In this document: positions 1-47,604 of the stretch, one piece after another
Layout: every line of letters starts with the position of its first letter
Numbering within the stretch: the first letter of the stretch is position 1
Notes under the pieces: model-generated
What the model saw: the letters and a program-made list of their open reading frames with translations, nothing else
The model's database searches: none
Told to the model about the DNA's origin: nothing
Made by a program: the position numbers and the translations under genes
Origin: Rhodoferax sp.
Lineage (GTDB): Bacteria; Pseudomonadota; Gammaproteobacteria; Burkholderiales; Burkholderiaceae_C
Reading direction: 5' to 3'
DNA: 47,604 bases
Assembly (NCBI GenBank): GCA_021737865.1
Contig: JAIPDC010000003.1
Coordinates: 1-47,604 of the forward strand

Positions 1-810
1 CAGCACAATGTTGTCCTTGTGCCAGCGCTCGCACAGCACCCGGTTGAACTTGAGCCACATCGCCGAGCCCCGCAGGTGGCGGGCATTGGAGATCAGTTTG
101 TTGCCATCGAGCAGGTCGGCAAACAGGTTCTCGCAGAAGGCGATGGATTGGTCGGCCTCGAATTTGTCCATGCCGGCCTTGAGCCAGGTGGTCTCTGGCG
201 TTTCGACAATAAACGTGGACATCTCTTCGTTGAACCGGTAGGCGTGCAGGTTAAACCAGCCGAACTCGGTCTGCTTGAAGGCAAAGGTGAAGGCGTCGAG
301 CTTTTTCTTGGTACCCAGCCAGATAAACCGGCAGGTACGCAGGTCAATGCGCGGGTTGAAATGTGCTTCGTGCTTGGCCCGCGTGGTGGAAAACACGCCA
401 TCGGCACCGACCACCAGGTCGTATTCCTTGGCGTAGATATCGGGATCGGTAATCTCTTGTTCCCACAGCATTTTGACGCCCAGTTCAGCGGCGCGGCTCT
501 GAAAGATCTGCAACAGCTTCAAACGGGCGATGCCGCAAAAACCGTGACCGCCCGAAGTGATCTTGCGGCCTTTGAAGTGGACATCGATATCGTCCCAATG
601 GTGGAAATTGGCCTCAATTTCATTGACGACCTGTTCATCGGCATCCCGAAAACCATCCATGGTCTTGTCGGAGAAAACGATGCCCCAACCAAAGGTGTTG
701 TCGGCGGCGTTGCGGTCAATCACGGTAATGTCGTGTGACGGATTCGCCTTTTTCATCAAAATCGCGAAATACAAGCCAGCGGGCCCTCCGCCCAAACATG
801 CGATGCGCAT
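1..810 (-). CDS. salicylyl-CoA 5-hydroxylase / 2-aminobenzoyl-CoA monooxygenase-like FAD protein, N-terminal part (runs off the left edge)
   Basis: Reverse translation from ATG at 810 gives MRIACLGGGPAGLYFAILMKKANPSHDITVIDRNAADNTFGWGIVFSDKTMDGF... with GxGxxG FAD-binding motif; open to base 1. Absent from the ORF track because it has no stop in the window. Confidence 0.8.
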   Translation of the reverse strand, partial: MRIACLGGGPAGLYFAILMKKANPSHDITVIDRNAADNTFGWGIVFSDKTMDGFRDADEQVVNEIEANFHHWDDIDVHFKGRKITSGGHGFCGIARLKLLQIFQSRAAELGVKMLWEQEITDPDIYAKEYDLVVGADGVFSTTRAKHEAHFNPRIDLRTCRFIWLGTKKKLDAFTFAFKQTEFGWFNLHAYRFNEEMSTFIVETPETTWLKAGMDKFEADQSIAFCENLFADLLDGNKLISNARHLRGSAMWLKFNRVLCERWHKDNIVL

Positions 811-911
811 TGCGTCTCTCCTATCGTTGGATCGTCAAAATTGCCGCCAGGATTGACGACTCTGTTCGCTGCCTAGTAGTCTTCTTTTACTGGTTCGGCC
901 CCGATTGGAGT

Positions 912-944
912 TACTTTATTACTTAATAGTTAAGTTGTAAAGTA
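912..944. promoter_or_regulatory. 33-bp nested palindrome, candidate MarR/TetR-type operator upstream of the monooxygenase gene
   Basis: TACTTTA-TT-ACTTAA-TAG-TTAAGT-TG-TAAAGTA; both arm pairs are perfect inverted repeats in an AT-rich leader. Confidence 0.6.
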
Positions 945-991
945 CTTTTTGACTGAGCAGGTTAAGTATTTACCCGCGCGCTCCAGGAAAG

Positions 992-2851
992 TCACTCTGA
1001 GCTTTGTTGCAGTGCCCACATCTCGGCGTAACGACCCTGCGCCGCCAGCAGTGCCGCATGGTTGCCGCGCTCGACAATGCGACCGGCGTCCATCACCAGG
1101 ATCTCATGCGCATCCACCACGGTGGACAGGCGGTGCGCAATCACCAGCGTCGTCTTGTTGCGCGCCACGCTTTGCAGCTCGGCCTGGATGGCGCGCTCGT
1201 TGGCGGAGTCCAACGCCGAGGTGGCTTCGTCAAATATCAGGATGGGCGGGTTCTTGAGCAGGGTGCGGGCGATGGCCACGCGTTGCTTCTCGCCGCCCGA
1301 CAACTTGAGCCCGCGCTCGCCCACCATGGTGGCGTAGCCCTTGGGCGTGGCGTTAATAAAGGTGTGAATGTGGGCCGAGGCAGCGGCCTCTTCCACCTGC
1401 GCATGCGTGGCCCCCGGCTTGCCGTAGGCAATGTTGTACTCCACCGTGTCGTTGAACAGCACCGTGTCCTGCGGCACGATGCCAATGGCCTGGCGCACAC
1501 TGGCCTGCGTCACTTGCTTGATGTCCTGGCCGGCAATCAAAATGCGCCCGCCCTCCCGGGGATTGCTCACATCGTAAAAACGAAACAGCAAGCGCGCCAG
1601 CGTGGACTTGCCCGCACCCGAGGGGCCGACCACGGCCACGGTCTTGCCCGCAGGCACTTCAAAGCTGATATTGTGCAGAATGGCACGCCCCGCACCCGGA
1701 TTGCCAGGAGAGCCGGGATCGTAGGAAAAACTCACATTCTCAAACACCAGCGGCGTGTCACCCGACAACTTCAGCGCCGGCGCACCCGGCACATCGGCAA
1801 TCTCGCGCTCGCGCTCCATCAGCGTGAACATCTTCTCCAGGTCGGTCAGGCTTTGCTTGATCTCGCGGTAAATCACACCCAGAAAGTTCAATGGAATGTA
1901 GAGCTGGATCATGAAGGCATTGACCATGACCAGGTCGCCCAGCGTCATGCGCCCATCCACCACCCCTTGTGTGGCGCGCCACAGCATAGCCACCAGCCCC
2001 ACAGCGATGATGAGTTGCTGCCCGGTGTTGAGAATGGACAGCGTGGTCTGGCTCTTGAGGCGCGCAAGGCGCAGGCGCTCCAGGCTTTCGTCGTAGCGCC
2101 GGGCTTCAAAGCCTTCGTTGTTGAAATATTTGACCGTCTCGTAGTTCAGCAGTGAATCGACCGCCTTGGAATGCGCGGCGGAGTCAAACTCATTGGCCTC
2201 GCGGCGAAACTTGGTGCGCCACTCAGTCACCACAACGGTGAAGGTGATGTACAGCACCAGCGCCGCAATGGTGATCCAGGCAAACCACACATCGAACTTG
2301 ACGGCAAGAATGCTCAACACCAATGCCACCTCCAGCAGCGTTGGCACGATGCTGAACAGCGAATAGGAAATCAGCGACTCAATGCCGCGCACCCCACGCT
2401 CAATGTCGCGCGTCATTCCGCCCGTCTGACGCTCCAGGTGAAAGCGCAGGCTCAGTGCGTGAAGGTGCTCAAAGGTCTGCAGTGCAATGCTGCGTGCCGC
2501 GCCCTGGGTCGCTTTGGCGAACACCAGTTCGCGCAATTCGGTCAGCAGCGTGGTGGACAGTCGCAGCGCGCCATAGGCAAACAGCAGGGACACCGGAACC
2601 ACCAGAACAGCCGCAGGATCGCCAGGCTTGTAGCTCATGGTGTCCACCAGATTTTTGAGCAGCAGTGGCACACCTACGTTGGTCAGTTTGGCGCCCACCA
2701 TGAACGCCAGGGCCACAATGACGCGCCACTTGTAGGTCCACAGGTAGGGGAACAGGCGCTGTATCGTGTGCCAGTCTGACTTTGGGGGTGTCGAGGGTGC
2801 AACTGAGTCCGGAGCAGGTGCAGTCGGTGCGTGGTGGCCGTGGGAGCGCAT
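992..2851 (-). CDS. ABC transporter permease/ATP-binding protein, Atm1/HMT1-type
   Basis: 619 aa; Walker A GPSGAGKST, signature LSGGEKQRVAIARTLL, Walker B ILIFDEATSALD; N-terminal TM domain. Confidence 0.9.
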   Translation of the reverse strand: MRSHGHHAPTAPAPDSVAPSTPPKSDWHTIQRLFPYLWTYKWRVIVALAFMVGAKLTNVGVPLLLKNLVDTMSYKPGDPAAVLVVPVSLLFAYGALRLSTTLLTELRELVFAKATQGAARSIALQTFEHLHALSLRFHLERQTGGMTRDIERGVRGIESLISYSLFSIVPTLLEVALVLSILAVKFDVWFAWITIAALVLYITFTVVVTEWRTKFRREANEFDSAAHSKAVDSLLNYETVKYFNNEGFEARRYDESLERLRLARLKSQTTLSILNTGQQLIIAVGLVAMLWRATQGVVDGRMTLGDLVMVNAFMIQLYIPLNFLGVIYREIKQSLTDLEKMFTLMEREREIADVPGAPALKLSGDTPLVFENVSFSYDPGSPGNPGAGRAILHNISFEVPAGKTVAVVGPSGAGKSTLARLLFRFYDVSNPREGGRILIAGQDIKQVTQASVRQAIGIVPQDTVLFNDTVEYNIAYGKPGATHAQVEEAAASAHIHTFINATPKGYATMVGERGLKLSGGEKQRVAIARTLLKNPPILIFDEATSALDSANERAIQAELQSVARNKTTLVIAHRLSTVVDAHEILVMDAGRIVERGNHAALLAAQGRYAEMWALQQSSE

Positions 2852-2888
2852 GTGGGGTATTCTTGGTTAACAGAATAGGATTGTGCCC

Positions 2889-3299
2889 ATGTCTACGAAT
2901 ACAAGCCCCACGGGCATCCAATTGCCCAAGGACGAGGAACTGGTCCTCAAGGTCATCCCCATGCCAGCCGACTGCAACGCCAATGGCGACATCTTTGGCG
3001 GCTGGGTGATGGCGCAGGTTGACCTGGCCGGCTCCGTCATCCCTGCACGATACACCCAGGGTCGCATGGCCACGGTGGCGGTGAAAGAATTTATCTTCAA
3101 GCATCCGGTGCGAGTGGGCGACATTCTGAGCTTCTTCTCCAAGGTGAGTCGCATCGGGCGCACATCCATCACCGTGAAGGTGGAGGTCTACGCCGAACGC
3201 TACCGCACGCAGGGCCAATACATCAAGGTGACCGAGGCGTCACTGACGTATGTGGCGATTGATGACAACGGGCAGCCGCGGGAAATTCCCAAGGGCTGA
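2889..3299 (+). CDS. acyl-CoA thioesterase, YciA-like hotdog fold
   Basis: MSTNTSPTGIQLPKDEELVLKVIPMPADCNANGDIFGGWVMAQVDLAG...; ATG 2889 preferred over GTG 2883. Confidence 0.85.
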   Translation: MSTNTSPTGIQLPKDEELVLKVIPMPADCNANGDIFGGWVMAQVDLAGSVIPARYTQGRMATVAVKEFIFKHPVRVGDILSFFSKVSRIGRTSITVKVEVYAERYRTQGQYIKVTEASLTYVAIDDNGQPREIPKG

Positions 3300-3511
3300 G
3301 CGGAATTTCGCTGCAAGGCCACTCCAGGGCGCACAGAGCAGAATGCCCGGTTGATTGCGCTGCCACTGGCCCACGCGTGCGGGTTTCTACGGGGTCATGC
3401 ATGGTGTTGAATAAATAGTCTCACCAGAGACAGATCATCAGTGACAACCCTATCGGTGATTTCAATTGCACCAGCTATAAACAGCAAATAGAAATATTGA
3501 CAGGAGACGAT

Positions 3512-4387
3512 GTGCTGTTTCTTCAACTGGTGATCAGCGGGGTTGCACAGGGGTGCATCTATGGGCTGATTGCGCTGGGCTTCGTGCTGATCTACAAGGC
3601 GACCGAGACGGTCAGCTTCGCGCAGGGCGAGTTGATGATGCTGGGCGCCTTCGGTGGACTGGTTGGCATGACCATGCTCGGATTCCCCTATTGGCTGGCG
3701 GTCCTCAGCGCCGTGGTGGCGATGGCGGTATTTGGCGTGGTGCTGGAACGCGCCGTCATTCGCCCCATTTTGGGGCAACCGGCGTTTTCCATCGTCATGC
3801 TGACCATTGGCATTGGCTATGTTGCGCGTGGCCTGATTACCATGGTGCCTGGCATCGGCACCGACACGCAAGCGCTGCCGGTGCCCTACAAGGATGAGGT
3901 CTGGAACGTCGCTGGCCTGGTGCTCAACGTGGAGCACATGGTGGTCATCGGTGCCACGGCGGTGCTGTGCACATTGCTGTTTGCACTGTTTCGCTACAGC
4001 AAGCTGGGCATTGCCATGCAGGCCGCATCGCAAAACCAACTGGCCGCCTATTACATGGGCATTCCCGTGCAGCGCCTCAACGGTATCGCGTGGGGCTTGG
4101 CGGCTGCGGTTGCAGCTGTCGCCGGGTTGCTGCTGGCGCCGATTACGTTTGTGCACGCCAACATGGGATTCATCGGCCTGAAGGCTTTTCCTGCGGCGGT
4201 GGTGGGCGGCTTTGGCAGCTTGCCCGGCGCCATTGTGGGTGGGCTGATCATTGGCATTGTGGAGTCGCTCTCGGGCTTTTATTTACCGGATGGTTTCAAG
4301 GACACGGCGGCCTACGTGGTGGTACTGGTCATGCTGATGGTCAAACCCAATGGTTTGTTCGGCGAGAAGTTGAGGAAAAAAGTATGA
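3512..4387 (+). CDS. livH: branched-chain amino acid-type ABC transporter permease LivH
   Basis: GVAQGCIYGLIALGFVLIYKATETVSFAQGELMMLGAF; GTG at 3512 with GGAGA upstream; TTG 3497 also possible. Confidence 0.88.
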   Translation: MLFLQLVISGVAQGCIYGLIALGFVLIYKATETVSFAQGELMMLGAFGGLVGMTMLGFPYWLAVLSAVVAMAVFGVVLERAVIRPILGQPAFSIVMLTIGIGYVARGLITMVPGIGTDTQALPVPYKDEVWNVAGLVLNVEHMVVIGATAVLCTLLFALFRYSKLGIAMQAASQNQLAAYYMGIPVQRLNGIAWGLAAAVAAVAGLLLAPITFVHANMGFIGLKAFPAAVVGGFGSLPGAIVGGLIIGIVESLSGFYLPDGFKDTAAYVVVLVMLMVKPNGLFGEKLRKKV

Positions 4388-4424
4388 GACAGGAACACTG
4401 CGGCGTTCGACGTGCAGCCTGCCA

Positions 4425-4512
4425 GAGCTACCGCCGAGCCGGCTTTGCCGGGACGCTGGTAGCGCCCCCTGAGGGGGAGGCGCCAAAGGCGCTTCGGGGG
4501 GGGACTTCCTAA
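4425..4512. repeat. intergenic hairpin-rich repeat (separate family) between livH and livM
   Basis: CCCCC-TGA-GGGGG (4465-4477), GGCGCC-AAA-GGCGC (4479-4492), GCCGGCTTTGCCGGG; noncoding, low-complexity G/C stems. Confidence 0.6.
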
Positions 4513-4513
4513 T

Positions 4514-5590
4514 ATGCGTTTTATCTTCAAGACCGATTACGGCCAGGACGTCAACCTGGCCAAGCATGGCGGGCACGTGTTCTGGTACAGCGCGCTGATG
4601 CTGTTGCTGGTGGCTGCACCCTGGGTGTTTGCCGAGTACTGGCTGGCACAACTCACCCTGGTGCTGATCTATTCCATTGCCGGCCTGGGTCTGATGCTGC
4701 TGGCGGGCTTTACCGGCCTGTTCTCGATGGGCCACGCAGCCTTTCTGGGCGTTGGGGCGTACACCCATGCGGTGCTCACCAACATGGGTGTACCCTTCCC
4801 CATCGCACTGGCCTGCGCCGCCGGGCTCTCTAGCGCAGTGGGCCTGGTGGTGGGATTGCCGGCCCTGCGTGTCAAGGGCATCTACCTGGGCATTGCCACG
4901 CTGTCGTTTGGTTTCATTGTGGAAGAGGTGCTGGCCCGCTGGGAGTCGGTTACCGGCGGCAATGCGGGCATCCACATCAAAAAGCCCGACATCTTTGGCT
5001 GGGTGCTCAGCAGCGGTGAGCAGTTTTACTTTCTGTGTCTGCTGATTACGGTGGTCGCCACGCTGGGGATATTGAACCTGCTGCGCTCCCCCACCGGGCG
5101 CGCATTTGTGGCCATCCGCGACTCCGAAATTTCGGCGCAGAGCATGGGCATTCACCTGGCCTACTACAAGACCCTCTCGTTTGCGATTTCGGCCGGCTTT
5201 GCCGGCGTGGCCGGCGCGCTGTACGCCCACAACCTGCAGTTCATATCACCCGACCAGTTCAACATCCTGCAATCGATTGACCTGCTGCTGATGATCGTGA
5301 TTGGCGGCGCAGGCTCGGTGCACGGGGCATTTCTGGGTGCGATTTTTCTCATCACCATGCCGCAGGCGATTGCCATCATCAAGGACTATTTGCCGGCCAC
5401 CATTGGCCAGGCACCAGGTCTGCAGGGCCTCGTCTACGGCGCGGTGCTGATCGCCTTTGTGCTGTTTGAGCCCATGGGGCTCTATGGGCGCTGGCTGAAG
5501 ATTCGCACCTATCTGCAGATGTTTCCGTTCTATCGCAAGGGCATGTTCAAGCGACAAAAGTCCTTCCAGAAATCCGATCGCCTGAAATGA
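4514..5590 (+). CDS. livM: branched-chain amino acid-type ABC transporter permease LivM
   Basis: 358 aa; GLGLMLLAGFTGLFSMGHAAFLGVGAY and GGAGSVHGAFLGA typical of LivM. Confidence 0.9.
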   Translation: MRFIFKTDYGQDVNLAKHGGHVFWYSALMLLLVAAPWVFAEYWLAQLTLVLIYSIAGLGLMLLAGFTGLFSMGHAAFLGVGAYTHAVLTNMGVPFPIALACAAGLSSAVGLVVGLPALRVKGIYLGIATLSFGFIVEEVLARWESVTGGNAGIHIKKPDIFGWVLSSGEQFYFLCLLITVVATLGILNLLRSPTGRAFVAIRDSEISAQSMGIHLAYYKTLSFAISAGFAGVAGALYAHNLQFISPDQFNILQSIDLLLMIVIGGAGSVHGAFLGAIFLITMPQAIAIIKDYLPATIGQAPGLQGLVYGAVLIAFVLFEPMGLYGRWLKIRTYLQMFPFYRKGMFKRQKSFQKSDRLK

Positions 5591-5598
5591 CGAACATA

Positions 5599-5677
5599 AC
5601 CCCCACGCTTGTCACTTCGTGTACTACGCTGCCCCCGAGGGGGCCCTCACGCCTAGGGGCGGCCCTGCGGCGTTCAA
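5599..5677 (+). repeat. Family-2 interspersed repeat, copy A
   Basis: acccccacgcttgtcacttcgtgtactacgctgcccccgagggggccctcacgcctaggggcggccctgcggcgttcaa; matches copies B and C. Confidence 0.8.
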
Positions 5678-5680
5678 TCT

Positions 5681-6577
5681 ATGACTGATACCCTTCTTTC
5701 TGCCAAGAACCTGAGCGTGCGCTTTGGTGGCGTGCTGGCGGTCAACAACGTGAGTTTTGACGTCAAGCAGGGTGAGGTCTTTACCCTGATCGGCCCCAAC
5801 GGCGCGGGCAAAACCACGGTGTTCAACCTGATCAGCCGCATCTACACCCCCACCATGGGCGAGATCGACTTTGCCGGCCCCAATGGCATGCTCAAACTCA
5901 CCACACAGCCACCGCAAAACGTGGCCTCGCTGGGCATTGCGCGCACGTTCCAGAACATCGAGTTGTTCGAGCATGCGTCCGTGCTGCACAACCTGCTGAT
6001 TGGCCGCCACACCCACCGCGTCACCGGGCTGTGGCAAGACTTTTTCTTCACATCCAAAGCGCGCGAGGCCGAACTCAAGGCGCGCGAGAAAGCCGAGGAG
6101 GTGATTGAATTCCTGAGTTTGCAGCACTACCGCGACACGTTCGTGGCTGGATTGCCTTACGGCGTGCGCAAGGTGGTCGAATTGGCGCGTGCCCTGTGCA
6201 CGGAGCCAAAGTTGTTGCTGCTGGACGAGCCCTCCTCCGGGCTGAACGTGGAGGAAACCGACGACATGGCGTTCTGGATTCAGGACATCAAGCACGAGCT
6301 GGGCATTACCGTGCTCATGGTAGAGCACGACATGTCGCTGGTGTCCAAAGTGTCAGACCGGGTGCTGGCAATGAACCAGGGCGAGATGCTGGCGATGGGC
6401 ACGCCGCGCGAGGTGCAAAACGACCCCGGCGTCATTGAAGCCTATCTGGGCTCAATTGACGATGTGTCGTCACTCAGAAGGCACTTGAACGCCGCAGGGC
6501 CGCCCCAAGGCGTGATGGACCCCTCGGGGGGCAGCGCAGTACGCGCAGCGACAAGCGTGGGGGCACATATCCCATGA
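5681..6577 (+). CDS. livG: ABC transporter ATP-binding protein LivG, with repeat-encoded C-terminal tail
   Basis: GPNGAGKTTVFNLIS Walker A; LLLLDEPSSGLN Walker B; last ~31 codons overlap repeat copy B. Confidence 0.9.
   Translation: MTDTLLSAKNLSVRFGGVLAVNNVSFDVKQGEVFTLIGPNGAGKTTVFNLISRIYTPTMGEIDFAGPNGMLKLTTQPPQNVASLGIARTFQNIELFEHASVLHNLLIGRHTHRVTGLWQDFFFTSKAREAELKAREKAEEVIEFLSLQHYRDTFVAGLPYGVRKVVELARALCTEPKLLLLDEPSSGLNVEETDDMAFWIQDIKHELGITVLMVEHDMSLVSKVSDRVLAMNQGEMLAMGTPREVQNDPGVIEAYLGSIDDVSSLRRHLNAAGPPQGVMDPSGGSAVRAATSVGAHIP
6485..6563 (-). repeat. Family-2 interspersed repeat, copy B (inverted, inside 3' end of livG)
   Basis: Reverse complement CCCCCACGCTTGTCGCTGCGCGTACTGCGCTGCCCCCCGAGGGGTCCATCACGCCTTGGGGCGGCCCTGCGGCGTTCAA aligns to copy A nearly throughout. 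Confidence 0.82.
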
Positions 6578-7371
6578 GCGCACAACCACCCGCCATCAGC
6601 GATTTGCCCGTTCTGAAGCTGCTCAACGTCGAAAGCGCCTACGGCCCCATCAAGGCGATCCGCGGGGTCAGCCTGCAGGTGCGTCGCAGCGAGATTGCCA
6701 CCGTGCTGGGCTCCAACGGCGCGGGCAAGACCACCATCCTGAAGACCATCTCGGGCATCATCGACCCGCGCAAGGGCTCGATCGAATTCAAGGGCCAGGA
6801 CATCACCGCCAGAGACCCCGCTTTCATCGTGCAGCAGGGGCTGAGCCACGTACCCGAAGGGCGCGAAGTGTTTCCCCTGCTGAGCGTGCACGACAACCTG
6901 CTGATGGGCGCCTACACCCGCCGTGACCGTGACGGCGTGGCGCGCGACATGGAGGCGGTGTTTGGCTACTTTCCGATCCTGAAAGAGCGTGGCGACCAAG
7001 CCGCGGGCCTGCTTTCGGGCGGGCAGCAGCAAATGCTCGCCATATCGCGCGCGCTGATGGCCAACCCCGATCTGATTTTGCTCGATGAGCCCAGCCTGGG
7101 CCTCTCGCCCAAGCTCACCAAGGAGATTTTCGAGATCGTGGTGCGCATCAACCGCGAGCACGGCACCACCATTTTGCTGGTGGAACAAAACGCCAACATG
7201 GCGCTCAACGCCTCCGACTACGGCTATGTGCTGGAGAACGGTCGCATCGTCATGGAAGACACCTGCGCCCGTCTGCGCGAGAAGGACGACATCAAGGAGT
7301 TCTACCTGGGGCTGAAGGAAGACGGCGTGCGCGGCGAGCGGCGCTGGAAAAAGAAAAAGACCTGGAGATGA
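6574..7371 (+). CDS. livF: ABC transporter ATP-binding protein LivF
   Basis: GSNGAGKTTILKTISG, LLSGGQQQMLAISRALM, LILLDEPSLGLSP; ATGA overlap with livG. Confidence 0.92.
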   Translation: MSAQPPAISDLPVLKLLNVESAYGPIKAIRGVSLQVRRSEIATVLGSNGAGKTTILKTISGIIDPRKGSIEFKGQDITARDPAFIVQQGLSHVPEGREVFPLLSVHDNLLMGAYTRRDRDGVARDMEAVFGYFPILKERGDQAAGLLSGGQQQMLAISRALMANPDLILLDEPSLGLSPKLTKEIFEIVVRINREHGTTILLVEQNANMALNASDYGYVLENGRIVMEDTCARLREKDDIKEFYLGLKEDGVRGERRWKKKKTWR

Positions 7372-7376
7372 ATATA

Positions 7377-7455
7377 ACCCCCACGCTCCACCGCTACGCG
7401 GGTCGCTGCCCCCCGAGGGGTCTAATTTGCCTTGGGGCGGCCCTGCGGCAAATTG
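7377..7455 (+). repeat. Family-2 interspersed repeat, copy C
   Basis: acccccacgctccaccgctacgcgggtcgctgccccccgaggggtctaatttgccttggggcggccctgcggcaaatt. Confidence 0.8.
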
Positions 7456-7501
7456 CCGTTCCCACCGAGTTACTTCGCTGGAGCGCTTTTAGGACAGCAG
7501 C

Positions 7502-9358
7502 ATGACCAGACTCTGGGATACCTCAAGCATCCAGCCTTGCGATGACATCGTCATGGCGGGCGAAACCATACCCGCGGTGTTCTGGAACGCGGTCGCCAAA
7601 CGCGGCCCCACTGTCTGGATGCGCCAAAAGCATCTGGGCCTGTGGCGCAGCTGGACCTGGAACCAGACCGCCGACGCCGTGCGCGAGATTGCCGCTGGCC
7701 TGATCAGTCTGGGCTTTGCCAAGGGCGACTGCGCCTCCATTCTGGCCAACACGGTGGTCGAGTGGGTCTGGGCCGACCTGGCCGTGTTGTCGGCAGGTGG
7801 CGTGTCCAACGGCGTCTACCCGACCGACGCCGCCTCACAGTTGCAGTTTTTGTGCGAAGACTCCCGCACCACCGTGCTGTTTGTCGAAGATGACGAGCAA
7901 CTCGACAAGGCGCTGGAAGTGCGCGCCGGCTTGCCCCTGCTGCGCAAAGTTGTCGTGTTTGACATGGAGGGCCTGCGGGAGTTGAACGACCCAGGCGTCA
8001 TCAGCCTGGACGCACTGCGCGCATTGGGGCGGGACTACCTGCAGCAGCATCCCGGAGCGGTGGAGCAGCGGGTGCAAATGTGCAAACCCGAAGACCTGGC
8101 CATCCTGGTCTACACCTCGGGCACCACCGGCAAGCCCAAGGGCGCCATGCATTTGCACCAGGGTCTGGTGTTCACCGTGCGCGGCTACAACACGCTGGTG
8201 GCGCAGGATGAGCGCGACGAGCGGATGTGCTTTCTGCCGCTGTGCCACATCGCCGAGCGCATGGGGGGCGAGTACTTTGCGCTGTACACGGGGGCCAAAC
8301 TCAACTTCGTCGAAAACCCCGAGACCATTCCGGAAAACGTGCGCGAGATTGCCCCCACCGTATTCACGGCCGTGCCCCGGGTATGGGAAAAGTTTTATTC
8401 GGGTGTGATGATTTCGCTCAAAGAAGCGGGCATGGTCCAGCAGGCCGCCTACGCCTGGGGCATCGGCGTGGGCACTGCCATTGCCGAGCGCGTGCTGGCG
8501 GGGCAGCCGGTGAGCGCCTGGCTGAAGATCCAGTTCACGCTGGCGCGGTGGCTGGTGCTGAACAACGTGCGCAAGCTCATTGGCATTCACCGGGCGCGCT
8601 TTCTGGTGACCGGTGCAGCGCCCATTTCGCCCGACCTGGTGCGTTGGTACATGGCCCTGGGCCTGCCCATGCTGGAGGTTTGGGGCATGACCGAAACCTG
8701 TGGCGCGTCCACCGGCGTGCCCGCCAGCAAGATGAAGCCCGGCTCCATTGGCCCGGCAGCTGCCTACAACGAGGTCCGGCTGGACCCGACCACCGGCGAG
8801 ATTCTGGTGCGCGGCAAAAATGTGTTTGCCGGCTACCTGAACCTGCCCGAGAAAACTGCCGAGACCATCGACTCTGACGGTTGGCTGCACACCGGTGACG
8901 TGGGTGTAGTGGATGCAGACGGCTACTACCGCATCACCGACCGCATGAAGGACATCATCATCACCGCGGGCGGCAAGAACGTAACGCCCAGCGAGCTGGA
9001 AAACGATCTCAAGTTTTCGCCCTACATCACCGACGCGGTGGTCATTGGCGACAAGCGCCCCTACCTGGTGGCCATCGTCATGATCGACCAGGAAAACGTG
9101 GAAAAATTCGCACAAGATGCCGATGTACCGTTTAGCAACTACGCATCGCTGACCCATTCCGCCGAGGTTCAGGCGCTGATCCAGAGCGAGTTGGACCGGG
9201 TCAACAAGAAATTTGCAAGGGTGGAGCAGATCAAGAAATTCTTCCTGCTGGAAACCCAGTTGACCGCCGAAGACGAGGAACTCACCCCCACCATGAAGCT
9301 CAAACGCAAGCTGGTCGAGGCCAAGTATGCTGCGCAAATCGAAGCCATGTACCGCTAA
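7502..9358 (+). CDS. long-chain-type acyl-CoA synthetase / AMP-dependent ligase
   Basis: AMP-binding motif YTSGTTGKPKGAM; GWLHTGDVGVVDADGYYRITDRMKDIIITAGGKN. Confidence 0.92.
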   Translation: MTRLWDTSSIQPCDDIVMAGETIPAVFWNAVAKRGPTVWMRQKHLGLWRSWTWNQTADAVREIAAGLISLGFAKGDCASILANTVVEWVWADLAVLSAGGVSNGVYPTDAASQLQFLCEDSRTTVLFVEDDEQLDKALEVRAGLPLLRKVVVFDMEGLRELNDPGVISLDALRALGRDYLQQHPGAVEQRVQMCKPEDLAILVYTSGTTGKPKGAMHLHQGLVFTVRGYNTLVAQDERDERMCFLPLCHIAERMGGEYFALYTGAKLNFVENPETIPENVREIAPTVFTAVPRVWEKFYSGVMISLKEAGMVQQAAYAWGIGVGTAIAERVLAGQPVSAWLKIQFTLARWLVLNNVRKLIGIHRARFLVTGAAPISPDLVRWYMALGLPMLEVWGMTETCGASTGVPASKMKPGSIGPAAAYNEVRLDPTTGEILVRGKNVFAGYLNLPEKTAETIDSDGWLHTGDVGVVDADGYYRITDRMKDIIITAGGKNVTPSELENDLKFSPYITDAVVIGDKRPYLVAIVMIDQENVEKFAQDADVPFSNYASLTHSAEVQALIQSELDRVNKKFARVEQIKKFFLLETQLTAEDEELTPTMKLKRKLVEAKYAAQIEAMYR

Positions 9359-9407
9359 CCCCACTGCCACCCATCACCGTTACCCACCACCACCAGGAGA
9401 CTTGAAA

Positions 9408-10622
9408 ATGAAGAAAAAAACCACTCTAGCCCTCGCAGCCATTGCGCTGACAGCTACCGTTTCGATAGCAGCTGAACAGCAGGGCGTGACCAAGACCGAG
9501 ATTCTGGTCGGCAGCATTCAGGACCTCTCGGGCCCGCTGGCCGGGTATGGCAAGCAGCTGCGTAACGGCATGCAACTGCGCGCCGAAGAGGCCAACGAGC
9601 AAGGTGGCGTGCACGGCCGCAAGATCAAGCTGGTTGTGGAAGACGACGGCTATGACCCCAAAAAATCGGTACTGGCGGCGCAAAAGCTGGTGAACCAGGA
9701 AAAGATCTTCATCATGGCCGGCCACCTGGGAACCGCCCAGAACCTGGCGGCCATGCCGGTGCAGTTCGAAAAAAATGTGGTCAACCTTTTCCCGCTGACC
9801 GCCGCGCGTGAAATGTACGAACCACTGCACCGCCTGAAATACTCGTTTGCCGCGCCCTACTTTGATCAGATTCGCATTACCTTGCCGAAAATGGTCAAAG
9901 ACAAGAATGTGAAGAAAGTCTGCTCGATTTACCAGGACGACGACTTTGGTCTGGAAGTGCATCGCGGCGCTGAGGCAGGCCTCAAGACCATCGGCGTGGA
10001 ACTGACCGAAAAGACCAGCTTCAAGCGCGGGGCCACTGATTTCTCGTCCCAGGTCGCCAAGATGAAGGCTGCAGGCTGCGAGTTGGTGGTGCTGGGCACC
10101 ATCATCCGCGAGACCATCGGCACCATTGGCGAGTCGCGCAAGACCGGCTTCAGCCCCATCTTCCTGGGCTCCAGCGCCGCCTACACGGACCTGATCCACA
10201 AACTCGGTGGTAAGGCGATGGACGGCATGTACGCCACCATGACGGTCGCCAACCCCTACCTGGACGATGCCTCGCCCGCCATCCGCTTCTGGGCGGCCAA
10301 GTACAAGACCAAGTTCAACGAAGATCCTGCGGTGTTCTCGGTCTACGGCTATCTGGTGATGGACTCGTTCATTGCCGCGGCACAGAAAGTCGGCCCCAAC
10401 CTGACCTCGGACAACTTCGTCAAAACCATGGACACCATGAGCTTTACCGACCCCTTGTTTGGCAGCGCCCCATCGTCATACACCGCCACCAAACGCCTGG
10501 GCAGCGATGCGTCACGCCTGTCGCAGATTCAGGACGGAAAGTGGAAAGTCGTGTCGGAATACCTGAGCAGCGCATCGGTAGCAGCCGAAGCAGCACCTGC
10601 CAAGGCACCGGCGAAGAAGTAA
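9408..10622 (+). CDS. ABC transporter substrate-binding protein, LivK/Peripla_BP_6 type
   Basis: MKKKTTLALAAIALTATVSIAAEQQGVTKTEILVGSIQDLSGPLAGYGKQ; signal peptide; AGGAGA RBS at ~9395. Confidence 0.9.
   Translation: MKKKTTLALAAIALTATVSIAAEQQGVTKTEILVGSIQDLSGPLAGYGKQLRNGMQLRAEEANEQGGVHGRKIKLVVEDDGYDPKKSVLAAQKLVNQEKIFIMAGHLGTAQNLAAMPVQFEKNVVNLFPLTAAREMYEPLHRLKYSFAAPYFDQIRITLPKMVKDKNVKKVCSIYQDDDFGLEVHRGAEAGLKTIGVELTEKTSFKRGATDFSSQVAKMKAAGCELVVLGTIIRETIGTIGESRKTGFSPIFLGSSAAYTDLIHKLGGKAMDGMYATMTVANPYLDDASPAIRFWAAKYKTKFNEDPAVFSVYGYLVMDSFIAAAQKVGPNLTSDNFVKTMDTMSFTDPLFGSAPSSYTATKRLGSDASRLSQIQDGKWKVVSEYLSSASVAAEAAPAKAPAKK
9415..9470 (-). repeat. Candidate diverged Family-1 repeat copy within the signal-peptide codons
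   Basis: Reverse complement TGCTATCGAAACGGTAGCTG(18 nt)GGGCTAGAG; same motif order and exact 18-nt spacing as the other copies. Confidence 0.5.
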
Positions 10623-10640
10623 CTCCCGCCACTCCAAGAA

Positions 10641-10668
10641 TGGCCACCTGCGGGTGGCCATTTATCTT
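10641..10668 (+). terminator. Rho-independent terminator between convergent operons
   Basis: TGGCCACC-TGCG-GGTGGCCA followed by TTTATCTT; convergent with the gene ending at 10682. Confidence 0.8.
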
Positions 10669-10681
10669 GCAAGTGCTGCGT

Positions 10682-11947
10682 TTACCGCTTGAGCAACGCT
10701 CTGGATGCCACGGTGACGAGCAGAAAAAACAGCACACCGGCAACACCCATTGCAGCGTCCGAATACAGGCCGGCATTGCTGCCCGACTGGTCGTAAAAAT
10801 GGCTGTTCAGAATGCCCATGTAGGCAATCGGCGTGTTCGACAGAGAAGCAAAAATGCTGTACTTGGTGGCCACCGCGCCGGTGCCAATGGCTTCCAATGT
10901 GACCGCTGTGAAGGCGGCATAACACAGACCACTGATGAATCCGTACGACAGCACAAAAACGTAGTACATCGTCAAATTGTGTGGCGCCCAGGCCATCAAC
11001 ACGGCACAGACCGACATCACCAGACCGAACACGGCATAGGCCAGTTTGCGATCCATGCGGTCACAGAAATACCCACCCACCATGCAACCCACGGCCGACA
11101 ACAGACCGCTCAGCGCGCCGCTGGTCGCAGCGACATCACCGGCACTGGCGCCCCACTCGGTGGCGAATAGTGGAAACAGACTGCCGGCAGCGCCCGAGCC
11201 AATCGGCAGGAAACAGATCAACAAACCCAGATAGCCCAACCGCGAACTGGCCACCTGCCAAAGGTCGAGAAAAACGCGCTTGACCGCTCGCCACACCGGC
11301 ACAGAATGGGGCCATGAAGCAGCTCCTTGCGGTTCATCTGCAAGCGCGGGCAGGTGGGGCTCGGGTTCGGTCGTGTAGAGGATCGCAAAACCCGTGAGCA
11401 AACAGACTGCGGCCAGCACCACACCGGGCAACCAGGCAACCGTGGTGTTTTCAGCAATCACCAAAGCCAATCCGCCACCCAGCCCGCCGCCGCCCAAATT
11501 GCCCGCCTGAAACCAGCCGGCGGTGCGCCCCAGTTGACCGGGTGCGGTGTTGTACGCCATCAGGCTCTCGACGGCCATGCTCAAAAAAGCCGTCGCAAAA
11601 TTGCCCGCCACCACCAGCACCCGCAACCATGGCAAACCTGCTTCCGTAGCCGGAATCATGCCAAGCAACGCAATGCCAAGTGCGCTCGCGATGCTGGCCA
11701 TGACATACCACTGCTTGCGGCTCAGGGTGAGGTCAACCAGTGGCGCGTACAGAAATTTGAAGGTGTGAGGCAAAAAGCTCAGGCCTGTGAGCACCGCAAT
11801 GGTCACCGGGTCGACGCCGGCCCGCCCCAGCAGGTAAACAACGGTCACGCCCAAAAAACCGCTGGTCGCTCCAAACGGAATAACCAGCAGCAAGAACACG
11901 AACGGATGCGTGTAGTGGCGCGCAGACGGCGCTGGTGTCCCCGTCAT
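10682..11947 (-). CDS. MFS transporter (AmpG/PAT-like)
   Basis: 421 aa polytopic; HPFVFLLLVIPFGATSGFLGVTVVYLLGRAGVDPVTIAVLTGLSFLPHTFKFLYAPLVD. Confidence 0.75.
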   Translation of the reverse strand: MTGTPAPSARHYTHPFVFLLLVIPFGATSGFLGVTVVYLLGRAGVDPVTIAVLTGLSFLPHTFKFLYAPLVDLTLSRKQWYVMASIASALGIALLGMIPATEAGLPWLRVLVVAGNFATAFLSMAVESLMAYNTAPGQLGRTAGWFQAGNLGGGGLGGGLALVIAENTTVAWLPGVVLAAVCLLTGFAILYTTEPEPHLPALADEPQGAASWPHSVPVWRAVKRVFLDLWQVASSRLGYLGLLICFLPIGSGAAGSLFPLFATEWGASAGDVAATSGALSGLLSAVGCMVGGYFCDRMDRKLAYAVFGLVMSVCAVLMAWAPHNLTMYYVFVLSYGFISGLCYAAFTAVTLEAIGTGAVATKYSIFASLSNTPIAYMGILNSHFYDQSGSNAGLYSDAAMGVAGVLFFLLVTVASRALLKR

Positions 11948-12471
11948 GGCAGGGCAATACCAGGCGGCTTAGGATGGAACCGTGCCATTGAGTAGCTGTC
12001 CACATACTGGCCATTGCGCATGGCGTATCCGGTATGGGTGCCTTCGATGGAGAAACCGAACTTTCGATACAGAGCCAGTGCGCGTGCGTTGTCGGTGTAA
12101 ACATCCAGCTCCAATCGAAGCGCACCCATCCAGTTGTCGGCATAGTCACACAACGCGGCCATCAGCGCGCGGCCCACGCCCTGACCCTGGGCCGCGGGCG
12201 CAACAGAGATGCCCAACATCAGTGCGTGACGACGGCGCAACGCGTTGCCAGCCGGATGCAACCCCGCGGAACCCACAACCGTACCATCCTGTTCTGCCAC
12301 CAGCAACAGGTCAATCTTTCCGGGCGTACTGTTTTCGGTCAGCCGCGTGCGCCAGAGTTCTTCATGGGTGTAGGGCATTTGCATCAGCCCCGGAAACACT
12401 CCCGGGTCACCCATGATGCGGGCATAGGCAGCAGCGTCGTTAACGCTTGCGCGTCGCACGGTGATGGACAT
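11944..12471 (-). CDS. GNAT family N-acetyltransferase
   Basis: SVAPAAQGQGVGRALMAALCDYADNWMGALRLELDVYTDNARALALYRKFGF. Confidence 0.88.
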   Translation of the reverse strand: MSITVRRASVNDAAAYARIMGDPGVFPGLMQMPYTHEELWRTRLTENSTPGKIDLLLVAEQDGTVVGSAGLHPAGNALRRRHALMLGISVAPAAQGQGVGRALMAALCDYADNWMGALRLELDVYTDNARALALYRKFGFSIEGTHTGYAMRNGQYVDSYSMARFHPKPPGIALP

Positions 12472-12516
12472 GGAATTTCCTGCTAAATGGGTCGAAACGA
12501 CAGACCCCCGTTTGTA

Positions 12517-13014
12517 TCAGGAAACGATGTAAGCACCGGCTCCGGTGGACATGAGCTTGCCGTCTGCCCCCAAAAACTCCATGCGCGTAGAGGCCACGCG
12601 CGAGCCCAGGCGCATGACTTCGGCGCGCAACTCAAAGCGATCGCTGATACCAGGGCGCAGGTAGTCGATACGCAAGTCAATGGTGCCGAGCTTGCTGAAG
12701 CGGTGCAGGCGCTGCAAGGGCTCCTCGTCCATGTGGCGGGCGCCAATGGCGGCCATGACGGCCAGCCCGCCCATGGCGTCCAGCCCCGCGCTGATCACAC
12801 CACCGTGGACGCGGTTGTAGCTGTAGTGCCCCACCAGCTCGGGCTTCATGGCGATGAACCCCACAACCCGCTGAGGTGTGATGGATGCGATCTTCAGGCC
12901 CAGCACAGTATTGAATACGATGGACTCCTCAAAGATCTTGGTCAGGCCCTTGATGAATTCAGGCTCAAATTCGACCGGATTTTCCGCGCTGGCATGTGGT
13001 GTGGTTTTTGGCAT
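12517..13014 (-). CDS. PaaI-like hotdog thioesterase
   Basis: GLKIASITPQRVVGFIAMKPELVGHYSYNRVHGGVISAGLDAMGGLAVMAAI. Confidence 0.8.
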   Translation of the reverse strand: MPKTTPHASAENPVEFEPEFIKGLTKIFEESIVFNTVLGLKIASITPQRVVGFIAMKPELVGHYSYNRVHGGVISAGLDAMGGLAVMAAIGARHMDEEPLQRLHRFSKLGTIDLRIDYLRPGISDRFELRAEVMRLGSRVASTRMEFLGADGKLMSTGAGAYIVS

Positions 13015-13023
13015 GGCGCAGTA

Positions 13024-14199
13024 TCACAGACCCAACTGACGGGAAGCCAACTCTTTCATGATTTCTTCGGCGCCGCCGCCAATCATCATGACCTTGACCT
13101 CACGGTAAATCCGCTCGCAAGCTGTGCCGCGCATGTATCCCATGCCGCCCAGAATCTGCACGCCCTGGTCGGCGCAGAACTGCATGGTCTGCGTGGCGTG
13201 GTTCTTGAGCAGGCAGACCTGCGCCACCCACTCGGCACCCTTGGCGGCCTTGTCACCGCGGTCACCCGCGTCCGCCCGTGCGGACACGGCGTTCAACCAG
13301 GCACGGGTGGACTCGATGCGCATCTTCATGTCCATGAGCTTGTGGCGGATCACCTGGTGGTCGACCAGGGCGGAGCCAAAGGTCTTGCGCTGGCGTGCCC
13401 AGCTCAGCGCCTCGTCATAGCAGCATTCGGAAAAGCCCAGGGCCATGGCGGCCATGGACAGGCGCTCGCCATTGAAGTTAGTCAGGATGATCTTGAAGCC
13501 GGAACCTTCCTCGCCCACCAGATTGCTGGCCGGGACGCGCACATTGTCAAAGCGCAATTGCGCAGTGTCCGAACACAACCAGCCCATTTTTTTCAATGGG
13601 CTGCGCGACAGGCCCACCGCATCACCGGGCACCATCAGCATGGAAATGCCCATGGGACCTTTGTTCTTCAGGTCCGTGCGCACCGCCACCGTCAACCAGT
13701 CAGCGCGCATGCCCGAAGTGATGAAGACCTTCTCACCATCGACCACATATTCATCGCCCTCCAGCCGCGCAGTTGTTTTCAGAGCCGACACATCGGTGCC
13801 ACCACCGGGCTCGGTAATAGCCAGCGCCGCGATCTTTTTGCCCGCCAGCACATCGGGTATGACCTTTTGTTGCAATGCGGGGCTGCCGTGGCGCACCACC
13901 GGTGGCAGGCCAATGTTGTGGCTGAACAGGCTGGCCATCAGGCCACCGCTGCCACCGGTGCGCGCCAGCGCAATCGTCAGGGCGTTGCGCAAGACCCACG
14001 GCGCAGGTGTGCCACCAAACGCTTCGGGGTACCCCATGGCGAGCCATCCCATTTCCGCTGCGCGGTGGTACAGGCCGCGCGGGAACTCACCTGCCTCTTC
14101 CCACGCTTCGAGATTCGGAGTGACTTCGGTCTGCACGAAGCGTCGCGCAGCATCTTCTACCTGGGTGATGTCTTCCTGTTCAATCGCGTTAGCTGACAT
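13024..14199 (-). CDS. acyl-CoA dehydrogenase
   Basis: ALAITEPGGGTDVSALKTTA; QILGGMGYMRGTACERIYREVKVMMIGGGAEEIMKE. Confidence 0.92.
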   Translation of the reverse strand: MSANAIEQEDITQVEDAARRFVQTEVTPNLEAWEEAGEFPRGLYHRAAEMGWLAMGYPEAFGGTPAPWVLRNALTIALARTGGSGGLMASLFSHNIGLPPVVRHGSPALQQKVIPDVLAGKKIAALAITEPGGGTDVSALKTTARLEGDEYVVDGEKVFITSGMRADWLTVAVRTDLKNKGPMGISMLMVPGDAVGLSRSPLKKMGWLCSDTAQLRFDNVRVPASNLVGEEGSGFKIILTNFNGERLSMAAMALGFSECCYDEALSWARQRKTFGSALVDHQVIRHKLMDMKMRIESTRAWLNAVSARADAGDRGDKAAKGAEWVAQVCLLKNHATQTMQFCADQGVQILGGMGYMRGTACERIYREVKVMMIGGGAEEIMKELASRQLGL

Positions 14200-14226
14200 G
14201 GTGGGTGAGGCTTTAAAAGTGGGGGG

Positions 14227-15111
14227 TTACTGGGTGAAAATTTTTGGCGTCTGTGCCCGGTGAAAACCGTTGAATGGCTTGACCGACTCGCGCGCCTGCA
14301 CCGCCGCATCGGGCACGCGCATGGGGTAGCCCGCGCGGGCTTGTGGGCGGGCGCCGTCAATGCGCAAGGTGGTGCCGCTGATGAATGACGCCGCAGGGCT
14401 GAGCAAAAACACAATGCCGGCGGCTGTCTCGGCCTCGGTGCCAAAGCGCCCGGCAGGAATGGTCCTGGCCATTTCCCGGATCATGGGTGCCATCTCTGCG
14501 GGGTAGTTGTCCATGCCGCTGGAGGCGATGTAGCCAGGCGCCACGGCGTTGACGCGGACTCCTCTTGCGGCCCACTCCATCGCAGCCGTTTCGGTAAAAC
14601 TGACCATGCCGGCCCTTGCGGCACCGCTGTGACCCATGCCCGGCATGGAACCCCACATGTCGGCAACGATATTGACGATGCTGCCGCCATGCTTGTTCAT
14701 GCATTGCAGGTAACACTCGCGTGCCATCAAAAAGCCGCCGGTCAGGTTGGTATTGACCACCGCCTCCCAACCCTTGGCGCTGATGGCTTCGAGCGGCGTC
14801 ATGAACTGGCCGCCGGCGTTGTTCACCAAGCCGTCGATTGGCCCGTGCTCGGACACGATGGCGGCTACTGTCTGCTTGACCACGTCTTCCTGGCGGATGT
14901 CACAAACCTGAAAACTGGCGCGCCCGCCGTCTTGCGTGATCTCATCAGCCACCTTTTGCAGCTTCTCGGCCTTGCGCCCAACCAGTGCCACCTGTGCGCC
15001 CAAAGACGCCAACTCATGCGCCACACAACGCCCGATTCCGGAGCCCCCCCCGGTGACAACGACCACGCGGCCGGCGAATAAATCAGGGGCAAAAACAGAA
15101 CGGTATGTCAT
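14227..15111 (-). CDS. SDR family oxidoreductase
   Basis: VVVTGGGSGIG cofactor motif; LVNNAGG. Start ATG 15111. Confidence 0.88.
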   Translation of the reverse strand: MTYRSVFAPDLFAGRVVVVTGGGSGIGRCVAHELASLGAQVALVGRKAEKLQKVADEITQDGGRASFQVCDIRQEDVVKQTVAAIVSEHGPIDGLVNNAGGQFMTPLEAISAKGWEAVVNTNLTGGFLMARECYLQCMNKHGGSIVNIVADMWGSMPGMGHSGAARAGMVSFTETAAMEWAARGVRVNAVAPGYIASSGMDNYPAEMAPMIREMARTIPAGRFGTEAETAAGIVFLLSPAASFISGTTLRIDGARPQARAGYPMRVPDAAVQARESVKPFNGFHRAQTPKIFTQ

Positions 15112-15123
15112 ACAGACGCTCAA

Positions 15124-15786
15124 TCAGTTCAAAAATAAGGCCATGGCGGCGTCGGTCAAATCCTGCACGGACGCGCCTTTCTTGGGGTCGAACCACTGGA
15201 CTGACCAATTCAAAGCACCCAGAATCAGCAACCGCGCCAACCCCACCGGCGCGCGCAATTGCCCACTCGAATGCAGCGCGGTCAGCACCGGCATCCACAA
15301 AGACTCGTACTCAGAAATCAGTTGCGCCAGCCGGTTTCGCTCCTGCTCCGGCAACGAGCGTGACTCGTACAGCATCACCGGCACAAAGTCGTTGCCTGGC
15401 CCGAGCAACACACCAAAGTGCACTTGAACCAGTTGGCGCAGTTGCTCGCTTGCAGGCAAAGCTGCATGCCCCGGCGACTGCACCGCTGCCCGCTGGCGCT
15501 CCAGCGCGGCGTGCATGCCTTCCTCCATCACTGCGAACAGCAGGGCTTCTTTGCTTTTGAAATGGTAGAACGGAGAGCCGCTTTGCATACCCGCTGCGGC
15601 GGCTATGTCGCGGGTCGTGGTGGCGGCAAAACCCTGGCGCCGAAAGAGCGATGCAGCTGCACCGAGGAGGGCAATGCGTCGATTGCCGTCGTCGCGCTCG
15701 TCTACCGTTTTGCGAGGACGTCCACGCGGACGCCTGGCGGTGGCGGTGGCGGTGGCGGTTTCAAGCAGGGTTGCATCGTCGGTCAT
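15124..15786 (-). CDS. TetR/AcrR family transcriptional regulator
   Basis: RIALLGAAASLFRRQGFAATTTRDIAAAAGMQSGSPFYHFKSKEALLFAVMEEG HTH. Confidence 0.9.
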   Translation of the reverse strand: MTDDATLLETATATATARRPRGRPRKTVDERDDGNRRIALLGAAASLFRRQGFAATTTRDIAAAAGMQSGSPFYHFKSKEALLFAVMEEGMHAALERQRAAVQSPGHAALPASEQLRQLVQVHFGVLLGPGNDFVPVMLYESRSLPEQERNRLAQLISEYESLWMPVLTALHSSGQLRAPVGLARLLILGALNWSVQWFDPKKGASVQDLTDAAMALFLN

Positions 15787-15815
15787 GCCGCGACGATACC
15801 AAATTCAATTATTTT

Positions 15816-15835
15816 TAGCAAGCAAATGCTTGGTG
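15816..15835. promoter_or_regulatory. candidate TetR operator upstream of the TetR-headed operon
   Basis: CAAGCA-AA-TGCTTG (15819-15832), perfect 6-bp half-sites, ~33 bp upstream of the TetR start codon. Confidence 0.55.
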
Positions 15836-15842
15836 AAAATAA

Positions 15843-17087
15843 TCAACCCGAAAAAACCCTTGGCAAAACCAATTCAAAACGTGTTCCCTGCCCGACCGTG
15901 GACGTCACGCTGACGGCCCCACCGAGCGCCTTGGTGACCAGGTTCTGAACAATCGCCATGCCCAGGCCCGTGCCGCCGTGGCCGACTTTGGTACTGAAAA
16001 ATGGATCAAACACCTTGGGCAACACATCGGGCGCCATACCGACTCCGTTGTCCGCCACCAGCAGCGTGACCTGGTTCGCATCCGCATGCGCGCTGATGGT
16101 TAGCTCGCCATTGGTGTGGCCCTCAAAGGCGTGCAAATAGGCGTTGTTGACCAGGTTGATGAGAACCCGCCCCAAAGCGCCCGGCTGGCTGTCCATCACA
16201 ATGTCTGGCGCGATATCCACCACAATGCGGTGCGGCTGGCGTTTGAGACTGGGACTCAGCGTGTGCAGGATTTCCCCCACCACCACATCCAGCTTGAACA
16301 CGCGGCGCTGCTCGCTGGCCTGGTCGGCCGCCACCTGGCGGAAGTCTCCCAACAAATCGACCGCGCGAACCAGGTTCGACTCCAGCAGGCTGACCCCCTC
16401 GGAAACCTGTTCCACAAACTGATCCAGGGAGGAGCGTTTGATTTGCCCGGCTTTCAGGGCCTGGGCCATGACCTTGGTTTGCTCACCCAACGCAGCAGCC
16501 ACCATCCGGCTGTTGCCAAGCGGTGTGCCCAACTCATGCGACACGCTGGCAATCAGCGTGCTCAGGGTGGCGCGGGCTTCGCTGTCGGCAAGATTGTCCT
16601 GCGACTGGCGCAAAGCCAGCAAGGCCTGTCGCAGTTCGGCGGTACGCTGTGCAACGCGCTCTTCCAGCGTCTCGTTGAGCTCCTGCACCTGGCGCAGCGA
16701 TTGGCGCAACATGAGCTGCACTTGCACTCGCGCCCGCACGATCGATGCATTGACCGGTTTCGGAATAAAGTCCACGGCCCCCAGGCGCAGGCCCTGCGTC
16801 TCATCGTGGGGATTGCTTTGCCCGGTGACAAAAATAACCGGGATGTCGCGGGTCCGCGGATCGGCCTTCAACTGCACACACACCTGATGGCCGTCCATAT
16901 CGGGCATGAGGACATCGAGCAGGATCAGGTCGGGAAGCTGGTTGGCGCAAAAAGCCAATGCCTGCGCACCACTGGTGGCCATATAGACCGCATGGTCGGC
17001 CTTGAAGATCTGGTGCAACACCTCGATGTTGGCAGCCTGATCGTCGACCACCAACAGGACCGGTTTGTGCGGTATCGGAGGGGTCAT
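15843..17087 (-). CDS. response regulator receiver / histidine kinase hybrid (REC-coiled coil-HisKA-HATPase)
   Basis: LLVVDDQAANIEVLHQIF, LDVLMPDMDG; SVSHELGTPLGN; NAYLHAFEG, GTGLGMAIVQNLV. Confidence 0.88.
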   Translation of the reverse strand: MTPPIPHKPVLLVVDDQAANIEVLHQIFKADHAVYMATSGAQALAFCANQLPDLILLDVLMPDMDGHQVCVQLKADPRTRDIPVIFVTGQSNPHDETQGLRLGAVDFIPKPVNASIVRARVQVQLMLRQSLRQVQELNETLEERVAQRTAELRQALLALRQSQDNLADSEARATLSTLIASVSHELGTPLGNSRMVAAALGEQTKVMAQALKAGQIKRSSLDQFVEQVSEGVSLLESNLVRAVDLLGDFRQVAADQASEQRRVFKLDVVVGEILHTLSPSLKRQPHRIVVDIAPDIVMDSQPGALGRVLINLVNNAYLHAFEGHTNGELTISAHADANQVTLLVADNGVGMAPDVLPKVFDPFFSTKVGHGGTGLGMAIVQNLVTKALGGAVSVTSTVGQGTRFELVLPRVFSG

Positions 17088-17096
17088 GCCCAAGCA

Positions 17097-19892
17097 CTAC
17101 TTGCTTGCGGATGCTGCCCCGGCAAAGGTACCGGCACGCACCAGCACCATGCTTTCGGGTTTGAGGTATTTCCTGATGACCGCATTCACCTGCTGGTCAC
17201 TCAGTGCGTTGACGCGGGCAGGAAATTCATCCAGCCAGTTCACGTCATAGCCCCGATTCACGGCACCCAGCAGGGCGCCCGCCATGCCGCCGGTTGTGGC
17301 GAGGTCTGTTTTAAACGAGCCAATCAGGTTGCTCTTGCGTGCGCTGATTTCGGCAGACGTGGCACCCGCGTCATACCAAAGCTTGAGTTGGCGCTGGGTC
17401 GAGGCAATACCCTTGTCCAGCAAGCCGGGCGCGAAGGTAGCAGAGATGCGCCAGTCGCCATCGTTGACCATATCGCCCGCCAGGTTGGCGCGCACGTCAT
17501 ACGTCAGGCCTTCCTTGTCGCGTACGTTGGTCATGAGACGACCGGTAAAGCCGCTGCCCAGAATGGCCGTGGCCAGACGCAACGCCTGGTAGTCGGGGTC
17601 GCTGTAACGCAGGCCGCTGGGCTGGCCCATGATGATGGAGACGCTGGTCTTCCCGTCCATCGCCACATCCTGCCTGGCAGCCGCAGCGGGGTCTGCGGGC
17701 TTTGCCGCACGCACCACGGCCTTGCCGCCGGTCCAGCCAGCGAACGACCGCGCGATTTCGGCTTGCAGGGCAGGCATGTCCAAGTCACCTACCAGCACCA
17801 GGGTCATGGCGGCGGGGCCGTAGTTGGCCTGGTGAAAGGCCACCACATCGTCCAGCGTGGCGGCCTCAATGGCGGCCAGCATGTCATCAGGTGACACGGA
17901 GCGGGTGGGGTGGCCCACCGGGTAGGTCAAACGGTTAAACGCATCGGCAGCGCGAAAATCGGTGCTCTCCAGGCTGCGCTTGATACCGCCTGCCAACTGC
18001 TTCTTGACCTTGGCAAATTCTTCCGGCGCCAAAGCCGGTGTGCGCAGTTGCTCGGCAATCAGACCCAGCACCAGCGGTGCGTCTTTCTTCAGGGACCTGG
18101 CGCTGATGTCCAGCAGATCCGTGCCCACCCGGAAGTTGATGGCCGCACCCACGGCTTCAAGCTTTTCAGCAATGGCAAACTTGTCCTGACTCTTGGTGCC
18201 CTGGTCGAGCAACATGGCGGTCAGCGTTGGCACGGCGGGGTTGCCACCCGCCCCCTGGGAGCGTCCGGCAGGCAGCGAGCCGCGCACGGTCACAACATCC
18301 TTCACACCGGTGGGATAGGTGATGACGTCCACGCCGGCAATCTTGATGCGCTTGGCATTCGGGGCAATCTTGGTCCCGGTCTGGGCCGATGCCGCGCGTC
18401 CCGCCGGTTCTTTGGCTGCAGCCAGGACTGGCGAGATGCCCGCATGGAGGCTCGGATCGCGGTAGTAGTAGGGCCCATCAGCCAGCGAGGACTTAAAACC
18501 GGTCTTGGCAGCGGGCTTGGCGGCACCGCCAGCAGGTGCGACCCCGGCGTTGGTCGGGATGAACCAGCCGGTGGTGCTGTGGTCTTCGCTCAAATATTTG
18601 TTCGCCACGCGCTGGATGTCCGCTACGGTGACCTTTTTGGTGGCTTCGTCAAGGCCGTAGAACAGGGTCCAGTCGCCCGCGCTGATGAACTCGTTGATGT
18701 TGCCGGCAATGCCAAACGAGCCATCGAGCTTGAAGGCGGCATCCGCAGCATTCTTGGCCGCAGCGGCTTGTAACTCGACTTCGGTCACACCGTCTTTCTT
18801 CAGGCGTTCAATCTCCTGCACGATGATGGCTTCCACCTCGTCATGCTTGGCCCCGGGGGCCAATGGTGCAAACACGATGTGGATGGACGGGTCTGCAAAA
18901 ATTCCCATCTCGCCTTCCACGCCGGTGGATAGATTCTTGTTGGTGATGGCTTTGTACATGCGGCTGTTCTTGCCGTCGGCGAGGATGGCGCTCATCAGCA
19001 TCACAGGGGCAAAGTCAGCGTGTGTTGCAGCCGGAATCTTGTGCCCCACGGCGACCACACCGAGTTGACCGGCGCGCTTGACCACGGTGCGGCGTGCGCC
19101 ATTTTGCTCAGGCTCTTCGGTGTACAGCGCGGGGATGGGTTTGGGCGAACGGGGGTAGACGCCAAACGACTTCTTGACCAGTTCCAGTGCCTTCACCGAC
19201 TCAAAGTCGCCAATGATGGTGACCGTGGCGTTGTTGGGCCAGTAGTAGGTGTTGTAAAACTCGCGCAGCTTTTCAATCGACACTTTTTCGATGTCGCTGC
19301 GGTGGCCAATGGTGCTGTGGTGGTAGGGATGCGCCACGAACGCGGTTTGGTAAATCTCTTTGTACAACGCCTGGATGGGGGAGTTCTCGCCGCGCTCGAA
19401 CTCGTTGCGCACCACCGTCATCTCGGGTTTGCGGTCTTCCTCGCGCAGCAGCAGGTTGCGCATACGGTCGGCTTCCATGCCCATGACCGTGGCCAGGTGC
19501 TCGCTGCCCATGTTGGCGTAGTAATTGGTGCGGTCCAGCCAGGTGGTGGCGTTGTACTGCGCGCCCGTGCGCTCGAGCAACTGGTCGACGTTGTTGCCTT
19601 TTTCACGCGTGTGGTTCTTGGAGCCCTTGAACATCAGGTGCTCCAGCAGGTGCGTGGCACCGGTGGTACCGGTCACCTCGTTCTTGGAACCGACCCGGTA
19701 GGTCACCATGAAGGTCAGCGTGGGGCTGGAGTGCTCGGGCATCAGCAGTACCTGAAGACCGTTGGATTGAAGGGTGTATTCATCAATACTGCCCACGGTT
19801 TTGACGTGGGCATAGCCTTTGACCGCCACCGGTGCAGCTTGTGACAGCAACGATGAGAGCAGCAGGCCAGCAGTAAGTAAAAGTCGTTTCAT
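17097..19892 (-). CDS. M16 family zinc metallopeptidase, two-module secreted
   Basis: THLLEHLMFKGSKNH (HxxEH) with NEFERGE; signal peptide MKRLLLTAGLLLSSLLSQAAP; ATG 19892. Confidence 0.9.
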   Translation of the reverse strand: MKRLLLTAGLLLSSLLSQAAPVAVKGYAHVKTVGSIDEYTLQSNGLQVLLMPEHSSPTLTFMVTYRVGSKNEVTGTTGATHLLEHLMFKGSKNHTREKGNNVDQLLERTGAQYNATTWLDRTNYYANMGSEHLATVMGMEADRMRNLLLREEDRKPEMTVVRNEFERGENSPIQALYKEIYQTAFVAHPYHHSTIGHRSDIEKVSIEKLREFYNTYYWPNNATVTIIGDFESVKALELVKKSFGVYPRSPKPIPALYTEEPEQNGARRTVVKRAGQLGVVAVGHKIPAATHADFAPVMLMSAILADGKNSRMYKAITNKNLSTGVEGEMGIFADPSIHIVFAPLAPGAKHDEVEAIIVQEIERLKKDGVTEVELQAAAAKNAADAAFKLDGSFGIAGNINEFISAGDWTLFYGLDEATKKVTVADIQRVANKYLSEDHSTTGWFIPTNAGVAPAGGAAKPAAKTGFKSSLADGPYYYRDPSLHAGISPVLAAAKEPAGRAASAQTGTKIAPNAKRIKIAGVDVITYPTGVKDVVTVRGSLPAGRSQGAGGNPAVPTLTAMLLDQGTKSQDKFAIAEKLEAVGAAINFRVGTDLLDISARSLKKDAPLVLGLIAEQLRTPALAPEEFAKVKKQLAGGIKRSLESTDFRAADAFNRLTYPVGHPTRSVSPDDMLAAIEAATLDDVVAFHQANYGPAAMTLVLVGDLDMPALQAEIARSFAGWTGGKAVVRAAKPADPAAAARQDVAMDGKTSVSIIMGQPSGLRYSDPDYQALRLATAILGSGFTGRLMTNVRDKEGLTYDVRANLAGDMVNDGDWRISATFAPGLLDKGIASTQRQLKLWYDAGATSAEISARKSNLIGSFKTDLATTGGMAGALLGAVNRGYDVNWLDEFPARVNALSDQQVNAVIRKYLKPESMVLVRAGTFAGAASASK

Positions 19893-19996
19893 GTTTTGGG
19901 ATAGGTCAAAAAAAGACAAGGCGCTGACGTTAGCACAGACCGCAATGTCCGCGCTGGGAATAGAAGAAGGTGGACACGATCCAGGGTGTTGCGATC

Positions 19997-20090
19997 GGAG
20001 CCTGGGCGGGATAGGGGTTTGGTCCGTGTCCTCCGCCCGCCGTGCGGGCTCCTCCTTGACCTGCGCAAAACCCTATGCCGCCCAGGCTCC
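19997..20090. repeat. nested intergenic inverted repeat (long-stem structure)
   Basis: GGAGCCTGGGCGGGATAGGGGTTT (19997-20020) vs AAACCCTATGCCGCCCAGGCTCC (20068-20090); inner GCCCGC-CGT-GCGGGC (20035-20049). Confidence 0.75.
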
Positions 20091-20098
20091 TTCGGGCG

Positions 20099-21256
20099 TT
20101 AGTCTTCGAAGTACCAGTAGCCCGCATTCACCCACTGAGTGAGCGCCGTCACAAACCGCGGATTTTTCAAACCCGCGCGCAGCAGTTTCTGGTTGACCAC
20201 GTCGTGGTCGCACAGCGCCACGACGGCGGCTTGTGCCTTCGCGCCAAAGGCATGGCGCTCGCCATCGACATAACAAACACCCTCGCCCACCGTGGCGTCC
20301 ACGTAAAAGCAGCGCAGGCCACCGGTGCGTACCAGCGGCTGGGTCTTCAGGGTGTTGAGCAGGTCGGTCTCATCCATGGGTTCGTCCAGCGCCTGCAGGT
20401 CCAGCTGACATTTGGTCCTGGACAGGAAGCTGCCCGCAAAGTCGGCCACCAACTTGTCGTCGTCCAGGATGGACTGCAACTGCGCCTTGATGTGGGCAAA
20501 GTCGATGGCGTTGATCTGACCCTGATTCTTGTGGACGGGGCGACCCGGGTCGCTGAACAGCGTGCTGCCCAACTCCTTGTCGATAACGTGGTCGGCCAGA
20601 CCGCTCAACATATCGCAAGCTGACTTCCCCCGGAAGCCGACCGAAAAACTCATGGATGTTTCCAGCGACACGCCATCATGCGGAAAGCCCGGCGGGATGT
20701 ACAAGATGTCGCCCGGCAGCAGCTCCACATCAATGATGGCTTCGAACGGGTCCACATGCAACAGCGCTGCGTGCGCCGCAAACTGGCGGTGCTCGCCCCG
20801 GTCGCCCACGCGCCACTGACGCCGCCCCGAGCCCTGGCAGATGAACACGTCATACAGGTCAATGTGCGGGCCCACGCCACCCTTGGGCGTTGAGTAGCTG
20901 ATCATCACATCATCGAGGCGCCACTTGGGGATGAAGTCAAACGGCTTGACCAGTTCGGCCACCTCGGGCGACCAGTGGTTGACGGCCTGCACGATGAGCG
21001 ACCAGCCGGTCTTGCCCAGGTGGTCATACGACTCAAAGGGGCCGTTCTCGGCTTGCCACTTGCCGCGCTTTTTGTAGACCAGCCGCGAATCGATTTGCTC
21101 TTCGCAGGCCAGACCCGCCAGGTCTTCAGGGCTGATGGGGTCCACAAACTTCTTGAACCCCTGGCGTATGACCACCGGCTTTTGCTGCCAGTAGTGCTGC
21201 ATGAAGTGTTCGAGGGTGAAGTCGGAGAGGATGAGTTTGAACATGGGGTGGTCCAT
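20099..21256 (-). CDS. roxA: JmjC/cupin ribosomal oxygenase, RoxA (YcfD)-like
   Basis: HYWQQKPVVIRQGFKKF; GVGPHIDLYDVFICQGSGRRQWRVG; GDILYIPPGFPHDGVSL. Confidence 0.82.
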   Translation of the reverse strand: MDHPMFKLILSDFTLEHFMQHYWQQKPVVIRQGFKKFVDPISPEDLAGLACEEQIDSRLVYKKRGKWQAENGPFESYDHLGKTGWSLIVQAVNHWSPEVAELVKPFDFIPKWRLDDVMISYSTPKGGVGPHIDLYDVFICQGSGRRQWRVGDRGEHRQFAAHAALLHVDPFEAIIDVELLPGDILYIPPGFPHDGVSLETSMSFSVGFRGKSACDMLSGLADHVIDKELGSTLFSDPGRPVHKNQGQINAIDFAHIKAQLQSILDDDKLVADFAGSFLSRTKCQLDLQALDEPMDETDLLNTLKTQPLVRTGGLRCFYVDATVGEGVCYVDGERHAFGAKAQAAVVALCDHDVVNQKLLRAGLKNPRFVTALTQWVNAGYWYFED

Positions 21257-22011
21257 CAGGGTTTGCTGTTGTCGCGGTAGTAGCGGGTGGTGGTGGCAAC
21301 CGCCTCTTCAAAAGCGGCGGGCCACTGCTCTTGTGGCAGGGGCACCGGGCGCTTGCAGTTTTGCGCGCGCTGCAAGGCGCATTGGGAGCGCAGCAAGCCG
21401 TAGGACGCTGGCCAATGCGTGTCGTAGTGGATGCGGCCCAGCACGGTGCGGGCCGCATCGGTACCCGTCTTGACCGCGCGCGCCGCTTCCACCGGCTTGT
21501 TTTTCAAGAACGCCACCACGTCGTCCAGCGACTTGCTGCCCGGTGCCGTGAAGGCGCGCAGGAAAAAGCTCTCGTTGTCCTGAATCTCGGCGCGCCCGCT
21601 CGCATCGGCAAAGCGCAGCGCGTCGTACCAACCCAGCGTGGCCACTGCGGCCACCACGCCCAGATTGCTTTCCATTTCCTCGGGCTTGGACACCGGCACG
21701 TAGTACATGCGCTGCAGGTCCATGGCCTCCATCGGGGTGATGGAGACAAAGTCTTTGTCAAAGTCGGCCAGTACTTTGTCGAACTTGTCCTTCGCGGCCT
21801 TGTCCTTGTAGTCGCTCTTCTGGATGACGGCCACCAGGTCAATGACCTGTTTGCGCCGCACCTGCCATGGGTCTGGTTTGATGTCCAGCAGCACCGTGGG
21901 GGTGGCGGCCTTGGCCAGCGCAGCGCTCGTAGCCGGCCCGGCGGCCTGAACGCCTGCTGCGCCCCAAACAAACAATACGCTCAGCAACAGGGGTTTGAGG
22001 GGAAATGTCAT
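21256..22011 (-). CDS. conserved exported protein of unknown function
   Basis: N-terminal signal peptide; continuous ORF with coupled ATGA overlap to the downstream roxA-like gene. Confidence 0.65.
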   Translation of the reverse strand: MTFPLKPLLLSVLFVWGAAGVQAAGPATSAALAKAATPTVLLDIKPDPWQVRRKQVIDLVAVIQKSDYKDKAAKDKFDKVLADFDKDFVSITPMEAMDLQRMYYVPVSKPEEMESNLGVVAAVATLGWYDALRFADASGRAEIQDNESFFLRAFTAPGSKSLDDVVAFLKNKPVEAARAVKTGTDAARTVLGRIHYDTHWPASYGLLRSQCALQRAQNCKRPVPLPQEQWPAAFEEAVATTTRYYRDNSKP

Positions 22012-22166
22012 GTTTCTTCAGACTGGTGGTGCGAATATTGATGGGTTGGCCCATTGCGGGCGCCCGATGGTAAGCCAGCCTGCCGCAGCGGTCACAGAAA
22101 TCTGGCCATGTGTTGATGTGGCGCATACCGGCTCCACGGCGGAGCGGCGCCTGGCATGAATGCATC

Positions 22167-22222
22167 TACTATGTTTTTGATAGCTGGCTATGCATGTTCC
22201 ACGGGGTCTACAGCCACTTTTC
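22167..22222 (+). repeat. Family-1 interspersed repeat
   Basis: tactatgtttttgATAGCTGgctatgcatgttccacggGGTCTACAGccac; 18-nt core spacing. Confidence 0.75.
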
Positions 22223-22288
22223 AGCCCCAAGCAAAAGTGGCTCGCGGCCAGTATCATTACCCACCACAACCGAAAAGGAGACCAGACC

Positions 22289-22426
22289 ATGCCGACCAAC
22301 ACCGTCTCTCTGCATCGCGTACTGCGCGCGCCACCCGAACGCATCTATCGCGCCTTTCTGGAGCCCGCCGCCTTTGGCATGCTGGAAGACCAGTTTGGCG
22401 TTGGCTGGATGGTGATTGCGGCCTGA
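22289..22426 (+). pseudogene. truncated SRPBCC (AHSA1-like) N-terminus joined to VOC/PhnB-like C-terminus
   Basis: MPTNTVSLHRVLRAPPERIYRAFLEPAAFGMLEDQFGVGWMVIAA*; RBS AAAGGAG at ~22274; 45 aa only. Confidence 0.6.
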
Positions 22427-22428
22427 TT

Positions 22429-22482
22429 GCTACATTTTTTATAGCTGGTTGCGCACATTACACGGGTGCTACGCGCCCACCT
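22429..22482 (+). repeat. Family-1 interspersed repeat
   Basis: gctacattttttATAGCTGgttgcgcacattacacggGTGCTACGC; 18-nt core spacing. Confidence 0.7.
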
Positions 22483-22600
22483 GACACTATTCCCGCGCCA
22501 ACAGCTCCGTCAGCTCCTGCAGGCCAATCGCCGGCGGCGAAGGGTGTGTACCATCTACCGTTCCCACTTTGCCCGCTATCGGGCCCCAACGGAGAAAACT

Positions 22601-22984
22601 ATGTTCAGTCATGTGATGGTCGGTGTGAATGACCTTGAAGTTTCCAGAAAGTTTTACGACGCGCTGCTCGGCACGCTGGGCATCGGCCCCGGGATTGCCA
22701 ACAAAAACCGCTATTTCTACCGCGGTCCCAGCGGCACATTCGCGATCACCACACCCATCAACGGCGAACCCGCTACGCACGGGAATGGCAGCACCATCGG
22801 GTTTAACGTGCAATCGCCCGAACAAGGTGACGCATTCCATGCGGCTGGAGTCGCCAACGGCGGCACCACGTGCGAAGATCCCCCAGGGTTCCGCGAAGGC
22901 CCGGTGGGCAAGCTCTACCTCGCCTATCTGCGTGACCCCGACGGCAACAAGATTTGCGCACTGCACCGACCTGCAAAAAAGTAA
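22601..22984 (+). CDS. VOC (glyoxalase/bleomycin resistance) family protein
   Basis: MFSHVMVGVNDLEVSRKFYDALLGTLGIG...LYLAYLRDPDGNKICALHR; GGAGAA RBS. Confidence 0.88.
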   Translation: MFSHVMVGVNDLEVSRKFYDALLGTLGIGPGIANKNRYFYRGPSGTFAITTPINGEPATHGNGSTIGFNVQSPEQGDAFHAAGVANGGTTCEDPPGFREGPVGKLYLAYLRDPDGNKICALHRPAKK

Positions 22985-23014
22985 GCAGCACCGTCTGTTT
23001 ATTAGGGGAATTGC

Positions 23015-23635
23015 GTGAAGTCTGCGCGTGAGGGTTTGTTTGACGAGGCGTATTACGAGCGCTTCTATTTCAACAAGAAGACGAGTGTGGTCGACCCGGC
23101 ACACGTCGAACGGCTGGGCGCATTTGTGTGCAGCTACCTGCAGTTTGTGCGGGTGCCGGTGCGGCGCGTGCTGGACGTGGGCTGCGGCATTGGGCTGTGG
23201 CGCGATGTGATCCAGCGGCACTACCCGCACGCGCAATTTCACGGCGTTGAATACAGCGAGTATTTGTGCACGCGCTTTGGCTGGGAGCGCGGATCGGTAA
23301 TCGATTACAAGACCAAAGCCCCTTTTGACCTGGTGATCTGCCAGGGCGTGTTGCCCTACCTGTGCGAAGCGGATTTAAAAGTCGCCATGCACAACCTGCG
23401 GCAACTGAGCTGTGGCGCGTTGTACGTGGAGGCCGTCACTCGCGAGGACTGGGACCTGGAAATTCTGGATGAAACGCTAACCGACCCACGCCTTTTCAAG
23501 CACCCGGCCCAGTTGTACCGGCGCGGTCTGTCGGCCGGCTTCACCGAACTCGGTGGCGGTGTGTGGTTGAGTCGGCAGTCCGATCTGCCCATGTTCGCGC
23601 TGGAGTGCGTAGACAGTCAGAGCCCGAAGCCCTGA
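23015..23635 (+). CDS. class I SAM-dependent methyltransferase
   Basis: RVLDVGCGIGLWRDVIQRHYPHAQFHGVEYSEYLC motif I. Confidence 0.82.
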   Translation: MKSAREGLFDEAYYERFYFNKKTSVVDPAHVERLGAFVCSYLQFVRVPVRRVLDVGCGIGLWRDVIQRHYPHAQFHGVEYSEYLCTRFGWERGSVIDYKTKAPFDLVICQGVLPYLCEADLKVAMHNLRQLSCGALYVEAVTREDWDLEILDETLTDPRLFKHPAQLYRRGLSAGFTELGGGVWLSRQSDLPMFALECVDSQSPKP

Positions 23636-24424
23636 ATGCACCACGCTGCACCACCACATGCAGTCTCTCGCCTGCGCACCGCACGCTTGGCACGCAGCTC
23701 CAAACCCTTTCTCGCCCGCGGCGGCCCACATGGCGAGCGCTGTGCAGGTTGCCGCCTGGTGCCCAGCCACTGCCTGTGCGCCTTGCGCCCCACCGTGCCC
23801 ACGCGCGCCGGCGTGTGCCTGATCATGGCGGACATCGAACCACTCAAGCCCAGCAACACCGGCTGGCTGATTGCCGACGTGGTGGCCGATACCTTTGCCT
23901 ATGGATGGGCCCGCACCGCGGTGGACCCCGCCTTGCTGGCCATGCTGGCTGATCCGCAGTGGCAGCCGTACCTGGTGTTTCCAGGGGAGTTTGTGGCGCC
24001 AGAGCGGGTGGTTACGCAGCTGATCGCAGGCAACAGCCGCGACCCGCGCAGCGGTGGAGCGTGGGGGCGCCCACTCTTCGTACTGCTGGACGCAACCTGG
24101 CCCGAGGCGCGCAAAATGTTCCGCAAAAGCCCCTACCTGAATCACCTGCCGGTGCTTAGTTTGCAGAACGAGCAGATCTCGCGTTACAAACTGCGCCGCT
24201 CCCGGCGCGATGACCACTTCTGCACCTCCGAGGTGGCGGCCCTGTGCCTGGACCTGGCCGGTGAGCCGCTGGCGGCGCAAACGCTGGAGGCCTACCTGGA
24301 TGTGTTCACCCACCACTACCTGCAGGCCAAGAACCAGTTGCCGGCTGACCATGACGACGAAGCGCATGGGCGCTTGCGAGGGCTGCAGTTGTCGCGCACA
24401 GCGACAATCACCCCATCACTCTAA
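23636..24424 (+). CDS. tapT: tRNA-uridine aminocarboxypropyltransferase, DTW/TapT family
   Basis: CAGCRLVPSHCLCAL; PLFVLLDATWPEARKMFRKSPYLNHLPVLSL. Confidence 0.82.
   Translation: MHHAAPPHAVSRLRTARLARSSKPFLARGGPHGERCAGCRLVPSHCLCALRPTVPTRAGVCLIMADIEPLKPSNTGWLIADVVADTFAYGWARTAVDPALLAMLADPQWQPYLVFPGEFVAPERVVTQLIAGNSRDPRSGGAWGRPLFVLLDATWPEARKMFRKSPYLNHLPVLSLQNEQISRYKLRRSRRDDHFCTSEVAALCLDLAGEPLAAQTLEAYLDVFTHHYLQAKNQLPADHDDEAHGRLRGLQLSRTATITPSL
24039..24067 (-). repeat. Family-2 repeat fragment inside tapT coding sequence
   Basis: Reverse complement CCCCCACGCTCCACCGCTGCGCGGGTCGC matches copy C at 28/29 bases. Confidence 0.65.
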
Positions 24425-24434
24425 GAACGACCCC

Positions 24435-24686
24435 ATGACCGACGAAAAGACGCCTCCGACCGAAATCAAGACCGCTGAGATGTGCGACTCGTGCGCAGGC
24501 ATCCAGCAACACTGGCGCAAAGCCAAAGGGCACCCCGAGTTGATGCAAGGCACGCACCGCAACGTGGCGCACAAACACGGCACCGTCACCATCACCAAGT
24601 ACCGCTGCGAGCGCTGTGGCACCGTGTGGGAATATGAGAACAACAAGGTCAACCGCCAGGCCGGCTGGTCGGTGCTGGTTCGCTAA
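24435..24686 (+). CDS. small zinc-ribbon-like protein of unknown function
   Basis: CDSC...CERC two CxxC pairs in an 83-aa ORF directly after tapT. Confidence 0.65.
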   Translation: MTDEKTPPTEIKTAEMCDSCAGIQQHWRKAKGHPELMQGTHRNVAHKHGTVTITKYRCERCGTVWEYENNKVNRQAGWSVLVR

Positions 24687-24834
24687 ACCCTGCACTTCCC
24701 CGCGCTGACTTGTAAACAAAGGTAAGTGCGGTCAACAGGGGCACGCGCACGCCGTTACATATGCAGGCCCACGCGAAAGCGGGGCATGCTCAAAACGGTC
24801 GGGGCCTTGCGACTGTTGTTGTACCGGATAGACC

Positions 24835-25344
24835 ATGAATTTAAGTCGCTTAAAGATGCTTGCGGCGCTAGTGCTCACGCTCAGCTTTGCCGGCGTGGTT
24901 CGGGCACAGTCTTATGTGAATGTCACCGTGGGTGGTGCCTTCGCCCCAGGTGTATTCGGCCAGATATCGCTTGGCAATAATCCACCGCCGCCGGTGTGGA
25001 ACGCACAACCGGTCATTTACGGCCACCCCGTGTACGGCGCGCCGGTGAGGTACCTGCATGTGCCGCAGGAAGAGTACCGCGACTGGGGTCGCCACTGCGG
25101 ACGCTACCGCGCCTGCGGACACCCGGTGCACTTTGTGCGGGTGGAGCAGAACAACCGCTGGTGGGAAAACCACAGCGAATACCTGCGGGGCCAGGGCTAC
25201 TATCGTCAGCTCGAAGCGCGCGCCTATGGGCACCGTGATGAGAGGCGCAGTGAATACCGCCGCGATTCACGTAACGAGCGATTCGACAACGCCACGGACT
25301 CGCGCCACGACAACCGGCATGACAACCGACGCAGCGAGCGCTGA
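24835..25344 (+). CDS. exported protein of unknown function, Arg/His/Tyr-rich
   Basis: Signal peptide MNLSRLKMLAALVLTLSFAGVVRAQS; RRSEYRRDSRNERFDNATDSRHDNRHDNRRSER tail. Confidence 0.65.
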   Translation: MNLSRLKMLAALVLTLSFAGVVRAQSYVNVTVGGAFAPGVFGQISLGNNPPPPVWNAQPVIYGHPVYGAPVRYLHVPQEEYRDWGRHCGRYRACGHPVHFVRVEQNNRWWENHSEYLRGQGYYRQLEARAYGHRDERRSEYRRDSRNERFDNATDSRHDNRHDNRRSER

Positions 25345-25397
25345 GGTTTGCGCGCTCCGGGCACAATCCCTGTGTCCGTTCGCGCAAACCCACAACC

Positions 25398-26282
25398 ATG
25401 AAACCACCTCCCAGACTGCAATCCCTCATTGAAGAAGGCCTGATCGATACCGTAGTGCGCCAGCTGATGAGCGGCAAGGAGGCTATGGTTTTTGTGGTGC
25501 GCACCGGCGACGAGACGCGCTGCGCCAAGATCTACAAGGAAGCCACGCACCGGAGTTTTCGCCAGGCGGTGGACTACACCGAAAACCGCAAGGTCAAAAA
25601 TTCGCGCTCGGCCCGGGCCATGGCCAAGGGCAGCCGGTTTGGCCGGCAAGAGCAAGAGGCCGCCTGGCAAAGCGCCGAGGTGGACGCGCTCTACCGTCTG
25701 GCGGCTGCCGGTGTGCGCGTGCCCCAACCCTACAACTTCCACGACGGCGTGCTGCTGATGGAACTAGTGACCGACGCCGACGGCGATGCCGCGCCGCGCC
25801 TGAACGATGTAGCGTTCACCACCGAGCAGGCTTTGCAGCACCACACCACGCTGATTGCCGAGGTCGTGCGCATGCTGTGCGCCGGGGTGGTGCATGGAGA
25901 CCTGTCGGAATTCAATATCCTGCTAGCCCACACGTCCGGCATGGAGGGTGGCGATGGTGTGGACGAGCCCGTCATCATCGACCTGCCCCAGGCGGTGGAC
26001 GCCGCAGGCAACAACCACGCCCAACGCATGCTGCTACGCGATGTCAATAATCTGCGCGACTTTTTTGGGCAGTTTGCGCCTGCCTTGCTGCGTACCGACT
26101 ACGGCCCCGAGATCTGGAGCCTGTACCAGGCGGGCTTACTGAGCAACGAGACTGCGCTGACAGGTCACTTCGAGCGCAAGCACGCCGATGTGGATATGCA
26201 GGCCGTACTGCGCGAAATTGACGATGCACGCGCCGAAGATGGTGCGCGCCGGTTGCGCATGGCAACTACGGCTGCACGGTAG
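25398..26282 (+). CDS. RIO-family serine protein kinase
   Basis: MSGKEAMVFVV P-loop, VVHGDLSEFNILL catalytic loop, IIDLPQAVD metal-binding loop. Confidence 0.85.
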   Translation: MKPPPRLQSLIEEGLIDTVVRQLMSGKEAMVFVVRTGDETRCAKIYKEATHRSFRQAVDYTENRKVKNSRSARAMAKGSRFGRQEQEAAWQSAEVDALYRLAAAGVRVPQPYNFHDGVLLMELVTDADGDAAPRLNDVAFTTEQALQHHTTLIAEVVRMLCAGVVHGDLSEFNILLAHTSGMEGGDGVDEPVIIDLPQAVDAAGNNHAQRMLLRDVNNLRDFFGQFAPALLRTDYGPEIWSLYQAGLLSNETALTGHFERKHADVDMQAVLREIDDARAEDGARRLRMATTAAR

Positions 26283-26310
26283 AGTTGCTGTACGGGGTTC
26301 AGGGCACCAC

Positions 26311-27339
26311 TCAGCCCTTGATGCGGCTGACCAGCGCCTTGGTGAACTCAGCCGTACCGGCCTTGCCGCCCAGGTCCCCGGTGCGGATGTTGTCCAGGTT
26401 CAGCGTCTGGTCAATGGCCACCCGCAAGCGCGTGGCCATGTCGGGCAGTTTGCAATGGTCCAGCATCATGGCGGCCGCCAGCATCAGGGCGATGGGGTTG
26501 GCAATGCCTTTGCCGGCGATGTCGGGAGCCGAGCCATGCACCGCTTCAAAAATGGCCGCGTCGGCACCAATGTTGGCACCGGGTGCCATGCCCAAACCGC
26601 CCACCAACCCGGCCACCAGGTCGGACAAAATATCGCCAAACAGATTGGTCGTCACCAGCATGTCAAATTGCCACGGGTTGAGCACCAGCTTCATGGCGCA
26701 GGCATCGATGATGACCGTGTCGAGCTCAAACTTGCCTTTGTACTTGCGTTCATACAATTCCAGCCCGGTCTCCAAAAAGATGCCGGTCAGCGCCTTCATG
26801 ATGTTGGCCTTGTGCACGATGGTGACCTTTTTGCGCCCGGTTGTCACCGCATGCTCAAACGCGTACTCCAACAGACGGCGACTGCCGGCGCGGGTGTTGA
26901 TGCCGGTGGCCATGGCCACGGCATGCGGGTCTTCGTCAATCTTCACATAGTGCTCATGGCCGATGTACAGGCCTTCAAGGTTCTCCCGCACCACCACCAG
27001 ATCGATCTTGTCAAAACGTCCACCAGGAACGATGGTGCGTGCCGGGCGCAGGTTGGCGTAGAGCTGGAATTCTTCGCGCAGGCGCACATTGGATGACCGG
27101 TAACCACCGCCGGTAGGCGTCTCCAGCGGGCCCTTGAGGGCCAGACGGGTTTGGCGAATGCTGTCCAGCGTGGCTTTGGGCAACGGGTCGCCCGCCAACT
27201 CGACGCCACCCAGGCCGGCAACCTGGCGGTCCCACACAAACGGCGCACCCAGAGCATCCAGCGCAGCCAGCGTGGCGTCCATGATTTCGGGGCCAATGCC
27301 GTCGCCGGGTATCAGAGTTGCATGGATAGGGTTTGTCAT
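26311..27339 (-). CDS. isocitrate/isopropylmalate dehydrogenase family, probably NAD-dependent isocitrate dehydrogenase
   Basis: ATLIPGDGIGPEI; SSNVRLREEFQLYANLRP; NLFGDILSDLVAGLVGGLG; ATG 27339. Confidence 0.88.
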   Translation of the reverse strand: MTNPIHATLIPGDGIGPEIMDATLAALDALGAPFVWDRQVAGLGGVELAGDPLPKATLDSIRQTRLALKGPLETPTGGGYRSSNVRLREEFQLYANLRPARTIVPGGRFDKIDLVVVRENLEGLYIGHEHYVKIDEDPHAVAMATGINTRAGSRRLLEYAFEHAVTTGRKKVTIVHKANIMKALTGIFLETGLELYERKYKGKFELDTVIIDACAMKLVLNPWQFDMLVTTNLFGDILSDLVAGLVGGLGMAPGANIGADAAIFEAVHGSAPDIAGKGIANPIALMLAAAMMLDHCKLPDMATRLRVAIDQTLNLDNIRTGDLGGKAGTAEFTKALVSRIKG

Positions 27340-27460
27340 GGCATGGTCTTTCAATATCAATAATGAGGCGCGCACGGTGTACCGGGCGTTCCAGACCAGT
27401 GTAAGGCGCGAAGTTACGCGAGGCTGACGCACAATTTGACTTACATCAGCATCTGGCAAC

Positions 27461-28372
27461 TCACTCGTCTGTCATGGCCTGTGCCTTGCCAACAATAAAA
27501 TCGACCGCAAACTGCGCCATTGGCGAATAGCTTCTGCCTTTGAGTGACACGATGGCCATGTCGGCATACATCGGCGGTATATCGGTCACATCCAGCCGCA
27601 CCAGACGCTTGCTGGCCACGTCATGGACCGTGCCGGCATCGGTCGAGCCGATCACCGTGTCGGTGGAAAGCGCCAGCGATTTCAGCAGGTTCAGGTCGTC
27701 ACACTCCACGGCCAATGGAATGCGTTTGCCCGCACCCAGCCCCATCAGGGAACCCAGGCCGACCTGCACTGCCTCCGGCAAGCGAACACTGGCCAGGCCA
27801 TACGGCAGCAGCATAGCTCCGGTGACCGATGTCTCGCGCAACAGCGGGTGGCCTTCGCGCACATAAAAGCCCCCCGAGAGCTTGGCAACAGGAGTGATCG
27901 TGAGGTCGGCGGCCGCAACCACATTGCGCATATCCGCCATATAGAAGTCCAATTCCTCGGCACGCAAATGCGCCGCAAGGTAGTCGGCATTGTTCACTTC
28001 GACCCGCACGCACACCCCGGGATAGCGGGTGCGGATTTCCGACAGCAGCGGCGGCACGATGGTCGCCGCAGGAAAGGGGCCAATGCCAAAGGACAGGTCA
28101 CCAATCAAACGCTCCCGGTAGAGGCTCACATCACGTTCAAGGCAACTATTTTCAAACAACAGTTTGCGTGCCCGCTGCACGACGAAGGCGCCCGCATCGG
28201 TGCAACTGACCTCCACCGACCCGCGGTCGAACAGTTGCAATCCCACTTCTTCCTCAGCCGCCTGAATGCTGCGACTGAAGGCCGATTGGGTCAGGTGGCA
28301 CTGGGCTGCCGCGCGACCAAAGTTGCGCGCTTCCGCCAGGGCCACCAGGTGTTTGAGTCGTTTCAGGTCCAT
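27461..28372 (-). CDS. LysR family transcriptional regulator (SdsB-like by position)
   Basis: MDLKRLKHLVALAEARNFGRAAAQCHLTQSAFSRSIQAAEEEVGLQLFDRG HTH; divergent from alkylsulfatase. Confidence 0.9.
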   Translation of the reverse strand: MDLKRLKHLVALAEARNFGRAAAQCHLTQSAFSRSIQAAEEEVGLQLFDRGSVEVSCTDAGAFVVQRARKLLFENSCLERDVSLYRERLIGDLSFGIGPFPAATIVPPLLSEIRTRYPGVCVRVEVNNADYLAAHLRAEELDFYMADMRNVVAAADLTITPVAKLSGGFYVREGHPLLRETSVTGAMLLPYGLASVRLPEAVQVGLGSLMGLGAGKRIPLAVECDDLNLLKSLALSTDTVIGSTDAGTVHDVASKRLVRLDVTDIPPMYADMAIVSLKGRSYSPMAQFAVDFIVGKAQAMTDE

Positions 28373-28405
28373 AGAATGGCTCCTTGGGGAGGGTTATGTA
28401 TTGAG

Positions 28406-28434
28406 TGCATTGATTTTGCATGAAATATGCATTG
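28406..28434. promoter_or_regulatory. candidate LysR binding region
   Basis: TGCAT-GAAAT-ATGCA dyad (28417-28431) and TGCATTG repeated 22 bp apart (28406, 28428) in the divergent intergenic region. Confidence 0.45.
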
Positions 28435-28491
28435 GACGATTTTGCGGCTAACTCCAACAATCACGCACCCCAAAAATGAGGAGACCATCAC

Positions 28492-30456
28492 ATGAAAAAA
28501 CTCAATATCGCGCTCATGGCAGCGATCATCACTTTAGCAACCGGCTGCAGCAAAACCAGCGGCATCGGTGGCACAGCGGGCGACGCCACGCCGGAAACAC
28601 TCAAGGTAAACGCCCAGTTTGCGAAGGATTTGAAGCTTGACGATCCGCAGGACTTTGAAGACGCCAAGCGCGGCTTCATGGCCAAGCCGGCCGGCAAAAT
28701 TCTTGCGTCTGACGGCACGGTTCTCAAAGACTTTGACGCCTACAACTTCCTGGAGGGCAAGGCCGCCGACACGGTCAACCCCAGCCTGTGGCGCCACGCC
28801 CAGTTGAACGCCAACTATGGCCTGTTCAAGGTCATGGACGGCGTGTACCAATTGCGCGGCTTTGACATTGCCAACATGACCATCATCGAAGGCAAGACCG
28901 GCTGGATTTTGGTCGACCCGCTGACGGCCCCTGAGACCTCCAGCGCCGCGCTGGCCTTCGCCCGCCAGCACCTGGGCAACAAGCCGGTGTCTGCGGTGGT
29001 GTTGACCCATGCCCACGCCGACCACTTTGGCGGCGTGCTGGGCGTGGTGACGCCCAAGGAAGTAGCAGAGCGCAAGATTCCCATCGTGGCACCGGCAGGC
29101 TTTATGGAAGAAGCCACCAGCGAAAACATCATGGTGGGCACGGCCATGGCGCGGCGCTCGCTCTACCAGTTTGGCCGCGACCTGCCGCGCAATGCCAAAG
29201 GCAATGTGGACACCGGCCTGGGCAAGGATGTGGCCTATGGCGCCATCGGCATCATTGCCCCAACCTGGCTGATCTACAAGCCCACCCAGCAGACCGAACT
29301 GGACGGGGTGAACTTCGTGTTCCACAACGTACCCGGTGCCGAGTGCCCGGCCGAGATGACATTCAGCATTCCCGACAAGAAGCTGTATGACGGAGCGGAA
29401 AACCTGGGCCAGCAGATGCACAACCTGCTGCCGGTGCGCGGAGCCAAGGTGCGCGATGCCCTGCGCTGGTCGAACTACATGGACCAGGCGCTGGAGCAGA
29501 CAAAAGATGCCGAGGTCTACATTGCGTCCCACAACTGGCCGGTCTGGGGCAATACCAACATCAAAAAGCTCATCACCATGCACCGTGACGTGTACAAATA
29601 CACGCACGACCAGACTGTGCGCCTGATCAACGCCGGGCACACGCCGCGCGAAATTGCCGACATGGTGCAACTGCCCAAGTCACTCTCTGGTTACTTTGGC
29701 GCCCGGGGCTACTACGGTGACATCCGGCACAACGTCAAGGCGGTTTACCAGTTTTATCTGGGTGCCTATGACGGCAACCCGGCCAACCTCAACCCCCTGC
29801 CACCGCAGGAATCTGCCCAACGCTACCTCGAACTCATCGGCGGCTCGGACAAGGCCGTCGCGTACGCCCAGACAGCCTTTGACAAGGGTGAGTACCGCTG
29901 GGCGGCCGAGTTGCTGAACCAGGCCGTATTTGGCGACCCGGCGAGCAAGACTGCCAGGGAGCTGCTGGCCAAGACCTACGACCAGATGGGATACATGGCC
30001 GAGGCAGCCACCTGGCGCAACAGCTACCTCACCGCCGCGCAGGAGTTGCGCGCCGGCCCGCCCGCCAAGGGGATGTCCAAAGCCAGCTTGATGCAGATGC
30101 TGCTGCAAACACCCATGGAGCGCTTTTTGGAAGCCATGGCCGCCGGCTTGAACGGCCCGGACGCAGAAGGCAAGGACCTCAAGATCAACCTGGTGCTGAC
30201 CGACCTGAAAGAGTCCTACGTGCTGTGGATTGAAAACTCCGTGCTGCACTTCAAGAACGCTGAACCCGCGGTCGACGCCAACGCCACGTTAACGCTCACC
30301 AAGGACATCTTCGTCAAGATGATTGCCGGCACCGCAGGCGTCAAGGACACGCTGCTCAGCGACGACCTGAAGGTAGGCGGCAGCAAGATCGACCTGGTGC
30401 GCTTCTTTGGTTTGATCGACAAGGCGCCCGGCACGTTTCCCATCGTGACCAAATGA
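28492..30456 (+). CDS. alkyl sulfatase, SdsA-like (MBL fold plus dimerization and SCP2-like domains), predicted lipoprotein
   Basis: THAHADHFGG metal motif; ASHNWPVWG; N-terminal lipobox-like LATGC. Confidence 0.9.
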   Translation: MKKLNIALMAAIITLATGCSKTSGIGGTAGDATPETLKVNAQFAKDLKLDDPQDFEDAKRGFMAKPAGKILASDGTVLKDFDAYNFLEGKAADTVNPSLWRHAQLNANYGLFKVMDGVYQLRGFDIANMTIIEGKTGWILVDPLTAPETSSAALAFARQHLGNKPVSAVVLTHAHADHFGGVLGVVTPKEVAERKIPIVAPAGFMEEATSENIMVGTAMARRSLYQFGRDLPRNAKGNVDTGLGKDVAYGAIGIIAPTWLIYKPTQQTELDGVNFVFHNVPGAECPAEMTFSIPDKKLYDGAENLGQQMHNLLPVRGAKVRDALRWSNYMDQALEQTKDAEVYIASHNWPVWGNTNIKKLITMHRDVYKYTHDQTVRLINAGHTPREIADMVQLPKSLSGYFGARGYYGDIRHNVKAVYQFYLGAYDGNPANLNPLPPQESAQRYLELIGGSDKAVAYAQTAFDKGEYRWAAELLNQAVFGDPASKTARELLAKTYDQMGYMAEAATWRNSYLTAAQELRAGPPAKGMSKASLMQMLLQTPMERFLEAMAAGLNGPDAEGKDLKINLVLTDLKESYVLWIENSVLHFKNAEPAVDANATLTLTKDIFVKMIAGTAGVKDTLLSDDLKVGGSKIDLVRFFGLIDKAPGTFPIVTK

Positions 30457-30458
30457 CG

Positions 30459-30513
30459 CTACGTTTTCAATAGCTGCTCACGCTTATCACACGAGGGCTA
30501 GAGGCCTGTTTTA
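30459..30513 (+). repeat. Family-1 interspersed repeat
   Basis: ctacgttttcaATAGCTGctcacgcttatcacacgaGGGCTAGAGgcctgtttta; 18-nt spacing. Confidence 0.8.
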
Positions 30514-30517
30514 CACT

Positions 30518-31282
30518 TCAACCCCGTGAAAAATCAGGCTTGCGCTTCTCCAGAAAAGCCGTAAACGCTTCTTTGGCCGCCGGCTCCTGCAGCAACCGGC
30601 CAAAGCTCTCACCCTCCTCGGCCATTTGCGCCAGCACCTGGGCCATCTGGCCCTTCTTCATCAGGCGCTTGGTTTCGATCAACGAGGCCAGCGGTTTGGC
30701 TGCCAGTTTGCGCGCCTGTGCCTGCACCATGGCGTTCACCTCGGTCGGTGGCAGGATGCGGTTGACCAGCCCCACCTCCATCGCCGCCTCGGCCATGAAG
30801 GGCTCGCCAAGCAGCAACGCTTCTGCCGCGCGGTGGTAACCCATCATCTGCGGCACCAGCAGGCTGGACGCTGCCTCCGGGCACAGGCCCAGGTTCACAA
30901 AGGGCATGGAGAACGCGGCGTTGTCGCCGGCATAGACCAGGTCGCAATGGAACAGCAGAGTGGTCCCAATGCCAACCGCCGGGCCGCACACGGCCGCGAT
31001 GACCGGCTTGGGATGCGATGCAATACCGCGCAGGAATCGAAAAACAGGGGATTGCGGCGTCGAGGCGCCGCGCTGCAAAAAATCGCTGATGTCATTGCCA
31101 GCGCTGAACACGGTGATGTCGCCCTGGATGACCGTGACGCGAATGGCTGGGTCATCTTTGGCCTGCTCCAGACCATCGGCCATGGCGGCGTACATCGCAG
31201 GGGTAAATGCGTTTTTCTTTGCCACCCGGTTGATGGTGAGGGTCATCACGCCATCGGCAATGTGGGTCAGTATGTCTTGCAT
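30518..31282 (-). CDS. enoyl-CoA hydratase/isomerase family protein
   Basis: VIQGDITVFSAGNDISDF; AAVCGPAVGIGTTLLFHCDLVYAGDNAAFSMPFVNLGLCPE. Confidence 0.88.
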   Translation of the reverse strand: MQDILTHIADGVMTLTINRVAKKNAFTPAMYAAMADGLEQAKDDPAIRVTVIQGDITVFSAGNDISDFLQRGASTPQSPVFRFLRGIASHPKPVIAAVCGPAVGIGTTLLFHCDLVYAGDNAAFSMPFVNLGLCPEAASSLLVPQMMGYHRAAEALLLGEPFMAEAAMEVGLVNRILPPTEVNAMVQAQARKLAAKPLASLIETKRLMKKGQMAQVLAQMAEEGESFGRLLQEPAAKEAFTAFLEKRKPDFSRG

Positions 31283-31299
31283 CAAATCTCCATTTTTGG

Positions 31300-32106
31300 T
31301 CAGTTTTTGTAATACACCAGCTGCTGCGTGGTGGCCAGCAGAATGCCGGCCTCACTCCACAATTGGGCCGTATGGTCGAAGTAGCCGTTGCGAAATGCCT
31401 GGGCTCTTGCCTGCCCCATCAGATAGCCCATGCCACTGGCGGCCAACTGCGATGCATCAGCATGAAAGTAGATCGTCATGGTCACGGTGCCAATCGGAAC
31501 CAGGGTGGCGCGGCGAACAAACACGCGCGGAAAAAACACGTCGGCAAGCGCGGTGAGCGAGGCAAAGTCCAACGGGCGCGGCGGGTTGTCGCGCAACCAC
31601 AGTTGGGTCAGGCTGCTGTCGCCGCTGCCGTCCCAGACGGTGGGCATGGCACCGGCAACCGGACGCATCTCGTAGCGTTTGACCCATTCGATGGGCATAG
31701 GCCCATCCCCCATCGGCACGTCCTGTGGTGGTGGGCACACCGGCATGGCGTCCTCGTCAACACCCCAGGTGTCGCGGCGCAGCGCAGTGAACGCCGTTGC
31801 GGTGATCACCGTCTCACCGTCTTGCCGCACCTCAATCACCCAGTGCTGCGTGGAGCGGTTGGTGCGCGCGGCGCGCGCTTCGATGACAAACGGCGCGTGG
31901 CTCAGGGCCGCCGCAAAATTGATGGTCAAAGACACGGGGTCCCCCAGACGCTGCGGGTGCAGCAGCACTGCGTTCATGACCTGTGCCGCGGTGACGCCGC
32001 CAAAGGGACCGACCATGTTGGCATAGGCGGCACTGGTGTGGCCGGTAAAGGTTCCGTCGGCCTGCGGCTCCAGGGCAATGGCCTGGTCAAAAACGTGTGA
32101 ACTCAC
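31300..32106 (-). CDS. acyl-CoA thioesterase family protein (TesB-like double hotdog)
   Basis: MVGPFGGVTAAQVMNAVLLHPQRLGDPVSLTINFAAAL...YFHADASQLAASGMGYLMGQARAQAFRNGYFDHTAQLWSEAGILLATTQQLVYYK. Confidence 0.82.
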   Translation of the reverse strand: MSSHVFDQAIALEPQADGTFTGHTSAAYANMVGPFGGVTAAQVMNAVLLHPQRLGDPVSLTINFAAALSHAPFVIEARAARTNRSTQHWVIEVRQDGETVITATAFTALRRDTWGVDEDAMPVCPPPQDVPMGDGPMPIEWVKRYEMRPVAGAMPTVWDGSGDSSLTQLWLRDNPPRPLDFASLTALADVFFPRVFVRRATLVPIGTVTMTIYFHADASQLAASGMGYLMGQARAQAFRNGYFDHTAQLWSEAGILLATTQQLVYYKN

Positions 32107-32122
32107 TACTTATGTCTCCATG

Positions 32123-32144
32123 AAAAAAGCCACCCGCAGGTGGC
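32123..32144 (-). terminator. Rho-independent terminator at the end of the beta-oxidation operon
   Basis: Minus strand GCCACC-TGCG-GGTGGC-TTTTTT, just past the thiolase stop. Confidence 0.85.
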
Positions 32145-32165
32145 GTCAGGTCTGTCCCGCAAATC

Positions 32166-33362
32166 TCAGACTCGCTCAAAAATTCCCGCTGCCCCCTGCC
32201 CCATGCCGACACACATGGACACCATGGCGTACTTGAGATTATTGCGGTGCAGTGCGTGAATGGCTGTCGCCGAGCGGATAGCACCGGTGGCACCCAGCGG
32301 GTGACCCAGCGCAATGGCGCCGCCCATCGGATTGACCTTGGCCGGGTCCAGGCCCAGGCTGTTGACCACGGCCAGGGACTGCGCGGCAAAGGCTTCGTTC
32401 AACTCGATCCAGTCGATGGCGTCCTGCTTGAGCCCGGCATAACGCAGTGCGGCGGGAATGGCTTCGATGGGGCCGATGCCCATGATGTGCGGGGGCACCC
32501 CTTTGGAGGCAAAGCTGACAAAGCGGGCCAGCGGCCTCAGACCATACTGCTTGACCGCCTTTTCGCTGGCCAGGATCAGGGCCCCGGCACCATCCGAAGT
32601 CTGCGAACTGTTGCCCGCCGTGACCGAGCCGCGGGCGGCAAATACGGTACGCAGCTTGCCCAGGCCTTCCAGTGTGGTGTCGGCGCGTGGGCCTTCATCA
32701 AGGGAAACGGTGCGGCGCTTCTCGACCACCTCGCCGGTTTGCAGATTCGGGCTGCGGTCCACCACCTCAATGGGTGTGATCTCAGCCGCGAAGTGGCCGC
32801 CAGCCTGGGCGACCAGCGCACGGCGGTGCGACTCGACCGCAAAAGCATCCTGCGCGTCACGACTGACTTTCCACTGATTGGCCACTTTTTCAGCCGTCAG
32901 GCCCATGCCGTACGCAATACCCACGTCGTCGCTCGCGAAGATGGAGGGCGACAGAGATGGAGAATTGCCCATCATGGGCACCATGCTCATGCTCTCCACC
33001 CCAGCGGCGATCATCACATCGGCTTCACCGACGCGAATGCGGTCGGCCGCCATTTGGATGGCGCTCAAGCCCGAAGCGCAAAAACGATTCACCGTGATGC
33101 CGCCCACGCTGGTGGGCAAACCGGCCAGCACAGCGCCAATGCGCGCAATGTTCAGGCCCTGCTGGCCTTCGGGAATGGCACAGCCGCAGATCAGGTCTTC
33201 GATGGATTGGGGGTCCAGCGTGGGCACCTGCGCCAGCGCGGACTGCAAAACCTTGACCAGCAAATCGTCAGGCCGCGTGTTGCGATAGAACCCGCGGTGC
33301 GAACGGCCAATGGGCGTGCGCGTGGCGGCAACGATGTAGGCTTCTTGAACTTGTTTCATCAT
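32166..33362 (-). CDS. acetyl-CoA C-acyltransferase (thiolase)
   Basis: NRFCASGLSAIQMAADRI; NEAFAAQSLAV; GGAIALGHPLGATGA; CVGMGQGAAGIFE. Confidence 0.93.
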   Translation of the reverse strand: MMKQVQEAYIVAATRTPIGRSHRGFYRNTRPDDLLVKVLQSALAQVPTLDPQSIEDLICGCAIPEGQQGLNIARIGAVLAGLPTSVGGITVNRFCASGLSAIQMAADRIRVGEADVMIAAGVESMSMVPMMGNSPSLSPSIFASDDVGIAYGMGLTAEKVANQWKVSRDAQDAFAVESHRRALVAQAGGHFAAEITPIEVVDRSPNLQTGEVVEKRRTVSLDEGPRADTTLEGLGKLRTVFAARGSVTAGNSSQTSDGAGALILASEKAVKQYGLRPLARFVSFASKGVPPHIMGIGPIEAIPAALRYAGLKQDAIDWIELNEAFAAQSLAVVNSLGLDPAKVNPMGGAIALGHPLGATGAIRSATAIHALHRNNLKYAMVSMCVGMGQGAAGIFERV

Positions 33363-33363
33363 G

Positions 33364-35763
33364 CTAATTCCTTAGGGGCTTTCCTGTACTCATCATTCCC
33401 ATGATGCGTTCCTGGGTCTTGGCGTTGGTCAGCAACGAACAGAAGGCTTTGCGCTCCAGCGCCATCAGGTATTCCTCGGTCACCAGGCTGCCGGCGTCGA
33501 CATCACCACCACACACCACGTCAGCAATCAGACCGGCGATATGAAAGTCATGCGCGCTGATGAAGCCGCCATCACGCATGTTGACCAGCGAGCCCTTGAT
33601 GGTGGCCACACCGCTGCGACCGGCTACGGCGAACTGGCGCTTGAGCGGTGCCCGGTAGCCGCTGTTGAACAGGGCGCGTGCTTCGTTGATGGCCACAAAC
33701 AGCAACTCGTCCTTGTGGGGCACGATCACGTCGCTCTCTAACAGATAGCCCAGCTTGCGCGACTCCAATGCGCTGGTGCCCACCTTGGCCATGGCGGCGC
33801 ACGTGAAGCCTTCGGTCAGGAAGGGCAGCAGATCCTTGCCGGTCGAGGCGGCGGCGTTCTCGGCGGCACGGCGGGCAATGTAGGTCAGACCGCCGGCACC
33901 AGGAACCAGGCCGACACCGACTTCCACCAAACCGATATAGCTCTCCATGGCGGCCACGCGCTTGGCCGAATACACCGCCATTTCACAACCGCCACCCAAG
34001 GCGAGGCCGCGTATGGCGGAGATGGTGGGTACATTGGCGTAGCGCAGCTTGAGCATCACGCGCTGCAGCTCAGCCGCCGCTTCGTCGATGGCCTTGGCAC
34101 CGCCCATCATGAAGGCCGGCAGCATGGATTGCAGATCGGCACCGGCGGAGAACATATCGTCGGGCGACCAGATAACCAGGCCCTTGTAATCCTTCTCGGC
34201 CATGTCAACGGCCTTGTCCAGGCCTTCCATGACACCCGCACCGATGGCGTGCATCTTGGTCTTGATGCTGGCGATGATGACTTCATCATCGAGCGTCCAC
34301 AGGCGGATCGCTTCGTCCTCATGCAGGGTCTTGCCAGCCGTTGTGGCGGACGGCGCATTGGCACCCATCACGCTCTCAGGGAAGTGCTGGCGGGCGTAGA
34401 CCGGCAGACTGCGCGGCATGACGAACGTGCCCGTGGTCGGATTCCACGACCCCGCAGGCGTATGCACGCCACCGGCATCGGCCACTGGGCCTTTGAACAC
34501 CCAGTCGGGCAGCGGCGCCTTGCACAGCGCCCGCCCGGCATCAATATCGTCTTTCACCATGTTGGCGACTTCCAGCCAGCCCGCCTCCTGCCACAACTCG
34601 AATGGGCCCTGCTTCATGCCAAAGCCCCATCGCATGCAGAAGTCGACGTCGCGCGCGTTGTCGGCAATCGATGCCAGATGCACCGCCGCGTAGTGAAAGG
34701 CATTGCGCAAGATGGCCCACAGGAACTGGCCTTGCGCGCCTTCGGCATTGCGCAACAATTTCAGTCGCTGCGCCGCAGGCTTCTTGAGCATGCGGGCGTA
34801 GACCTCGTCAGACTTCTCGCCGGCGGCAACGTATTCCTTGCTGGCCAAGTCAAAGCGCATCACGTCGCGGCCAATTTTCTTGAAAAATCCGGCCTTGGTT
34901 TTCTGGCCCAGGTTGCCCATTTCCAGCAACGTCTTGAGCACCTCCGGCGTGGCAAAACTCGCATAGAACGGATCGGCCTCAATGCTCAAGGTGTCCTGTA
35001 GCGTTTTGATGACGTGGGCCATGGTGTCCAGCCCCACCACGTCTGCCGTGCGGAACGTGCCGGAACTGGCGCGACCCAGCTTTTTGCCGGTCAGGTCGTC
35101 GACCACGTCATACGTCAGACCGAAGTTTTCCACTTCCTTCATGGTCGCCAGCATGCCGGCGATGCCGACCCGGTTGGCAATGAAGTTGGGGGAGTCTTTG
35201 GCGTGCACCACACCCTTGCCCAGGTTGCTGGTGACGAAGGCCTCGAGGTCATCAAGCACCTGCGCCTGCGTGGTCGGGGTGTTGATCAACTCCACCAGCG
35301 CCATGTAGCGCGGTGGGTTGAAGAAGTGAATGCCGCAGAAGCGGGGTTTGATTTCTTCTGGCAGTGCCGCGCTGAGTTTGGTGATCGACAGGCCAGAGGT
35401 GTTGCTGGCAACGATGGCGTGGGGAGCCACAAACGGGGCAATCTTTTTGTACAGGTCCAGCTTCCAGTCCATCCGCTCGGCAATGGCCTCGATGATCAGG
35501 TCGCACTCGCCCAACAGCGCCATGTGCTCTTCGTAGTTGGCCTGCTCGATGAGAACAGCGTCATCGGCCACACCCAGGGGTGCAGGCTTGAGCTTTTTCA
35601 GCCCCTCGATGGCCTTGGTGACGATCCCGTTTTTAGGGCCTTCCTTGGCAGGCAGGTCAAACAGCACCACCGGCACTTTGACGTTGACCAGATGGGCGGC
35701 GATTTGCGCACCCATCACTCCGGCGCCGAGCACGGCAACCTTCTTGACTTGAAAACGGGACAT
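33364..35763 (-). CDS. 3-hydroxyacyl-CoA dehydrogenase/enoyl-CoA hydratase (FadB-like)
   Basis: VAVLGAGVMGAQIAAHLVN; IHFFNPPRYMALVELI; C-terminal crotonase region ALGGGCEMAVYSAKRVAA. Confidence 0.92.
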   Translation of the reverse strand: MSRFQVKKVAVLGAGVMGAQIAAHLVNVKVPVVLFDLPAKEGPKNGIVTKAIEGLKKLKPAPLGVADDAVLIEQANYEEHMALLGECDLIIEAIAERMDWKLDLYKKIAPFVAPHAIVASNTSGLSITKLSAALPEEIKPRFCGIHFFNPPRYMALVELINTPTTQAQVLDDLEAFVTSNLGKGVVHAKDSPNFIANRVGIAGMLATMKEVENFGLTYDVVDDLTGKKLGRASSGTFRTADVVGLDTMAHVIKTLQDTLSIEADPFYASFATPEVLKTLLEMGNLGQKTKAGFFKKIGRDVMRFDLASKEYVAAGEKSDEVYARMLKKPAAQRLKLLRNAEGAQGQFLWAILRNAFHYAAVHLASIADNARDVDFCMRWGFGMKQGPFELWQEAGWLEVANMVKDDIDAGRALCKAPLPDWVFKGPVADAGGVHTPAGSWNPTTGTFVMPRSLPVYARQHFPESVMGANAPSATTAGKTLHEDEAIRLWTLDDEVIIASIKTKMHAIGAGVMEGLDKAVDMAEKDYKGLVIWSPDDMFSAGADLQSMLPAFMMGGAKAIDEAAAELQRVMLKLRYANVPTISAIRGLALGGGCEMAVYSAKRVAAMESYIGLVEVGVGLVPGAGGLTYIARRAAENAAASTGKDLLPFLTEGFTCAAMAKVGTSALESRKLGYLLESDVIVPHKDELLFVAINEARALFNSGYRAPLKRQFAVAGRSGVATIKGSLVNMRDGGFISAHDFHIAGLIADVVCGGDVDAGSLVTEEYLMALERKAFCSLLTNAKTQERIMGMMSTGKPLRN

Positions 35764-35784
35764 AAAAGTGTTCCTGTTGATTGA

Positions 35785-36225
35785 TCAGTTGACGCGAATC
35801 CAGGTTTGGGTTCTACCCAATAAGGAAAAACCAATGAAGCCGCGCATTTCGAGCTTGGCTCCGCCTTCGATCGGTGTCATCTTTACTTTGTAAATCTTGC
35901 CGGTGCTGGGCTCGACAATCGTGCCGCCTTCCCACACATCCTTACCCTCGGCTTTGCGTACCCCCCGAATGATTTCGAGCCCGAGCGTCGGCTGGTCCTT
36001 GCGGTCGTCCGTGCATTCGACACACTTCTCGTCAGGCTTGGCCTTGGGGTCGAGTATCTTTTCGATCTTTCCGGTAATGACGCCATCGGTTTGCGTGACG
36101 CGAATTTCAGATTTAACGGAGCCATCCTTGTCGTCGATGGTCTTCCACAATCCCACGGGCGACATCTGCGCCATGGCAGAGATCGACGACAAACCTACGA
36201 CGATGGCAATAGCGGTACGGATCAT
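35785..36225 (-). CDS. DUF2147 family exported protein
   Basis: SPVGLWKTIDDKDGSVKSEIRVTQTDGVITGKIEKIL...GFIGFSLLGRTQTWIRV. Confidence 0.8.
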   Translation of the reverse strand: MIRTAIAIVVGLSSISAMAQMSPVGLWKTIDDKDGSVKSEIRVTQTDGVITGKIEKILDPKAKPDEKCVECTDDRKDQPTLGLEIIRGVRKAEGKDVWEGGTIVEPSTGKIYKVKMTPIEGGAKLEMRGFIGFSLLGRTQTWIRVN

Positions 36226-36266
36226 GGGAACTCCTTGTGTTGATTTTCAGGACGGGGCATTTCGCC

Positions 36267-38063
36267 TTATGCGAATACCGCATCGGTATCCATGAGCACC
36301 TTGGCTCCGGTCCGGGCGGTACGCATCAATGTAGCCGTTTCCGGGAACAGCTTGGCAAAGTAAAAACGCGCCGTCTGCAGCTTGGCCAGATAAAACGGGT
36401 CGTTATTGCCCGCGCCAATTTCACGCAGGGCCACCTGTGCCATACGGGCCCAGAAGTAACCAAACACCAGGTGACCAGCCACACGCAGGTAGTCCACCGC
36501 CGCCGCGCCGACTTCATCCGGATTCTGGAAGCCCTTAAAGCCGATTTCGGTCGTGAACTTGGTCATCTGGTCCCCCAGAATGGCGATGGGGGTAATGAAC
36601 TCGGCCATCTTCTCATTCACGCCTTCTTCTTCCACCAGCTTGCCGACCAGCTTGCCGAACTTCCTCAACGTGGCCCCGTTGTTGCCCAGGATCTTGCGCC
36701 CCAGCAGATCCAGCGACTGGATGGTGTTGGTGCCTTCATAGATCATGTTGATGCGGTTGTCGCGCACAAACTGCTCCATGCCCCATTCCTTGATAAAGCC
36801 GTGGCCGCCAAAGACCTGCATGCAGGCATTGGTGGCGATGTGGCCGTTGTCGGTCAGGAAGGCTTTGACAATGGGGGTCAGCATGGCCAGCATTTCGCCC
36901 GAGTCCTTGCGGACTTGCTCAATCGGGTGTCCGTGCTCTTTTTCGAGCAGCATGGAGCAATAGGCCTGCAGCGCCCTGCCGCCTTCAGCATAAGCCTTGG
37001 CGGTGAGCAGCATCTTGCGCACATCGGGGTGCACGATGATGGGGTCGGCGGCTTTGTCCTTGGCCTTGATACCGGTCAGCGAACGCATCTGGATGCGGTC
37101 CTTGGCGTAGGCCAGTGCATTCTGGTAGGCCACTTCGGTCAGACCCAGGGACTGGTTACCCACGCCCAGGCGGGCCGCGTTCATCATCACAAACATGCCC
37201 TGCATACCCTTGTTGGGCTGGCCGACCATGGTACCGATGGCATCTTCCAGCACCATCTGCGCAGTGGCACTGGCCTTGATACCCATCTTGTGTTCCAGGC
37301 CGCCACAGTAGATGCCATTGCGCGAACCCAGCGTGCCGTCCTCGTTCACGTTGAACTTGGGGACGATGAACAGACTCACGCCCTTGATGCCGGGAGGCGC
37401 ATCGGGCAGACGGGCCAGCACCAGATGGATGATGTTGTCGGTCATGTCCTGTTCGCCGGCGCTGATAAAAATCTTGTTGCCGGTGATCTTGTACGTGCCA
37501 TCCCCCTGTGGCTCGGCCTTGGTGCGCATCAGGCCCAGGTCCGTGCCGCAATGGGGCTCGGTCAGGCACATGGTGCCGGTCCACTCGCCGGTGGTCATCT
37601 TGTGCAGGTAAGTCTTCTTCTGTTCGTCCGTGCCATGGGTGTGCAGCGAGGCGTAGGCGCCATGGGTCAGGCCCGGGTACATGGTCCAGGCCTGATTGGC
37701 GCTGTTCATCATTTCGTAGAACATCTGGTTGACGACCAGTGGCAGGCCCTGGCCGCCAAACTCGGTATCACAGGCCAGCGCAGCCCAGCCCCCTTCGACG
37801 TAGGTCTTGTAGGCTTCCTTGAAACCCTTTGGTGTGGTCACAGCGTGCGTGGCCTGGTCGAGCGTGCAGCCCTCGGAGTCTCCGGAGACATTCAGCGGAA
37901 AGATCACTTCGGAGGCGAACTTGCCGCCCTCTTCGAGCACCGCATTGATGGTCTCGGCATCGATCTCGGCGTGCTTGGGAATTTGCTTGAAATCGTCCAC
38001 GACATGGAGCACTTCGTGCATCACAAATTGCATGTCGCGCAGGGGCGGGTTGTAGGTGGGCAT
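36267..38063 (-). CDS. acyl-CoA dehydrogenase, FadE/DmdC-like
   Basis: TMCLTEPHCGTDLGLMRTKA; GGHGFIKEWGMEQFVRDNRINMIYEGTNTIQSLDLLGRK. Confidence 0.92.
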   Translation of the reverse strand: MPTYNPPLRDMQFVMHEVLHVVDDFKQIPKHAEIDAETINAVLEEGGKFASEVIFPLNVSGDSEGCTLDQATHAVTTPKGFKEAYKTYVEGGWAALACDTEFGGQGLPLVVNQMFYEMMNSANQAWTMYPGLTHGAYASLHTHGTDEQKKTYLHKMTTGEWTGTMCLTEPHCGTDLGLMRTKAEPQGDGTYKITGNKIFISAGEQDMTDNIIHLVLARLPDAPPGIKGVSLFIVPKFNVNEDGTLGSRNGIYCGGLEHKMGIKASATAQMVLEDAIGTMVGQPNKGMQGMFVMMNAARLGVGNQSLGLTEVAYQNALAYAKDRIQMRSLTGIKAKDKAADPIIVHPDVRKMLLTAKAYAEGGRALQAYCSMLLEKEHGHPIEQVRKDSGEMLAMLTPIVKAFLTDNGHIATNACMQVFGGHGFIKEWGMEQFVRDNRINMIYEGTNTIQSLDLLGRKILGNNGATLRKFGKLVGKLVEEEGVNEKMAEFITPIAILGDQMTKFTTEIGFKGFQNPDEVGAAAVDYLRVAGHLVFGYFWARMAQVALREIGAGNNDPFYLAKLQTARFYFAKLFPETATLMRTARTGAKVLMDTDAVFA

Positions 38064-38091
38064 GCTCAATACTCCTAGTTGAACGGTTGGA

Positions 38092-38787
38092 TCAGGAAAC
38101 GGTTGGTGCGCCGTGGTGGGCAAGAATGTTGGCAAAACCCTTGTTGGCACGCTCCACCGAGCCGGGTTTGTGCAGAAAGCGGGCTTCGTAATGCAAGGCC
38201 AATATGAGGCCATGGATTTCGAACGCCATTTGTTCCTCGTCGACATCGGCCGGCAAGTGGCCGCAAGCTTTGGCCAGCACGATGGATCGGTTCATGGCCG
38301 CAAGCCAGGTCTGCACCGATGTGGCCAGCGCATCGCGCACAGGCCCCGGGCGGTCGTCAAACTCGACGGCACCACTGATGAAGATGCAGCCAGACTGAAT
38401 TTCTTCGGCCACCAGCTTCATCCAGTTTGAAAACAGCGCCTTGACCCGGGGCAAGCCGCGTGGCTGCTCCATGGCTGCGTAAAAGACCGCCTGCTCAAAC
38501 TGGGCGAAGTACTCGTGAATGACCGATATCTGGAGTTCTTCACGTGAGCCAAAGTGGGCAAACACGCCAGACTTGCTCATGTGGGTGGCCTCGGCCAGTG
38601 CGCCGATGCTCAGGCCTTCAAGCCCGAACTGGGTGGCCAGATTCAAGGCGGCGTCCACGATCGCCATTTTGGTTTGCTGGCCCTTTTGCAAGGCACGACC
38701 CGAGGCCGTCTTGCCATCAGCCGCAGACCGGCTGGAGGCCGGGCGGGCCTTGCGAATCAACTTGGCGGATAAGGACGCAATGGACAT
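38092..38787 (-). CDS. TetR/AcrR family transcriptional regulator
   Basis: LSIGALAEATHMSKSGVFAHFGSREELQISVIHEYF; ATG 38787. Confidence 0.9.
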   Translation of the reverse strand: MSIASLSAKLIRKARPASSRSAADGKTASGRALQKGQQTKMAIVDAALNLATQFGLEGLSIGALAEATHMSKSGVFAHFGSREELQISVIHEYFAQFEQAVFYAAMEQPRGLPRVKALFSNWMKLVAEEIQSGCIFISGAVEFDDRPGPVRDALATSVQTWLAAMNRSIVLAKACGHLPADVDEEQMAFEIHGLILALHYEARFLHKPGSVERANKGFANILAHHGAPTVS

Positions 38788-38802
38788 GGATTCAAAGCAC
38801 CA

Positions 38803-38828
38803 CAAAATAGAACGATCGTGCTATTTTG
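38803..38828. promoter_or_regulatory. 26-bp palindrome, candidate autoregulatory TetR operator
   Basis: CAAAATAG-A-ACGATCGT-G-CTATTTTG; one mismatched pair, directly upstream of ATG 38787. Confidence 0.7.
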
Positions 38829-38897
38829 CAGCATTTCCATGCAGCGCCTCCAAAAGATATTGGTTTCTAGAGGCTGTTTTCTAACCGATGGGCGGGT

Positions 38898-39587
38898 TTA
38901 CCCGAGCAACAAGCGCAGCGAAGCATCCAGATGTTCCGACGGCAGGCGCTTGTAGCCGGAGCGCACAAACCGCTGCAAACGCCCTCCCACAAAGGCTGCC
39001 AGCACAGAGGCGCGGACCTGCGCGTCCATGGTCGGCGTTGCCGAGGAAGTGGCCGCTTCACCATCACGCAGGCACTGCTTGAAGGTGGATTCAATCTTGT
39101 CAAAGAACTGGTTCATGCGCTGTTGCAGGCGGTCATTCTCAAACACCAGCGCATCACCCACCATGACGCGGACCATGCCCGGATTCCTCTCGGCGAACTG
39201 CATCAGCATGGCAACCATTTTGGCCGCCTGGCGCGCACCCGCGTCCCCCACGGCGCCGGGCACAGCCTGCTCTCGCTCGACAATCTGGTTGATCAGCGAG
39301 AAGACGGATTGTTCGATGAACTCGATCAGGCCTTCGAACATCTGCGCCTTGCTGGCAAAGTGGCGGTACAGCGCCGCCTCGCTGACATCAAGACGGGCCG
39401 CCAATGCGGCGGTTGTGATGCGCTCGCCGTTGGGCCGCTCCAGCATGCTGGCCAGCGCCTGCAGGATCTGGACCCGGCGCTCACCCGGCTTGGGCCGCTT
39501 GCGAACGACCGCTGCAGCCACCGACAGGTCGGCCTCTTGTGGCACGTTGTCTGGGGACTCTTCGGAGGGGTTCAATACGTCGGGCAT
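38898..39587 (-). CDS. slmA: nucleoid occlusion factor SlmA (TetR fold)
   Basis: RRVQILQALASMLERPNGERITTAALAARLDVSEAALYRHFASKAQMFEGLIEFIEQSVF. Confidence 0.88.
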   Translation of the reverse strand: MPDVLNPSEESPDNVPQEADLSVAAAVVRKRPKPGERRVQILQALASMLERPNGERITTAALAARLDVSEAALYRHFASKAQMFEGLIEFIEQSVFSLINQIVEREQAVPGAVGDAGARQAAKMVAMLMQFAERNPGMVRVMVGDALVFENDRLQQRMNQFFDKIESTFKQCLRDGEAATSSATPTMDAQVRASVLAAFVGGRLQRFVRSGYKRLPSEHLDASLRLLLG

Positions 39588-39700
39588 GGTGCGAAGCGAT
39601 GGTGGTTCAAATCATTCTCGCATAGCACTTGCAAGGGTTTTGCCTAGGTCTGAGCGGTGTCTGCACCGTGTCTGCGCCAGACCACGCTGCACGGCTATCA

Positions 39701-41179
39701 CTAAGCCGGCAAGCGCAAATGCATCCGCAACCCGACTCCACCCTGCCCGTCCAGCACCTGCAACTGGCTGTTGTGCACGCGGGCAATTTCATCGGCGATG
39801 GCCAACCCCAGTCCATTGCCCTCGCCAACCGTACCGGTGATGCGGTAGAAGCGCTCCAGCATGCGTGCCCGCTCATGCGGGGGCACGCCGGGGCCGTTGT
39901 CTTCGACTTCCAGAAATGGTTGGTCAGCGGTGCCCTCATCCGGCAGGCACCGGCCGCAGCGAAGCGTGACGCGACCGCCACGCGGCGTGTAGCGAATGGC
40001 GTTGTCCACCAGATTGCCCAGCAGCTCGCGCAGCAGCCAGGTGTGGCCCGTGGCGTGCGCCTCTGTGGTGTCCAACCCCAAGTCAATGTCCTTTGCCGCC
40101 GCCGCATCCAGGTGGGTCTCGAGCATGACCTCGCACAGTTGCTGCAGGTCGACGCGCTGCATGGCCTGCGGTTGCGCGTTGCGGGAATCAACCCGCGACA
40201 GCGCCAGCAACTGGTTGGCCAACTGCGATGTGCGGCGCACCGCCTGGCGCAGTTTAAAAACCTGATCCGCTCCTAAAGTAATAGCTGTATGCGCAACATC
40301 CACGGGGGCTAGAGGGCTATTTTCCATATAAACCCAGTCCGGATTACTCTGTGCAGCCTTGGCCACCACCGCCATGGCCCAGGCCTCCACCTGGGATTGC
40401 AGACCTGCCAGCGGGGTACGCAACTGGTGCGCCGCATCGGCCACAAAACGGTGCTGACTCTCGGCCTGCGCGTTGACCAGATCAAACAGACGGTTCAGCG
40501 ACAGGACCAGTGGGCGCACTTCTTCCGGCGAACCATGGGCATCCAGTGCCGAGAGGTCGCGCGGGGAGCGGCTCTCGACCGCCTCCTTCAATTCAATCAG
40601 CGGGCGAAGCGCCCGGCGCACAGCCCAGTTCACCGCGAAAAAGGCAGCCACCACCAGCACCAGGTTGGGCAAGGCCACCTTGAACCACAGCAGACGCAGC
40701 CACTGCTGGCGCGGGTCCGAGCCGTCGGCTAGGCGCAGCACCAGTTCGCCGGCGACCGTGTTGATCCGCTGGCTGACGATGCGGTAGGTGACACCGTCAA
40801 ATTCCTGGCTGGAAAACTCGGGCTCACCGGTGGCCGGTGGCATACCGCTGAGCCAGGCATCCCCGGTCAGCACACTGCCCTCGCGCCCCACCAGGGCAAA
40901 GGCCGAAACGCCCGGGCGGGCATTCAAAAAATCTTCCATCGGCGGAGCCATCAACAAAACCGGCGGGTCCCCTGCAGCACTGCCCCGACCCACCACCGAC
41001 CCGGCCAGCAAAGGCACCATACTGAGCAACTGGCGGTCCTGTTGCAGGGCCGCGCTATCGGCCGAGCGAAAGTCAAACCAGGCATTGAGCGTGGCCAGCA
41101 CGGCCAGGGGGACCAGCAGCAACAGCAGCAGACGGCGCTGCAGGCCCGATGCCATGCCGACTTGCGCGGCCTGAATCAC
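39701..41179 (-). CDS. sensor histidine kinase, QseC/TctE-like
   Basis: RFVADAAHQLRTPLAGLQSQ H-box; NLVDNAIRYTPRGG; GNGLGLAIADEIAR. Confidence 0.9.
   Translation of the reverse strand: MIQAAQVGMASGLQRRLLLLLLVPLAVLATLNAWFDFRSADSAALQQDRQLLSMVPLLAGSVVGRGSAAGDPPVLLMAPPMEDFLNARPGVSAFALVGREGSVLTGDAWLSGMPPATGEPEFSSQEFDGVTYRIVSQRINTVAGELVLRLADGSDPRQQWLRLLWFKVALPNLVLVVAAFFAVNWAVRRALRPLIELKEAVESRSPRDLSALDAHGSPEEVRPLVLSLNRLFDLVNAQAESQHRFVADAAHQLRTPLAGLQSQVEAWAMAVVAKAAQSNPDWVYMENSPLAPVDVAHTAITLGADQVFKLRQAVRRTSQLANQLLALSRVDSRNAQPQAMQRVDLQQLCEVMLETHLDAAAAKDIDLGLDTTEAHATGHTWLLRELLGNLVDNAIRYTPRGGRVTLRCGRCLPDEGTADQPFLEVEDNGPGVPPHERARMLERFYRITGTVGEGNGLGLAIADEIARVHNSQLQVLDGQGGVGLRMHLRLPA
40268..40327 (+). repeat. 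Family-1 interspersed repeat embedded in histidine-kinase coding sequence
   Basis: ctcctaaagtaATAGCTGtatgcgcaacatccacggGGGCTAGAGggctattttcca; minus-strand peptide ENSPLAPVDVAHTAITLGA. Confidence 0.82.
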
Positions 41180-41904
41180 GGCAACGGGGCAGCGGCAGCA
41201 GCAAGCGCCTGCTCGGGCACCACCTGCAGCTCGAGCCGATAGCCAAAGCCGCGGATCGAGCGCAGGGCGAGGCCATGGGGTTCGAGCTTGCCGCGCAGCC
41301 TGGAGATGTAGACCTCAACCGCGTTGGAGGTGATTTCCTTGTCCCAGCCGGTCAGGGCTTGCAGCAGTTTGTCCTTGCTGGCGGGTTTGGGGGCCTGCAG
41401 CATCAGGTATTCCATCACGGTCCACTCGCGCGGGCCCAGTTCGACCGGCAGCGCCGCGCCACCGCCACTTGGACGTATGCAGGCCTGGCGCAACGCAGTG
41501 TCCAGCTCCAGCGGGCCAAAGCTCAAGATTGCCGACGTAGCCGCTTGCGAACGGCGCAACAGAGCGCGCAGGCGGGCCAGCAACTCTGGCAACTCAAACG
41601 GTTTGACCATGTAATCGTCGCCACCCATGTCCAGCCCCTGCACGCGGTCCTGCAAGGCATCACGGGCGGTCAAAATCAGCACCGGCATGGCGTGACCTTC
41701 TTTGCGCAGGACCTGGGTCAGCGCCAGCCCATCCATGCCGGGCAGGCCAATGTCGATAACAGCAAGGTCAAAGGCTTCAGCGCGCGTGACCTCCAGCGCG
41801 CGCTCGGCACTGCCCACCCAGTCCACGGCGTAGCCCGCGCCAGTGAGCCCCAGTTTGATCCCACTGGCCACCATGACATCGTCTTCTACCAGCAAAAGTC
41901 GCAT
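41176..41904 (-). CDS. OmpR-family response regulator, QseB/TctD-like
   Basis: MRLLLVEDDVMVASGIKLGL; VIDIGLPGMDGLAL; VEVYISRLRGKLEPHGLALRSIRGFGYRL. Confidence 0.92.
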   Translation of the reverse strand: MRLLLVEDDVMVASGIKLGLTGAGYAVDWVGSAERALEVTRAEAFDLAVIDIGLPGMDGLALTQVLRKEGHAMPVLILTARDALQDRVQGLDMGGDDYMVKPFELPELLARLRALLRRSQAATSAILSFGPLELDTALRQACIRPSGGGAALPVELGPREWTVMEYLMLQAPKPASKDKLLQALTGWDKEITSNAVEVYISRLRGKLEPHGLALRSIRGFGYRLELQVVPEQALAAAAAPLP

Positions 41905-41961
41905 GAAATTGACCTCCAGCCCGCGCAGAATATGCGCAAGCAGCTACAAAAACAATAGCAT
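41905..41961 (-). repeat. Family-1 interspersed repeat forming the leader/RBS of the response regulator
   Basis: Minus strand CTATTGTTTTTGTAGCTG(18 nt)GGGCTGGAGGTCAATTTC-ATG. Confidence 0.78.
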
Positions 41962-41965
41962 TCGT

Positions 41966-42895
<930 letters not shown>

Positions 42896-42903
42896 TCACC
42901 CCG

Positions 42904-43542
42904 TCAACGGTCCAATACGTAGGGGTTGGTCTGTCGCTCCCGCCCAAACGTGCTCTCTGGTCCGTGCCCGGGGATGAAGACAGTGTCATCGCCCATGGGC
43001 CACAACCGCTGGGTGATGCTGGCAATCAGCGTGTCGTGGTCGCCCTGCGGAAAATCGGTGCGGCCAATGGAGCCGGCAAACAAAACATCGCCCACGAATG
43101 CACGCTTCGCTTCGCTGGAATAGAACACCACGTGGCCCGGCGTATGACCCGGACAGTGCCGCACGGCCAATTCACAGTTGCCAACGGTAACAGTGTCGCC
43201 ATCGACCAGCCAGCGGGTTGGCTTGAACAGCTCGGCCGCTGGAAAACCAAACATTTTGCTCTGCTGCGGCAGGCCATCGATCCAGAACTGGTCGCCCGCG
43301 TGCGGCCCGATGATGGGCAGGTGCAGCCGCCGGGCCAGTTCTCCTGTACCCCCGGCGTGGTCGATGTGGGCATGCGTCAGCCAGATCTGCTCCAGCGTGA
43401 GGCCCAGGCGCTTGACTTCGGCCAGGATGCGGTCCAGGTCACCCCCCGGGTCAATGACGGCGGCCCGCAGAGTCTGGTCGCACCAGACGAGCGAGCAGTT
43501 TTGTTGAAAAGGGGTGACGGGGACGGTGTGGTAGCGCAGCAT
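42904..43542 (-). CDS. MBL-fold metallo-hydrolase (glyoxalase II-like)
   Basis: THAHIDHAGG; CPGHTPGHVVFY; GDVLFAGSIGRTDFPQGDHDTL; IPGHGPESTFGRER. Confidence 0.9.
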   Translation of the reverse strand: MLRYHTVPVTPFQQNCSLVWCDQTLRAAVIDPGGDLDRILAEVKRLGLTLEQIWLTHAHIDHAGGTGELARRLHLPIIGPHAGDQFWIDGLPQQSKMFGFPAAELFKPTRWLVDGDTVTVGNCELAVRHCPGHTPGHVVFYSSEAKRAFVGDVLFAGSIGRTDFPQGDHDTLIASITQRLWPMGDDTVFIPGHGPESTFGRERQTNPYVLDR

Positions 43543-43823
43543 AGAAGGTGATTTTAGGTATTTGCAAGTTCTGGCCCGCCTATCGTTGTGCTGGGCATTT
43601 GGACTCTTGCTGCATTGAGTTCCGGGATTGACGATGGACACCAGTGGCAACCAAGGCAACGGTCTGCAGCACTTCAACCACCGGGTTCCTGACTTTGCGT
43701 TGACCCAACTGACTTTTCCTAACCCGACATCATCCGCAACCAGGGATTGCACTGCGCGAGGAATGTTGCAAACGGGGTTACTGCATACACTCAGCTTTCC
43801 GAAGATTCTGCCTCACCCTTTAC

Positions 43824-44891
43824 ATGTCATCTTTACGGTCGGCATCACCTGCCCTTGCCGCAGCACTGCTATTTGGTGCCAGCACGCCACTGGCCAAGTT
43901 GCTAGTCGGTGAAGTGCCCCCTTTGCTGCTCGCGGGCCTGCTCTACCTGGGCAGCGGCCTGGGCTTGACGGTTGCGATGTTTGCCAGGTGGGTCTTGATG
44001 CGCGCACCGGATACGGGTATGGCCGCCCTACATGTGCCAAAGGCAGAACGCATCTGGCTCATGGGAGCCATTCTGGCGGGAGGCGTGATGGGCCCAGCCC
44101 TGCTGATGTCGGGCCTTTCACGCTCGGACGCCGCATCCGCATCCTTGCTGCTCAACGTAGAGGGTGTCCTTACCGCGGTTCTGGCGTGGCTTGTGTTTCG
44201 TGAGAACGCCGATAAGGGCGTGGTCGCTGGGATGGCGGCCATCGCATTGGGCGGCGTATTGCTTTCGTGGCAACCGGGGGACGCGCGAATGTCCACAGGG
44301 GCGTTGCTCATTGTTGCTGCGTGCGCGTGCTGGGCCGTGGATAACAACCTGACACGCAAAGTGTCCACCAACGATGCGATGCTGATCGCCTGTCTGAAGG
44401 GCCTGGTGGCGGGCGTCTGCAATACAGCGCTGGCTTTTGCCACCGGTAGCCATGTGCCAAGCCTGCCAACCCTGGGTGCCGCAATGGTGGTTGGCTTTGT
44501 CGGCTACGGATTGAGTCTGGTCTTGTTTGTGTTGGCCCTGCGCGGTCTGGGTACCGCGCGCACCGGCGCCTATTTCGCCGTTGCTCCACTCTTTGGGGTC
44601 ATTATCTCGCTGGTGCTTTGGCCAGAAATCCCCGGGACCTTGTTCTGGTTAGCCGCGCTGCTCATGGCATTGGGCGTGTGGTTGCACGTACGTGAACGCC
44701 ATGAACACACGCATGTACATGAACCACTGACCCACGCTCACCGTCATCGGCATGATGCACACCACCACCATGAACATGCCGCCGAATGGGATGGAAGTGA
44801 ACCGCACAGCCATGTTCACACGCATACGGCTCAGGAGCACAGTCATACACATTACCCAGACGTGCACCACCGGCACATTCACCCGCACTAG
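43824..44891 (+). CDS. EamA/DMT superfamily transporter with histidine-rich C-terminal tail
   Basis: Polytopic EamA repeats; tail HEHTHVHEPLTHAHRHRHDAHHHHEHAAEWDGSEPHSHVHTHTAQEHSHTHYPDVHHRHIHPH. Confidence 0.85.
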   Translation: MSSLRSASPALAAALLFGASTPLAKLLVGEVPPLLLAGLLYLGSGLGLTVAMFARWVLMRAPDTGMAALHVPKAERIWLMGAILAGGVMGPALLMSGLSRSDAASASLLLNVEGVLTAVLAWLVFRENADKGVVAGMAAIALGGVLLSWQPGDARMSTGALLIVAACACWAVDNNLTRKVSTNDAMLIACLKGLVAGVCNTALAFATGSHVPSLPTLGAAMVVGFVGYGLSLVLFVLALRGLGTARTGAYFAVAPLFGVIISLVLWPEIPGTLFWLAALLMALGVWLHVRERHEHTHVHEPLTHAHRHRHDAHHHHEHAAEWDGSEPHSHVHTHTAQEHSHTHYPDVHHRHIHPH

Positions 44892-45014
44892 ACATCATGG
44901 TCGCCACTGAAGTGAATCAGCAGTGGCATCCGTGGTGCCTTCGTGCTCACCTGTGATGAAGGCGGCAAGGGTCTCAACTGAAGCGCACCCCATGTACAGG
45001 GATGCCCCCATTCA

Positions 45015-45073
45015 CAGCTAAATATGGCTGCGCCCCCCGCAAAACAAGCGAAGCAAGCTATCAAATATATAGC
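45015..45073 (-). repeat. Family-1 interspersed repeat downstream of argO
   Basis: Minus strand CTATATATTTGATAGCTT(18 nt)GGGGCGCAGCCATATTTAGCT. Confidence 0.7.
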
Positions 45074-45077
45074 ACAT

Positions 45078-45692
45078 TCAAGCGGGTTCGCTATCCCACA
45101 ACAAGGCGGCGGCGGTCACTGTCATGGTTAACGCAATCGCGCTGTCCAGCACCCGCCACGCAGTGGTGGTTCGAAAAAGGGGCGCCAAAAAGCGGGCACC
45201 AAAACCCAGGGCAGAGAACCACACCAGGCTGCCCACGCAAGCCCCCGCGCCAAACACCCAGCGCGCGGGGTCGGGCCGCTGGTTGGCAATGGAGCCCAAC
45301 AGCACCACCGTGTCCAGGTAGACGTGGGGGTTTAAAAAGGTAAAGCCAAAGCAGGCCAACACTGCGGCGGCCAGCGTGGTGCTGGCACTTGGGTCCAGCA
45401 ACATTTGACTACCCCGCCACGCGCGCCGCGCCGCCAATGCGCCGTAGCCCAGCAAAAACAGTGCGCCGCCATAGCGTGTGACTTGCAGAAGCACCGCATT
45501 TTCACGGATCAGCACCCCCGCGCCGCCAATGCCGGCCATGATGAGCAATGCGTCGGATAGCGCGCAGAACAGCACCAACGCGAGCACATGCTCGCGCCGA
45601 ATGCCCTGACGCAACACGTAGGCGTTTTGCGAGCCGATGGCCACGATCAACGCCATGCCGGTTGCAAGCCCGGGCCAAAAATCTGCTGTCAT
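45078..45692 (-). CDS. argO: LysE/ArgO family amino-acid exporter
   Basis: GMALIVAIGSQNAYVLRQGIRREHVLALVLFCALSDALLI; FTFLNPHVYLDTVVLLG. Confidence 0.88.
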   Translation of the reverse strand: MTADFWPGLATGMALIVAIGSQNAYVLRQGIRREHVLALVLFCALSDALLIMAGIGGAGVLIRENAVLLQVTRYGGALFLLGYGALAARRAWRGSQMLLDPSASTTLAAAVLACFGFTFLNPHVYLDTVVLLGSIANQRPDPARWVFGAGACVGSLVWFSALGFGARFLAPLFRTTTAWRVLDSAIALTMTVTAAALLWDSEPA

Positions 45693-45715
45693 ACCGCTGA
45701 GACCGACTGCAACAG

Positions 45716-46978
45716 CTACACCGCTTCCAGCGCTATCAGCTCCGCCACGGTCTGCTTGCGCCGAATCAGCCGGGCTTGGCCGCTATTCGCACCACCTTCA
45801 ACCAGTACTTCCGGAATGAGCGGGCGGCTGTTGTAATTGGAAGACATGGACGCACCATAGGCCCCGGTGTCATGCACTACCAGCAGGTCGCCTACCTGCG
45901 CGACTGGCAAATTGCGCTGCAGCACCACGCCGCCTTCGCCCTGCGTAAACACATCACCCGACTCGCACAGCGGCCCGGCCACCACGGTGGGCTGCACTGC
46001 ACCGGCGACCGGCGTGCCGTCGGCGTGGATGAACTCCATGCCGTGGTAGCTGCCGTACATGGCGGGGCGGGCCAGGTCGCTGAACCCGGCGTCCACCATC
46101 ACAAAATGATTGGCGCCCTGGGCCTTGGTAGCGCGCACCTCACTCACCAGCACGCCGGATTCAGCTACGAGGTAGCGCCCGGGCTCCAGTTCCAGGCCCA
46201 CGGGGTGGCCCAAGTCAGCGGCGATTTGCTGGCGTGCAGCGTCCCACAACGAAAAGTAATGCGCCGTGTCGATGGGTGCATCGGCAGTGCTGTAGGGAAT
46301 GGACAGGCCGCCGCCAGCGGATACGGCCACCAGATCCATGCCCTGCGCCTTGACGGTGCGCACCAGGGCGACCATGGCACCGCACACCTCCTGCAAATGG
46401 GCGTAGTCCACGCCTGAGCCAATGTGCATGTGCAGGCCTTGCAGAGTTAATCCGTTGCTACGCACCTTGGCCAGGGCCATATTCAAGTCGCCATGCCAGA
46501 TGCCGTGTTTGCTGTGCTCGCCCCCGGTATTGGTCTTGTTGCTGTGGCCATGGCCAAAACCAGGGTTGATGCGCAGCCACACCGGATGCCCGGGGCTGAC
46601 CGCGCCAAGCTGGTCCAGCATATCCATGGAGCCGCAGTTAACCGGAATGCCCAGCGCCACCAGGCGCGGCAGGGTGCTGCGGTCCAGCAAGTCGGCGGTG
46701 AAGACGATTTCTGCATGGCCGTTGTGCAAGCCCGGCGCAAAGCCTGCGGCCAGAGCGCGCTCCACTTCGCCCAGCGACACGGCGTCCACCATCACACCCA
46801 GGCTTTTCAGCAGGCGCAGAACGTGGGTGTTGGAATTGGCCTTTTGCGCAAAGCGCACCACGTCAAACTGGCGCAGCGCCTGGACCCGGGCGGCGATGGT
46901 GGCAGCGTCATACACCCACAGCGGCGTGCCATGTTGTTGGGCCAGGGATGCGAGGGTGGAAGGGATAAAAGGGTTCAT
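45716..46978 (-). CDS. lysA: diaminopimelate decarboxylase
   Basis: FAQKANSNTHVLRLL; HMHIGSGVDYAHL; SAGGGLSIPY; ELEPGRYLVAESG; CESGDVF. Confidence 0.93.
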   Translation of the reverse strand: MNPFIPSTLASLAQQHGTPLWVYDAATIAARVQALRQFDVVRFAQKANSNTHVLRLLKSLGVMVDAVSLGEVERALAAGFAPGLHNGHAEIVFTADLLDRSTLPRLVALGIPVNCGSMDMLDQLGAVSPGHPVWLRINPGFGHGHSNKTNTGGEHSKHGIWHGDLNMALAKVRSNGLTLQGLHMHIGSGVDYAHLQEVCGAMVALVRTVKAQGMDLVAVSAGGGLSIPYSTADAPIDTAHYFSLWDAARQQIAADLGHPVGLELEPGRYLVAESGVLVSEVRATKAQGANHFVMVDAGFSDLARPAMYGSYHGMEFIHADGTPVAGAVQPTVVAGPLCESGDVFTQGEGGVVLQRNLPVAQVGDLLVVHDTGAYGASMSSNYNSRPLIPEVLVEGGANSGQARLIRRKQTVAELIALEAV

Positions 46979-46998
46979 GGACCAGATAATCTCCGACC

Positions 46999-47056
46999 CT
47001 AACTATTCAATCAATGCCATTTTTGTTTGTAATCTATTCAATATGGATATAGTTAA
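46999..47056. promoter_or_regulatory. candidate LysR binding region between lysA and lysR
   Basis: CTATTCAAT repeated at 47003 and 47034 (31-bp spacing) and TAACTAT/ATAGTTA inverted arms (47000, 47049). Confidence 0.5.
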
Positions 47057-47059
47057 CAA

Positions 47060-47604
47060 ATGCCCCGCCCAGACAACGCCCCGCTGCTAACCCACCGCCA
47101 ACTGGGCCTGTTCAGGGCCATCATGCTGCACGGCAACCTGAGTCGGGCGGCAGAGGTGACCGCATCCAGCCAGCCAACCTTGAGCCGGGAACTGGCACGA
47201 CTGGAATTTCTTCTGGGCTTTGCGCTATTTGACCGTGTCCGGGGACGCCTGCGGCCGACGGCAAGGGCGCTTGCGTTGATGCAGGAGGTCGAGCGCTCCT
47301 TTGTTGGCCTTGAGCAGATATCAGCCCGCGCGCAAGAGCTGCGCACCCTGACCGCGGGGCGCCTGCGCCTGGCCTGCCTGCCTGCGCTGGCGCATGCACT
47401 GGTGCCGCTGGCCCTGGTGCGATTGCAGAAGTCCCACCCGCATGTCAGCGTGAGCGTTGTGCCGCTGGAGGCCCCCTGGCTGGAGCAGGCCATGAGCGAG
47501 CAGCGCTTTGACCTGGGCCTGAGCGAAACCACAGAGGCGCCCACCGGAGTGGAGTTGCGCAACCTGCTAAAGGTCAATGAAGTAGCCGTGCTGCCCGCCG
47601 GACA
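47060..47604 (+). CDS. LysR family transcriptional regulator, divergent from lysA (runs off the right edge)
   Basis: LLTHRQLGLFRAIMLHGNLSRAAEVTASSQPTLSRELARLEFLLGFALFDRVRGRLRPTA HTH; open to end. Confidence 0.85.
   Translation, partial: MPRPDNAPLLTHRQLGLFRAIMLHGNLSRAAEVTASSQPTLSRELARLEFLLGFALFDRVRGRLRPTARALALMQEVERSFVGLEQISARAQELRTLTAGRLRLACLPALAHALVPLALVRLQKSHPHVSVSVVPLEAPWLEQAMSEQRFDLGLSETTEAPTGVELRNLLKVNEVAVLPAG

Follow-up and report, generated by a model that had tools for sequence, protein, structure and literature searches.

In Arthrobacter sp. Rue61a, anthranilate-CoA catabolism is reportedly controlled by MeqR2, a PaaX-type repressor that is released by anthraniloyl-CoA. The locus described here would share that catabolism with MeqR2, but the latter belongs to a PaaX/GntR-like family with another operator. 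CouR of Rhodococcus jostii RHA1, a MarR repressor, controls an aromatic CoA-thioester pathway with p-coumaroyl-CoA shown to be its ligand, and its box (cATTGA-N5-TCAATg) overlaps the -35 element, a single box serving a divergent marR/enzyme pair (PMC4737184). MarR_73/IadR of Variovorax paradoxus CL14 represses aromatic catabolism leading to anthranilate, senses indole-3-acetate, and has its site in the leader of its own operon, with MarR_50 as an orphan partner (PMC9613470), and PaaX-related regulators are mentioned in PMC3534580. Our locus resembles the CouR system in combining a MarR gene with an aromatic CoA-thioester pathway, in an inverted repeat over the -35 element, and, at some related loci, in a box shared by divergent marR/enzyme pairs, whereas it differs in site sequence (TANTTNA-N4-TNAANTA), pathway, and ligand, which we infer. 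With MarR_73/IadR it shares a MarR repressor, catabolism towards anthranilate, an operon-leader site, and a related host (Variovorax), although no CoA ester is sensed there and the protein is weakly similar in sequence (7kfo, E 1.4e-07). The closest solved sequence relative of the MarR protein encoded here is 3boq (MarR-family; E 3e-16), whose entry names no ligand, operator, or pathway. A search of the open-access literature, with most subscription papers outside its scope, found no description of a MarR operator for anthranilate-CoA genes.

The window, a 47,604-nt stretch of Rhodoferax DNA, is an entire contig (G000:C157) of a 79%-complete assembly and starts at a contig break, so that the genes downstream were out of sight of the initial annotation. 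The gap between an ABC exporter gene (stop codon at 992) and a hydroxylase gene (ATG at 810), both on the minus strand, holds a 33-bp nested palindrome (plus strand: TACTTTA-TT-ACTTAA-TAG-TTAAGT-TG-TAAAGTA) with 15-nt arms (13/15 pairs, 87% complementary) and a 3-nt centre; the arms and the TAG centre are just as originally described. Judging from sequence comparison, this palindrome very probably combines an operator with a core promoter, both serving an operon that degrades anthranilate aerobically via 2-aminobenzoyl-CoA (Table 1).

Table 1 Coordinates of observed and predicted features in the window
Feature	Position	Strand	Basis
Putative 2-aminobenzoyl-CoA monooxygenase/reductase (salicylyl-CoA 5-hydroxylase family), N-terminal 270 aa, rest on C67	1..810	-	NF006101
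33-bp nested palindrome, putative operator and promoter composite	912..944	-	arm pairing, shuffle tests
Predicted -10 hexamer TAAAGT, equal to the outer right palindrome arm	913..918	-	fixed 17-bp spacing, relatives
Predicted MarR operator, 18-bp inverted repeat TACTTTA-CAAC-TTAACTA	927..944	-	symmetric matrix score 17.0
Predicted -35 hexamer TTTACA, within the operator	936..941	-	promoter scan
Additional conserved box GGGTAAATACTTA, 18 bp from the operator on its upstream side	963..975	-	clade alignment

The operon continues on another contig. In an alignment with L037, an ortholog from Rhodoferax, contig C67 in reverse orientation resumes the same hydroxylase gene about 73 bp after the window fragment ends, a join that is based on synteny, without overlapping sequence. 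On C67, the remainder of the hydroxylase/OYE reductase is followed by a short-chain dehydrogenase (SDR), MarR, enoyl-CoA hydratase, acyl-CoA dehydrogenase, and AMP-forming ligase, then by five branched-chain-type ABC transporter genes, a thioesterase, a RidA-like protein, an acyl-CoA dehydrogenase, and a hemerythrin, and finally by kynureninase, tryptophan 2,3-dioxygenase (TDO), LysR, and an amidohydrolase. Kynureninase and TDO also lie beside five orthologs (L180, L186, L189, L190, and L056), and the cluster is predicted to encode a tryptophan-kynurenine-anthranilate-2-aminobenzoyl-CoA route. The fragment in the window (first 270 codons, 810-1) matches the bifunctional salicylyl-CoA 5-hydroxylase/oxidoreductase family across the N-terminal third (NF006101, E 1e-122), and the C-terminus on C67, read by eye, is OYE-type. 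This fusion of an FAD monooxygenase with an OYE reductase, together with TDO, KynU, and AMP-ligase genes in the cluster, is what would be expected of a 2-aminobenzoyl-CoA monooxygenase/reductase. Because TDO, kynureninase, CoA ligase, and beta-oxidation genes are present, that predicted function appears the better name for the enzyme. The label "salicylyl-CoA hydroxylase-like" given by the initial annotation fits the family but is probably not the best name. No salicylate pathway genes were recognised on C67, the content of which points to anthranilate.

The reading of the palindrome as a MarR operator was upheld, but its size was not. The full 33 bp fails as the operator unit outside the window clade, and the conserved unit is the 18-bp repeat (927-944). 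Its form is that of a MarR operator: such inverted repeats are short, about 16-20 bp, and their half-sites are spaced by one turn of the helix (here, centres separated by 11 bp). A strict ungapped palindrome scan of ortholog leaders caught few sites; it took alignment, plus an 18-bp matrix of symmetric design (TANTTNA-N4-TNAANTA) whose twelve seed sequences all came from other lineages, to recover them. The score of the window site corresponds to p 0.0003 among shuffled leaders. Using the matrix trained without the window clade, the site was found at p<0.01 in 85 of 115 ortholog leaders. Sorted by ortholog identity, the counts were 7/7 (>=90%), 7/12 (75-90%), 2/3 (60-75%), 56/63 (54-60%), and 13/30 (<54%), those for some lower-identity loci being partly circular because the twelve seeds come from them, which does not apply to the window-clade result. 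Leaders of orthologs with 92-98% identity align across the site. Symmetry is 5/7 in the window and 7/7 in several orthologs; within the window clade it is just 4-5/7, with the exception of L143 (7/7), and in L142 the matrix chose the overlapping site at palindrome positions 16-33 instead of 1-18. Upstream of orthologs the site is conserved, and it tracks the head of the operon or marR. The further copies envisaged within the cluster did not turn up: no second operator scoring >=12 was found in the window and C67 besides 927-944.

The repeat overlaps promoter elements (TTTACA-17-TAAAGT vs 927-944). This is the sole sigma-70-like match that a promoter scan returned at 750-1100 (9/12, minus strand). 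Comamonadaceae-type relatives carry TTGACA-N17-TAAAGT at the same positions, TAAAGT occurring in 13 other such loci, whereas Steroidobacter/gamma-type loci have TTGACA-N17-TATAAC, with TATAAC in place of TAAAGT. In these comparisons, the far outer arm of the palindrome is best read as a -10 box, and the 33-bp symmetry would for the most part result from an operator joined to a -10 box, although the -10 hexamer may at the same time provide a third half-site for MarR (912-918). Rhodocyclaceae-type leaders share a conserved GTTGACT upstream of the operator (seen in L053, L057, L060-L062, L064, L065, L067-L074, L088, and L090). Because this TTGACT is conserved upstream of the operator, it suggests a promoter that is shifted relative to the same operator, which would then lie in its spacer.

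A MarR gene, which the initial annotation suggested looking for in the rest of the cluster, is found there, on the contig that continues the operon (C67:17782-18333), two genes downstream; its product is 90% identical to the Rhodoferax ortholog (L037:13131-13685) and exceeds the curated cut-off for PF01047 (51.4 vs 24.6 bits). Most of the recognition-helix stretch (LMVxGxNVTxxTD) is conserved. Of the 83 loci whose flanking sequence was long enough, 44 have both a close MarR and the site, six MarR alone, 20 the site alone, and 13 neither (44/6 vs 20/13: Fisher p 0.007, for leaders that share ancestry, so that sampling is not independent). Four of the six MarR-only loci are Thiomonas-type (L032-L035), in which the site is absent before the hydroxylase and lies about 2.2 kb upstream, heading ligase-marR-hydroxylase. 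A perfect TAGTTTA-AATA-TAAACTA stands ahead of marR in L059. L027, L041, L042, and L200 have the site in the gap that separates divergently oriented marR and hydroxylase genes. Remote marR genes have a like site in their own leader in L196, L198, L199, L201, and L202 (15.7-20.8 vs background <=6.2); the site is weak in L197 and L025 (7.2 in the latter) and was not found in the remote marR leaders of L194 and L195. L057 and L183 have the site, yet the P0002-like marR in each genome lacks it; in Azoarcus-type loci the site is present and the MarR gene immediately upstream is more divergent, and L191 and L076 have MarR, with no site found. By comparison across gene orders and genomes, the operator type appears to follow this MarR clade, and the MarR gene in the operon together with the conservation and relocation of the site supports the proposed control of the hydroxylase operon by MarR.

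Two further arrangements were observed. In Polaromonas-type L027 (9789-9806, 9887-9904) and L200 (1310-1327, 1408-1425), the gap between the divergent marR and hydroxylase genes contains two strong operators at a distance of 98 bp; a third copy is present in L027, 6 kb away (3822-3839). An alphaproteobacterial locus (L094) carries identical perfect operators (TATTTTA-AGCT-TAAAATA) 8.5 kb apart (9953-9970 and 18464-18481), the second near a minus-strand marR.

Alternative explanations of the repeat were weighed against these data. The leader is locally 69% AT, a composition in which palindromes might arise by chance, but this is almost certainly not their origin here: 13/15 pairing was rarely reached by shuffles of the 181-bp intergenic gap (P = 0.0018) or of the AT-rich stretch 901-965 (P = 0.001), and orthologs retain the site, whose position shifts with their gene order. 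It is also the sole 15+3+15 inverted repeat with >=13/15 pairs in the whole window (dinucleotide-shuffled windows average 0.13), and a pattern search of the 3.5-Mb assembly with three mismatches allowed gave no further match (i.e., single-copy). The repeat could instead work in RNA, as a leader hairpin or as a terminator of the ABC exporter gene, after whose stop it comes, and read as RNA it folds at -8.4 kcal/mol (z -3.2). However, the stem is AT-rich without a T-run, a terminator scan found none there, and the conserved 18-bp DNA repeat also precedes operons with other upstream genes or occupies divergent gaps, making a role in RNA very improbable. Binding by another regulator, such as the cluster LysR encoded near kynureninase/TDO or an unseen TetR, would fit the loci that have the site without a close MarR, but is improbable given the remote marR genes with the same site in their own leader and the sites between divergent marR and hydroxylase genes.

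The full 33 bp might also form a single operator in which two MarR dimers bind in tandem (944-927 and 929-912), its resemblance to a -10 box being secondary. Within the window clade, the inner pairs (10-15/19-24) show modest covariation, remaining complementary in 38 of 48 cells (permutation p 0.012), and TAAAGTA hardly varies, even at base 33, a position that is dispensable for a -10 box; Rhodocyclaceae-type leaders retain TAAA at the same offset despite their apparently shifted promoter (TTGACT upstream). On the other hand, the second site (16-33) scores 2.1-10.7 compared to 8.5-20.9 for the first, the outer-arm pairing shows no covariation (p 1.0), and Steroidobacter-type loci have TATAAC as the right arm, a replacement that fits a -10 box. 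The window-clade covariation and second-site scores come from eight related sequences only. We regard a tandem operator as unlikely but not far-fetched. Under the preferred reading of one operator plus -10 box, an overlapping, weaker second half-operator (912-929) may still recruit a second dimer in the window clade, which would account for the symmetrical look of the whole 33 bp.

The predicted operator and promoter follow a known arrangement and are well supported by comparison. A MarR dimer would place one winged helix on each half-site, cover the -35 element and spacer, and block RNA polymerase, thereby repressing the operon and marR itself. Upon anthranilate activation, one of the intermediates of the pathway, with 2-aminobenzoyl-CoA as the likeliest, would bind MarR and release it. 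By analogy, aryl-CoA control of MarR in the manner of CouR or HcaR, as initially proposed, is plausible and the inducer is probably 2-aminobenzoyl-CoA; a CoA-thioester ligand is favoured because of CouR and the Arthrobacter PaaX-type repressor said to respond to anthraniloyl-CoA. A broader proposal, to which we give somewhat less than an even chance, is that these sites define a conserved but so far undescribed MarR regulon that governs aerobic catabolism of anthranilate-CoA in alpha-, beta-, and gammaproteobacteria, with a repressor that senses 2-aminobenzoyl-CoA and, in the window clade, a -10 box that serves as an extra half-site. For the aerobic route through 2-aminobenzoyl-CoA, the analysis supplies a predicted operator, promoter, and regulator. 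With the conserved motif, the regulon could be annotated in many genomes of proteobacteria, and an anthranilate biosensor could be developed from it.

In most members of the window clade, a second conserved box precedes the operator at a distance of 17-20 bp. Its consensus, GGGTAAAYACYTA, is matched exactly by five of the eight members, while L019 and L143 have a degenerate version and L099 has none; the box is possibly an activator site. As a genome-wide regulon box GGGTAAAYACYTA was rejected, one-mismatch matches in its own genome being no commoner than those of a reversed control, and the matches that were checked lie inside genes or ahead of a pyrophosphatase-like ORF. On the strand opposite to the hydroxylase, the window also contains a second catabolic-looking cluster (3497-9358, plus strand), composed of a branched-chain-type ABC transporter with an AMP-forming acyl-CoA ligase.
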